Part shown: piece after piece, positions 1 to 64,000 of the stretch
Numbering within the stretch: the stretch's first letter is position 1
Layout: each line of letters starts with the position of its first letter
Made by a program: the position numbers and the translations under genes
The notes under the pieces: model-generated
What the model was told of the DNA's origin: nothing
What the model saw: the letters and a program-made list of their open reading frames with translations, nothing else
Databases searched by the model: none
Source of the DNA: Styela clava
Lineage: Eukaryota > Chordata > Ascidiacea > Stolidobranchia > Styelidae
DNA length: 64,000 nt
Reading direction: 5' to 3'
Assembly (NCBI RefSeq): GCF_964204865.1
Contig: NC_135261.1
Location: forward strand, 7,564,001-7,628,000

Positions 1-1939
1 TAAAAGCATTATCAGAGTAACAGTGTTTCGTGATTGATCGAAATGATCTAGTTATTGGTCATGAAATGGGATCCTTTTTCCAATTGTTGTTTATTCAAAT
101 CTTCTTCTTGTTGTTGCTGTTTTTTGTTGTACGGGAACAATTGGCCTTTCTATCGATTTTCGAATTACCTGTTCTGTGAACACGGTTGCACCAAAATGTT
201 GCTGTTTCGTTAATTCAATGGTGATTATGGGAACACTGGGATTAAGGGGGGACACTACGCATTAATATCTCTTTGTTTGATGACATTTTGACTTGAATAT
301 AATAAGTGTAATATATATACAATTGAGTATGAAATGAAATGGGGTTCAGTGATATGTGACCTGTCATTATTCAAAATTTAGTGAGTGCAACCGGGTGTAA
401 ATCTTCTCTTCTTTCACGTCATTTCGTCAAATAAAACTCAAGCAAACGCTTCTAAAATGCCATGAGTAAGGTTTTAGAGCCTATTATTTGACAAAAAAAA
501 CGTTCTTTTTTAAAATTGACCATTGGATAACAGTTTGAATAGAGGGAATCCTGTTGCCCTGATTCAAATATATTTCTTGGAAACGTCTTTCTTTGGAACA
601 GTGGTTCTCAAACTTTTTAAACCTCGTCTCATTTTAGAATTTGCCTTGCGCCTCACCTGAAATATAACTAGCTAACTAACACCGAGTTATAAATGAATAA
701 CATTTTGAATGTCTGGGCTCCTAGGCTCCAGCCTACCTGGCCTAATGGTAAAAATCCGATACTGCTATAAGCCCAATGTCAAAACGCAAAACAGTTATAT
801 TTTCTTACCGTTGCCACAGTGCCGCGTTCCCTAGCGGTCGTTATCTGATGAATTATTTCTATTCCCGTAGTGTGTGTACCACTTCGGGGCTACGCCATAA
901 TTTTATTCCGATTTTCCTTATTTTATTCACAAGTTCGGGGACTGTCTGTGGTGGCCCAGTGAACATACCCCCCCATAGGCTTCCGTCCCTTTACACAACG
1001 ACAACTTGATGTGAAGTAGGCGAACAAAATTAATTACCTCCATATTGGTACACACTTCTGGAACGCCGCATTGTCAACTGCACGCCTAATGACAAAACAT
1101 ATAACAGGTTTATTGTCGATGTGCGCTACCTCGAACAACAGTTGACTACTGCCTTGATCTAATCTGATCGGCGAAATAAAATATTCTGTAATTATTCCAC
1201 CAGATGGGGAATAGGTTTTTTTACAGGAAGGTATGACCGATAAATGCCGTCAGCGACGTTATCATGAATTTGCGAGTTAAGCAGCCATTTGAGACATTGT
1301 TTAATCAAAAGTGTGTGATATATATTTTGTGATGTAGTAATACAATTAGCATTTGACAATTGTCGCTAACTTAATTTCGTACGCTTTTTTAGCAAAAAGA
1401 CCTGGCCCCAGTCCCAATGTTGTAGAACTTACAGATACATAGCATATTGTATTGCAAAACAACAAAGATATCTAGTAGCTGACATAGAATGACAAATGAG
1501 AAAAAATTCATCGAACACTAAAAACATTGATATGGCAATAATGTAGAATAGGTATATTATATACACGGTAAAAAACTGAATGAATGCCAGAAGTGTATTT
1601 AACGGAGAGCCATGCTCAAATAGATTAACACGAAGATCAACGCGAAGCAGAACAGTCCCACAATTGGGGAAAATGGATTGTTTTAACTTCGCGCTCTATG
1701 AATATTGAGAGTTGGAAAATAAAATCAAAAAATTTAATATTGCGTGGCGTGCATTCAAACTAAATCGTGGATAAAATGGAACAAAGAAAAAAACTGAAGA
1801 ATAGAAATCAACGAAAGACATGCGTTTTAACATCACCGTATAACAGATTGGTATTTGCTGTTAAATCTAACCCGGTGTAAAATTATTAGTATTGTAATTA
1901 TAGGAATCTCGGGATATTGACAAGTTGATTCCATGTCAG
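1..1939. other. Noncoding stretch with repeat remnants
   Basis: No exon with matching splice sites and phase was found here. A hAT-type terminal sequence (CAGTGGTTCTCAAACTTT) begins at 599, but no matching opposite end was located, so it is probably a truncated copy. A family B dispersed repeat lies at 864-1065. The part nearest 1939 should contain the 3'UTR of the collagen/F5-8C gene, whose stop codon is at 1940-1942 on the minus strand. Confidence 0.5.
864..1065 (+). repeat. Dispersed repeat, family B
   Basis: About 200 bp beginning with CCCGTAGTGTGTGTACC and ending with a CATATTGGTACACAC-like sequence. Close relatives occur at 26574-26782, 27124-27324 and 63816-64000. Most copies contain a TTAGGGTTAG-like motif near the start; this copy has CTTCGGGGCTACG there instead. 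The apparent ORF across it is repeat sequence. Its class is unknown; it shares the middle part of the family A fold-back element. Confidence 0.8.
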
Positions 1940-4900
1940 TTACAATAAACCATGACACATTCCATCAATGTATTCCAATCTCATGCTCATGTAGCTTTTC
2001 CATGTTTGAGGATAAACTCGAATGTATCGACATATTATCACATGCGGAAACATGTTGGTTACCTTGGTGCTTCTGTCATTATTTCCAGTAAATATCTGAA
2101 ATATAAATAAGGATCAAAGTAATCAGAATAATCTCGATATTAAGTAGATTGCTATAGCAGATATTTCGGTTTAAATAATGAATGGTCGATGTAGAATGTA
2201 GAAAGGCTCGTTAATAAACTGTCTTCTTCGAGTAGTAGTGCAGTATTTCTATACACCCTGTCACTCAGGCGCGCAGCCAGGATTTATTTTCAAAAGGGGG
2301 TTCCCATTGCCGTCTGTAACAGTCACGGCAATAGACCTTATTCATTAAAAACCCATCCTACGCGCAAAAAGAAAAGTGATGTAAAAAAAACAATTTTAAC
2401 ATTAGCTCTTATGGGGAATGTGATCACCAAAGCAGAAATTTGCTTTTTTTGTAATTTTTTAGGTATTTTTCATTGTATACGTGAGCAGTTTTGAAGATAG
2501 AATATTTTTTACATCTTTTCGATATTTTTATCATGATAAATGGTCAAGATTTTTGATAATCGTTCATTAAAATTTTAATGAGCGCGGTGTTTCCGATGAC
2601 GGCATTCTCACTAGACCATGAGATTCTGCCAACGCAGTTACGTGACGTCATAATGGCGCACTGTGACTTAGGCAGAAATGTGTCTATGACTTGGGGACAT
2701 ACGCAATTTTGCAATTTTACTATATGCACCAGTCCTGAAAACTAAACATTTCAAAAACGAATGTAATTCTCAGTATCTAAATGTCTAATCCCCAAAATAG
2801 CTAATCAGTTTCAATTACATTATTTTTTATGTTTAAAAATATATATTTCATCAATATAACATGTTCTGCACACCCACCGAAATAAGACGGCAATGCACCC
2901 AATATAAAAGCCAACCAAGGTGAATTGGACTCGGAGAGTGAATATCACAAGTGCACGCCTTCCTATACTGTAGTATAAATTCAAATTAATACGCGCTAAG
3001 CTAGAATCCGAGATGCAAAAACTCGAAAATACTTCGACGAGGTTATTTTGCCTTTGTGACGTCACAATCGTCCTGCGGTAACGATGATAATTCATTATGA
3101 CAAAACAATTGCACAAATGTCATACTAAATCTTCATTTTTATGGGTTCCGGAATTCTTAAAAAAAATCTGAGTTAACAAACAGGTGCGCAGCATTACATA
3201 AATACCTATTTTATAAAAATCTCAAAATCGCCAAAAATGATTTACGCAATTCGGTTATTAGCGTGACGATATGAAGTATACCAGTAAATCAAAAATACAT
3301 ATTCACCGCCTCGAAATCCACGCCGAACAATCGCCGCGATTACGCCACTTGTTAAAAGAGCCGACTTTTCAACGAAAAATGATGCAAAGTAATCGATTCA
3401 TGACCGATACGGACAAAATTAAAATGTCTTTTAAATGTCATCAGGAACTGATTTTTTTTATAATGACATCACAGTCTCAATAATCGAATTTGACGGCACT
3501 AACATGAGTCTATCGTTTCAAAAACTGAAATCTTTGACTGGCGAAATAAACCAAGTATTATTATGACGTTTATATGATGTTTATTATGACGTCACGAAAG
3601 CAAGCTAGTTTTAGTAGCAAGTTTTAGTCTATAAGTCTAAAACACCACGGCATTCCGCGGAAATAAAAATGTGTGGTGAACTGCCCGACCCGAATTCACC
3701 GTGTTTCGATTTTAGCGACGATATGTTTCTAAACGCCGACCTACATAATGTGTGCCGTAGGTAGGCACACGAAACCATGCGATTTTCAATGCCTAGAAAA
3801 GTGTTATTAGACTGTCGTGGGCCTCGAAAAAACTTATATTGTTTACGGTTTTATTTTCAGTATTTCATATTGCCGCTTTTCAATCAAAATATCACGATGA
3901 TGAAAACAATCGGCGATTTTAGCACGCGTTATCGACGACTTTTTCAGTTTTCGAAAAAAATTTAAAAGAGGGGGGTCGACCCTGATCCCGGATTTAAACA
4001 ACTACAATGAAATACCATCTTACCTTGTCTGAACCATTTTCCTGTAGTGTGATCAATGCGCTGGTAGAATTCCCATACGATATTTTGAAAGACCTAACCC
4101 ATTCATCCCAAGTTTGGATTCCTTGTGTCACGATTCCTCCTATTGGTTTGGGTGCTTTGAAATCAATCTGATGCCATTCTCCTATCGCATCTATCAAAAG
4201 TTGTTCAAATTAGCAACACAGTATAATTTAGTACAAATTATAATTCACTGTATGTATTCTAGATGATCTGACTTATTGTCAAAATTTGGTGTCAAATAAT
4301 TCAGAATTTGTTTTTGAGCTCTAAATATAACTTATGTAAAGGTCATTTATGACATGATTCAAAAATTATTCAAATACGCCTGTATAATTGAGGTATTGGA
4401 AAAAAAGTTATTGCGTTTGTAAAAGTTACATGCAAATATCAGTGATTTTAAATGATTCTTCCAATTATAATTATTTAAAATCAAAAACACTTACTTTTAC
4501 CAGTACCCCAGTGTGGCCACTTTCCACCAGAACGATCCAGATTGTCCAATCGACCATAATAAGCTTGATAATTGCCACCAGCAATCGATGAAGCTGTGAT
4601 TTGTGTGTCAGCAATAATATGACGATTCTTTACACCCATGTAGCACATCTCAGCTGAAAATTTTTATCAAAATTATAAGCTAGTATATATTTTATAATAT
4701 GATTTTTCATTCCCTAATTGTCTCATTCGTATAAGCTGGGAACACTGAACATTTCGTGAACATTACTTAAACCGGGAATATGAAAATACAATTCGACGTA
4801 ATAATTTGCATATGTAAATATATATTCATATGTAATAGGATACTTACGATTTGTCATCATCGCCATGAGCCCTTTATTCATTAACTCTTTGAACCCTGAA

Positions 4901-7106
4901 AGCCGCTAAACCGGCTTTCCCGAGAAAGTCTTCTGACGCTGAAAGCCGGTTTAGCGGCTTTCGCATCCCGTAAGAGGTATGCAACTTTGAAACCTCATAT
5001 CTCGCGAACCATTTATTATATTTAGACAAGTTTTACATCGTGTGAAAGATAATCTACAGGACTAAGTATAATTTTAAAATTGAGATAAAATATGGTGATC
5101 ATCTTATAAAAAATGGCAAAATTAAAAAGCATAAAAAACTTCTGAAAATTGCTCAAATCTAATTGACAAAACTTAAATTTGTTTTCGATTAAACCTAGTA
5201 CATTATCGACAAAATTTGTAGAATTTGAAGATAGCTTTCCAGTGATACCATTAGATTGAACTTATGTTGCACCATTCAAATTTTAGAAGCATTTTTATTC
5301 GTGATTTTGTTTGTCACAAGATCGAGGCGACGTCAAGGTGACGTAAATAACGACCTAACACATTTACGCCGTTACGCAGCGACGTTAAGCAATTACGTTG
5401 GCACGTAGCACGTTTACGTTTCATACGAGAAACACTTTTCCTCGCATGCTCGTAACGTCATTTACTTAAGTTCGTACTCGTGAAGCGACTTACGACTTGT
5501 AAACGATACACGGGGAAATTTACGCATTACATCGGTTCGACTAAAACACACAATACGCAGTGTTATTGCCGTTTTAATTGCATAAAGATATGAAAAATAC
5601 GAATAGCCAAAATAAGAATTTTTAGAAACAGAATGATGGAACATATCGATGGATGCATTGTTTAGCGCCATTGCTGAGTTTTATTGTGCCATATTTTCTT
5701 CTTCCGATAGATGAATACTATCCAATATTTCATCTGGACAAAGCTTTCGTTTAAAATCCATTGTAAATATAGCGATATCAGGAATGTAGCGTATATGCAG
5801 TAATTTCGAAAATCTAATGAGGCTGCAAAATGTAAAACACTGACCAGGTGAGCTACTGGTGCCACCATGTCTTCCGTGTACCCGTTATCAGTTTTTTTTT
5901 ATTCAATCTTCATGATATCCAACGGTGAATAATTAGCCTTGATGTTTCCGGCGGAACCTCATAAATTCATGAGGATCAAATATTTCGTTTTGGCCATTCA
6001 TTTTCGTCCCATATCCAAATAGTAAACGTATATAAAATGGCCTTTATATTCTAGCAATTTTGCTATGTTCGATCAAAATTCGTCTGAAAGGGTTTTATCT
6101 GCGGCCGAGGATATGATACTAATGCAATGAAGCCACAATCTGCACTCAAGCTGTGAACGACCAGATGTGCAATTGCGCAATATACCTCACGCAAAGAGTT
6201 ACGCACGATACGTCGCATGAACGTTATCACGACAATGTCGTCGTCGCCCTTTGCGTCCTTACGCAAACTTGGCGTCAAATAGTTGATAAATTTTGTTCGC
6301 AAACCATTTGAATCGATAGTACAAATTCTGCAATAAAATGAGTTATGCGTATGTTAAGAAAGTCATACGTATATTCTCCGAAAGGTAATTTTGTATACTT
6401 TTCAAAATTGTACTTATATTGATGATACATTTCTAAGAAATGTATTAAATATTACCAAAATACAAAAAAATAGTAGATGAGGCTACAAATAGGCTTACAC
6501 ATCCCATCAAAACATCTCGTGAAAAATAATGCCAGTTAAAAATAAAAGACTAGATAAGCTTTTATATGATATATTACAGACCATCTGATATCTGATGGTT
6601 TAGAAGTTATTTTGATTTAAAATTAGGAATATTACAATTTTTTAACGCGTCGAATCGATGCGACGCCGTGGGAGGTCAGGGTGAGAGAGTATCGTCGTTC
6701 TGGGGATTCAGAGTTCAAAGAGTTAAGAAAGAATCTTGAAAGAAAAAAAAACAAGAACGTTGAAATATGTATTATGTATAACATGTAATAATTGAAACGT
6801 AATTAACCAATTACAATACATTTCCGAAATTATTCGTTTCAAACAATCACCTTCCAACTTCTTTATTCTTTCTTCTAGATGTCCCGCTGTTCCAAGTTCA
6901 CCCCGTTCTCCTTTTATTCCGGGCAATCCGCGTGTTCCTTCTATTCCTCTTTTTCCTGGCCTTCCTTGACACTGACTCGAATCACATCTGGCGAGACTCG
7001 CATTGCCGTTTGCCACCACGTGTGAACAAAATTCATACAATGTCGGCATATGACATAACACACAGGGACAGAGCAAAATCAAGGTGACAGTAACGGTAAA
7101 TTGCAT
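1940..7106 (-). CDS. Secreted collagen-like / F5/8 type C (discoidin) domain protein, 4 exons
   Basis: Minus-strand exons are 6851-7106, 4495-4653, 4024-4190 and 1940-2095. The phases (1, 1, 0) match at every junction and give 245 residues. Residues 1-18 are a hydrophobic signal peptide (MQFTVTVTLILL...). A short Cys-containing linker follows, then nine Gly-X-Y triplets starting GRPGKRGIEG, then a short helical neck (HLEERIKKLE). Exons 2-4 encode one F5/8 type C domain: an N-terminal Cys (EMCYMG), the core WHQIDFKAPKPIGGIVTQG, the DEWVRSFKISYG strand, and the C-terminal RYIRVYPQTWKSYMSMRLEY ending in a closing Cys (DGMC). F5/8C domains bind carbohydrate or lipid, and collagen triplets trimerise, so a secreted multimeric lectin-like protein is likely (inference). 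Donors are GTGATT, GTAAGT and GTAAGA; all acceptors are AG. Intron 1 carries a piggyBac-like element and intron 3 other repeat sequence. Further exons in intron 1 cannot be excluded. Confidence 0.82.
2266..3990. mobile_element. Probable decayed DNA transposon in intron 3
   Basis: The left edge (CAGGCGCGCAGCCAGGATTT, then a GGGGGTTCCC run) resembles terminal sequences of invertebrate DNA elements. Near 3970 there is GGGGGGTCGACCC, but a clean matching terminal repeat was not found. The inner part at 3290-3340 resembles the interior of the element at 58947-59631 (CATATTCACCGCCTCGAAATC versus CATATTCATCACCTCGAAATC). Boundaries are approximate. Confidence 0.35.
4881..6726. mobile_element. piggyBac-like nonautonomous element (TTAA target)
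   Basis: The left end is TTAACTCTTTGAACCCTGAA and the right end is its inverse TTCAGAGTTCAAAGAGTTAA, 19 of 20 bases matching and both bounded by TTAA, the signature target of piggyBac transposases. Just inside the left end is a second palindromic pair, GAAAGCCGCTAAACCGGC and its inverse, separated by about 20 bases. No transposase ORF is visible in the 1.85 kb. The element lies in intron 1 of the collagen/F5-8C gene, its right end 124 bp from exon 1. Confidence 0.8.
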
Positions 7107-7429
7107 ATTAGATTTGCAGATAATATTTTCTGAAATACATCAGCAGAATCGGATTAAAAATGTACAAATGGAACGTTTTGAACATATGAAGCATGCGTTC
7201 CAGTTAAATCAGCTCTATAAAAGTAGTAGTATGGGGTGTTGGCAATATCTCAATATTTGAAGATACGCTATTTACAACTTGCACTTGTTTACTCAAATGT
7301 TATTATGACGTATGAAAATCTACCTACTTATATCCTACCCTCTGAAAGTTAGATATCTGAATTAGAAGCATGGCGGGTGGGGTACAAAGTAATTGACGAA
7401 AGCATTTCATTCAAAATTTTCAAATACCT

Positions 7430-7699
7430 ATTCTCATTTCTTTGACCGTGCCACACAAACTTATTACTGGTTATGAAAAACTTACAATACCTAAATAAAT
7501 AAAAATATTGATCGATCGATCATCGTCAGATTTCATAAAAAACTTACATTTCCTAATTTATAATATTGTATAAACATTATGTTCTCCAAACGATTATGCA
7601 TTTTTGAACTGTACAAATGTTCATTGTATCAGAAATTCATTTTCAAGAAAAAGAAAAAAAAAAAACAGACGTAACTTACGTCCAATATACCATTACAGG
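7430..7699 (+). repeat. Direct repeat copy 1 flanking a hAT-like element
   Basis: This segment (CATTTCTTTGAC ... CTAATTTATAATATT ... GAACTGTACAAATGTTCA ... TTACGTCCAATA) recurs in the same orientation at 8887-9195 with moderate divergence. The hAT-like element sits exactly between the two copies. Confidence 0.7.
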
Positions 7700-8886
7700 T
7701 AGGGATGGGCAATATAGAATACCGGATTCCAAAAATATCCGATAACTTGATTCGGTTTCAGCCCATTCAGCGCCTAGTGTAAATTTTCATTTTTTGGAAT
7801 TCTATTTTAAGTAATGAGCGTTTTCTCTCGCGACAAAATCTCTCTCGTTTCACTATACGCATGTTTTCTGGCCCGCAACCCGCAAAGAAGGCCGGAATCA
7901 GAACACGGTAAATCCAGCTTGCATATATGTACCAGACGTTAGGTGTCAAAACATTATTTGCGGTTAATTCAGATCAAATTTTAGTTTTCACGACACTCCG
8001 TTTCCGAAAATACAAAGTTATATCGCAAAACAAGGCGTTTTGTTAAATTTATTTTTCACACACAATGGAACTTATATTTTTCGGAATTCAAGTCGCCAAT
8101 GAATCCGTTCCTATCGTCCGACACTCGTTTGGTCGAGTCACGGGCGGTATTTTAGTCGACGCTAAATCATAAAAGTTGCCACACCTAGCGAAGACAGTTC
8201 TCTTATCCGGCCCTAACATTATGCAAACGTATCGCCAAGCCTGGGTAGATGGATATATAACGATTATAGGTCAAAATTGTGATTTTGCAATAGAAATGAT
8301 TTTGTCTATAAATGTTATTTTCCGAGTTTCCGAGCAGAAAAAAAACACGCTGACATACTTGATTATAATTGATAGTCGTTAAATTAGAGCGCCCTACCGA
8401 AGGCGACACCCGTAGCGGTTGCAGAAATTGCAGTGGCTTCAATCTGGCTTGTGGGTTTTCATCGCTCTCACAGGTTTCGACTCACATTAACATTACTTTT
8501 AACGTTTTTCAATAATTCATTTTTTTTGTATTTCACAATTTAGTATTAAAGTGTATAAAGAACTATTTATTTCAACATATAAGTATTTTCGGATTCCATG
8601 AATTTTGAACAATTCAAAGCAAAAAGTAATTTGTTAATATTTTATATTCCATTGCCCTGTTTGGTAACAAATAAAATTTAATGCTCAGAGTATTTTCAAT
8701 TAAATACAAAGGTAGAGTAGTACATTCACAATTTTGCTTTTTCGAAAATTGTAATCTATAAATATGGTGGGAAAATTCAAACATTTGTATAACAATAAAA
8801 ATAGAATAGGATTCGATATTCTGGATTCGATTCAAGTATTCTAGAATACTCTAGAATAGTAAATTATTTTGTATTGCCCATCCCTA
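7700..8886. mobile_element. hAT-like nonautonomous element
   Basis: The ends are TAGGGATGGGCAATA and the inverse TATTGCCCATCCCTA, a 15-bp perfect terminal inverted repeat of hAT type. The 8-bp flanks ATTACAGG and ATTATCAT match only in part, so the target duplication is decayed or the junction was rearranged. The interior (about 7950-8300) is related to the interior of the hAT element at 13625-15697 (for example GAAAATACAAAGTTATATCG and TTTGGTCGAGT in both). No intact transposase. Confidence 0.75.
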
Positions 8887-9195
8887 ATTATCATTTCTTT
8901 GACTGTGTCACGTGTTCTAATCACTGGTGTTGACAAAGTTAGAATAGACCAATAAATAGAAAATGGGATTCTGTTTTGAACTTAGTTGGGACGTTAATTA
9001 TCAAACAAAAACTTCGTCAGATTTCACAAAAAACTCTTCACATTTTCTAATTTATAATATTTTATATCCATTATGTTCTTCAAACTATTATGCATTTATT
9101 TTTGAACTGTACAAATGTTCAATGTACCAGAAATTCTTTTTCGAGAAAAAAACAATCAATTGGACTTAATTTACGTCCAATAAAGTATTACCGGT
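8887..9195 (+). repeat. Direct repeat copy 2 flanking a hAT-like element
   Basis: Second, diverged copy of the segment at 7430-7699, in the same order and orientation. It begins immediately after the right terminal repeat of the hAT-like element. Confidence 0.7.
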
Positions 9196-12100
9196 ATCCA
9201 AGTTTAAAATAGCTCAAAATAATTAGGACACCGTTGTGTCATTAGAAAATTATTTTATTATAAATTAATAAATGAACTCCGTCATATTTTTTACTTATTT
9301 TATTCAAATTTGGAAATCTTATTCAATTTACTATTGCACAGATGTAAGAGCAACAAAAATGATATTTTTTAATTTCGCCAAATGTTTGAATAAAATCGAA
9401 TGATTCGAGATTCGGCGTTTCTCATTGAATTAATAATGGAGAATTTACGACAAAACTAACCATTTAAATCAAACAATTTGCTTGTGGTGCTACCCACGGA
9501 CTCGTCTGCACTTCACAATTCAGTACTCGCTCTTCACGTTTTGAACATTCTTGTCTGGTTGTTCTACAAAGCTGTTATTCGTCTGATTTATATAATATCG
9601 GAGTAAAGTATTTTTGTATAAATTAATTTCTGTTTTAGACAGAATCGGGACATTTAAGTAAACGTAATACTCTCTAATTAAATTTAGGGGTGACTCAAGT
9701 TAAGTATGTGGCGAACTTGCATAGGTTAATTTGATGTTTTTCAATTTTGAGGTTTGGTAATATCTTGTTATCTTGAAAACATTCTCCAAAGTAGATTTCT
9801 AAGAAGTAAATAAGATTAATAGCGTTTAGAACTGGGTTACTCTTTCTTGGTAATTATTGGTAAACTTTTCTGGCAAATAACATCTATTTAATAAAAATTA
9901 CGAAAGAATTATTAAAACCAGTGAATTACGAAGGTTCTATTTGAAGACAATTAACTTCGCTATGTAAATGGGGTGAATACTGGGACGAAGAAATTTGGGA
10001 AGTCTCTACCACGAGCTCACGTCATAAATTATAACTGGAAACATTACGAGTCATCTCTAAATCAAGGGGACACAACATGCGATCGCGGCGGTGTGTGTTT
10101 CAACTGCACTGTAAGCACAATGCAAGAATATTTGAGACGTAATTAAAGGTGGGGGCGTAATAAACAGTCGTGGGCTATAGCACATTCGCGAAACTTGTTC
10201 CGTTTATAGAAATAGATCGTACCTAACCAAATTGTCTCCTAAGATTAAGGAAAGACCTTGACGACCACCAAGCTCTCCCATCCCATCAGAAGATAAAATA
10301 TATGTATTAGAATACATGTTTAATTGATTTGTAATAATCTTGTTTTTTTCACTTCACTTTATTTTTTGTATTGTCGGGTGCGATAATAATGTATGGAGTG
10401 CTACAAATGCGCAATAGTACAAAAATTATAAACAGATTAATAAGCGAATTTATCTTTGAGAATGTCACTGTTTGGCTGCTACAAGAAAAAAATTCATTAC
10501 CGTCTTAGGCACGAGTATATGAGATATGTGAATCCAAATTTCTAATAAAAAACGACCAAAAAAAAAAATACTTTGATTTCAGTCGCGACCGTACTGCTTA
10601 TACTAAAACGTACATGTAGGAACAAGGATGTGCACTCCTGCTCTAATTATTGAGATTTTGTTATGTTGCATAGTTTACGTCTCATTGATTAGCTCGGCGC
10701 CAAGGAGACTCGAGGCCAAGCAGACTGACGCACGAAAACCGCACTGCAAAACACCCTGTCTGCAATCCTGTCAACCACGGTTCACGTAACCGAGCAAAAT
10801 TGAGCAAAATTTTTAGTAGATAAAAATTTTAGTAAATTTTAGTAGAGCAAAAAGTAGATATTTTCATTACAACACTCATTAGGCAATAGAATTCCTTTTT
10901 CAGAAAAAAAAAAAAATTAATTTGCTCCAGTTTAAGGGTGAACAAACGGTTTTGTTTCGGGGACTTCCTTATTTGGATGATATCAAGCTTTTCATTACTT
11001 ACCTTAACAGTTAAACCTTTGCGCTATTTCACAGGTTTCGTGTTCGGAAATAAAAAATGAAAAACTTGCGACGTACCGATTATTGACAAATTCTGAGAAA
11101 TATAATTATCTTGCGGCCTGTGTATTTTGATATAAAATGCATTATAACATAAAGCAATGAATTTTAATTCTCAGACAGGAAATTTATTTTTTAAAAATTT
11201 AGGGCTCGGATTAATTCTTCGATTATCTGTTTTATAGCGAACAACCAATTTTATAATTTATGTAAATTACATCATTGGCGATAACGTCATCAATATTTAA
11301 TATATTTATATATGCTTGGTAAATTTGTTTAATAGTCGTATATTTAATCTCAAATTGATTTTTTTTATATAATCATTTTCGAAATATGACCTTCGACGCA
11401 CCAGTGAAAATATAATTGAAAACAACATAATAAAATTAATATAATCAAAGTTCCATTTATCAATGCATGGAAGGTATTGACCAATCGTTTGCAGAGAAGC
11501 ATTCAAATAGTCGTTATTTTCCTTTTTCTTTTACGGATCAGAGATCAACGTATTGACATGTCATATCGGCATTCCGCTTTATGAGCATGTTGCGGGGTAC
11601 GCAACTGTCTATATATCTGGGGGCTCCTGTGTAGGCTATGTATCACATGACACAACTTTCACCAAGGGTTCTGTACATGCTATGTATCACAGAGCATGAC
11701 CAAGTAATTGCGAGTCGTGAAATAGAGATAGTTTCAAACATTGACAGCGCAAGTTGCTTTAATGAATGACTGTAATTTATGCTAAAAATATAATGTTAAC
11801 TGCCTATATATGCCAGATAATTAATTTTCTTAGACAGTTAGATTCATGCCATATATAAATAGAAACTCGCGAATATGCCCTTTCCGGAATAATATAGAAA
11901 GACTATGGTTACTGATTTCAAACAAAGGTTAACGCATGTTATCTGTATTTTAAGCTTATGTGATCTGTGAATCTTTTTTTATACATTAGATTGAAACTAA
12001 ACGTCACTTCATCTTAAAATTTATATTTAACATTAGCCGTGAAATAAATGTATGAGCAAAAAACAATATAGTATGAAAGAGTCTTTTCAGAATAGCGCCA

Positions 12101-12283
12101 ACGTTAAAAGATATTTTGACCTGGTTTAGATAAGCGTAGCCAGAATTGCTTGTATATTTGATTGCAGCTCTTTATACATTTAACAATTTCACTAAATCAA
12201 GCTATATGATTGCTTGCTACGATCTACACACACACGAGACTTCGATCGGTCTACAAATAACATAATTAATATATTTATTAGTA

Positions 12284-12489
12284 GGTTCCATTACATTTGA
12301 ACCCACGTACATTTGAACCCATGACAATTGCACCTGTATGCTATTGCACCTATGGAATTTTTTTTAAACCCATACTTATAGTTAAACCCATACTAACCCT
12401 AACCCGTGGGTTTTAGGACCCGCATATTGATTGAACCCGTGGATATACGCATGGGTTCAAATGTACATGGGTTCAAATGTACGGTCACC
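12284..12489. mobile_element. Small inverted-repeat element (MITE)
   Basis: About 206 bp. The left arm contains ACATTTGAACCC twice, and the right arm contains the inverse GGGTTCAAATGT twice, with a matching spacer. The centre carries a TAACCCTAACCC telomere-like stretch. The outer bases GGT...ACC pair. No target duplication was certain. The short ORF over it is repeat sequence. Confidence 0.7.
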
Positions 12490-13132
12490 TTATTTGTAGT
12501 ATCAAATTTCTATACCAGCGGTTCCCAAACTGTCTGTTCGTGTGACGCCAAATTATTAGGGAAAAACACACGGCGCACTTACATGAAAAAAATTGATGCC
12601 TTCAAATAAAACTCTATTTTGTGATCGACTCCCTCAGAGGTCGATAAGCATGCAATAGACTTAATGCCAAATGTTCGCACATTGCAGAGTAGCACAATCG
12701 AATTGATCCAAATACCTGATAAAGAATACATTCAAAACCTTAATGAAAGTATATGTGGTGAAACTAAATTTCCAACTAACTACAAACGATAAAACATAGA
12801 CAAGCAACACTTGAGAGAGGGAAAATACGTCATCAACATTTTCGCCTAAATGTTGTACAAAAATATCATAAGGAAACGACTTGAGGCAACGTATTTTTGC
12901 CAGGCAAATAACACACACTATTAACAATGAGTGGTGAAAAGTATTAGAATACACAGTAACTATTTATATGTAACCGCTAAAATAGCATAAGTATCACTGC
13001 ATTATATTACAATGCACTACTTGTTCTGTCTTTATATCTCTTTATACATGCCTTATGTGTTTGGCTAGACAACACATGACATGTTCGGTAATAATGATGT
13101 TTCTCGGGTATCTTGGTAATCTTTCATTTACA

Positions 13133-16100
13133 CTAAGCAGATGGACGTATCTTCATCTCGGTGAATTTCAGTGAATAATGATGTCCCCTCCATGTAAACC
13201 AATTTATACCGTCCGCGTAGGACTTGTGTTCACCTTCATAGTATTTGGCGTTTAAATTGGACGAATGACAAGCGTGATACCACCATGCTCCTTTGAACTC
13301 CACAGCGCAGTTTTTTCCGTAATTATCATGGTCCCTATCCTTTGTCGTGAATTTTAACCCGTTTGTCCCACTGAAAGAATCACCAGCGTTGCCTGAAAAA
13401 CCAGTCACAGCTACTTGATATTTGACGGCAAAGGATTCAATTTTAAACAATCTGTAACAAAATGATATGATTTTGAAACAAGACATCTCAAAAGCAAATG
13501 TTTGATTTATATTAAACTGATGATCGAATTCCTGTCGTAGAAATGGCAGTTTTCTAATCTCGAGTACTTCATTTATGAAATAAAAATGTGCTCATTGTAG
13601 CTTTCACATCAGAACACCATGTTCTAGGCTTGCACGTAATTGACAAAAATCAATTCCGTAATTACGGCAAAATCAATTACGTAATGACCCCGTAATTGCG
13701 ATATTTTTCCACGCATTTAAACCTATCGTAACAACCAATTGAATCCACTTTTTTCCGAATGGGACATTGAAGTTGGGTTTTCCTATTCTTGGCAGTACTA
13801 CACGCCGGCGGCAGATGTTAAAGACAACTATCAAGGAGTGAATTCAAATCAATTTTATTCTGATTTTTATCTTTTGTGTTAGCTTTGGTTTTTCTTTATC
13901 ACCTTCGCAAATTAACCGTCCCATTTTTATGCGATCAATTTTATTTTATCATTACCGACACTGGTATACGGATATTTATGGAAACGATAGTTTTTTAAAA
14001 CCACCTGAGTACTGAATAAAAATTACGGGTTTCTAATTTATTAACCAACAACGATTTCCTCGCGACGAAGACTTGTTTTTGCATTATCCGACATTACTGC
14101 CTTGTTAGCATTTTTATAATAATAATTATTGATGTCGACTCATTGACGGTATTCCTATTACCATGCTTCATTTTACATTCAATCATTTCGCGGACTGAAT
14201 GTTTATAACATTATTTGCGATAAATTTAGATCAAATATTATTTATTTGCGTATAATTTAAATACCGAACTTATATGACATGCCTTCTCCGAAAATACAAA
14301 GTTATATCGCAAAACAATGCATTTTGTGACATTTATTTTACACTCACAACTTTTATTTGCTAACTCAAGTCGGCGATCCTATCGGCCAAGATTGACAAAA
14401 GTTTGGTCGAGTGCCGGTGATATTCAAGTCGACGATAAATCAAAATAAGTTGCCGCATTTGGTAAGACAGTTAATCATATATGGCCGAAATATTGAGAGG
14501 AATTGTGAAAAACATCATGAGCAAGGCCAAGTCCGGACTGATATATAACGATAAAACCGTTAACAGAACATCAAGATTTTGTAATAGAAAATGGATCTCG
14601 CACAGAATAAACACACAGGCTCATATTCATTTATATATGATAGCAGTTAAATTTTCAACGGTCCGCGAGGAATCCGTCGTTTTGGATCATTACGCAATCT
14701 CTCTTTTGTCGTCATATTGCTATTTGATAAGCGCGACATTAATTATCACGGCGAGGTATGGGCGCGAGTGATCAATCGCTCTTTTCGCTTATTTGGTTCC
14801 AATTCGTCGCGAAAGCTCTTCGTTAAATTTCACAAGATAGTCGTGTTGAAAGGTTATGGATATTTTCCTGTTTATACCCCAAGTCTGAAATGAAACAGCC
14901 AAAAATAATATGATATTCCATGTTCATATATCAAGTGTTGATATTAACAATAAAGAATGGTTAAGCATTGCTAATCCACACTTGGTGGGGAATTCCCACT
15001 ATTCAAACGCGTGACTATAAAATAGAATAAAATAGAAACGGAACATATATACCATAAGTAACGGAAAACTGGAACAAGTAAATAATAAATAAAAGTAAAA
15101 TGGATACAAATGTTTGATAGACCATGTTTGATAGATTGATCTCCTGCGTTCATTAGTCATTTCACCCGAAGAAGTTGAAACCGGGCGTGTTAGCGTCCAT
15201 CTGTCTTAACACAATTCTTCCCCCTATCTACGGTTATATGTACATTGGCCATGGCCATGCTAGATAAGATGCGAGAGAAGTTGAAACCAGGTGTGTTGGC
15301 GTCAATCGGTCTCAACGCAATTCTATCTACGGTTAAGTTGCGGGAGAAGTTAAAACCAAGTGTGTTGGCGTCAAACGGCCCTACTCAGTTCTTGCCCCAT
15401 TAACTACGTTAATAATTTACATTGGCCACGCCAGATGAGTTGATAATAGGTTAGTAAATGGCAACGCGTCATGCCTTCCTTCACCTACGTAACAAGAGAG
15501 AGAAAAACGGCTGCGAATACCGGAACTCTAACTTCTTCTACTTGTTGAGCTTTCATTTTCGCAATCGACGAAATTGACTGCTTTGAAGAAAGCTCGTTTC
15601 AATGCAATAATTACGACTTTACGTAATTCGTAACTTCCCTTCCGTAACTCCAAATAATTACGTAATTCCGTAAATCCGTAAATTACGTGCAAGCCTACCA
15701 TGTTCTTTGTTCACCCACCACAAGATTTGTCTGAATGTACTTAGTGCACATGAGCACAATTTTAGTCTAAAGTAATCGATAAGCTAATAAAGTCTATAGC
15801 AGTGATAAGTCATTTACAATAACATAAACAAATGATAAATTAATTTGGTGAGTTGTAAAATTCCCACTTTTTGGTTACTTGTCAATTGCGATTTCACCCA
15901 GTATTTTATCCACATTGGTTATAGCAATGAATGGCGAGTTTTTGTTAAATATTTGGGCATTATTATTCAAAGACAAAAGCATTATAAAAAGTCAACAACG
16001 GACTCACGAATATTTTGCATATCTTGCATGTCCTTCCCAGTCTTCCATGTCAACTCTGAGTTCATATTTCCTTCCATCGGATGTTAGTTTGTGCAGGGTT

Positions 16101-18856
16101 TCAAGTCCTGAAAGTAGTCATAACATATATATATCAGGTGTAACTCTAGAAGGCCAGTAGTCCAACAGTGACTTGCAATACTACGCCACGCATTTCAAAA
16201 CGGTATAAACACTTCCACGGTCATGTTGCATGTGTGTTTGAAGCGTGGTGAACTAGTAGATATTAGTGAAACTTACCTAACCAAAACTCCTTTTCTTTGT
16301 TTCCAAATCCGAGCACATAATCGTCCCATCCTCGATAAAAATCAACTAATCCGTCCATCCGACGTTGAAATACCTCAATAATTAATGATTCAAACCAGTC
16401 TATTCTTTTGAAAATCAAAATAGTCCTTATGGAACGAATATTGCTTTATTTATTAGACTTTGTGAAATTACGATAATTTTTTAGTTCGATTCGATTCACT
16501 ATTATTAAAAAATCGGAGTGTCTCAATTCATTATAATGAAGTCACATAACCCAATAATTGACTCGATTTAATAATCGGACTCGAGAAAAACGCGTGACTC
16601 AATTTGACTCGCGACGAGCAGTTTTCGTATGAGCACTAATTTATTGTGATATACAAATTGTTTACTCACAGTCCATCCACCTCCATCTGTCTCTAAATCA
16701 CAAAAAACTTCTATCTTACGACAATTGTGATAAATATCAAAAATGCCTCCATTTCTGCTTAAAATCTTTGCATTACTCAGCAATACTCTTCTGCAATCAG
16801 TTGTTTCGTGTATATGACGTTCTTAACAGTAAAAAGTTGATAATTTATACTCAGCATTGCATATTTTTATTCAAGAGCTACATTTGGTGTTGCCGTTTGA
16901 AATAAAATCTCAATACCTTTTGCGAGTTCTTCTTCGATATTTGAAATATGTGATGATATTTCAGTCAATTGCTCAGATTGTTCACGAAGTTGCCGAATTT
17001 GCTCTGATAAATATGAAAAACATAATATTGCTTAGTCTTGTCTTACGACTGTTTTAAATGGTTTCTATCAAAACATTAATCATTTTTTAACGTTGTAATT
17101 GGCGTGTATTCGCCCTGTCATCAATTTAATTCAGGAGTCATTATCACTCAGATATTATGTTTCTGTTCTGAATATTGCTTAAGAATAGTTGCGTAGTTTT
17201 TAAATCACATCACTTCGTGATTTATGTCATGAGGTACGAAGTCACGACTAAAGCGACACTTTAACGTTAGGGCAATAGGTTATTCGATACAGGCAACGCA
17301 TACCTTCACGAAGTATCATATTGTCCCACACGACAAATGAGAATATCGTCACAACAACCATAATTCCAGTTGTGTAAAATGCTTTTCGGAGTGGCGAAAC
17401 TGAAAAATACAACGGTTGTTATTTGCCAGCAACTATTTGCTCAGTTTCGGATTAGATATGAAAATATGAGATTTAGTTTCCGCTTCGGGAGTATACAATG
17501 GTGGGATTCGAAGGATTTGCACGAGTTTGAACGAACCCGTTCTTGGAATGTCGCGATATTAGCAAAACCCATGTCAAGGTATGTATGAGAAATGTATATA
17601 ATTTTCCATGTTTCTACCAGCGCTGCATTACAACATAGCTATAAAATTTGAGAAATCAGACAGTAATTTAGGAAGAAAGGGCTTTACCCTTAGCATTTTC
17701 GTTGAAAACTTTTTGTTCCAAATATTTTATTAGATTTCGACAAGTTTCTAATTCTTTTATACGATTTTCATGAGTCTCTATTTTGTTAGTAAACTCAGCA
17801 TAGTTGCCTGGAAATACAATGCAGGTATAGAATATTACTGGACAAGCAAATGCTGGTTGACTCAATGAGATAGTCAGGCTTGTCCATGGGACATATTTTC
17901 TGATGTCTTACCCCGTGGTCGTTTCTCAAGTGAATCCCATACCCATGGACAGCCCTACCAGTGTATCATCACAAAATAAATAATACATACAGTATATGAT
18001 CAAAACGGGGAGTAAAAAACATTCGAAAAATAAAAAGGATGAAGACTAATCTAGGTTAATCAAGTTGGCTTCTGTCCTGTGTAAAATACAAATGTGTGCT
18101 GTCCCATTCCATGGACGTTTCCTATGGACAATTCTGGGCGCTCCCGTAGTATGTGAACCAAGATGGCGGACACTGGAACATAGTATGTGTACCAGATTAG
18201 GGTTGGGCCATGATTTTATTCCAACTTTTCTTATTTTAGTTTTATTACAAGTTTGGGGACTAGCCAAGTGACTCCCGTAATATTTGTACCTGAAATTATG
18301 GCCTAACCCTAACCTGGTACACATACTACGTTCCAGTTTCCGCCATCTTGGTTCACATACAACGGGAGTACCATAATAGCATACACTGATGGCTGTCTCA
18401 TATCGAAATGTCTTGCATCTAGAAAGGGATACCTGGATATAGTTGATTTATTGCCATTTCTATGCTAACCTGAATCGCTCGTTGTATTTGATACATCGTC
18501 CACAAGGTTGGATATGGTTTCAACATTCTTTAAATCTTCTCCCACCTTTTCGATCTGAGAATTAGAAATAAGGGTATTGATACAAAGCAGATGTTTTTCT
18601 CTGTTTACCAAAAAATATGACACTGAATCAAAAAGCATATACGATCATGGTTGCACAAAACTAATTATGTAGATGCAACACGGGATATTTTGGGTTTATG
18701 AGCGTCAACACGTGGATAAACACATCGTGGAACGTCGCAAATTTTAATAAATCTATATACCGCAATTCAAATTCAATAAAAATAGCCGCATTATTTGTTT
18801 AATAACCTACTTACTTTTCCACCCGACTTCTTCGCACGATTATTTAACGCAGCCAT
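13133..18856 (-). CDS. Type II transmembrane fibrinogen-related domain (FReD) protein, 9 exons
   Basis: Minus-strand exons are 18815-18856, 18470-18554, 17688-17807, 17304-17399, 16917-17003, 16670-16821, 16277-16373, 16008-16107 and 13133-13451. All junction phases agree and give 365 residues. The N-terminus ([14 protein letters not shown]) has no signal peptide. A hydrophilic helical part follows, then a membrane segment at about 90-107 ([18 protein letters not shown]) after SPLRK, then a second helical stalk ([12 protein letters not shown]), then the fibrinogen C-terminal domain from about 152. Diagnostic FReD sequence: [60 protein letters not shown], the calcium loop [29 protein letters not shown] and TEMKIRP at the end. 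FReDs bind acetylated or other surface glycans; the topology resembles vertebrate FIBCD1, so a cell-surface pattern-recognition receptor is likely (inference). Usual SNLNG reads SNLNA here. The last intron carries a hAT element. The donor GTATTG after exon 5 is weak. Confidence 0.87.
13625..15697. mobile_element. hAT element, nonautonomous, with exact 8-bp target duplication
   Basis: The ends are TAGGCTTGCACGTAATT and the inverse AATTACGTGCAAGCCTA, a 17-bp perfect terminal inverted repeat. It is flanked by the exact 8-bp direct duplication CCATGTTC at 13617-13624 and 15698-15705, the hAT hallmark. The subterminal regions are rich in TACGTAATT/AATTACGTAA repeats on both sides, typical transposase-binding context. 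No transposase ORF remains. The element sits in the last intron of the FReD gene and accounts for most of it. Confidence 0.92.
18135..18372. mobile_element. Fold-back repeat, family A
   Basis: The left arm starts CGCTCCCGTAGTATGTGAAC and contains CAAGATGGCGG; the right arm ends with the inverse (CATCTTGGTTCACATAC...GGGAGTACC). Most of the element can pair with itself. Each arm carries a TTAGGG/CCCTAACC-type motif. It lies in the intron between exons 2 and 3 of the FReD gene. Relatives: 43486-43705 and 46011-46268, with partial copies at 24240, 38213 and 50278. Confidence 0.8.
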
Positions 18857-19076
18857 ATTCCAAAGTTTCTGAGGACAAAGGTATGGCAATTCTTTCGCGA
18901 GGTGCCAAACGCTTTACCTGATACCTCCGGACAATATAAAACAGAATAATGGTAACAATACATGTATCAGTTCCAAAGAATGCACCGGGGATAAATGCGC
19001 TGTCACGCTTTTCAGCCGAAACAAAATACTTCAGGCATAGCAGCGCTATTATCGCATATCTACAGCGGGCAAAATG
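18840..19076 (-). other. Open frame with hydrophobic segments upstream of the FReD gene
   Basis: One minus-strand frame is open over 18840-19076 without an ATG. It encodes two hydrophobic stretches (AIIALLCLKYFV and CIVTIILFYIVRRY), then a basic tail ending ETLEYGCVK. Its stop codon overlaps the start of FReD exon 1 in a different frame. A possible donor (TATCAG followed by GTAAAG) lies after RRYQ, in phase 0, so it could splice to FReD exon 2 as an alternative first exon, or it could be the end of another membrane protein gene, or chance. Confidence 0.25.
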
Positions 19077-20172
19077 CTAATTTCAATCTATCACTCTGAT
19101 GTAATCTGGGCAATCTCAAAATGTTACAAGTGTCCAAGATAATTTTGATTAGTTACGATATTTGTTATTTCTTTTTACCAGATCTAAAAATTTGAATTTT
19201 ATTTTTAGAAAATATTTCATGCTTGAAATATCCCTAAATCCCATCAATATGAAACAAGCAAACCCTGAAATCGTCCAGGTAGAACAGTGTTGAGTTCCCA
19301 CGCTCGATATTTCAGATTGTATGACATTCAAGACAGCCATTTATACGCCAGTAGGCAGGAGTGAAACGTGCAAACGATATATATAATATAGTATCCATAG
19401 AATTCATTTTGATTGTAGAAAAATATAGTTGGTCTGGAATTTAACCATTCGTATTAGCTAACACCGGTAGCGCGTTTTCTAGTTCTGTTTTATAGCAAAG
19501 AATCAGAACCATATGAATAATAGCTGAAATATTTACAACAATGTCAAGTTCAGGCATGCCATACTCTGCGCGTTGTAAGACATGTCTACTATTTAAATTA
19601 CGATGAATGCCCTACGTAACATAGTTTATTGCTCACGAAATACGGGCATTTCGGTATCAATTCGACAATACTCATCTTAACGATATATACATATTTACAA
19701 TTATTTTTTCACGTTTCACCTCTGTTTATTAATTCGGAAATGTGAAACCTGTATTCAAGTTCGGCAATTCTTTCAAAGTGATTAGTATGGTATGACAAAT
19801 AATATTTTCTTGATGTTTTTTAATCCTTTTTATGTTATCTATTGGCTTGTACGTATGTGATAGTTTGTACGGTTCAAAGTTTAAACAATTCCATATATTT
19901 TTGCTAAGTGAACATGCATCTTTCTCCTGTAAAATCATTTTATTCAAATGTTTCAATTTACATAGGTTTCATTTGCTGTTCCAAATTTATAATCTGGATT
20001 TGTTTTATTGACGGCAAATTCGATTATGACGTTCTCGAAATAAACATATTGCTTTGGACTATTTCTATCAAAAGATTTCAATATGATACTTTAGGCTACT
20101 CCATTCATACCGGACGATCGAACGAAATTGATCCCACAATCATAATCCTATCCATAAAGTCTTTTGGCACTT
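18857..20172. other. Upstream region of the FReD gene
   Basis: Apart from the hydrophobic open frame at 18840-19076 no supported gene was found. A 63-codon minus-strand ORF at 19149-19340 has a hydrophobic part (GFACFILMGF) but no supporting splice partner. The region should contain the FReD promoter; no convincing core element was identified. Confidence 0.4.
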
Positions 20173-20492
20173 AGGATAGGATTTACATATTTATGCCTGG
20201 GAAAGGAATGCCGATAAGACGGCTTAATCATATGGCGAACCTTGGCAACTCGTCCAGTTACAGTCTATGTCGTGTATGGGTTTAGTTAGCTAGTTATTTT
20301 TATTTAGATGGATGGATTTGATGGTAGTGGAAGCCATAACTGGTCAACAGCTACGGGAACCACCCTGTGGCGTCGAGAGGAGTCCAGCGGCATATTTATC
20401 GAATCGAACCTGCGAAGCCAGCAGGGTAATTAGAGGTGCGGTGGTGGGTGTATTTCTACCGCTTAGCCTTAGCCGGATGCGCCACACCGCCC
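20173..20492 (-). mobile_element. tRNA-derived SINE, copy 1
   Basis: Read on the minus strand, it begins near 20492 with a GGTGTGGCGCA... A-box-like sequence and contains the B-box GGTTCGATTC (about 20402-20411). It ends in a (TCCTA)-type tail (AAATCCTATCCT). Matching copies: 33968-34286, 39466-39692 and 42096-42368. It is not a functional tRNA gene. It lies just beyond the inferred poly(A) site of LARP6. Confidence 0.75.
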
Positions 20493-20569
20493 GAGCTGAT
20501 GAACTTAATGCGGGAAAAAATAAAAATAGAAAAATGGCAAAAATAACTCTAACATTCCATAAATGCTAG

Positions 20570-20575
20570 TTTATT
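20570..20575 (-). terminator. Candidate poly(A) signal AATAAA for LARP6
   Basis: TTTATT on the plus strand reads AATAAA on the minus strand, just before the SINE. Supported by position only. Confidence 0.3.
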
Positions 20576-22102
20576 CGAAGACAGACCGCAAGAAAAATAT
20601 AATGTACAGAAAATGCATAAATTCACCAAAAACCCTAAATCCCTCCAGCTAACAAGTCTACATCGGAATGAGTAAATTAAAGAACTAAAATATCCATTTT
20701 GGCATCCACTTCCACATCCTGAAGTTTTAATTACAACTCCATATTTGCCAAAAAATAATCACTAAATAAAAATAAACAAAATATCACATGATTTTAAAAC
20801 AAAGGCAGAAACCTGCATGTGTATGCTAAATACTAGAATAAGCAAAAATGATATTCAACCGAAATTGGTACAATGGTAACAATGGTACAACAATTGTGTG
20901 ACACTTGTGGCTCCACATAACAAAACTCTAATTGGAAAACAATACAATTCTATTGAGTTGAATTATCAAATATATCTCTACAATTCATACCAAAAAAAAA
21001 ATTCACCGACATCTGATTAATTATAGCGATCATCTATGAGTTTGAAATATGACAATACGCAACACAATGAACAAATATTATGCTAAATTTTTACTTAGTT
21101 CTAGCAAAGAGAGTAATTTATATAACAATATCTAAATATCTATTATAAACAGAAAAACCCTCACATTTCAAAGTTATCGTCAATATGACTTAAGAATATA
21201 ATAATAATATTTCATTTAGAATATGGAACAAAAATTTGGCCCGATAGAAATTCGTGGTGTTCAAGGCCATAACTGCTAATATTCATTTGCACTATATATT
21301 CACCAATTTGAAAAATAAAACCATTGAGATTTGAGTTTAAAAAAAATACTGTCTGATCAACTGTGACAAGAAAAAGGTATAACATAACTACTCAAATAGT
21401 AGGATAAGACAGGATTTTTGTATTTATATCAAGATATGAAAGTTGGTAGGATGACTTAACACATGGGAGCAACGACTTCTCGCCTAGTTACCATTCCAGG
21501 TTTGATATGAGAAAAGTTTATCTTGTAGTATACTAGACTAAATCAATTTCATTTGAAAACTGAACAAAGTGTTTAACATGCTTGTAAAAAAAGATAGTCC
21601 AGTTTTTAGGTACAGACATGCCACGAAGAAGCAGGCACCAAACTATAACAGCCCTACTCACAATGCTATCTGAACACCTTAGCTTATTCTCACACAAAAT
21701 ATCACACCAAAACTAAAAGCAACACCACTTAGAGTTGACACTCAGGCATATCATAACTAACAGAACATTTTTTATCCTTTTCTATTGGTTACAAATTGTA
21801 GATAGAACTTGCATATTTAACATTATCACAACACAATAGTAAGAAACTGGCAGTTTTAGAAGTTTCAAAAATTGCAAAATATCGCTATTTTTTCGTATTA
21901 GCAATGATTTGATTTAGTTAGATTTCAAAATTTGATCAATTGTTTTCACGATTACGCAGTATTAACAAATTCATAATTGTTTACCAAGCAAGTTGAAAAC
22001 TCATGCCAGGGATGGCAAAAACTGAAAAAACAAGTAGTAATGTCCTGAATTGAATCAAAGACAAAACCGACAAAAATACTTGAATAAAAAAGATAGATCA
22101 AC

Positions 22103-22445
22103 CAGGGCTGTAGAATCAGATTCTGGAGTTTTGCATGATTTCATTCAAACTGGAGGCGGAGATTGAGTTAAATTTCTAATTCGGGAGTCCAAATTTTGAA
22201 TCCTCGAGTTGTAGCCAGAAGTCAGATTTTTAATGATCTAAGTCAAAATTTTTAGCAGCAAAGCATGATTTTTCCTTGCATTTTTAAAAGATAATTGAAA
22301 ATCATGTATAAACCAAAGTTTTTGTTATCAATGTTCTGTTTTCTTGAAATGGTTTAGTGTTTGGTGAGTCTAAATTTAACCCGCGGCGTTGGAGTCCGAA
22401 ATCTAATGTAGACTTTCTCAGACTCCACATGTTTAGGATCAACTG
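22103..22445. mobile_element. Decayed hAT-like repeat
   Basis: The left edge CAGGGCTGTAGAATCAGATTC, with several GGAGTCC/GGACTCC-like motifs in between and GACTCCACATG near 22430, resembles CAGGGCTGTGGAGTC-type repeats of other animals. The right end is too degraded to define. Confidence 0.4.
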
Positions 22446-23332
22446 TTTACATGAAGCAAAGAGTATTTGAGCAGTAAGTATGTATAACAGGTTCCAGTTT
22501 CTTAGCTTGTCTTAATAGACTTCACAAGAAGATTATTACTAAATCAGTAAAAACAAAAGTATATCAGGTTAGTATAGTATCCGTGTACCCAGTTTGTTTC
22601 AGACATTCCTGCAAAGTCTTGTATATATTTCAACACTTGAAGTTGGTTGCAAATATGGTAGCAAGTGGCACAAAAACATACAGACATGAGAGAATCACTT
22701 CTCGGGCTGAAGCAGGACATTGTACAGATTGCTGAACCGAAGATCTAAAAATTATTCGAACAATATACCTTGAATCATGAATTTTTCGCACAGGTAGATT
22801 CTTGTTGGCAAAGTATCGAGTTTAGGAACAGACACAAAAAATAAAATAGAAAATATAAGAGCGCAGGCTAAAGATGATCATAACTCGCAGAAAAGGATAA
22901 CGTAAAAATCAAATTCGAATATTTCCAAAACACTATGCGCTAGATACTTGATACTAAAAATAGCATATTTATGGCATACACAACATCTTATAATAAACCA
23001 TGATCGATATTAAAGAGTAGTGATTTCAGTAATACAATTCTAAAAAGCCATCGTTTTTCATTAAAATTTCATTTTCAACAGATTTCCCAAACACCCTACA
23101 TATACCAATCAAAACTGTTATAGGATTGCGCAATACAATTCAAACCAAAAGAGATAAAAAGAAAAAATAACCAAACCAAAAACTTTGTACTACGTGCAAC
23201 ACAGTACCAGACACAAAATATCTTTGTCTGTTTTCCATTAAGAAAAAAATAATCTGATTGCAAATTGAAATTTTTTGTTGACAGTTCTGACAATGTTTCA
23301 TTTTTTCGAGCCTCTTGCGATCTTTTTGTGTA

Positions 23333-26300
23333 CTATGCATTCGAGACTAAAGGCGAGGGCTTGTCGTTGAGAGATTTTACCACTGATGCAGTTTTAACTC
23401 TACGTTTCCATGCACTGTCAAAACCCTTCGCATTAATACTAGGAGGTCCTTTTGGAAGTCGCAGAACTCCTTCTGGAACTCCGTCCTGAAATTTTCTACC
23501 CAAGACGGGACTCGTGCCTGGACTACCGCTGGGTGAGTTAGCAGCTGAAAGAAGAAAAACTATAAAGTTAGATTTGGTCCTAGGATTACGAATGACTAAA
23601 ACTAATCAATTCACTCTTATGACAGATTTTCAAATACCTTTGAAGATAGAATAACGAATATATTAAAAAATGCAGGCTCGAAAACACAGCAAAGCCAAAA
23701 TTAATTATTTCCTCCTGCAAAACATTCTCAAGTTTTTTCCAAATATGGTATAACGCATGAAAATACAATGAAAATAAACGCAGAAAAATATTGCAGTGGT
23801 AAAGCATGGGAAGAATGTTTCTGTGTTCAAGGGTAGAGTAAACATGCATTGTTTTAGCACACATATGTGACAACTCGAAAGTTTTCCCAATTAATGTAAA
23901 GGATTCTAACCTTGACTAGCAGCGAGCATCCTTTTTCTTTGTAACCATGGACTACCAGATGGTGTACTATTGTTTGATCCTGCTGAGTCAGGAGTTGTCT
24001 GTGAAGAAACAAAGAATTCAAAATTGTCAATAATACTCCTGTGCAGATAAGAATATTAATCATGTGAGAAAAACCGCATAAGTAACCACTGATTAAAAAC
24101 TGGATGCCCGAAACAGAGAAACCGAGGCGCTCCAGAAGCATGTGTACCAAATAACAATATGGAGAAAACTAATTTTGTTCGCCTACTTTACATCAAGTTG
24201 AGTAAAGGGAATGAAACCTATGGTCAGGGGCTATATATTCAATTGACTAAAGCAAAAGTCCCCGAACTCGTAATGGAACTAAAATAAGGAAAATTGGAAA
24301 AAAATTATGGCCTAACCCTAACCTGGTACACACATTAGGGAGTACCAAAATTGGTATATATATGCCAAAGTGGCAATTTTATTGAAATGGAAAGGAACGC
24401 TGTGTAGAGATGAAAGCTAGCTGCTACTCAGAAATTTTAAGCTCATCTCACAACATTGTTAGGAATAGCGAGTGGTGATTTCTTTTGCTGTGAAATATGT
24501 TTTCTTGATGACATTGGACTTCCTTTAGGACTTCCTCGTGGACTAGTTTCAGGAGTACTGTCCCTTAATCCTGTCCTCCAAGAACCTGAAGAAAAGAAAT
24601 CATGTAGTATTATTAACAACTGAACAATGAGGACCATTTTTGCAGCAGAAAGTCTCATAGCGTCCGGTACAAACTATATAGAGAGTTAGGCTCAGGAGCT
24701 CAAGGATGATTACCGTAGTTTCCCGAAATTACGCCTATATCGCGAATAGGCAGACTCCCTAAAAACGGCCTTAAAACGGCGATTTTATAAAAAATCGCAC
24801 ATAAGCCGGTCCTACGAATCGTTACACGCCGGACGCCTCAAGAAAAACGTAGAAAGAGAAACAAAATTACTGTAACGCGAACATTCCTCACGTTTATCGT
24901 TTCTGCATGTTAGCGAGGGCCGTAGGTGGATTATTACCCGTAACTCTTACTTGTTAATTTATGTTAATAAAGTCTATATTACTCTTCATGCGTCGTGATT
25001 TGTATTAATGAAAGGGATTGTTGTCAGGAGTTCAAGAGAGTCCCAGAGTTAGCATAAAACAATTTCCTTCGATCGTCCACAACGCGATTAATTTTGTTAA
25101 GAGTCCTTATCACCACCCCTTAACGGATAACATATTGTAAAGGTGATTAAAAGTTGTGCGCCGATAATAGCCTCTATTGCGAAAGCGCACCAAATAATAA
25201 CGTTTTCACCACAAAACAACTGGCCGTAAATCGACACTGTTGCTGTTATGTAAAAGAAACACAAGCGAAAACAAACCAATCACAGACTGTACAAGCGTCA
25301 CGTGTTAAACAACCAATCACAGACTGTACAAGCCATTAGCTGTATGATAAGACAATCCACCTTCACAAGCGATTGTATGCGTGCGAGCACGCTTTTTACC
25401 GTGAAAACTTGGTATGGTTTGAAGCTTTTGGAATTACCAGCAAGTCAGCATAATATCATCTCGTTGCGTGATCAAATTCTGATGCGCGAATGAGACGATT
25501 TTTCGGTGCAATCTGAGTTATACACGAATAAGACGGTCCCTTAATTTGGCAATTCTTTTTTGTGAGTTTTAAACTCGGCCTATTCGCGAGCATATACGGT
25601 AAGTATCGGTGACACATGGGAATTTGATATGTGAGAAAACGGCCATTGCAGGGCACTTTACAAAGCTGATGGTTGGCTAGTCCTACATCCAATCCAACCA
25701 ACCGGACGAGAATCCGTGGTTCGCTGTAAGATTAATTCAACTTATTCCCTTTCCTCTCCACCGGGATATTTACACAGAGTAATTTTATCGACTCTTTTCT
25801 TCCCCAGTATAAATGTACAAAATCCTACTTAAAATGAGAATATTTTTATCACCAGAAGGAGGTGGAATGCTGGCTTGTCCTCCTAAATTTTTTCTTTGCA
25901 TTCTAGGGCTTCCACGAGGACTCCGATCTGAAAAATAGGTATAAAAAAAAATTCTGAATACAACTGAGAATATTTTGTAGAAGATGGTGAGTAACCTGTA
26001 CACCTTGAAAATATGAAAAAACGTTCAACAATACCAATCCAGTATGTGCAATAAGTTATTTAATGAGCACAGCGCTTTTTTGAATCCTCAACTAAATAAT
26101 TGAAGGATTAAAATGAAAGCTAAGAATGATTTACAACGCTGCACAAATGCTGTTTGGTTTCAAGGAAAAATATAAATACAGATCGATATAGTCCTAATAA
26201 TAGCAATGAACTGTTATCTCTAAACAGATGGTACAAAATTTTCACAAGTATAATTATTGTCCATCTAATAAGGCCAATTTATATCATTCAAAATCCAACT

Positions 26301-29300
26301 TTTCAGTTTCTACAACATTAAAACTTCCCATCAAATAAGTATAGAACAGGCCGGCATATGGACAAAGCAAAGGATGTTGATAGCAAGATGATACTATACA
26401 CAGGATATTAGTCATTGAGTACTAAGGGCCTGGATGATTGTTTCATTAAAATATTGACAGTAATAACGCATCATACCTGAAATATAAGCATCAGTATTGC
26501 CCCAGGTTTAACTGATAAAAATTGGTACATTGTATAATAATAACTAAGAAAATAAAAATTTAAATTTCGGTTTCCCCGTAGTGTGTATACCAGATTAGGG
26601 TTAGTTAGGGCATAATTCCCTTTTACCTTATTTTACTTCTATTACGAGTTCGGGGACTGTCTGTGTTAGTCAAGTGATATACCCCCTGCCCATAGGTTTC
26701 AGTCTCTTTACACAACTTGATGTGAAGTAGGCGAAAAAAATTAGTTATCTACATATTGGAACACACACTCCTGGAGCGACCAAATTTCTAACCAACTATT
26801 CGTCCATTGTGGAAGATTTTTTTTAACACTGCTTCATCTAAAATTAAAACGTGATACTTAAATTCGTTTATAACACCAAATTTTATAGAAAAAATTATTT
26901 TTTTTTATTTATTAAGATTCTACATCTTATTATATTCAATTATGTGAGCGATCTTACTCAAAATAACTTCCAAGCATGGTTGCCCCATTCAAGAAAATAA
27001 ATGATTTATAAATAGTAAATTTAGTAGTTACATAATTTAGAATAACAAAAATATTATGAAAGCATAAAGCCCGATAATTTACCATACAAATACATTCTGA
27101 GATACAATTTAAAAAATTGGTACTTCCGTAGTGTGTGTATCAGGTTAGGGTTAGGCCATAATTTTATTCCGATCTACCTTGTTTTAGTTCTATTATGGGT
27201 TTGGGAATTGTCTGTGTTAGCCAAGTGAATATACTCCCTGCTCATAGGCTTCAGTCCCTTAACACAACTTGATGTAAGATAGACGAACAAAAATGGTTAC
27301 CTTCATATTGGTACACAGCGCCCAAAAATTTAACATGAAAAATAACCGTCTGCTTATAATAGGGTGAAGTGCAAGTAAGAAATTTTATCCTAGGACCGAA
27401 TTGGCCACACAATGGAGTTATAAAAACATTATTTTGTTTGGTTCCCTACTGTTATCAAAAGCATCAATTTCCTTGTTTACTTCCGTAACAATGGCTATTT
27501 GTTAGTTTTTAGTTGTGTTTCGGAAATTTGAATATGGATCAAATAACTCAATGATCATTTTGTCTTCTTAGGATATCTAGTTTAATTGCAGTAATCTAAA
27601 ATGAGTCCAGAACTAGCCGTCTTAGATTACGCTAAATTTTTTTATCGGTACTTTTAAGTGACAGTTTGTTTAATGTTTCGAATCAAAGTGATGGATTGAC
27701 CCATATAAACTAGGCGCTTTGTTGCAAAACCACGCTTAAAATGAGCACCAAAAATTTTGCAATATTTAAGTATGGAAATAATTTTCCGGGGTCAAAGGTC
27801 AAAGAACATCCGACATCAATTTCACATGAAAAAATTCCCATTTTTGAATGTAATTGGATATTCAATCTTCTGTGTCCAAGTTGGTCAAAATATCTAAAAT
27901 AAACTGCAACACAATCCTTACCGTGATCAATCAAAATAATTATATTACGCTCAAGTCCAAATATTAAGGTACTATTATGCATATTATGCCTACCGGAATT
28001 ACTCCTGGTGGGACTGGTATCTCTGCTTCCTTGAGGACTAGCTAGAGGAGATACGCTATATCTTGTATTAGTCTGCCATCCGTTCTTCCCGGTAACAAAC
28101 TTCCTACGTGGCATTAGAGGACTGTTTTCCCTTGAACTGTTAAAAAAAATATTTGAAAAATTTTGAAATAATTAAATTACAATTCAATTTATTGGCAAAG
28201 TATTTCTAAGGAAGGCTTGACGAATGGCACATTTCATCACTTCAGCATTACTGGTTCCAAGTTCAAATTTTTATCTTTTCAACTTGTAACCATGTTTAAT
28301 TTAGGAAAATTCAATGAAACTGTCAGAAAAATCATACACACTCTTATTTTATAAGATGAATTTGCCTATGTTGAAATGATTTTTCTCCTACATTTTAATA
28401 TATAAATGAAAATTTTTAGCAAAAAAGAATAGCCTAATGTAGTAGTTGGCTCATCTTGTACACATGAAAGTCTGCTTTTCAAGAGTATTGTTACATATGG
28501 TAGACAATTAGTACTTTACCTTGTGTATGGAGATTCATCATTACTATCATATATGTCTCTATTTCTTCCACCAGTTTTTCGAGGATTTCTACCTGATCCT
28601 AGAAGGCTATAGGATTCTGTTTTTTCTTCTTCCCTTGCAACTTTTGAAAGTGTTTTATAAGCATTCTGGAATAATTCAAAAAATTACTTTATATGGAATA
28701 GGAAATTTCTCAAAATTCCCCCAAAACTGAACAGTCAATTACACATACATTTGAATATAAAATTTAGAATATATTTTGAATTCTGAATTGGGTCATAAGT
28801 CATTTTCAGAGAAGAAATTTGAATAATTACAAATTCAGAAAATCAAAATCTTAAACCAAAAAATCGATATAAACATCCTTGATGCGCTACACCGCCTGGC
28901 GCCGAGTCCAAAGTATGTTAGATTAGTCTAAATAATTTTCAATGTACAGGTGAACCCGGGAATCAAGTTGATATATAGACCTAAAACATATGAATAGGGA
29001 TGTAAGTTTCAGAATTTTGAATCGAAGCGATCCGAATCAACATCAATTCGAAGCAATTTAAGAAAAAAGGGCTTGATTCTATTTTAAAAAAAATACTACA
29101 AGGCAACTGCACGACACAGCGGCGCTACCGTTATATCGACCAAAAGTGTTTATTATCCTTGCGTTTACAGCTTTCCAAAGCCGTGACAGTCCCAGAGTTG
29201 TTATATTTCATATTGGTAGCAGCTTTCGAGGGACCAATGGTTTTGCTCAATTTTGTTCGACTACTTAAAATGTTACAAAGTTTCACAAATATTTTGAACG

Positions 29301-32300
29301 TTTCTTCAAATTATGTACATAATATTATTATAATAAAACATCATTGCTTCATACCTCATCAAAAACATGTACGTCTGCGATGCTTGCCTCATTATCATTG
29401 CTTCTTTTAAAATCATGGCGCATACGGTACTAACTAGCGATTATTATTTGGATAAATTTTGAAAGTCAATTTTAGAAGAAACAATCGCTATAAACCCGGT
29501 ATTATTTGCAAACATAATTGTATGTGAGTAAATATGTAACTGAGTATGCTTTTATGTAACAAAAAAAAATAAAATAATCTCAGTCGTAATATATTTGGTA
29601 GTTGATATATCCATACAGTGTTTTTTTCTGGTAACTTTCTTAATTCTTCAAGCTCATTATTGTTATTTTATCGAAATTTATACTATTTTTCTTCCAAATT
29701 TGAGGAAAGTTAACGATAATATGATGATATACTAAATAAAATCAGATTCGGAAATATTCGAATTGGAACATTGTGATTCGAAATTCAATTCGAGAAAAAA
29801 ATATTCGAAACTTACACCCCTACATATGAAACTCATACTGAAATTTTAGTTATTAGCAAGAGCATATGAAATAGCCATCTTAATAATTATCACACCACAT
29901 ATGATGAAACCATTGCATCACAAAATGCATAAAAACAAGTTTAACCAACAGCACGTGTCAATCGGCATTCTCTCGATGAAACATTGAGAAATCATATGCC
30001 CTTAGGCTCAATTTACATATTTTAGTACTAATGCCTAGGAAAAAGATATAGCGAGTGACTGCATTAGCAAAAGTAATGAATATTTTTTAATACTTTGTTT
30101 TCATGTCAGTGATTCCCTATATTTTTGCACCTCAGATCTCGCTAAGTGGAAAATTATTAAAACGAATGAAACATAAAAAATAACCTTCATTTGCACAATG
30201 AAAGCAATGTTTTGCTATGCAACTGGAACAAAAATGGAAAAACCATTCAAACTGATGATTTCGATATTTCTCAAGTTTTGTAACTGCTACGAAGCAGCAA
30301 TTTAACCATCATAGACAAAACATTAACAAAAAAACTAAGCATTAGTCGTTACGTATGGAGGCTATGAATTTTTTTTATGAATAGGAAAAACAATTCATTG
30401 CTTACTCCTAATCCTAACTGAAGTTATATCATTTAATCATAAACATTGTATTGCACAGATAGCAAGATGCATATTATTGAAAAAGGAGTAAGAACAATTT
30501 AAAGGAGAATGACAAAAATTCTTACATGAGCTCCATCTGTTGTTTCAAATTCAATAACAACACACAGACTCTGTCCTAGTTCAGGATGTTTTGTCATGTG
30601 ATTACGTAGATCAGCAGGAACTTCCATAGAAGGCCTTATAATACGTATTGTCGTTAGTTGACCAAATTCACGAAATTTTTCAGAAACCTATAAAAATGTT
30701 AATATATAGTTATCTACATATTATGTAAAATGCCAATAATAGCAAATTTTTTTCCAAATAATATTGTGGTATAATACAATGCAATGCTCTATATATGAAT
30801 ACGGAGGTCAAAAGTCAAATAAAAGTCTTTTCCGTCATGTCATGCAAACAAAATCCTAATGAATTAAGCTAAAAAAATGAAATTTTTCTCCATAAGAATT
30901 CCCGTGGAAGTATTAGCTAGTGGTTTCAACAATCTTCGAGCACATAGAATAATAATTCATAATCAGGAAGAATGGCACAAAGTATCAATGCTTTATTAAC
31001 AATTCATTGCAGATAATAATCTTGTGCAATCAATTAAGTGAAATAGCATAGATTATTGAGGATTATACCAAAATAATGAAAGCAATCCTCTTAAGATCAA
31101 ACAGGACAGATAATCCAATCAACTCCAGAATGAGAATCGATCCCTATCTTACAATTTATCACATGAGATAAAAATTCCTACAAAAATTGATTAAATAAAA
31201 GTAATGATGGTTCATCTAATGGGGGGCCAATTATTGGTTTGCGATCAACGTCTTCAAGTTCTTCTGCCTTGCCAGAAGTAACCATTACAAATTTAAAATT
31301 AGAGGGGCCGGTGGTTGAAGAGAAAAGTGATTTTTAGCAACAACGACAACTCCAGCAGAATATTATGTAAAAACATGTATAGGAAGAGAATAATTATGAT
31401 TAAAGTCAAACACTTGAATATACAAATTGAAGTTGTATATGGTGAATCAATCTAATCTGACTAGACCTCAGAAGATGAAAAAATGCTGGAGGCATTTCAT
31501 AAAACATTGGTGCTGTCAAGTTATACATACGGTAACTATATTAAAAAAAATTAGTATTCTAGTATTGTATATCAGGGTGGTCCAAACTGCGGCCCCTAAT
31601 CTAAATGTCAGGATTGATGTTTGTTAATATCACGAAATTTCATTGTTGTATCCATAAACCGAAGGACGGTACCTATATGGAAATGACTTCTTGTGATCGG
31701 AAAAAGAAGTATGAATTGTCTTGGTAGACAGGTCCAAGCAGATGAGATGAGCTCGCGTCGAGTAACTCATCATTTAAAGAAAAGTTTTGTGTCTTTATTT
31801 TAGTCAAAACACTCCTCTATTTTCAAGCGTCTGCCATGTGACAGCAGTGAGGAACCGCAGAGCTGACTTAGAGCCGCGCAAAACGTTTTTTTCTATCTGG
31901 GTCCGAGTGTAGAAAAAAAGTGACCGTAGTAAACGTATTTTCTTACCCACAACAATGTTAAACCACAGTGTCTGGTGTGTTTTTATTTAATATTTGCCAC
32001 AAAAGAATATAATTTTAAGCGACATTACAAAACCAAACACGAGAAATGATACCGAAAATACCACAATATTTCTCGGGAAAGAATTTTAAAATAACTAAAG
32101 GCTTTATATAGTTTCCTTTAAAAAATGATTAGAACAAAAAAGTCTCATTCTTATTATTAAGTATATTTAATAAAGTGAGTAAACTCGCGATGTTTTGATC
32201 AATTTTGGGTTTTCTACGAATGCGGCCCGCTAGACCTCATCAAAAGTTTTTGCGGCCCTTCAACCTCGCGGACCACCCTGTTGTATATCATAGGAAACCA

Positions 32301-35300
32301 ACCTGATCAACAGAAGGTTCTTCTTGACTATCGCCTAATTTATATAAAATAGTTCGTATTGATGTAGTGGGAAGATCGATTTCTGGTAACGGTTCTTTTC
32401 TTCGAAGTTTTGTACCCTGTTACAATAATATTTATGTTGTTAAACACAAAAAAGAAAAATGTGGCACAATAGTTATGTAAATAGTGCTACCATAATGTTA
32501 TAAAACAGTTTTCCCATAAATTGAAAAAATCAGCAAAATGTTATGTGAAATATAGAGTCCTACAGTAGTCAGATGAAATTTGAGAAAATAAAATAAATGC
32601 AAGCACAAATATATTTATATTTTGAGCAAATTTGCTCAAAGCAAGGTCAAGCACACTCACTCAGAAATAATCTACGAACAAAGTTAAAGGCGAAGAGCTA
32701 CTGAGATTATAAAGAATAATAGAATAGAATTGGCCAATAGTATAATCCAAAACGGCTGAAGTTATGAAAATTCTAATTGCTTGGTTGAAAAAAATGAAAA
32801 TCCAGCAAAACGATCTTATTTATACATCCATACACCTTATACATCCAGTGTCCAATAATTAGCGCTAAATTAAGTTGTATTTCCACTCAAAATGCATTCA
32901 ATAGACGTGGATCAGACTTATTTGGAAACAAAAATATGCCATGATGGCAATATCGAAGGATAGAACATTGAGATCAATTTATTGCCAACTTCAGTTTTGA
33001 CTCAAAAAAAAAAAAAACACTGCAAGATTGAATCACATGCGTCACATCACACAAACTCATTCACACAAAGAAACACACGATAGAGCAGTTACATCGTAAA
33101 AATATTATAACATGATTTCTCTATCATGCAGTTCAATATTATTTAAATATTGGTAAATTCCCTATTATAATATATGTAAACTATTTTCATTTGACTAATG
33201 AAGGATAGATTCTCAGTCATTGTATCAGTCACTAATTAATATGGAATTTTCAACCAACCCAAGATACTCGTTACTTCTAATAGCCCTATGGAAATATGAT
33301 TATGTATGTAAACAAATTCAAGGATAGCCAATTTAAATAAATTACTACCGGTATTCCGAAAACATCTGAAATAACAAGCGTATTTTCAAATATGAATATT
33401 GAATAGCCTATCTTTATATTATTTTTTCATACATACATACAATATTTGTAATGTTTGGATAATTGTAACGTTTGGATAAACAATGTTTGTTAAAACGACA
33501 AATTAGCAGATGAAAAAGCTTTTAATTAACAATAAAACAAGACTATTTCAAACATAATTTGGAATCGATTTGACTATTTAATATGTTGTAGACATTCATT
33601 TGTGTAAAACATTATGCTACAATTTCATATATTCGTGGTAAACTATATCAGTTTCATGACAGAATTGTTTTTCTGAAAATATATCTAATTAATGTTGCTA
33701 ATATATAGCAATGACGAAGCACAACTCCAATCTTAACTATTGAATCAGAAATTTTTTAAATTTCGTGAAATATTCCAAGTGCATGACTATAAACCAACTA
33801 TGCTAACTGGTTTCAATATCCATATACCATATCCCGACGTAAACTGGAAACTGGGTGAGAGACTGTGGTTTGTCATGATGAGGTAAAATACAATTGTGAG
33901 TGACCATACCAGACTTTATTAGTTCGCACAGAGATCTGAGGTAAGGTGAGACGTGTTGGATTAAGTAAGGAGAGGACTAACATATTTATCCCAGAAGGAG
34001 AAAAGTTGACAAGACGGCATATTATTATTCATATGATGAACCACAGCATCTTTACCAGTTATCAATCCATGTTGGGTGCGGGATTAGTTAACAACCAGTT
34101 ATTTGTTTCAGATCCATGGACTAAGAAGTGGTGAAAGCCGTAACCAAGCAGCAGTTTGGTGAAACAGTCTACGGTGGTGAGGAGTCCAGGGACCATTTTG
34201 CGCATGATTATCCCCCCCTGGATTTAAACCTGCGAATCCATGTAGGGTAATCAGAATGGCAGTGGTGCATGATGCACCACACCGTCGAAAAAAAAACTAT
34301 ATCAAACCAGACTCACCACTCTATTAATTTCTAGTTTATCCGACTTCAATACGCAATATGCAGTCATTTTCCAATCTTTTGACAAATTCTTGATTTTTTT
34401 AAAACTTGTCAATAGTTTGACTGAAACGTATCCATGCTTGTTACGCTTCACATGTTTCAATAGAAATTTGTCCTAAAAATAGAAATATATATGCTAGTTA
34501 TATTTATTTATTAAAAAGAATGGATAAATTGTCAAATAAGATTAGATTCAAACCATTCAAATATAGAAATTTTTTCAAGAGAAATCCTAGAATACATAAT
34601 GATATGTACATGTACATATTAATAAACAAGCAAGCAATTCTCAAATAAATGAAGTTCAATGTTAAAAGTCATATTAGGTGTTCCTTCCCCATGTCATATT
34701 GAAATATTATCAGGACTTATAATAAAACAGCAAAATTTTGAGTGGAAATAGGCTAGTATAGGCTTTCGATACTAGGTAAAAAGAATGAATAGCCTAATGA
34801 TTCAATAAATTAGTGCTACGATTCAAATTCTTAAAATGGAATATTACACAATAATGGCTCCAGATCAATATCAAATGATTATTTAAGGTCAACTAGTATG
34901 TTCAGTTCGGGAATGTTTAGAATGAATCAAACATTTGAATACAATCGAAATTGGTTATGTCGATTTATTAAATTCTTGATTTTGTGAAATATTTTCATTA
35001 TAAAATGTCTTTTTAAGCATTTATCTTATGATAGACAAAAAATAGTAGCTTCTGACAGAATAATATAAAAAATAGCCTACCTAATAAAATTTTTTTTTTA
35101 TTTCAATTGGGATATTCTTCAAACTAAATTTGATTTCTACAATTTTATAATTGTCTTGAATGATTTCTCTTGTGAAACAGACCCATATCTTTCATATGTA
35201 AAAGATTATTTTAGAATGTATTCGAAATACCAAATCATTCAGTTGCAGTTTATATTTAATATACTATTACACTAATGTTTACATGATATTTGCTGCCACA

Positions 35301-38300
35301 TATGGCATTTACCAGCATTTTAAGATTGGTTAGCAGTAGTATACTGAACCATAAACTATTATGAGATAAAACAAACAAAAACCTTACATTAGTCACATTA
35401 TTGCATCATTATTTCTCAGAAATATTCAGTTTTAGGAATAAATCCGCTAACAGATGTTGCTTCCATATGACAACAGCTGTTGAAATATAAATCAGAAATA
35501 TTCCAGGTAAAACTAAAACTGATCGAATTGAAAGTAGGTAATACAATGGCATGTTGTGGACTAAATAAGTGGTTATAATTAAATGTTGTTTCATAATTTG
35601 AACTGGAATTCCATATTCCGATCTCAGTTTACAATTTTGTATGAAAATTTCTCATAATTATTCCCCCCCCCCAATTTCATAATTTCCCTACTAGAAAATA
35701 ATGATCATGTTGCAGTTTAGGAATTGGAATTTGAAATTATGTCAAGGGTGACTATGTCATGTGGTGATACCAAGTGGCCAAGCCAACATGATTTAAATAG
35801 TCTTAAAAAATGGAACATTGAGAGCGATTCAAATTTTAATAAACCAAAAAATTTTCTTCCCATAATAAAGATAGATTAATTAAGTAGCGCAGTTTGCAAT
35901 ATCGCTAAAATGGTCTATTTGAAAATAATTATGAATTGATAATAATCTAGTAATGAACCTTGATTGCCTTATTTATTTCATATGCACCACTAATCACAAT
36001 CAATAGTCATGAACTTGCATACACTTCAAATTAAAATCATGAATTTCCCTGTTTAAATTATGTACACTGTTACACAAGATGTTACATAAATAAACTTGTA
36101 TGACCTCTACCAAAATTATTGATTGTCAGTTATAAGGTCATTAAGTTCATTGGCCTAAAGGGCTATTTCCTATTTATTGGCCAATTTGACATCCAATCAC
36201 TGTTATATACATCGATAAAACTTGAACTTAAATACACCCAAAGGCAATTCTTAAGTATGTGGATAATTTTTGTTCTGACATCTGACATAAATCAAAATTT
36301 GATTACAAAATTTAAAATGGTAAATTTATCATAAAAAAGATGATAGCTTCAATAAACAGAACAGTTTAAAGACATCTATTTTCAATGTCATTGAATTGAA
36401 ATATGGTTTGGAAATAAGACAATCTAGACTTCATCAAATTAATCAATAAAATTAAGGAATATATATTGATAAACTACAAAGTAAAGCGTTATACATCTGC
36501 AAATAATGTTTGTTATAGTTCCAATAATTCAGGGCTGTAAATTCATATGGCGACGGTTTGTTCTATCTGTAGTTTCAAAAATCTCACAACAGAAGTTGAG
36601 ATTATGAAGACTTCAGAGTTGGAATTTGAAACCTTTTAAGGTAACAATCGACTCCAAACGTATTGAGATTGGCATCATTCTCAAAAACAATAAATTTAAA
36701 AATGCATGTAGCCTATATGCTAAAGTTATGCTGTCAAAATTTGATTTTCTTCGAGTTCGGAGCTGTAATTTTCTCCATGAAGTACCCGGAATTGGAAGCA
36801 ACATTTTTATCAACTTGCAGCTTGGGAGTATTTTTTATAATGGTTTGGCATTTGGAGTATAGTGTAAAATAAACATGCTATTATTTATCAAAAATTCAAT
36901 TTTGTCCTGCTATGTTTGGTCTGAAACTTAGAGGTAACAAAAACACACCTTTGAAATATTGTCATTAGAAAAATAATGTTCTAGAAGATCTCTGATTTTA
37001 ATTTCAATTTCTTCTGATGGTGGAATCCATGTTTTGTCCTGTTTCAACATATCTTGGAAATCAGGTGACTGAAAAAAATTTAGTCATATTTACATAACAG
37101 TTTTAAGCATAATTTCTCAATAATAAAAGTTGATACTACAAAATTTAGTAAATCAGTCATAACACACATAAATGAAAATAGGAATAAAAAATGTGATCCG
37201 AAAAATTAAAATTAGAAAATGGAACAGTTATTATTAAGATACTAGACGTATAAATTACATCAAAGAACAACATATTTGTTCTCATATTGATCAGCGAGTT
37301 GATATGCTTTGACACAGTAATTTGATACAGCCTATGCCTACTATACAATTTTAATAACCACAAATAAGGTACAAAAACGGCCGAAAACAGCCATTACAGC
37401 ATTTGAAGAGATACGCTAGGGTGTAAAAGGCTATGTGACATATCTTTAATGTTTTTCTGTAATTACCAAGATCCTCTGAAGTCGCGCCACCAAACTCAAA
37501 ATTTTGAAATCTCTGGAGTCAGAGTCCGATTTTTAATCAAAATATTGATAGTCGAAGTCTACATTTTTGACAGAAACGGCAAAAACTTCACGTCCAATAT
37601 ATGCATTTTTGATAGAATATTAAATAAGGCTTGCACTGCTAAAGTTTCATTATCATGTTTGGATATCTGAATCAAAATGTTCTTTCCTCTACAGTCAGAA
37701 TTTTCGTCAATTTGGAATTTGAACTCTGGAAGTCCTTTTAAATGGCTTTCAAAACTTTCAGACTCCATAGTATGATGTAAAATATAGGAAAATTTGAACA
37801 TTTCTACACTAGGTAAGGATTTTACCACAATAGATGATCATTGGTACTTATATAAAAATATATTACATCATCGTCTTCTCCTGCACTACTGACAGGAGTT
37901 AAATTTCCTTCTTCTTGCACAAGCTTGATGACCTAAAAAACTCGAAGTATTTTAGCACAACAATATCAAAATTAGTTTCCAAAACACAATGTGCCAAATA
38001 ATTCATGCTATCCAAATTATTGGGAATAATTATGAGAATGGGCAATTCAGGATATCAAATCAAAAGTATTCAATAACATGTGTTGGTTAAATGCTTCTTC
38101 GCACCATGTGGCGTTTTTCAGATTTTGATTACTCTTAAACATAACAAGTAATAAGTTGTCTTCAATTTTGTTATACAGTTATCCATGTAGTTTAAGATAC
38201 AGGCCCACAGCGCAGAGCTCCAGAAGTATGTGAACCAAGATGGTGCACATCCTGAACATAGTCAGTGTATCAGGTTAGGGTTCAGGTTGTGCTGTTGTGC

Positions 38301-38598
38301 ACGCCCACAGGCAGACAGGGGAGTACGGTACCATAGGCAGATAGGCGAACGATAAATGGTCTCGTAAAAATAGCATAATATTAGGATTACAGTACAGCAG
38401 TGGGTCTCAATGCAGAAATAAAATCATTACCAACATGCTCTTAAAAACATCAAAATTCAGGCAAAAAAACTTGAAATTCCCATTTTTGAATATAATAAAA
38501 TAACTTACTGGAGTGACTTTTATGTCAATTTCATTTCCTGGTTTAATATTTTCTTGATTCTCTGCGACAGTCGGTCCTTTAACATCCCCGTTTTCCAT
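23333..38598 (-). CDS. LARP6: La-related protein 6, 12 coding exons
   Basis: Minus-strand exons are 38509-38598, 37867-37932, 36949-37068, 34317-34472, 32303-32416, 30526-30687, 28520-28665, 27994-28136, 25853-25927, 24452-24585, 23911-23998 and 23333-23544. Every junction is GT-AG and in phase; the total is 501 residues, close to vertebrate LARP6. An acidic N-terminus precedes the La motif (about 66-140: WIPPSEEIEIKIRDLLEHYF, KDKFLLKHVKRNKHGYVSVK, LLTSFKKIKNLSKDW), the linker GTKLRRKEPLP typical of LARP6, and an RRM-like fold (about 163-245: FGQLTTIRIIRPSMEVPADL, CVVIEFETTDGAH). A Ser/Pro/Arg-rich tail follows, with an SPxGSPxxxRK motif in successive exons, and a C-terminal SUZ-C-like element (GVLRLPKGPPSINAKGF) in exon 12. 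LARP6 proteins bind structured mRNA and control translation; vertebrate LARP6 binds collagen mRNA 5' stem-loops, and whether this holds here is unknown. Several introns carry transposons. Confidence 0.94.
24240..24345. repeat. Fold-back family A, partial copy
   Basis: Contains CCCCGAACTCGTAATGGAAC, CCTAACCCTAACCTGGTACA and a final GGGAGTACC, matching the right half of the family A element. It lies in a LARP6 intron. Confidence 0.65.
24710..25602. mobile_element. Probable MITE with TTACCGTA ends
   Basis: Left end TTACCGTAGTTTCCCG..., with CGCGAATAGGC just inside; the right end contains GCCTATTCGCGAGCATATACGGTAA. The arms pair in blocks rather than continuously. An AACCAATCACAGACTGTACA segment is repeated twice about 34 bp apart (near 25277 and 25311). 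No ORF of note. Located in the LARP6 intron between exons 9 and 10. The TTACCGTA ends resemble those of 58947-59631. Confidence 0.5.
26574..26782 (+). repeat. Dispersed repeat, family B
   Basis: CCCCGTAGTGTGTATACCAG at the start, TTAGGGTTAG inside, and CATATTGGAACACACACTCC at the end. Same family as 864-1065. It lies in LARP6 intron sequence. Confidence 0.75.
27124..27324 (+). repeat. Dispersed repeat, family B
   Basis: TTCCGTAGTGTGTGTATCAG at the start, GGTTAGGGTTAGGCC inside, and CATATTGGTACACAG at the end. A second copy of family B only 340 bp from the previous one, in the same LARP6 intron. Confidence 0.75.
27466..27830 (+). repeat. Dispersed repeat family C, copy 1
   Basis: This segment aligns in inverted orientation with about 47990-48655. 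Shared blocks include TTCCTTGTTTACTTC, GTTAGTTTTTAGTTGTGTTT, AGTTTAATTGCAGTAATC, AAAATTTTGCAAT and GGGGTCAAAGGTC. No TIR or ORF recognised; class unknown. Located in the LARP6 intron between exons 8 and 9. Confidence 0.7.
28995..29822. mobile_element. hAT element with perfect 8-bp target duplication
   Basis: Ends TAGGGATGTAAGTTTC and GAAACTTACACCCCTA form a 16-bp terminal inverted repeat with one mismatch. Both flanks carry the exact 8-bp duplication CATATGAA (28987-28994 and 29823-29830). Just inside the ends are CGAATCAA/TTCGAA-rich sequences. No transposase ORF. The site is in the LARP6 intron between exons 6 and 7. Confidence 0.92.
31186..31330 (-). other. Coding-like segment inside a LARP6 intron
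   Basis: On the minus strand one frame reads NFKFVMVTSGKAEELEDVD, then RKPIIGPPLDEP, which has the composition of real protein rather than AT-rich noise. There is no clear splice acceptor/donor pair and an in-frame stop follows soon after. It could be a fragment of a retrocopy or an unused exon. The source protein is not recognised. Confidence 0.2.
31573..32280 (+). mobile_element. hAT element with perfect 8-bp target duplication and a transposase zinc-finger remnant
   Basis: Ends CAGGGTGGTCC and GGACCACCCTG are 11-bp inverted repeats, each followed inward by GCGGCCC-type sequence. The flanking 8-bp duplication TTGTATAT is exact (31565-31572 and 32281-32288). On the plus strand at 31960-32046 a frame reads KPQCLVC ... 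KEYNFKRHYKTKHEK, the C2H2-type N-terminal finger found in ZBED/SCAND3-like hAT transposases; it is only a fragment. The right target duplication is 14 bp from the 3' edge of LARP6 exon 5. Confidence 0.92.
33968..34286 (-). mobile_element. tRNA-derived SINE, copy 2 (degraded)
   Basis: Same family as 20173-20492, read on the minus strand: CATATTTATCCCAGAAGG, GCCGTAACC...AGCAG and TGCACCACACC blocks in the same order. The B-box region (rc of TTTAAACCTGCGAATCC) is mutated. Located in a LARP6 intron, ending near exon 4. Confidence 0.65.
38213..38345. repeat. Fold-back family A, partial copy
   Basis: Contains GCTCCAGAAGTATGTGAACC, AAGATGG and GTATCAGGTTAGGGTT, matching the left arm of family A, then diverges. 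Located in LARP6 intron 1. Confidence 0.6.
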
Positions 38599-39465
38599 TT
38601 TTGTTGTCGCAAATTACAAGATTACCTTTGATCATTTATTTAACAATTAGCCTAGCTTAATCAATCTGCTTATTACAATATTCTAGTTCGCACGTGATAT
38701 ATCCACGCCTAACTTAGTACTAATGCAGACCATCCAATGCTAGAAAAAGATCTTGACAATTAAGATTATTGGTAATTTAATTGAACTGGATTTCTCAATG
38801 AGGCAGAAATTCAATACTACAGTACTAACATACCGGTAAGGCGGTAATGATCAAAGGCCAATCATCGATGGCTATGCCATGTTACTCGCTACCGCCAGCG
38901 ATCTCTGGACGAGAGAAATAACTGGCTTGATTTAGGTTATCGTCTGCACGTTTTAGACGACAATTCATATACTTTGACCGTAAATATATACTACTACTAG
39001 ATGTCCAACTCCGCTCGCCGTATAATAACCAAACAAAGGCGATGTTGCGCCTCCAAGTGGCGGGCGTCACGGTTGGTTTTGTTCAGACTAGATGCTTTTA
39101 ACGACGACTTCGCTCCTGCATCACAGCTCGAAAACTAGCCCTGTTCATTGATGACTGATCGAAATATTTGCTGAAGGACGAAGAAATTCGATAAAAATGA
39201 ACAAATAATTGTGAAAATGAAGACACAGAGTGAGAGAGTGATATTTATTGCCACAAAAATAAAATCAACACTAATATAAACAATAATAGATAATAATAAA
39301 ATGAAGAAAATATTTCATCAGTAATAAACAGCGATTGATTATTGTTTTGTGCGGGTCGGCGTGCAGGACCGATTAAGGTCATCTAGGCTCCCGACCCTTG
39401 TGTAAATGCTGTAAAGGTTATCATGGCATAATATAGTACCATGGGTAAATGCACATGGGATTAGG
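38599..39465. other. Upstream region of LARP6
   Basis: Immediately upstream of the LARP6 start codon (minus strand). It contains an E-box palindrome CACGTG near 38691 and one arm of a long inverted repeat (38979-39228). No TATA box or 5' exon could be assigned. The 62-codon minus-strand ORF 38882-39070 is shared in part with the other inverted-repeat arm and is not supported as a gene. Confidence 0.4.
38979..39228 (+). repeat. Long inverted repeat, left arm
   Basis: About 250 bp whose reverse complement is at 44667-44914 with only scattered differences. Shared blocks include CGTAAATATATACTACTACT, GCGGGCGTCACGGTTGG, CTCGAAAACTAGCCCTGTTC and TTCGATAAAAATGAAC. The arms enclose 5.4 kb. Confidence 0.88.
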
Positions 39466-39692
39466 ATAGGATAGGATTTACATATTTATCCCGGGGGAGA
39501 GGAAAGCCGATAATACGGCTTATCCATATGGCGAATCACGGCCTCTCGTCCGGTTACCATTCCAGGGTCGGGTATGGGATAAGTTATATTGTTTGTTTTT
39601 CGAAAGCATGGACTTGGTGGTGGAGGAAGCCGTAACCGACCAGCGGTTACGTGAACCACCCAACGACGGCGAGTAGTTCAGCAATCCTAAGA
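39466..39692 (-). mobile_element. tRNA-derived SINE, tail and body part (interrupted by LINE)
   Basis: Minus-strand SINE with tail AAATCCTATCCTATCC at 39466-39480. The sequence runs to AGTTCAGCAATCCT at 39692, where the LINE begins. The same sequence, with one base changed (GAGTAG versus GAGGAG), occurs intact at 42152-42250, and the remainder of this copy resumes at 42096. Confidence 0.8.
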
Positions 39693-42006
39693 ATGAGTAT
39701 ACTCTCAGTATGTTCTTGGACCTTTCCAAGGCATTTGATAGTATTGACCATGACATATTACTAGCCAAATTGCACCATATTGGCGTTAGAGGTCAGAGTT
39801 ATAATTGGTTTAAAAGCTACTTATCAGGAAGGAAACAAGTAGTTATATACAATGATGTAGCATCTAGCACATACTGTAATTTGACTGTAGGTACTTTACA
39901 AGGTTCTATTTTGGCTCCATTATGTTTTTCAATCATTATTAACGACTTTCCGAATTCTCTTCTTCACTCTGATATCATACTTTTTGCTGATGACTCAACG
40001 CCATATCTTCGAGGCAAAAACTTGCCTGAACTTTTGACCAAGGCAAATACCGACTTAGTAAATATTCAAGCTTGGTTGTCTGCGAACAAACTCACTATTA
40101 ATGTCGATAAAACTAAATATATGATATTTAGCACGCCGAAGCAAAAGTGTCCAACTCTGCAACAAAATTTGGAATTAAATGGAATAAATATAGAAAGAGT
40201 TAATCAGACTCGCTTTCTGGGTGTAATGATCGATGATAAATTGTCTTGGAAACAACACACCAATATGGTTCTATCGAAAACAAGATCGTCTCTTAGTGCC
40301 ATTACGAAAATAGCCAACTACTTAAATACATCTTGTTTAATATCTCTATACCACTCTCTGATAGAAAGCCATATTCGTTATTGTGCCTCAGCTTATGTTC
40401 ATCGCCAATCGTCCATTCTCAAAAAAATTCAAAGTGTTTGCAATCGCTTTATTAGAAGAGTTTTTCATAGAGGTAATCGCGAAAAAATTGATGACTTATT
40501 TAAAGAGCATAGGCTACTACGAGTTGTGGATTTAGCTAAATTCGAACTATGTACTATGATGTTCTCTTGTCACATTGGAGAGCTTCCGTCCAGCCTGAAC
40601 AGCCTGTTCCAAGCAAACCCAAATTCAAACAGCAGAAATAAAGATAATTTTTTTATTCCATTTGTCAGTAAAAGTATTTCACAAGAATCAATCGCAGTAT
40701 GTGGACCAAAAGCTTGGAATTCCCTACCCGATGACATCAAAAATTCAAAATCGAACTCAGAATTTCGTTCCAAACTTAAACAATATATATTATCATCATA
40801 TTAGCAATTTTCTCTGCTTTGAACATGTTACTGTTTGGAGATTATTTTTTTAAGGTTAGTTCAACACTGAAAGGGAGAGCTGTTGATTATTTGGATTGAA
40901 TGAACTATCAGGAAACTGTCCTCCTCTTCAGTCACCATAGACCAGCTGACAATTTCAATAACTCCACAGGATACTTCACCCGGATTCAATATAGAACAAT
41001 GGACTGAATTAATAACTAGCACACCATTCTAATTTCATTATCATGCGTAATTAGACAACAACAAAAGCACAGCAATTTAGGTTATAGATAGAATGCTCAA
41101 ATAGTAGGGAGTAGGGACAATGGTTTTTGTTTGAGTAGCATGCTGTTCAATTTATTTCCATTGTTGCTACCTATCACCGAATCACACTTTTTCTTCTGCT
41201 CATCCCAGGATACCATATAATTTTATTATTTTAATTCACATTGGAAAATCCATGACATGGTAAAATGGCTTCTCTTTATAACTTATCATTCCCTATCCCA
41301 CTGTACCTTTATACCTTTCTAATCTTCTGGCTGAAATGCAACCATAATAGGTTTTGTGGAAATGCTTTTTATTAATTCTTTTTATTTCTTTTTTTTTGAA
41401 ACTTCATTGTTTTTGGCTGAATCCAGAATTTCAAAAAAAACCTTATAATAGTGAGTCATTTGATACATACCTTTTTTATCATATTTCGCCAAAACCTGTA
41501 GGGTCACATTTTGGCCAGAACAGCCATAGACCACTTATAACACTGTCGCCCTTGAGTGGTGCATACCATATATGTACACACCCTTTAAACTTGACCATTC
41601 CCGCGTTTTATAGTATGTGGTATCATCACTCAATGGTATTGTACATTCATCTAAATTCTTAATTTTTTTTTTTTAAAATTTTTTTTATTACTATATTCAT
41701 ATGCATTGTGTTTCATGTTGTGTTGTGTCTCTATTTATAGATGTTGTTTTGTCTAACAAACTCCTTTGTACAAACAGTTTTGTACACTCCACCCATATCC
41801 CTGTTATCGCATCCACCCACCCTCCTCGCACAACTGCCTGTATAAAGGACCATATTGTACATATTTGATTTACCCTATTATAATTTATATAAATCAAAGG
41901 GGTGTATGCCGCACATCTGTGTTTTAGGCCAATATGGTCTTGTGCATACATCCCGTCTTCAGTATTTATAAGTACTTACTCTTTTATATTGCTTTTACGA
42001 GACGAA
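39693..42006 (+). mobile_element. 5'-truncated non-LTR retrotransposon (LINE)
   Basis: It starts abruptly inside the SINE with sequence encoding the catalytic part of a reverse transcriptase, and ends in an ACGAATAAACATACATAC tail that runs into an (ACAT)n tract. The absence of an endonuclease domain and the N-terminal RT part marks 5' truncation, normal for target-primed insertion. Jockey/CR1-type affinity is suggested by the RT and its C-terminal region; the exact clade is not determined. Confidence 0.85.
39710..40804 (+). CDS. Reverse transcriptase fragment of a LINE
   Basis: A 364-residue uninterrupted ORF. Motifs in order: the first catalytic Asp block FLDLSKAFDSIDHDILL (residues 2-18), GTLQGSILAPLCF (61-73, where most LINEs have PQG), and LFADDS (91-96) with the two catalytic Asp. 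Then come a thumb-like part with TRFLGVMIDDKLSW and a C-terminal region ending GPKAWNSLPDD...EFRSKL, common to Jockey/CR1-like ORF2 proteins. The real ORF2 start and endonuclease are missing; the first ATG is internal, and the open frame extends a few codons upstream to the insertion junction. Not expected to be active. The lack of stops suggests a young copy. Confidence 0.85.
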   Translation: MFLDLSKAFDSIDHDILLAKLHHIGVRGQSYNWFKSYLSGRKQVVIYNDVASSTYCNLTVGTLQGSILAPLCFSIIINDFPNSLLHSDIILFADDSTPYLRGKNLPELLTKANTDLVNIQAWLSANKLTINVDKTKYMIFSTPKQKCPTLQQNLELNGINIERVNQTRFLGVMIDDKLSWKQHTNMVLSKTRSSLSAITKIANYLNTSCLISLYHSLIESHIRYCASAYVHRQSSILKKIQSVCNRFIRRVFHRGNREKIDDLFKEHRLLRVVDLAKFELCTMMFSCHIGELPSSLNSLFQANPNSNSRNKDNFFIPFVSKSISQESIAVCGPKAWNSLPDDIKNSKSNSEFRSKLKQYILSSY

Positions 42007-42092
42007 TAAACATACATACATACATACATACATACATACATACATACATACATACATACATACATACATACATACATACATACATACATACA
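42007..42092 (+). repeat. (ACAT)n microsatellite
   Basis: About 20 tandem CATA units forming the 3' tail of the LINE, immediately before the resumed SINE sequence. The ORFs that run through it on both strands are artefacts. Confidence 0.95.
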
Positions 42093-42095
42093 AAC

Positions 42096-42368
42096 ATAAC
42101 CATCCCTGCATGGGACTCGAACCTGCGAACCCACGCAGAGTAATTAGAGGTGTTTGTTTGTTTTTCGAAAGCATGGACTTGGTGGTGGAGGAAGCCGTAA
42201 CCGACCAGCGGTTACGTGAACCACCCAACGACGGCGAGGAGTTCAGCAATCCTCTCGCACATAACCATCCCTGCATGGGACTCGAACCTGCGAACCCACG
42301 CAGAGTAATTAGAGGTGCGGTGGCGAGCGTATTCCTAACGCTTAGCCCGTTGAGCCACACCGGCGCGC
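42096..42368 (-). mobile_element. tRNA-derived SINE with internal duplication
   Basis: On the minus strand it starts near 42366 with GGTGTGGCTCAACGGGCTAA (A-box TGGCTCAACGG) and has the B-box GGTTCGAGTCC (about 42279-42289). The body runs to 42152, and there a second B-box-containing head fragment (42096-42151) is joined; it continues, beyond the LINE, into 39466-39692. So one SINE holds a duplicated B-box/body segment, and the LINE landed in the second copy. Confidence 0.82.
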
Positions 42369-43485
42369 CGCTCAATAGCTTGATTAAAATGTCTGTTAAA
42401 TATTAAGCACAGGTATAGCACAAAGAATTGTTTTGGGTATTAATTCATTTGTATTTTCCTATTAGATCTATCTTCTATTGAGCATTTAAATACCTGGATC
42501 ATGATTATTATTTCTAAAATTACCAACAGTATTCATGTCATTAATAACAGATGAACAGAGGAAATTTTTCTTTGTAGGTTCTTCCTGCATCTGTTGCTAG
42601 GATTTCGGAGATGTCTGAATTTGAAGCAACGCCAAGTTTTGCAAACTGCAAAATACGTTTTTTGACATATGCAACAGCACTACTGACGTGGCTTCCCTCA
42701 AAAACGGAAATCTACTACTACTCTCTGAAACATCTGGAGACAAAAGACTGCAGTAGATCAGCTAAAATTTCATAAATTATTTTACACACTGGAAGTCTAC
42801 AACAGGTGATCAGCTCAAGGATTTTTTAACAAAATAAATGCTATACAGCTACATGCAACACATTCTGTAGTCATATTTAAAAAACAACAACATTTCATTG
42901 CTTCTTCCAGCGTATGAAGGGCTTCAAATACTGGTACCTTCAACATGTGATATACCATATTAGACCAAACATCTGTCAGACCCCCCTATACGTGTGAGAT
43001 AAAAGTCTTCTAAATTGTTCCTACTATATCATACATATAAATTTTTCGTGGCGTGAAACACTTTTTAAAGTTAGACCATCGGGACTATTATAAACTAACA
43101 TTTGCGATCAGACCTGCTAGGTGTTTTGGTCTAACTTGTTAAAGATTTCAGACCCCCCCCCCTTCAAAATCTTCAGCTATGCCCGTAGGGCCTCACCCTA
43201 AATATTGAATAAATCGTCAAAAGATTTTCAGTTTAAAAGATGCATATTTTGCAGGTCGCGGGGCTGGGAATCCATCGGTGCTTCAGTTGATTGAAAAGCA
43301 GCAAAGAAAAAGAAATATGTAGCAATGTCCACGTGATAGAACCTAAATTGCCTTTTTACTCCAGCTAAGAACCACTACCAAAGCAAAACATCAATACCAC
43401 TATTAATATAACTCGATATTCAGTGTTTATTCACATTAGTAATTAAAATAATAATTTGTATTCCTATGGATTATTGAGAAAAAAA

Positions 43486-43705
43486 CTTGGGTACTCCAAA
43501 AATAAGTGTACCAAGATGACGGACAACGGAACATAGTATGTGTACCAGGTTAGGCCATACTTTTAGGTACAAATACTACGAAACTAACTTGGTTAGTCCC
43601 TGAACTCGTAATAGAACTAAAATAAGGACATTTTGGCCTAACACTAACGTGGTACACGTACTACGTTCCGGTGTCCTCCTTTCTTGATACGCATACTTCA
43701 GGAGT
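43486..43705. mobile_element. Fold-back repeat, family A
   Basis: Left arm CCAAAAATAAGTGTACCAAG...GTACCAGGTTAGGCC and right arm GGTACACGTACTACG...CATACTTCAGGAGT pair with each other. The centre carries TAGTCCCTGAACTCG as in other copies. Confidence 0.75.
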
Positions 43706-44666
43706 CAGAAACTTGACTGTAATTACATACATCTTAATCTTCGTTCTAACTGATGTGTTTCTTCAATCGGTTTCGTATTCCATGAGTCCTATTGTCCATC
43801 TTGTTATAATTTTGGCTGCAGTACTTTGCGTACACATTTGCTCAAATTTTTTGAATACTTTCTCAAGTGGTGTTGTTACACCTTGACATTCAATTCGCTC
43901 ATGAATGATTTGAAAATATTTTTCTTTTATATCAAGTGTCGGATGTTCAATGATGTGATGATGGAACTAAATCTCAGCTGCTTGCATGTGTTGAGATAGC
44001 CTTTGTATAATCATTGACTCTTAAAAAAGTTATTTATAGATTAGTTTGATTAATTTCTTGAGCAGAGCCTTGTGTTACTGGGTTGCATTATTAACAGAAA
44101 TTGCTGCTCTCCCTATGCATTCCAGATTGTTGTCACATTCACAAAAGCTGCCGTGCGCAAATCACTGGCCCTTCGTTTCGTTCAATGCCGTTGAATTCTT
44201 TCTCATAATCATCACAGCAATTTTTTACGTTTTCTCATTTTATCTCTTATGAAGTTCCAGATCTAAACTACATTCAAAGTTTAATTTACTGGTATATTCA
44301 TTTATAAGGTTAAAAATAAGGACACACGTCATAATAAAGATGATTCTTAGAAATAAGGACAAAAACATTTCCTAAAACAAAGACCTTCAAAATAAGGACA
44401 AATTCTAAAAATAAGGACGTTGTGGCAGCCCTGATTATAGGTCAAGTGGAGAAAAACTCCTGTGAAAGCTACAATACTTGAGATGGAGTGAGACCAAAAT
44501 GCTGTGCTACTGAGCGTTTTTGTTTTTTTTGTATAAAGTGCAAAGTATTCATTTTCGTCACCACTTTACCTACATCTGACTGATATTTTTTGCAATGCAT
44601 CGCATTTTTGATGCCTTTCTTTCGACAAGGAAGTTGTCACATCATCCTGGTCATTTGCAAGACAGC

Positions 44667-44914
44667 CTGTGTCTTCATTTTCACAATTATTTGTTCATTT
44701 TTATCGAATTTCTTTGTCCTCCAGCAAATATTTTGATCAGTCATCAATGAACAGGGCTAGTTTTCGAGCTGTGATGCAGGAGCGTCGTCGTCGTTGAGCA
44801 TCTAGTCTGAACAAAACCAACCGTGACGCCCGCCACTTGGAGGTGCAACATCGCCTTTGTTTGTTTATTATACGGCGAGCGGAGTTGGACATCTAGTAGT
44901 AGTATATATTTACG
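44667..44914 (-). repeat. Long inverted repeat, right arm
   Basis: Reverse complement of 38979-39228 with scattered substitutions and one small length difference. No target duplication was found outside the arms, so an inverted segmental duplication fits better than a transposon terminus. Confidence 0.88.
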
Positions 44915-46010
44915 ATAGAACCCAAATTTTCATTTTTGTTTAAGAATAAAAGTCCGTCTTGTGCGAACACAATATGCTAAACGCATTGGACAAACAGGAG
45001 GCGGACAACTCGACTCCCGAGAGGACAGACAGACAGATGAGTTGTCACCTATTCGCCTTTTCGACGGCGACGTTTTAAGATAATACGGGTGTAATTTCAA
45101 GCTTTTCACTATAAAATTTCGCATCACATTTTTGTTTGGTGCTATTTGAGGAGTTACCGTACCGCGACAATTTTTTATGTCTTTATACTATTTTGCTTCA
45201 ATTTACTTGCGGGTTGGGTTCACCTATTCGTAGTTTCACTCTCACTCGTCACTTCTTTGTTTTTTACAGTTTTGCTTGCTGTTTCAGCCTTATTATTACT
45301 CCATTTTTCATTCCGCTCCGACGGATTACTTTATTTTCCTTGACTGTTCTGCTTCTGGCATCGCTGCCATCATCTATTTCCTTAGCGGCTTGCGGCGGGT
45401 CTGTCCCCTGTTTCTAATTTACTATACTTTGTTGCTTATTTGATGCTGCTCTCACTTGCTCTCTTGTCCGTCGGTTCCCCTTTCTCCCCCTCGACCTGTC
45501 TTGTCGGTCGGGCCTTTCTACAACTCTGGGGTTCAACCCACGCTTATACCCGGCCTTGATCATGTCTCTATACCAGATATGGGCAAAGTACGGCCCGCGG
45601 GCCAAATCCAAAATTATTCAATCTGACCCGCCTGATGCTGCTACAACCAACTAAAACCAACTTTTGATGTTTTAGCTAAAAATAACTCAAGGAATTTGTT
45701 AGGATTGAGGTTAAATTTAGTTTTGGCACGAGGCCTATTGTTTTCCACTGTTGCTCTAGTAGCAGTGTAAATATTGTTCATAAAATGTAACTTTTTACGT
45801 AACACCCCCCCCCCCCCCACCCCCCCCTAGTGACCTGGCTCGAGTGGATCAGAAATATCTCAGGAAAAAAATTAAAATTAGCGCGGCATTGCCATCTTTT
45901 CCCGGATTATCACAAATTAAAAGCTAATCAATGTTAAATGGCTATAGCCAATCCGTTTTTCTATTCTACTAATATAAATGCATTTCTTTGGATTCTATTG
46001 CAGGTCGTCT

Positions 46011-46268
46011 ACAGAAATTTCGGGGCTCCTGAAGTATGCGAACCAAGATGGCGGACATCGGAATGTAATATGTGTACTAGGTTAGGGTTAGGCCATAATT
46101 TTAGGTACAAATACTACGAGAGGCACTTGGCTAGTCTTCGAACTCATAGTAGGACTAAAATAGGGGAAATTGGAATAAAATCATGGCCTAACCCTAACCT
46201 GTTACCCATGCTACGTTTCAATGTCCGTCATCTTCGTTCGCATACTTCAGGAGCACCGAAATTTCTGT
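46011..46268. mobile_element. Fold-back repeat, family A, complete copy
   Basis: 258 bp with long inverted arms: left ACAGAAATTTCGGGGCTCCT, right the inverse AGGAGCACCGAAATTTCTGT. Each arm includes GAAGTATGCGAAC and a TTAGGGTTAGGCC motif. This is the best preserved copy in the window and defines the ends of family A. An ORF of 125 codons over it is an artefact of the repeat. Confidence 0.85.
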
Positions 46269-47989
46269 GGTGGCCCCCTTTCCTTGGTGTCCTGAGCAGG
46301 TTTCTTTTTGCTTAATGTTTAATCCAGCACAGTTCAAGCGGTTCATACTTATACAGTCAAATATAGTTGTTACTATTTACACTACAGGTCGATTATTGCT
46401 AATTATCAAAAACACACATGGAAAAATAAACGGAGTAGTAACATTGCATATTTAAACAATCAAGACGACTTTTCAGATAAAATCGTTTCCTATTCATTTA
46501 TTTATTCATGTGCTTGCTTTGGGTGGTAACCGACTCAGATGACTGATAATGGTCGTATCATTACCACCCAGTCATCTACCAAAACCTAATTTATCCCATT
46601 TCGCTATCATATATATATTGTAGGCCTATGTGTTTTCTGGTTTAACGAAACAATAAATTCTCTCTCTCCTCTATAGAAAATTTTGTCTGAATATTCTACC
46701 GAACTTCCATGTGGACCCATCGGGTAGTGGTTTACCCGCTCGTTAGGACTTGTGGTTGTAATAATAAAGAGTTGGTAATAATCGACTATCTGTTTACCTA
46801 TACACGAAAACTGCACTATCTACGGACAATAACACCTTTAGTCACGTACTGTCGCGTGTACCGCGACCATAGAAAACAACTACGACTGGAGTTTGGTTTT
46901 ATGTATAAGACTGAGGATATAAAAGCATTAGATAGATAATAGACGTCCCTCTCTATTTTTAGTCCACGGGTATAACAGTTTAATTTCATTGCTTTTCAGT
47001 TCGGTGATGAAGTTTGTCTCTGTTATTAACCTCACTAGTTGTCGCCACAGATACAGTGTAATAGAATATCGTATGTTAAAACACGAACTACATCGTAACA
47101 ATACATTCATTGGAAAATCTCTGTTAGAAACAAACTGATAGCGAGTGCGGAAACGTGTTTATCAGCAAGAACACATTTCACGATAGCCATGGTTGCTGAT
47201 ATCCGCTCCAGGAGACTCTTTTTCTCAGTATTCTGTCTGTTTGTGAGTTTAGCTGCAGGGTCTAAATAGCTGGACCAATCTGGATGAAATTTCAAACGTG
47301 GGTTACGCTGAGTTTAGAGTTTTTTTTAGTTTGTCCTCAAAATTTATCGCCACTACCTCAACAATTACAATTCCGAGATCACTACCCCCAGCAGAAGTAA
47401 AAACTCTTTCGGAAAAGTCATTTTTCATCTTGTTAAGACTTGGGAATTTTAGCGAACAAGATTAATTATTAGCCGCAGCATTGCACTCATAATGAACTGG
47501 CTGTTTCGGTATCCCGATCACTGCAGTAGGCCTACTCTGTCGTTTTAGATACAATTTTGCGTGGATGGTAACGGTTTACTGAAGCGCGGGTCGCCTCCCT
47601 TATCAGCGGAGATCCTAGACGCTTGCCGTCTTATTTTATTATTATTGTATTTCCTTAATTTTATTTAATGAAAGGGGAAGCAAACTTTTAATTACTAACG
47701 CGAATAAAACAACACGATCCCTAATTTTAACGTTTCTACAGATGAATTTCTGCAGAGTATTATGTTTTCCACTTTTAATTACAATAACAAAATACTTTAA
47801 ACAAGATAATTTAGTAATAACGGATCTCGATAATCAATCTTGTGATATTAATCACAAAATATCAAAGATGACCGAATTACGTACTCTTGAGCTGAGCGCT
47901 ATTGTCAGCAACTAATATTATAAAAACACTGTACGTCATTTCAGTGGCAAGTCATGCGATGTGCTGTACAAAAAGCATGATGCGATTCA

Positions 47990-48655
47990 TGGTATTACCA
48001 TTTCTGCGGGTCGAACCCCCAAGACCCCCCTTTGGAATGTGTAAAAAACGACGACTAATAGGCGCGACTTGCCACTCGCCGAAAGAGCGCATAAAACTTT
48101 ATGGCACCGGATGCCGTCAAGCAGAAGCGACGTGATTGTGACCACCGAACAAGGCGATTTATGGACCTTTCCCCGACCTTTGACCCCTATAAAATTCTTC
48201 CTTAACTTTACCATTGCAAAATTTTCGGTGCTTTTTTTTAAGAGTGTTTTTGCGGGTTGGCGCCTGTAAAATGGGGTATTTTTGTTTAAAACCATCATTT
48301 TGATTCATAAATTCAACAATGTGTTTTTAAAAGTAACGGTAAATAATTTTAGCCTAGTCTACCGCAGCTATTTCTACACTAATTTTTGATTACTGCAATT
48401 AAACTGAAACTCCCGAGAAGACAAATTGATCATTGAAATATTTGATATATATTTAAATATCCGAAACACAACTAAAAACTAACGAATAGATTTCAAAAAC
48501 GCGAAAACGAGGTAATGTTTACGACGACGACTGAAAATCTGTCTGAGCCAGATAAGTGTCTGAGCCGATGCGAAAATACGTCACTCTTTGCATCTTGTTT
48601 ATTGGCCAATGTCTCGAAGTAAACAAGGAATTCGATGCTCAGTGAAACATTCATT
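47990..48655 (-). repeat. Dispersed repeat family C, copy 2
   Basis: Inverted relative to 27466-27830. This copy is longer and has GGGTCGAACCCCCAAGACCC at its plus-strand left edge. Class unknown. Confidence 0.6.
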
Positions 48656-50277
48656 CAGTCCGCAATTTCCATTTGAAGCCCAAATTTCAGAACCACCCTT
48701 TTAAAAACTCATGGCTATGTCTTATAATTCCCATAAACAGGACGTGCGACTTCTAGGAATACGTCCCCGTTATTAGGATAAAAACATATGCAGATCGAGG
48801 AGTCTAAATGCTTTACTCTGTATTTCCAAGTATTTATACTGTTTCAAAAATTCTAAACACCTGCTTTTTTAGACAGTACGACCAGATACGATCGTATTAA
48901 AATCAGTCAAACTTTGCCTTTTATAAACCCTACATGCGTACTTTTGTCGACTGGGTATTCCACCGAACAAGAGGAATTATCAAGTAAAACGTAGTAGACA
49001 TAAGAGTCGTTGTGTTGAATTTTTGTTGTTCTTGTTCTTAGAATTTTTTTCCTATCCAAATTAAAAAATCGCTTTCTGTTTAATTACTGGCTTCGCAATT
49101 TTCACAGGTTAAAGATTGTATTTTTCGCTAGAAGGCTATTACTTTTATTTATTTCAAAAATTTTTGTGGGCTTAGGAGGTTCGGTTTTTGTGTACGACAT
49201 CAAAATTAACAATAGCGCTCCATGTGACGATTTCGGCGTCGCGTCAACAATCTTGTGGTACAGCGAAGTCGTAAACTGTGGTTACCGGTAGGCTACTATG
49301 AAAGACCGTTTACGCGTGCTACTCCGTGTTCATATATTTAGGCATCACTCTTCTGTTTGACAAAAGACTTCTGTTATAGTTAGTAAAACTTGTCAATTGA
49401 TTGATATCATTCCACAGTAATATATGGTTTTTTTTTCTACGTCTTCCATTTTTATATTTTTACTTTGTTTTAAATTTAGATTTGATGAAAAAGAAATCTC
49501 CTTCCGTTGAGTCAAATTTGTTCAGAATTGCCATAATTATGAACATGCATCCATAGACCCCAGGTATGATCAGTAAGTTTCTTGCATCAACAAAATGCTT
49601 GTGTATCGTAGGTTATACCATTTGCTCTACTCCGAGCCACTCCGAGAGACGCATATTTAAATATTTGAACACTTAATGAACATAACGATCGTTTTGATAT
49701 TAAGTTGCTGTTTTTGTTGAAATTCCTTTTCTTCTTCTTCTTGTTGTGTAAAAATCACTTTCCTCATTCGTTATTGGACTAATTGCTTCGAAATTTTTAG
49801 TGGTTGAAGATTGTTGTTGTCGCTACTCGCTAGAAGACTAATAATTTTGTTTATTCGATGAAATATTTCCCTTATTCACGGGAACTCGGGAAGGCGAAAC
49901 TCGAATATTTTTTGATATGCTACCGGTAATATGTACGGTAGGAAAAGTACTTTCGATTTCGGATCCATATATTTGAGCATTGCTATCGTTATTTTATTAT
50001 TACCCGCCGGACATCACAGAAAATTTACTTTTTTATTAAATAAACGAAACTTCAAATGCCATATTAAATTTGATAGAAGGAATGGCTCAAAAATACGGAC
50101 ACAAATGTCGCATATCGGTACCAGTACGGCAATCTGTATAGCTGTGTATTTGAATAGTATCAAAATCATCCAAAACCATAAAACGATGCTTTTGCTGCCA
50201 AAATAACCAAGCAGACGCGGTCCAAATTGAAAGGTCCGGATTCGGACCGCGGTCCGCCAGTTGAGTAGCCCTGCCTT

Positions 50278-50352
50278 AAATTATGGCCTAACCCTAACCT
50301 GGTACACATAATACGTTCCGGTGTCCGTCATCTTGGTTCACATACTTTAGGA
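50278..50352. repeat. Fold-back family A, right arm only
   Basis: AAATTATGGCCTAACCCTAA, then CCTGGTACACATAATACG and CATCTTGGTTCACATAC, as in the right arm of family A. It directly follows the hAT-type end at 50273. Confidence 0.7.
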
Positions 50353-52201
50353 GTAACGAAAAAATGATACGCGCTGAAACAAAAAATACCAGACAAACAA
50401 TTTTTTAGTTTAATAAAGTAGCCTATAATATTTCGGAATCAACTGCAGAGCATGTGGAAATGTTGTTTGTAATGAATGTAGCATAAATCAAATTTGGCTG
50501 CCATACCTTCCGTAGGAGAGCCTCAAAATGTTTGCGACAACTGCTAAAATAAAATTAAGGTAAAATGTGCTTCAATTTTTGACAACAGGATGCTGCCGAT
50601 GCACAGAGAATTTTAAAGACTTGCAGAGGGTTAAGTGAGTAAAATTGAAACAGATAAATTAAAATAAAAGATAATTGAACCTTAGCGTATCAAAGCGATT
50701 TGGACTTTGAAGCAAACTTGAGATAACTCGAGTCGATAACTTTTTCAAGGGGGATAATTACGAAATTTTCAAATATACAAAATATGAAACTCGATATCCA
50801 TTTACTTATAAATAACACGTTTTTATTTAAAATAACTGCAATATATATTATATTAACTTTTAAAACGTGTAGGAGAGATTTCTTGCTATCAACTAGGTAA
50901 AAAAAAACAGCCAAAGTAAGTTGTGAAGTTGTGTATTCAGACATATGTCCTTATCATATCAAATTGGTGTAAACAAAGTTCGTTAGGAAAAAAGTTTTCC
51001 TAGTTCTTGAAATTTGAAAATTAAAATAATTATGCTATTTCAGTCTTTTAACCACATACAAAATCCTGACAATTTGTAACAAAACAGGTGAATATATGAT
51101 AATAATTTACAGCTGAGAGAACTGTTTTTAAATTTTATTGAGGTCGAAAAGGTAAATTTGTAATTATCTAATTATTTGTGGAGTAGGCAAATCTAAAAAA
51201 AATTGTCTATTGAGGTTGCAAGTAAAGTACAAATAGATTGCCGATGCGAATATGAATTTGTTTGGAGATGAAGAATAAAATTTCCAAACAAAATTCATCT
51301 TCGGTTTACGTCAGATAGATTTTATACAGAATGTATCGGTCCATTACATTTATCAGATCTCATAAGACCTTGTATAACACCCTGTGTATCTATCTATATG
51401 CTGTGATATGATGCTGTGTTGTGTAATGAAGATACAGTTATTACAGATTATGCGAATACATTTTTTGTTATTACAAAAAATCAGCAGGACAATTTTATCA
51501 TAAACTTTGCATTGAGTAATGATTTGGGTGTATACCAAACATACCTTTCTCAATAATCAAATATAAATGTTTTATATTCAATGATACATATCATATCAAA
51601 AGCACAGTATTACGGTTATTTTGTAAAATACAAAGCTTTATTTGACGAATTCGCAGATTACCTGATTTTCGGTGTTTGTGAGAATTGTGTGCTGTCAATT
51701 GTGTGTTAAGTTCATATGCGGTATCATAAAGTTTGGTGATATGTAAGTTTATTAAAGATCTGTTTATGCGATTGTGGAAATCGTGAATCAGGGTAACGTC
51801 TGCGATACACAAAAACCTGTATATCCTAACCACATTTTCATAAACAGTACTAAGAAACGTTATCGAAATTGACGAAGGTTCCTTATTTATCTCGATATTA
51901 ATTTAATATATTATATCCAATGTAACGTATTTGTATTCTTTAGTTAGGGTATTTTCTTAAAATGAAAAACTTTTTAATAAACCTCAAAATGAAACGCGCT
52001 TATGTGTTAATAAACGCATCATATGCTTGTGTTAGAAATACAACGGCAAAAACATTAAACCTTGTCATTCTTATATTTCTATTGGCATATGTCACGACGC
52101 TCATTTAATGTATTAGCATCTCACTGCCACCGTCGTGTAACGCGATCCATTAACCAAATAATCTTTTCTTCACACTCATTTTGGTTTATTTCGCTCTGCA
52201 G

Positions 52202-52722
52202 GCCTTATGAAACTACGCTTAGTAAAGAAATAAATTCAGCAAAAGCGTCAATGGTAACGCGAATAAAAAATTTTATGGAACAATACCACCAGCTGCTGTC
52301 GAAGTAAGTTTTCCCAAAATTGATTTGTGCAGCGTCTACCAGGGAAATAATAGAAATTAGAACAAACTACCTTTTTTAATGAATGGTTTCAATGCCTATC
52401 TCTGAAAAATGCATTACCAATATTTAAACTATTTATTACATGAGCATTATTGGGCGTCGCACAGCTTGTCTTGTGAACGACACGACACATACACTTCACA
52501 ATAAAAAAAAAGTTAAAAAAGTTCTCTCGTTTTCAATCTGGTGTAGTCAACAAAATACACGGAAATGTTGATTACGGAAAAAACACTTCGTTTCTATTAA
52601 TATATATCATACTGCGGTATGTGCATGCCGCTTTATTTTTTGTCAGATGCCGGAATAGGACACACTTTTCATGTCCGGGAATAATTTCAGATAGGAAACC
52701 TAAGAACGGACTTTCCGATTAA
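52202..52722 (+). CDS. Two 3' exons of an unrecognised gene (partial)
   Basis: Exon 52202-52303 follows a good acceptor (TTTATTTCGCTCTGCAG) and ends at GTAAGT; it is open in one frame (PYETTLSKEINSAK, then MVTRIKNFMEQYHQLLS), a likely helix. The next acceptor (TTTTTTGTCAG at 52646) continues in phase as KCRNRTHFSCPG, ending GLSD and a TAA at 52720-52722. The upstream exons were not found and no family was recognised. It lies 73 bp before the start codon of the cystine-knot gene on the same strand, so it might be the end of an upstream gene or an upstream alternative exon set. Confidence is limited because both exons are short. Confidence 0.35.
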
Positions 52723-52795
52723 AAACTTATTTCTCGCCTGCCAGAAATTTTTATTTTATTTCTTATCTGGGCATATTTAGAACTGTCTGCACAAG

Positions 52796-55064
52796 ATGAT
52801 GCTGATAATTATTGTTGTAGTCTATTTAATGGCAGGAGTCCGAGCGCAGGCAAACTGGCAAAACATGCGAGAATTCGTACCGTCAGAATTTTTCAATAAA
52901 TTTGATGAAAAGGTATGTATTCATTAATATACCATATTTATTTAAAAGAACGCAATAATGATAACGTGAAGTCACGTTTTACATTACAGGTTTCTCAAAC
53001 TGAGGCGTTGAAATTTGATTTTCCCAGAGATAAAAACTTTGTTTACGGCAAATATCCCAAATGTTATCCGATCAGGTATTTAGCTAATTTCCATGTTTTG
53101 TGCCAAGTGGGTTTCACAATTTTACAGAAATTGCGTTTTGCTTTTGTGTGATTAGAATACATTTGTAGCTAATACACCTGATACAGCTAATACACTGTAT
53201 TTTGACAGATTGTCATCAGGGCCAGACGAGGTACCCAAAACAGAGAAGAAAACAGTTAGGAACACAAATTGTACAGATAGAGAATGCTTTCACATCACTC
53301 AATATGGATCGACTAAATGTAACAAAATGGTTGAACTCTACAGGCCGTTTAAACATGTCGCGGTGGAATGCAGGTACGTTTTACTACGTACAATGTGTTT
53401 TCGTGTCCTTTATTCAACTTTAGCATGGTGACAATAAATTGAAAAAAAATTTCACGACCAAATCAGATTATGACATCATTAATTTTTTTGTATATCGAGT
53501 TGCCAGTATGATACGAAAAGTAAATTCATGCATACAGATGCGAATTACCGAAGCTTAGATAATATCAAAAAGTTTGAACTACAAATTATAAATGCAATAA
53601 TGCAAGGCGCTCCAGACGTATTCGTACCAGGGCCATTTCCCTTAGGATACTTTGCTCCCGTGGTATTCGTACCAGGGCCATTTCCCTTAGGATACTTTGC
53701 TCCCGTGGTATTCGTACCAGGGCATTTTCATTCGGGATACTTTGCTCCCGTGGTATTGGACCAGGGCTTCTTCCTTTGGGATACTTTGCTACCGTGGTAT
53801 TCGTACCAGGGCTTCTTCCTTTGGGATTCTTTGCTCCCGTGGTATTCGTACCAGGGCATTTTCCTTTGGAATACTTTGCTCCCGTGGTATTCGTACCAGG
53901 GCTTCTTCCTTTGGGATTATTTGCTCCCGTGGTATTCGTATCAGGGTCTTTTCCTTTGGGATTCTTTGCTCCCGTGGTATTCGTATCAAGGCATTTTCCT
54001 TCGGGATACTTTTCTCCCGTGGTATTCGTACCAGGGTCTTTTTATTCGGGTTACTTTGCTCCCGTGGTATTCGTACCAGGGTCTTTTTATTCGGATTACT
54101 TTGCTCCCGTGGTATTCGTACCAGGGTCTTTTTATTCGGGTTACTTTGCTCCCGTGGTATTCGTACCAGGGCATTTTCCTTCGGGATACTTTGCTCCCGT
54201 GGTATTCGTACCAGGGCATTTTCCTTTGGGATTCTTTGCTCCCGTGGTCTTCGTATCAGCGCATTTTCCTTCGGGATACTTTGCTCCCATGGTATTCATA
54301 CCAGGGCACTTTTCTTTAAGAATACTTTGTCTTACTCAATCCCTACATTGTTACGAATACGGCGCTCCAGAAGTATTCGTACCAATTTGGGAATTGAGTA
54401 AGGCAAAATAAAGCATAGTATCCTAAGGGAAATGCCCTGGTACGAATACTTCGGGCACACCAAAACTTTTTACAAATACATCTACCAGGATGTTTTTATT
54501 TTCAAGGTTTCCTCAAAATGTGTGTGCCCAGTGTGGCAAACATTCAATAAACAAATATGAATGTCAGACCATTTGGTGCGTTGGTGAGATGTTGACAATC
54601 TACAAAGAAAATGGGAAACTGTACCAAGGATATCTTACAATTAAGGTAAAGAAATATACCATCTCTGTTCTGATCAAGATAATTTATATTTTAGGTGAAT
54701 AAAATTCAATTATTTGAATGTTTTGTTTATATTTTCAATTTCATATCTTTCGATATTGAAATTTTGAGGTCAGCTCAGTTTATCCTAAAAATGTGTATCA
54801 GCAAAAGTTACAGCCTATAGGTTCTCGTTCGTTTCTATTGTATCCGCTTTTCTGCAAAAATTTCACGATTTTTGGTCGACAAGTAGAAAATTCTGCGATA
54901 CCAACGGTAATTTTTATAATAATTTTCGTCCTATAAATACAAAATCAAAAACAATATTAACAATATTTGTCATGTACAATATTTGATAACTTTTTACCTG
55001 TGCATTTTAATTGCAGAAACCATGTAAATGCGATTGTAGAAAGAAAAAAACCAGATCGACTTAG
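52796..55064 (+). CDS. Small secreted cystine-knot protein, Spaetzle/neurotrophin-like, 5 exons
   Basis: Exons are 52796-52912, 52990-53075, 53209-53373, 54507-54645 and 55017-55064, all GT-AG, phases 0, 2, 2 and 0 consistent, 184 residues. Residues 1-18 are a signal peptide (MMLIIIVVVYLMAGVRAQ). A Cys-poor pro-like part (about 19-60) is followed by a Cys-rich region: KCYP, NTNC, REC, TKC, HVAVECR, CAQCG, KYECQT, IWC, then GYLTIKKPCKCDCRKKK and a basic tail ending RST. The last part, C-x8-C-x9-C-x28-C-x-C, is within one or two residues of the NGF spacing, and the VAVEC...C...C...LTIYKENG...CKCDC order also matches the Spaetzle fold. Secreted ligands of this fold signal through Trk/p75 or Toll receptors; that role here is inference. 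Alternatives are IL-17-like or PDGF/VEGF-like knots. Intron 3 contains the minisatellite element. An AATAAA lies 98 bp after the stop. Confidence 0.72.
53606..54461. mobile_element. Inverted-repeat element expanded into a minisatellite
   Basis: The left end GGCGCTCCAGACGTATTCGT, continuing ACCAGGGCCATTTCCC, is the inverse of the right end (ACGAATACTTCGGGCACACC preceded by GGGAAATGCCCTGGT). The ends resemble those of family A (GCTCC.GAAGTAT). Between them is the 45-bp tandem array plus an internal GGCGCTCCAGAAGTATTCGT copy at about 54361. It lies in intron 3 of the cystine-knot gene. Confidence 0.7.
53616..54325 (+). repeat. 45-bp minisatellite, about 16 copies
   Basis: The unit runs GTATTCGTACCAGGGC, then a TTTCC(C/T)TTNGG(G/A)AT core, ACTTTGCTCCCGTG, with substitutions between copies. 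The period (45) is a multiple of three and the unit lacks stops, so long ORFs appear in all three forward frames and in two reverse frames; these are not taken as genes. Confidence 0.95.
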
Positions 55065-55162
55065 TGGAAATGACAAAGAAGGAAGAAACTGGCTTAATGG
55101 CTGGAATATTCCTATGTTGAACTGTAAAAAAATATGGACATGTCTATGGCATTCGTATGTGT

Positions 55163-55168
55163 AATAAA
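55163..55168 (+). terminator. Poly(A) signal AATAAA of the cystine-knot gene
   Basis: A canonical AATAAA 98 bp downstream of the stop codon, followed within 30-40 bp by a T-rich stretch (CTATTTGTTTCTC). Position fits a short 3'UTR. Confidence 0.6.
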
Positions 55169-56069
55169 TGAACGTATAAAAATGAGAGTGATTCGAAAAT
55201 CCTATTTGTTTCTCATTTCTAATCGATAATGTACTTTGTAGGTGTATCCTTTAATTAAAGTTTGAACCATAATAATCAAATATATATAAAATCATTATTC
55301 AATTCTCTAACAATTTTTAAGTCTCAAATATTATTAAAATACAGGCACTTATGAGAACGAAATTCTAGCAAAAGTCTCCAATAAATAATCATACTTGTTG
55401 AAAGAAGTTTAGATATAAAAGTAATAAATACGATTGCCCCAAAGCTAATTTAATTCATAGAATTGTTCAAACAACATATGTTGTGTGAAATTTGCTTCTA
55501 TTATGCAGCTTATTAACACGAAAGAATGAGTAAATCGAAAAATTTCACTGATATAGTGTTCGGACTTCATTAGGGAGCCTCTGGGATCATTTTCAGATTC
55601 CTTCGATTTCCAAAAAGGTAACGTTAGGAGATTTGTCATCATTGTCATTCCTGAATTCCCCTTTACAGATGATTATAATCTTTGTATGATAACTCGTTTG
55701 AATCTTCATAAAAAGAAGGTTTATTATGGATTATTATATTGAATCATTATATAAACCTTAGTGCCCTCTATAAGAGAATAATTGAGGTTAGCGCTTTAGC
55801 CGGAATAATACTCACTTGACTGACTCAACAAAAAGATTTCGGTAGGTAAATATCAGAACAGCTTTATAAATGCCGGATGGTCGGTCGAATTATTCTGGTT
55901 CTGTTTGACAATATTGTGTTCTATGTACTTTTGTGTACTATGTATGCACTATGTATTACGTTCCCCCAAATATTTTAATTGATTCAAATTAAGAAAGAAA
56001 AAATTCATGTTGAAATAAAATGAAATAGTCAGTAACTCAGGATACTCACGGATACAAAATAAAACTCAC
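55169..56069. other. Intergenic between convergent genes
   Basis: Lies between the 3' end of the cystine-knot gene (plus) and the stefin-like gene (minus). One minus-strand frame (55445-55666) includes TLPFWKSKESENDPRG and HYISEIFRF and could be a third, weakly supported exon of the stefin-like gene; no clean acceptor in the right phase was found. Otherwise nothing recognised. Confidence 0.4.
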
Positions 56070-57081
56070 GTGTATGCGATAAAAAATGGCGTCGTTCTTT
56101 TTAGCGATTTGATAATTCAAAGGCTCGAATATATCAAATGTAGTTGTCGCGTCTTCTTCTGCTTTAGCTCGAAGCTGTGAAACAAAATACATAACACCAT
56201 ATGTACAAATCAGGTGAGCGATTCTCAAATATATGGACACGAAAGCCAAAGCGATGTAGTTTATCGTACCGTACCTATCGTGCGTTGCCGATATCAAATA
56301 CCCTCCGACTTTCGCGTAGCTCAAGTTTGCAAATTCACAACTGAAGCGAGCCGTCACGCTTGACGAATTAAAAACTGTGTTATCATAAATAAAATAAAAC
56401 AATACAGCGAAATTGGGAATGGTTCATTAGATCTCATAGGATTTATAGAACATATAGGAATAAATAAGGGTAATAGCCTTCTGGCGAAAAATACAATCTT
56501 CGGCCACTAAAAATTTTAAAATCAATTGGTATGGTGGCTTGAGAGAAAAGCATTTTTTTTTCCAACAACAAGACAAAAATACTAACAACAACAACATAAT
56601 AACAAAACGATCCATATGTCCATTTCGTGTCCAATAACATGTCTGCCACAACAGGTTCAGTATAAGTCATTTGCAAAAGATCATACAGATTTTGAAAAAA
56701 TCGTATTGATTTTAACGCGTGTTTCGCCGAAATAATATATATTATTGATATTACACGAAAATTTTTTCCTATAGCATACGTCGAAGTTTTGTTGTGTGTT
56801 TAGTTGGGTGGAAAAAATATCCGGTTGCGTATAAAATATTATAATTATATCTCACTGCGTATCTTGCTGTTCAGTATATGTGCGGCTTTTTTCTGAGGAA
56901 ATTTCACTTAAAAACAGCAGCTACACATTTTTATTATCTATTGACAAAGCAATTAGTTTTCTTGTTTAGTCTATATTACATGAATAAAATTATCTACCTC
57001 CATTGTCAATCGCCTAATTTCTTCTGTTACTTCAAAACATTCTGAAAAAGCTGATGAAATAATATTAAACGAGGCCATCAT
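56070..57081 (-). CDS. Stefin-like (type 1 cystatin) protein, first two exons
   Basis: Exon 1 is 56998-57081 and encodes MMASFNIISSAFSECF, VTEEIRRLTME; exon 2 is 56070-56174 and encodes LRAKAEEDATTTFDIFEPLN, YQIAKKNDAIFYRIH. The junction is GT-AG in phase 0, and exon 2 ends at a GTGAGT donor. The order helix (EIRRL...LRAKAEED), then TFDIFEPLNYQ, then IFYRIHV matches stefins, whose exon structure also breaks just before this helix end and after the NYFIKV-like strand. There is no signal peptide, as in cytosolic stefins that inhibit papain-type cysteine proteases. The inhibitory loop QVVAG reads QIAKK, so inhibition may be lost or changed. The C-terminal exon was not established; a candidate lies at 55445-55666. 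Confidence 0.6.
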
Positions 57082-57838
57082 TTTAAACGGACTGATATAC
57101 ACATTCAATAATTTGTATCTGGTAAAGAATTGCAAAGACAACATTCGTATTTATTTAGCAACGTATTTTATCACCATACGTACGCATTTCCTAGTGAATA
57201 CAGTAATCCTGCTTATTACTCATTGAAAATTAATCATCAAATAATTTCGGAGAAATGAGTGTAACGTGGATATTGGTAATATCGGTTCTATGTTGAAGCT
57301 TGTCTCTTTAAGTATTTGTATTTAATGGTTTAAATGAAAACTGGTAATCGATAATTTTCATGAACATCTCAATGTTATCCGTGTAGCCACGGAATAACTT
57401 TAAAGGCATTTGATATTTTTGTGGTTGTCTTGAATGCCCAAATTTGGACTAAATTTTAGAGAAAATATAAAGAAAAAATATTTGACGTATTCGTTTGGTA
57501 TGAACCAAAATTTTTAGCCTCACTTCAAAGCAATTGATACAAATTAAAAATCATTAGCGGTTATAGAATATATGATTTTCACCGCCTTGATGAGTCCCTT
57601 TAACTGTATAATAACGACTTGAACTGTAAACTCAGATCATAGTTACGAATAGGGATTTGTTCAAAAAGAATTGTTTTAAATCAAGTTTTTTTTTCCTGTA
57701 TTGTTCAAAATGACTGTACTATTTGATTTTTTGTATTAAATAGGTTGAAGAAAAATGAATGTAAAAACTTGCCAAGCGCTTCTTTTTTGCAATAAATCCT
57801 TCGAAACGCCATAAATGTGGATAAAGGCCCATACACAC

Positions 57839-57925
57839 CTCCTCAAGCTGTAGTTCAGTGCGACCGAAAACGTGGTTGGCGCAGTAAGACGTAACCGATA
57901 AGCCATTACGTGAACGACCCTGCGA
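57839..57925 (-). repeat. SINE fragment
   Basis: GTAACCGATAAGCCATTACG and GTGAACGACCCTGCGAC match the body of the tRNA-derived SINE (GTAACCGACCAGCGGTTACG, GTGAACCACCC). Ends not defined. Confidence 0.5.
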
Positions 57926-58946
57926 CCAAACCACCTTGCGTCAATACATAAGCTCGAAATCCTTATTAAGGCGCCAAAACAGATTAGTTGTAGCGTCTTT
58001 GCATCAGAGGACTCTTACAATTAGCATAGTCTAGGCTAGTGCGTCTCATCGTTTAAATCAGTAGATTCTCGCCGATGAGCTTGGTTTGACGATTTTTCTT
58101 ACCCAAAACATCTCTTTGGTATGTAGGATAAACATTTCGATTAAAATCTTATGACTTTGGTGCAGATACCACTGTGGCGATAAATGTACGCAATAGAAAT
58201 AAAAGTCAAATAAGATTGTTACTTATATTTTTGAAAATATGCAGCTGCCAGAATGCAACGTTTTGGCATAGTTTCGCGGCGATGCAAGGGGTATTTCAAT
58301 AAAAAATACAAACAAAATTTGATTTAAAACAAACCCTTGTTTTAAAACATGATGTTTTTTTTTAGAATTGATAAAAAACAAAACCCCCGTTACGAAATAG
58401 ATACTGCTGACAATAGAATACTTCCTTGCCAACATAATCATTACTCTAAAAAATGGGATATTCTTTCGAATTAAGTTTTATTTCTAGGAACTTGAAACTA
58501 CATACATTCATATTGTTTCAGCCAAATATTTGAAATGATAACCTTCAAAATATATGATTATATTTCAATTTCAATATGATTCAATTATATTGAAAATGTA
58601 TGATATTTTGATTAGATTATTGTTTCACTTACACTTACAAAGTTGTGATAACTCCAATATTTTCCAGATATTGTAAGATATATTTATATTTTATCATGTA
58701 TGATCAGTATAACAGACGTGCAACAAATAATGCTATGAGCGTAAGAGTGAAAACATATAATATATATATATTATGTATTAACCATAAGGTTTGGAACAGT
58801 ATGTAGACTATTTCGTCTCGATATGAATCCCATTATGTAGTGAATCTCATTCATTTGTTATTTATTCAAAATTTCTTCCTCTGTTTGCCAATTAAATAAA
58901 ACAATGGAATATGACAAACAAGGCCCAAGTATGGGATAAAATAAAT

Positions 58947-59631
58947 TACCGTATTTCCCGGCGAATAAGTCTACCTGGCGAATAAGACGAAGCCCGTTTT
59001 TAAGCCTAAAAAATGGGTTTATGCATATAACCTGCCAATAAGACGGGTAGTAAAATCGCTTCAACATCGGAATCTTAAATTACCATGCAATGCTTTTAGA
59101 GCGGTCGCCGCGTTTGCGCATTGGTTAAAATAGCCTATAATGACTTTTTCTTGTAGCGTAATATTCAATCCATAGCAACTACGCGAATTCAAACTGTCTT
59201 TCAATTTCGATCGAACTTTACCGATCTAAAACAACACGGCGATCTGCTGACATAATAATGTGAGATAAACTACCTAACTACCTGATTATATTTAGTTTTT
59301 TTGAATAAATATACAACAATGTTTATATGAAACCTACATATTCATCACCTCGAAATCTCCACAAAACGAAATGTGTTGCTTCATTGATTTAATTGGGATT
59401 ATATGTTGTTTTTATAGGTTTTACTTTACATTATCGTAATGTCGATTTATTCAAACTAATCTGATGAGGACGTGGGTGATCCTATCGCCGAATGTATTTT
59501 ATTGTCCGGATTTAATAATAAGGCGACACCAAAAAAATGGAAATGATCATACTCGCCTAATAAGACGACCCTCCCAAAATAAGAACAAAATTTGGGTCTA
59601 GAAAAGTGACTTATTTGTCGGAAAATACGGT
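58947..59631. mobile_element. MITE with ACCGTATTT ends
   Basis: Left end ACCGTATTTCCCGGCGAATA and right end, inverted, ACCGTATTTTCCGACAAATA pair over about 24 bp with three or four mismatches. Inner CGAATAAGAC / CCTAATAAGACG repeats occur near both ends. No ORF of note. Ends resemble 24710-25602, and the interior resembles part of 2266-3990. Confidence 0.7.
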
Positions 59632-62130
59632 AAATATGTTCCACAGTAATGAATATAGCTGATGAAACTGCGTCGTGTCCTCGATATTACCCATTATAAA
59701 CACAAAGATAGACTGACCTAGTTGAGATTTGTATCAAATGTCATCTAACACTGTTGTTAAATGGTTGGATGATTATTTAGTTATTTTACATGTTGGAATT
59801 CTAATAAGGATAGATGAGATCGAACAGATGCGAGGTGTTAGTAATCGTGAAAAAATATATATATAAATATAAAATATTGAAGACTGAAATTATTTAAATA
59901 ATGTTGCTAATTAAAATCCCAAATTAAAAATATATATAATTTGTTGTAAAAGTCACATTAGTTGTCTGCAGTTTGCTATAATTCTATCACCTTGATTTGA
60001 AAATTTGATACAACATATGCAAACTTCTATTGATTGGGTGCATGACAAATTGATTAAAATTGGGTTTGTGATACCGCGAATATGGACATAAACAAAACCA
60101 AATAAGATATTATATCACATGCAAAATAAAAAGTATAGATGATCTAGAATTATACCTCGGGTCGGTTTTCTTAATCTTATTTGTTAAGGGGAAGTAATGT
60201 TACTATTAAATAGGCAAGTAGTTGATATCGCTATTCTGTTCACAACGGCTGACTTCGATTGAAAATTCTCAAGCCCACCGGCCACCATGGTAGGGAGAAT
60301 AGCAATATCCGCTTTTTGGCAGCCTCGCGCGGAAATAGGCTTAAAAATCTATTTCAGAGATACTTGATTGGATATTCTAGCACGTTTGAACAGGGAGAAA
60401 AAACTGTTAATATAAAAAATGTCTAAATCTCTGAGGACCTCGAGAGTCCAATGGATTAATGCCCGCGGAGATTTTTAATATTGTGATTTTCTTATTCTAT
60501 TATCAATGTCAACAGCTACAAAGCATATATTTATTCTTTATTGTAATGGGATTCAATTCAACCATCATGAGTGGGTGACCGTGGCATATTTTGTGATTCC
60601 CTGTTCACTCTAACCCAGTAACCGATGCAGTGGTTTCTATAAACTTCTAGTTTTCATGAACTGAACTAGTTCTTTAACTAATGCAATTTCGTAACCTATA
60701 TAATGTAACAAAACACCATGTTTTAGAATAGACCCTGAAACTTCAAAGACTAATGCAGAAAAGTTTTTATTTCAGATTGAATAATATTTTTATAAAAGGG
60801 CCTACCTGATAAATCAAGAAAATAAGTACATCACAGCACTTAGTGATTTGTTGGTTAGATATGGATAACAAAAATGTCGTCCTTGAGTCTGGAGAAATAG
60901 GTATATGATGCTTTCCAATATCTTATAACCTATTTAAAAGTTATAATAATGGAATATTCATATTCTTACATTCCTAAAATTTACATTTTTTTGTAATTGA
61001 TTGGATATTTTAAATAAAGTTATATAAACTTGTTTAAGTCTTTCATTGCCTTCTAGATAAGAATCCCAATATAATAAAATACAAAATGAATAATTTAAAA
61101 TTTGCTTGCACATTATTTCGTAGTAAAAATGTAAAAAAAAACATCAAGAAGTTTTCTAAATTTATATTTATTAAATACTTGTTCAGTGATTATTGTGAAA
61201 TGACACAATGAAGGCAATAAGACCAATGCATAAAGGGAAGATAGTTGAACCGCAGGTATGATGGGCACTAAAATGATAAAATAAAATATTTCATGGGTTA
61301 TGTTCACCGATTTCGACCTTGATTTTCAGTTAACTTTTGACATGTTAATTGAGAAAATAACTTCAATTCTTTAGAAAGTTTGGTTGAACATGTGGGAATT
61401 CCCCAAAATCGAGTTTTTGTAATATAAAACTGCGTAAAACAATCATTATAATATAGTCTGGTACTATTATTTAGTGCATTTTATATTTAAGAGAAATTTT
61501 GGGCTACTCTATTTTATATCAAAGAACCCGATTTGAGGGAACACCACAATTTTTATAAAAACATAATTTAGAGAAGATATGTCATTTTTCTTCAGTTGTA
61601 GGCGATTAGAAAATAACAGTTGAAAGCCAGGGACAAAAATTGTGTTAGACAGTTTAATAAATTCTTTCTTTATATTCTAGTAATAAAAACAAATGATCTT
61701 ATATTAGTTGATGTTAAAAAAATACTTAGAACGTCAAAATCGAAACAAGATAGGTGTTCAATGACATACACGTACGAGTCATCACGGAACTCTTGGTTTT
61801 AAAAAAGTGGACTTTGAAGTTTTTCTCAGTCATAGAGGCAAATCTTATTTTTCAGGAACTACACCCAGAAGCGGTATTTGGATTGAACCACACGTATAGT
61901 GCTGTGGTCATTGAGTCCGTTGTCTATGACTATGTGATACAATGGCGCAAAATACTTTTTCGAATCAAACCATTTAATGAAAATTCTACATGAAATTGGA
62001 TTTTCATGTTTTCAATATCAATATCATTTGTATTACAAGAATATAGAGAGTAACAGAGCTGACAGGGAGAAGATAAATATAGAAATGATGATAAAAAAAC
62101 CATGAAATATTTGTAATTTATCTTTTTCAG

Positions 62131-62224
62131 GTCCAAATCCAACGTACCTTCAGTTCAACTATCCCCCCTCCTTATCGCCTTCATTTTGTCATTTCTGTCC
62201 ACATTCGCTTTTCTACAATGCTGA
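62131..62224 (+). other. Possible hydrophobic C-terminal exon
   Basis: After a good acceptor (ATCTTTTTCAG) a frame reads SKSNVPSVQLSPLLIAFILS, then FLSTFAFLQC and stop, which looks like a GPI-attachment or membrane tail. It needs an upstream exon ending in phase 2, which was not found. Confidence 0.25.
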
Positions 62225-62941
62225 TTTCTGGTTGATTTTGATGTTGCCTGCTGTCACGCAGAACTCGGTGAAAAAGTTTGAGTTTTTTTGTGCAAGGATG
62301 ATATACTTTCAGAGTTTGATCGCGTTCATTATTTTTCAAATTCAAATTTTCGATATTCAACAAGGAAGTCATTAGTCAACAGTTTCGTGGTATAACGCAC
62401 ACGGCGACTGCTTTTTATGTGTGGGCTGTTATATTATTTACTGCATATGCATTTGGCAAATGAACCAATCTTGTCGCATGATGCACATTCATTAATTATA
62501 CACAGTTATGCGTGGTAATTACTGTATATGATTATTAAAAGCCAGCGATGCTAGTAGGTTGGCGGTTTCACTCGATGTGTTGTCAGTGAAAGTGAAAGTA
62601 GAATTTATCAGAGCAATGGGCTCTCGTATTGATGGTTGAACATTATTAGACCCCAATAACTCGTCAACGCAGAGAGCTGATAATAAGGTGGTTTGATGTA
62701 CCTCGATAAAATTACGAGTGTAGATGTGCTTATTAGCATATCAAAAAAAATCAGGACAATTGTATTGCTGCGTTTAGAATATCGTTTCAATATTTCCAAA
62801 TAGTATTTGGAACAGAACAGTGAAAATGCCAAAGTATTTTTTTTTGTTTTCAATCTCTATTATAGGGCCACTAATTGACGTCACCATTTTGACTTTGAGC
62901 AAAATATTGTATTCCTATATTCCTTAGTTATAAACCCGTTT

Positions 62942-63207
62942 GCTTTAATAGTATGCATCAAGTGTGGTGAAATTAAAATTATGTCTCTTATGCCAGACTT
63001 CAAATTCTAACATTAGACTGATGCAGGATTCCCTAATTTTTGATTCATGAAGACACGGTGTGCTTCCAATGTTGGCTTTAATAGTATGCATCAAGTGTGG
63101 TGAAATTAAAATTATGTCTCTTATGCCAGACTTCAAATTCTAACATTAGACTGATGCAGGATTCCCTAATTTTTGATTCATGAAGACACGGTGTGCTTCC
63201 AATGTTG
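62942..63207 (+). repeat. Perfect tandem duplication, 2 x 133 bp
   Basis: 62942-63074 and 63075-63207 are identical over 133 bp as read. The unit starts GCTTTAATAGTATGCATCAA and ends CGGTGTGCTTCCAATGTTG. Absence of any difference indicates a very recent event or an assembly artefact. Confidence 0.95.
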
Positions 63208-63509
63208 CATGTAGATGCTATCTTTATTAGAACCCGAGCCAGTCCAGATTCATTGAGGTTTTATTATTTAATATAGAACAAATAGGTGCAAAAACCAAGG
63301 TACACTTCTCAGTATTTACAAGTCAGTGAACGATGCAGATTTTATTGGTTTGCACAAACAATATGGTATTATTAAAAGCTGTTTTTATCTCAGTGCTAGT
63401 CCAGTTCACACTTTAATTCTCTTGCATGATAGTGTCGTAAATATCGCAATTTGCAGAACGAGACAAATAATATACAAGTGACAAAACACATACAGAAAAA
63501 TCAGCTGAA

Positions 63510-63558
63510 ATGCTTTTTACATATCTACTACCGTTCGTAGCTGCTGGAGCTTATTTGG
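63510..63558 (+). CDS. Candidate first exon of a secreted protein (partial)
   Basis: ATG at 63510 opens MLFTYLLPFVAAGAYL followed directly by a GGTGAGA donor in phase 1. The short hydrophobic peptide is a typical signal sequence exon. The remaining exons would lie beyond the window end or in the repeat-containing sequence that follows. No family can be assigned. Confidence 0.4.
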
Positions 63559-63815
63559 GTGAGAAATTATTCAGTTCCTGTTATTTCATATAACGTCAAT
63601 AACTAAATTTATAATTCATGAAACTAAAGAAATTAATGAGCAATGCCACAGCAAATACTATTCCCGAAACAAGCGTTATTTTTAAGCACGGTTGTAATCT
63701 GGCACCGAGTTTAAAATGGAGCTCATGTTTCACGACATTGACTATGACATTATTAATTGAGTAACGGATATATATGAGGAATATATAATCAACCTTTAAC
63801 AAAGACAAAAGGGTA

Positions 63816-64000
63816 TTCTCGTAGTGTGTGTACCGGGTTAGGCCATAATGTTATTCCAATTTTCCTCATTTTAATCCTATTACTAGTTCGGGGGCTGTCT
63901 GTATTAGCCAAGTAAAGACCCCAGCCCATAGGTTTCAGTCCCTTTACACAACTTGATGTAAAGTAGGCGAACAAAATCAGTTACCATCATATTGGTACAC
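63816..64000 (+). repeat. Dispersed repeat, family B (truncated by window end)
   Basis: Starts TCTCGTAGTGTGTGTACCGG and runs through TTACACAACTTGATGTAAAG to CATATTGGTACAC at the window edge. Fourth copy of family B. Confidence 0.75.

Follow-up and report, generated by a model that had tools for sequence, protein, structure and literature searches.

The closest described systems are the cystine-knot ligands Spaetzle and the neurotrophins. In Drosophila Spaetzle (C-106, PDB 4bv4/3e07), the cysteines follow intervals of 6, 13 and 29 residues with a strand-turn-strand hairpin between them, and the protein closes with CC-x-C and a short tail; NGF, whose knot contains six cysteines, has intervals of 9, 11, 27 and 1. 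According to PMC2586362, PSI-BLAST could not link Spaetzle to neurotrophins, some paralogues of Spaetzle carry additional cysteines or lack some, and neurotrophins are thought to have been lost in tunicates. PMC2772990 describes Ciona as being without the neurotrophin, Trk and p75 system. An earlier note on the DNA studied here stated that neurotrophin-type ligands have been considered absent from tunicates or very hard to find there. The literature covered also included IL-17 (PMC4517768), VEGF (PMC10328876) and neurotrophins (PMC7535936).

The gene described here lies at 52796..55064 of a 64,000-nucleotide stretch of Styela clava DNA, referred to as the window, and was proposed in the earlier note to encode a Spaetzle/neurotrophin-like ligand. 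Comparison with the rest of the genome leads to a different emphasis: the window gene probably (at roughly 0.6) belongs, as a divergent member, to a large family of tunicate proteins that are secreted, rich in disulfides and perhaps of cystine-knot type, and that arose through both clustered and dispersed duplication.

Gene Structure and Genomic Context

All five exons of the window gene are on the plus strand. Exon 1 (52796..52912) contains the start codon, the putative signal peptide MMLIIIVVVYLMAGVRA and the beginning of the N-terminal region, and ends in phase 0 at a GT donor. Exon 2 (52990..53075), which has AG and GT borders and a homologous exon in the paralogues, continues the N-terminal region with the conserved C64 and ends in phase 2, as does exon 3 (53209..53373), which encodes C89-x4-C94-x10-C105-x16-C122 and a proline in place of the family's C77. 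Exon 4 (54507..54645) encodes C129, the variable loop, a private C132, C142 and C147, with a tyrosine in place of the family's C140, and low-confidence structure models predict a beta hairpin within it. Exon 5 (55017..55064) encodes KPCKCDC (C172-x-C174-x-C176), a basic tail and the stop codon, and a possible polyadenylation signal (AATAAA, 55163..55168, plus strand) can be read in the sequence ~100 bases past the stop. Intron 3 (53374..54506) contains a 45-bp minisatellite (53618-54329, 15.8 copies, 89% matches).

The predicted splicing uses four GT-AG introns with agreeing phases and gives 184 codons plus a stop, so that the earlier description of five exons with consistent phases and a 184-residue product stands, as does its KPCKCDC ending with a basic tail. 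The protein had also been called secreted, and its N-terminus is hydrophobic in a simple hydropathy test, as distinct from a dedicated predictor. As judged from its sequence, the gene is real and intact-looking; the five-exon model goes beyond chance because the layout recurs with homologous peptides and because dN/dS relative to seven relatives is 0.34-0.56, ratios that include selection on the relatives' branches.

Elsewhere in the window, inspection by eye revealed collagen-like and fibrinogen-like open frames on the minus strand (6723-7139 and 13133-13591; probably ficolin-like lectin exons) and a 375-residue open frame on the plus strand (39677-40804) resembling a LINE reverse transcriptase, and two nearly identical tandem copies of 133 bp (99% matches) occupy 62938-63207. 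A fusion of cellulose synthase with glycoside hydrolase family 6 is a mark of tunicates. The genome contains an exon matching bacterial-type cellulose synthase CelA (E 1.6e-28, below the model's whole-protein cut-off) and, about 2 kb downstream, a glycoside hydrolase family 6 exon (E 1.5e-6); because the two adjoin on one strand, the tunicate host guessed in the earlier note is well supported.

Size and Distribution of the Family

At least 102 exon matches to the window protein (E <=0.001) are present in the 376.6-Mb genome, four of which are the window gene's own. Models were built from 40 genome stretches and the window, two further places with matches being left out, with a splice script guided by the window's exons, resulting in 49 chains including that of the window. 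Counting the window's and some fragments, 48 copies contain exon 3 or exon 4, and 33 are complete with five exons. The 48 are distributed over seven contigs (26 on C16, 10 on C19, 5 on C4, 2 each on C5, C1 and C6, and 1 on C8). The shared phases partly reflect the script, which takes its intron phases from the window gene; this does not apply to the open frames that were found repeatedly and whose peptides are homologous. Four chains consist of single exons (L026, L031, L038 and L043), and several other models are imperfect in exon 1 (short in L010, L012, L013, L015 and L018), exon 3 (L020m4873) or exon 4 (truncated in L014). In a simple hydropathy test, all 33 five-exon models have a signal-peptide-like start (the first 20 residues include a hydrophobic stretch), and none of the 33 has a later membrane span. 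A literature search found no description of such a 13-cysteine tunicate family, which, from the predicted proteins, is apparently a large family of secreted cysteine-rich proteins not described before.

The Cysteine Frame and the Variable Loop

Cysteines were counted in 42 of the 49 chains, leaving out the four single exons and three chains with skipped exons (L035, L044 and L046). The family conserves 13 cysteines, and most of their spacing is fixed: C89-x4-C94-x10-C105-x16-C122 is found in 42/42 models, C122-x6-C129 in 40/40, C140-x-C142-x4-C147 in 41/41, and both C147-x24-C172-x-C174-x-C176 and C142-x29-C172 in 39/39. The interval between C64 and C77 is x12 in 37 of 39 models and x13 in the other two, and that between C77 and C89 varies from 10 to 20. 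Replacements affect C105 (5/42 models), C147 (2/41) and C129 (1/40). Where a model contains both ends of the C129-C142 loop, the loop is 12-63 residues long, and the window's 12 is the shortest. Repeats around HLYPEP occur in the variable loop of one subfamily (L022, L026, L036-L039, L041 and L042), with up to four LYP motifs per protein (in L041), and because of these repeats loop length may vary partly through repeat number. A basic pair or RxxR was looked for between column 77 and C89 and is not family-wide in that interval, occurring in 8/40 models.

The window protein has 12 cysteines (64, 89, 94, 105, 122, 129, 132, 142, 147, 172, 174 and 176) and is the sole model with a proline for C77 and a tyrosine for C140; L020m4873 also lacks C77, along with C89 and C94, in an exon 3 that is itself doubtful. 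The loss of both cysteines together in the window copy suggests that C77 and C140 may be bonded in other members, a hint that comes from a single event.

The earlier note had counted intervals of x8, x9, x28 and x1 among the last cysteines and found them nearly identical to those of NGF/Spaetzle. Two of these four numbers were miscounted, the window protein reading C122-x9-C132-x9-C142-x29-C172-x-C174, and the likeness to NGF depends on C132, which is present in 0/41 other aligned models and is not common to the family. When the nine upstream cysteines were placed at random, a fit as close to NGF's 9/11/27 arose in 253 of 5000 trials. The window's C-x6-C-x12-C-x29-C is one residue off the 6/13/29 of Drosophila Spaetzle, a closeness reached in 27 of 5000 random placements for a pattern chosen post hoc. 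The case shows that cysteine spacing taken from a single gene can mislead when paralogues differ.

Phylogeny and Selection

A maximum-likelihood tree with 38 rows places the window copy as sister to a group of seven close paralogues (support of 100/99 for the eight and 98/94 for the seven), with the next row, L021, joining at 94/71; because of this placement, the changes in the window copy look to be its own. Values of dN/dS are below 1 in 21 of 23 pairs, and the two exceptions (1.01 and 1.59) come from pairs that barely differ. When pooled over 15 near pairs chosen by us, pN/pS stays under 1 in each of the six protein parts, being lowest in C140-C176 (0.25), followed by C89-C129 (0.48) and by the signal, N-terminal region, loop and tail (0.61-0.65). 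The family genes are coding and constrained, under pooled purifying selection; the loop is under looser constraint than the core, and these pairs give no pooled sign of diversifying selection on it.

Searches for Related Folds and Families

A profile search against the Spaetzle, NGF, IL-17, PDGF and Noggin families, suggested in the earlier note, gave no match in the 14 members scanned with Pfam Spaetzle (PF16077), NGF (PF00243), IL17 (PF06083) and Noggin (PF05806), nor with the PDGF profile at E up to 10, a profile that had no positive control. Over the whole genome, the Spaetzle and NGF profiles found nothing at E <=0.001, a silence that extends to every locus and so does not show absence. 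The Noggin profile has one match, on contig C14 (E 1.3e-71), and the IL-17 profile has 32 exon matches above the cut-off, none of either being at family loci. IL-17 itself looks expanded in this genome, with its 32 matches on contigs C3, C5, C2, C10, C1, C8 and C19 and clusters on C3 and C5. The PDB, searched by sequence and by profile, did not recognise the family. The NGF signature [GSRE]-C-[KRL]-G-[LIVT]-[DE]-x(3)-[YW]-x-S-x-C, as given in PMC2772990, matches human NGF as a control and 0/42 models.

Structure prediction without an alignment was poor for the full-length protein (pLDDT 49.8, pTM 0.42) as well as for residues 85-184 (pLDDT 52.3, pTM 0.35; six strands and one short helix). When the shorter model was compared with 350,542 PDB chains using Foldseek, NGF/neurotrophin chains took ranks 1-7 and 10, a ranking that was unprompted; the matches (E 0.23-2.9, TM about 0.2) are not significant and not independent of one another. 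The 50 matches listed for the full-length model contained no neurotrophin, and a VEGF-B chain was at rank 16 (E 0.70). VIA-align added no information on the fold. The structure prediction suggested earlier yielded a hairpin and, for residues 85-184, neurotrophins at the top ranks, but from low-confidence models and non-significant matches.

In shuffle tests, the window protein scored Z 5.0 against NGF (3.6 with cysteines kept), the same as the control of Spaetzle against NGF, and 1.8 against Spaetzle. For eight other members, Z lay between -0.6 and 3.3 with NGF and between -0.5 and 2.7 with Spaetzle, and nine members scored -0.3 to 1.7 against IL-17. Since PDGF and Noggin yield up to 3.6 and 3.4, respectively, with single members, no family stands out.

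The family shares with Spaetzle C-x6-C, C-x29-C, a C-x-C near the C-terminus, a short tail and, in the low-confidence models, the hairpin between those cysteines; it differs in having 13 cysteines, an ending of C-x-C-x-C, a loop of 12-63 residues where Spaetzle has 13, no Pfam match among 14 members and no family-wide basic site before C89. The window copy alone resembles NGF in its 9, 9, 29 and 1 spacing and basic tail, whereas its middle cysteine is private, the frame seen across the family is C-x6-C, loop, C-x29-C-x-C, and the family has a cysteine-bearing N-terminal region and lacks the NGF signature. Noggin also ends in C-x-C-x-C, but the genome holds a separate Noggin match and the 14 members have none. 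IL-17 is likewise a secreted knot-type cytokine family expanded in this genome, but most of its 32 matches span profile positions of about 15-80 in one frame, whereas introns divide the core of the window protein, one just after C122 and another before C172.

Discussion

In our reading, each protein of the family would carry a signal peptide and be exported, and its 13 cysteines would lock a fixed scaffold. This scaffold would consist of an N-terminal region that carries C64 and C77 and a C-terminal half in which the beta hairpin and C-x-C-x-C form a cystine-knot-like finger, with the C129-C140 loop free in length and sequence. We infer an extracellular role as ligands or binding effectors, in which the loop would set the binding partner of each copy, and the proteins may form dimers, perhaps through an odd cysteine.

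It is possible, although we lean against it, that the fold is disulfide-rich without a knot and serves antimicrobial, adhesive, tunic or reproductive secretions; 13 cysteines compared with six in the NGF knot, conserved cysteines in the N-terminal region, LYP motifs in the loop and the absence of a profile match to any knot family agree with such a fold, and the predicted hairpin, the C-x-C end, the x6 and x29 spacing and the weak neurotrophin ranks speak for a knot instead. From the models and spacing, the cystine-knot part of the earlier proposal is still plausible for the C-terminal half. A knot could have been reached independently or derived from another family such as Noggin or IL-17, which we regard as rather unlikely, since plain Noggin and IL-17s are present in the genome with neither profile matching the family loci, and IL-17 gives shuffle Z values of -0.3 to 1.7 in nine members. 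Decay of the window copy into a pseudogene is improbable: two conserved cysteines are gone, one is new and the variable loop is the shortest, but the frame is open, the splice sites are intact and dN/dS against the seven relatives, with selection on their branches included, is 0.34-0.56.

Membership in Spaetzle/neurotrophins, the other part of the earlier proposal, was not established. It is distinctly improbable that these proteins form a genuine but highly divergent branch of that superfamily, kept and expanded in tunicates and acting on Toll-like or Trk-like receptors. In its favor, the family-wide C-x6-C and C-x29-C-x equal Spaetzle's 6 and 29, the window-NGF shuffle score equals that of the Spaetzle-NGF control, and the top seven Foldseek matches, although non-significant, are neurotrophins. 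However, other members score low with no family ahead, no Pfam profile matches, a basic pair or RxxR lies between column 77 and C89 in 8/40 models and not across the family, and the joint loss of C77 and C140, a single event, hints that the N-terminal region is tied to the C-terminal half by a bond, which would set it apart from a prodomain that is cleaved off. LRRCT_2 is a domain of Trk receptors, and its profile gave no match, the control being silent too. Introns interrupt the knot region here, and the Spaetzle and Daphnia neurotrophin precursors are likewise divided among several exons (PMC2772990), which is a point in favor; the NGF signature, found in none of 42 models, counts against membership. 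Failed sequence searches are weak evidence against membership because, according to PMC2586362, PSI-BLAST also misses the Spaetzle-neurotrophin link and the cysteines of some Spaetzle paralogues vary.

We give long odds to the broader scenario in which tunicates kept a Spaetzle/neurotrophin-type cystine-knot ligand and diversified it into a set of about fifty paralogous ligands, in which the 13-cysteine scaffold is constant and one loop varies freely. If the fold proves to be a cystine knot, tunicate retention of such a ligand would be testable by one good structure. As members of the family described here, about fifty similar secreted proteins without a meaningful Pfam match (14 scanned) represent a sizeable annotation gap in the closest relatives of the vertebrates.
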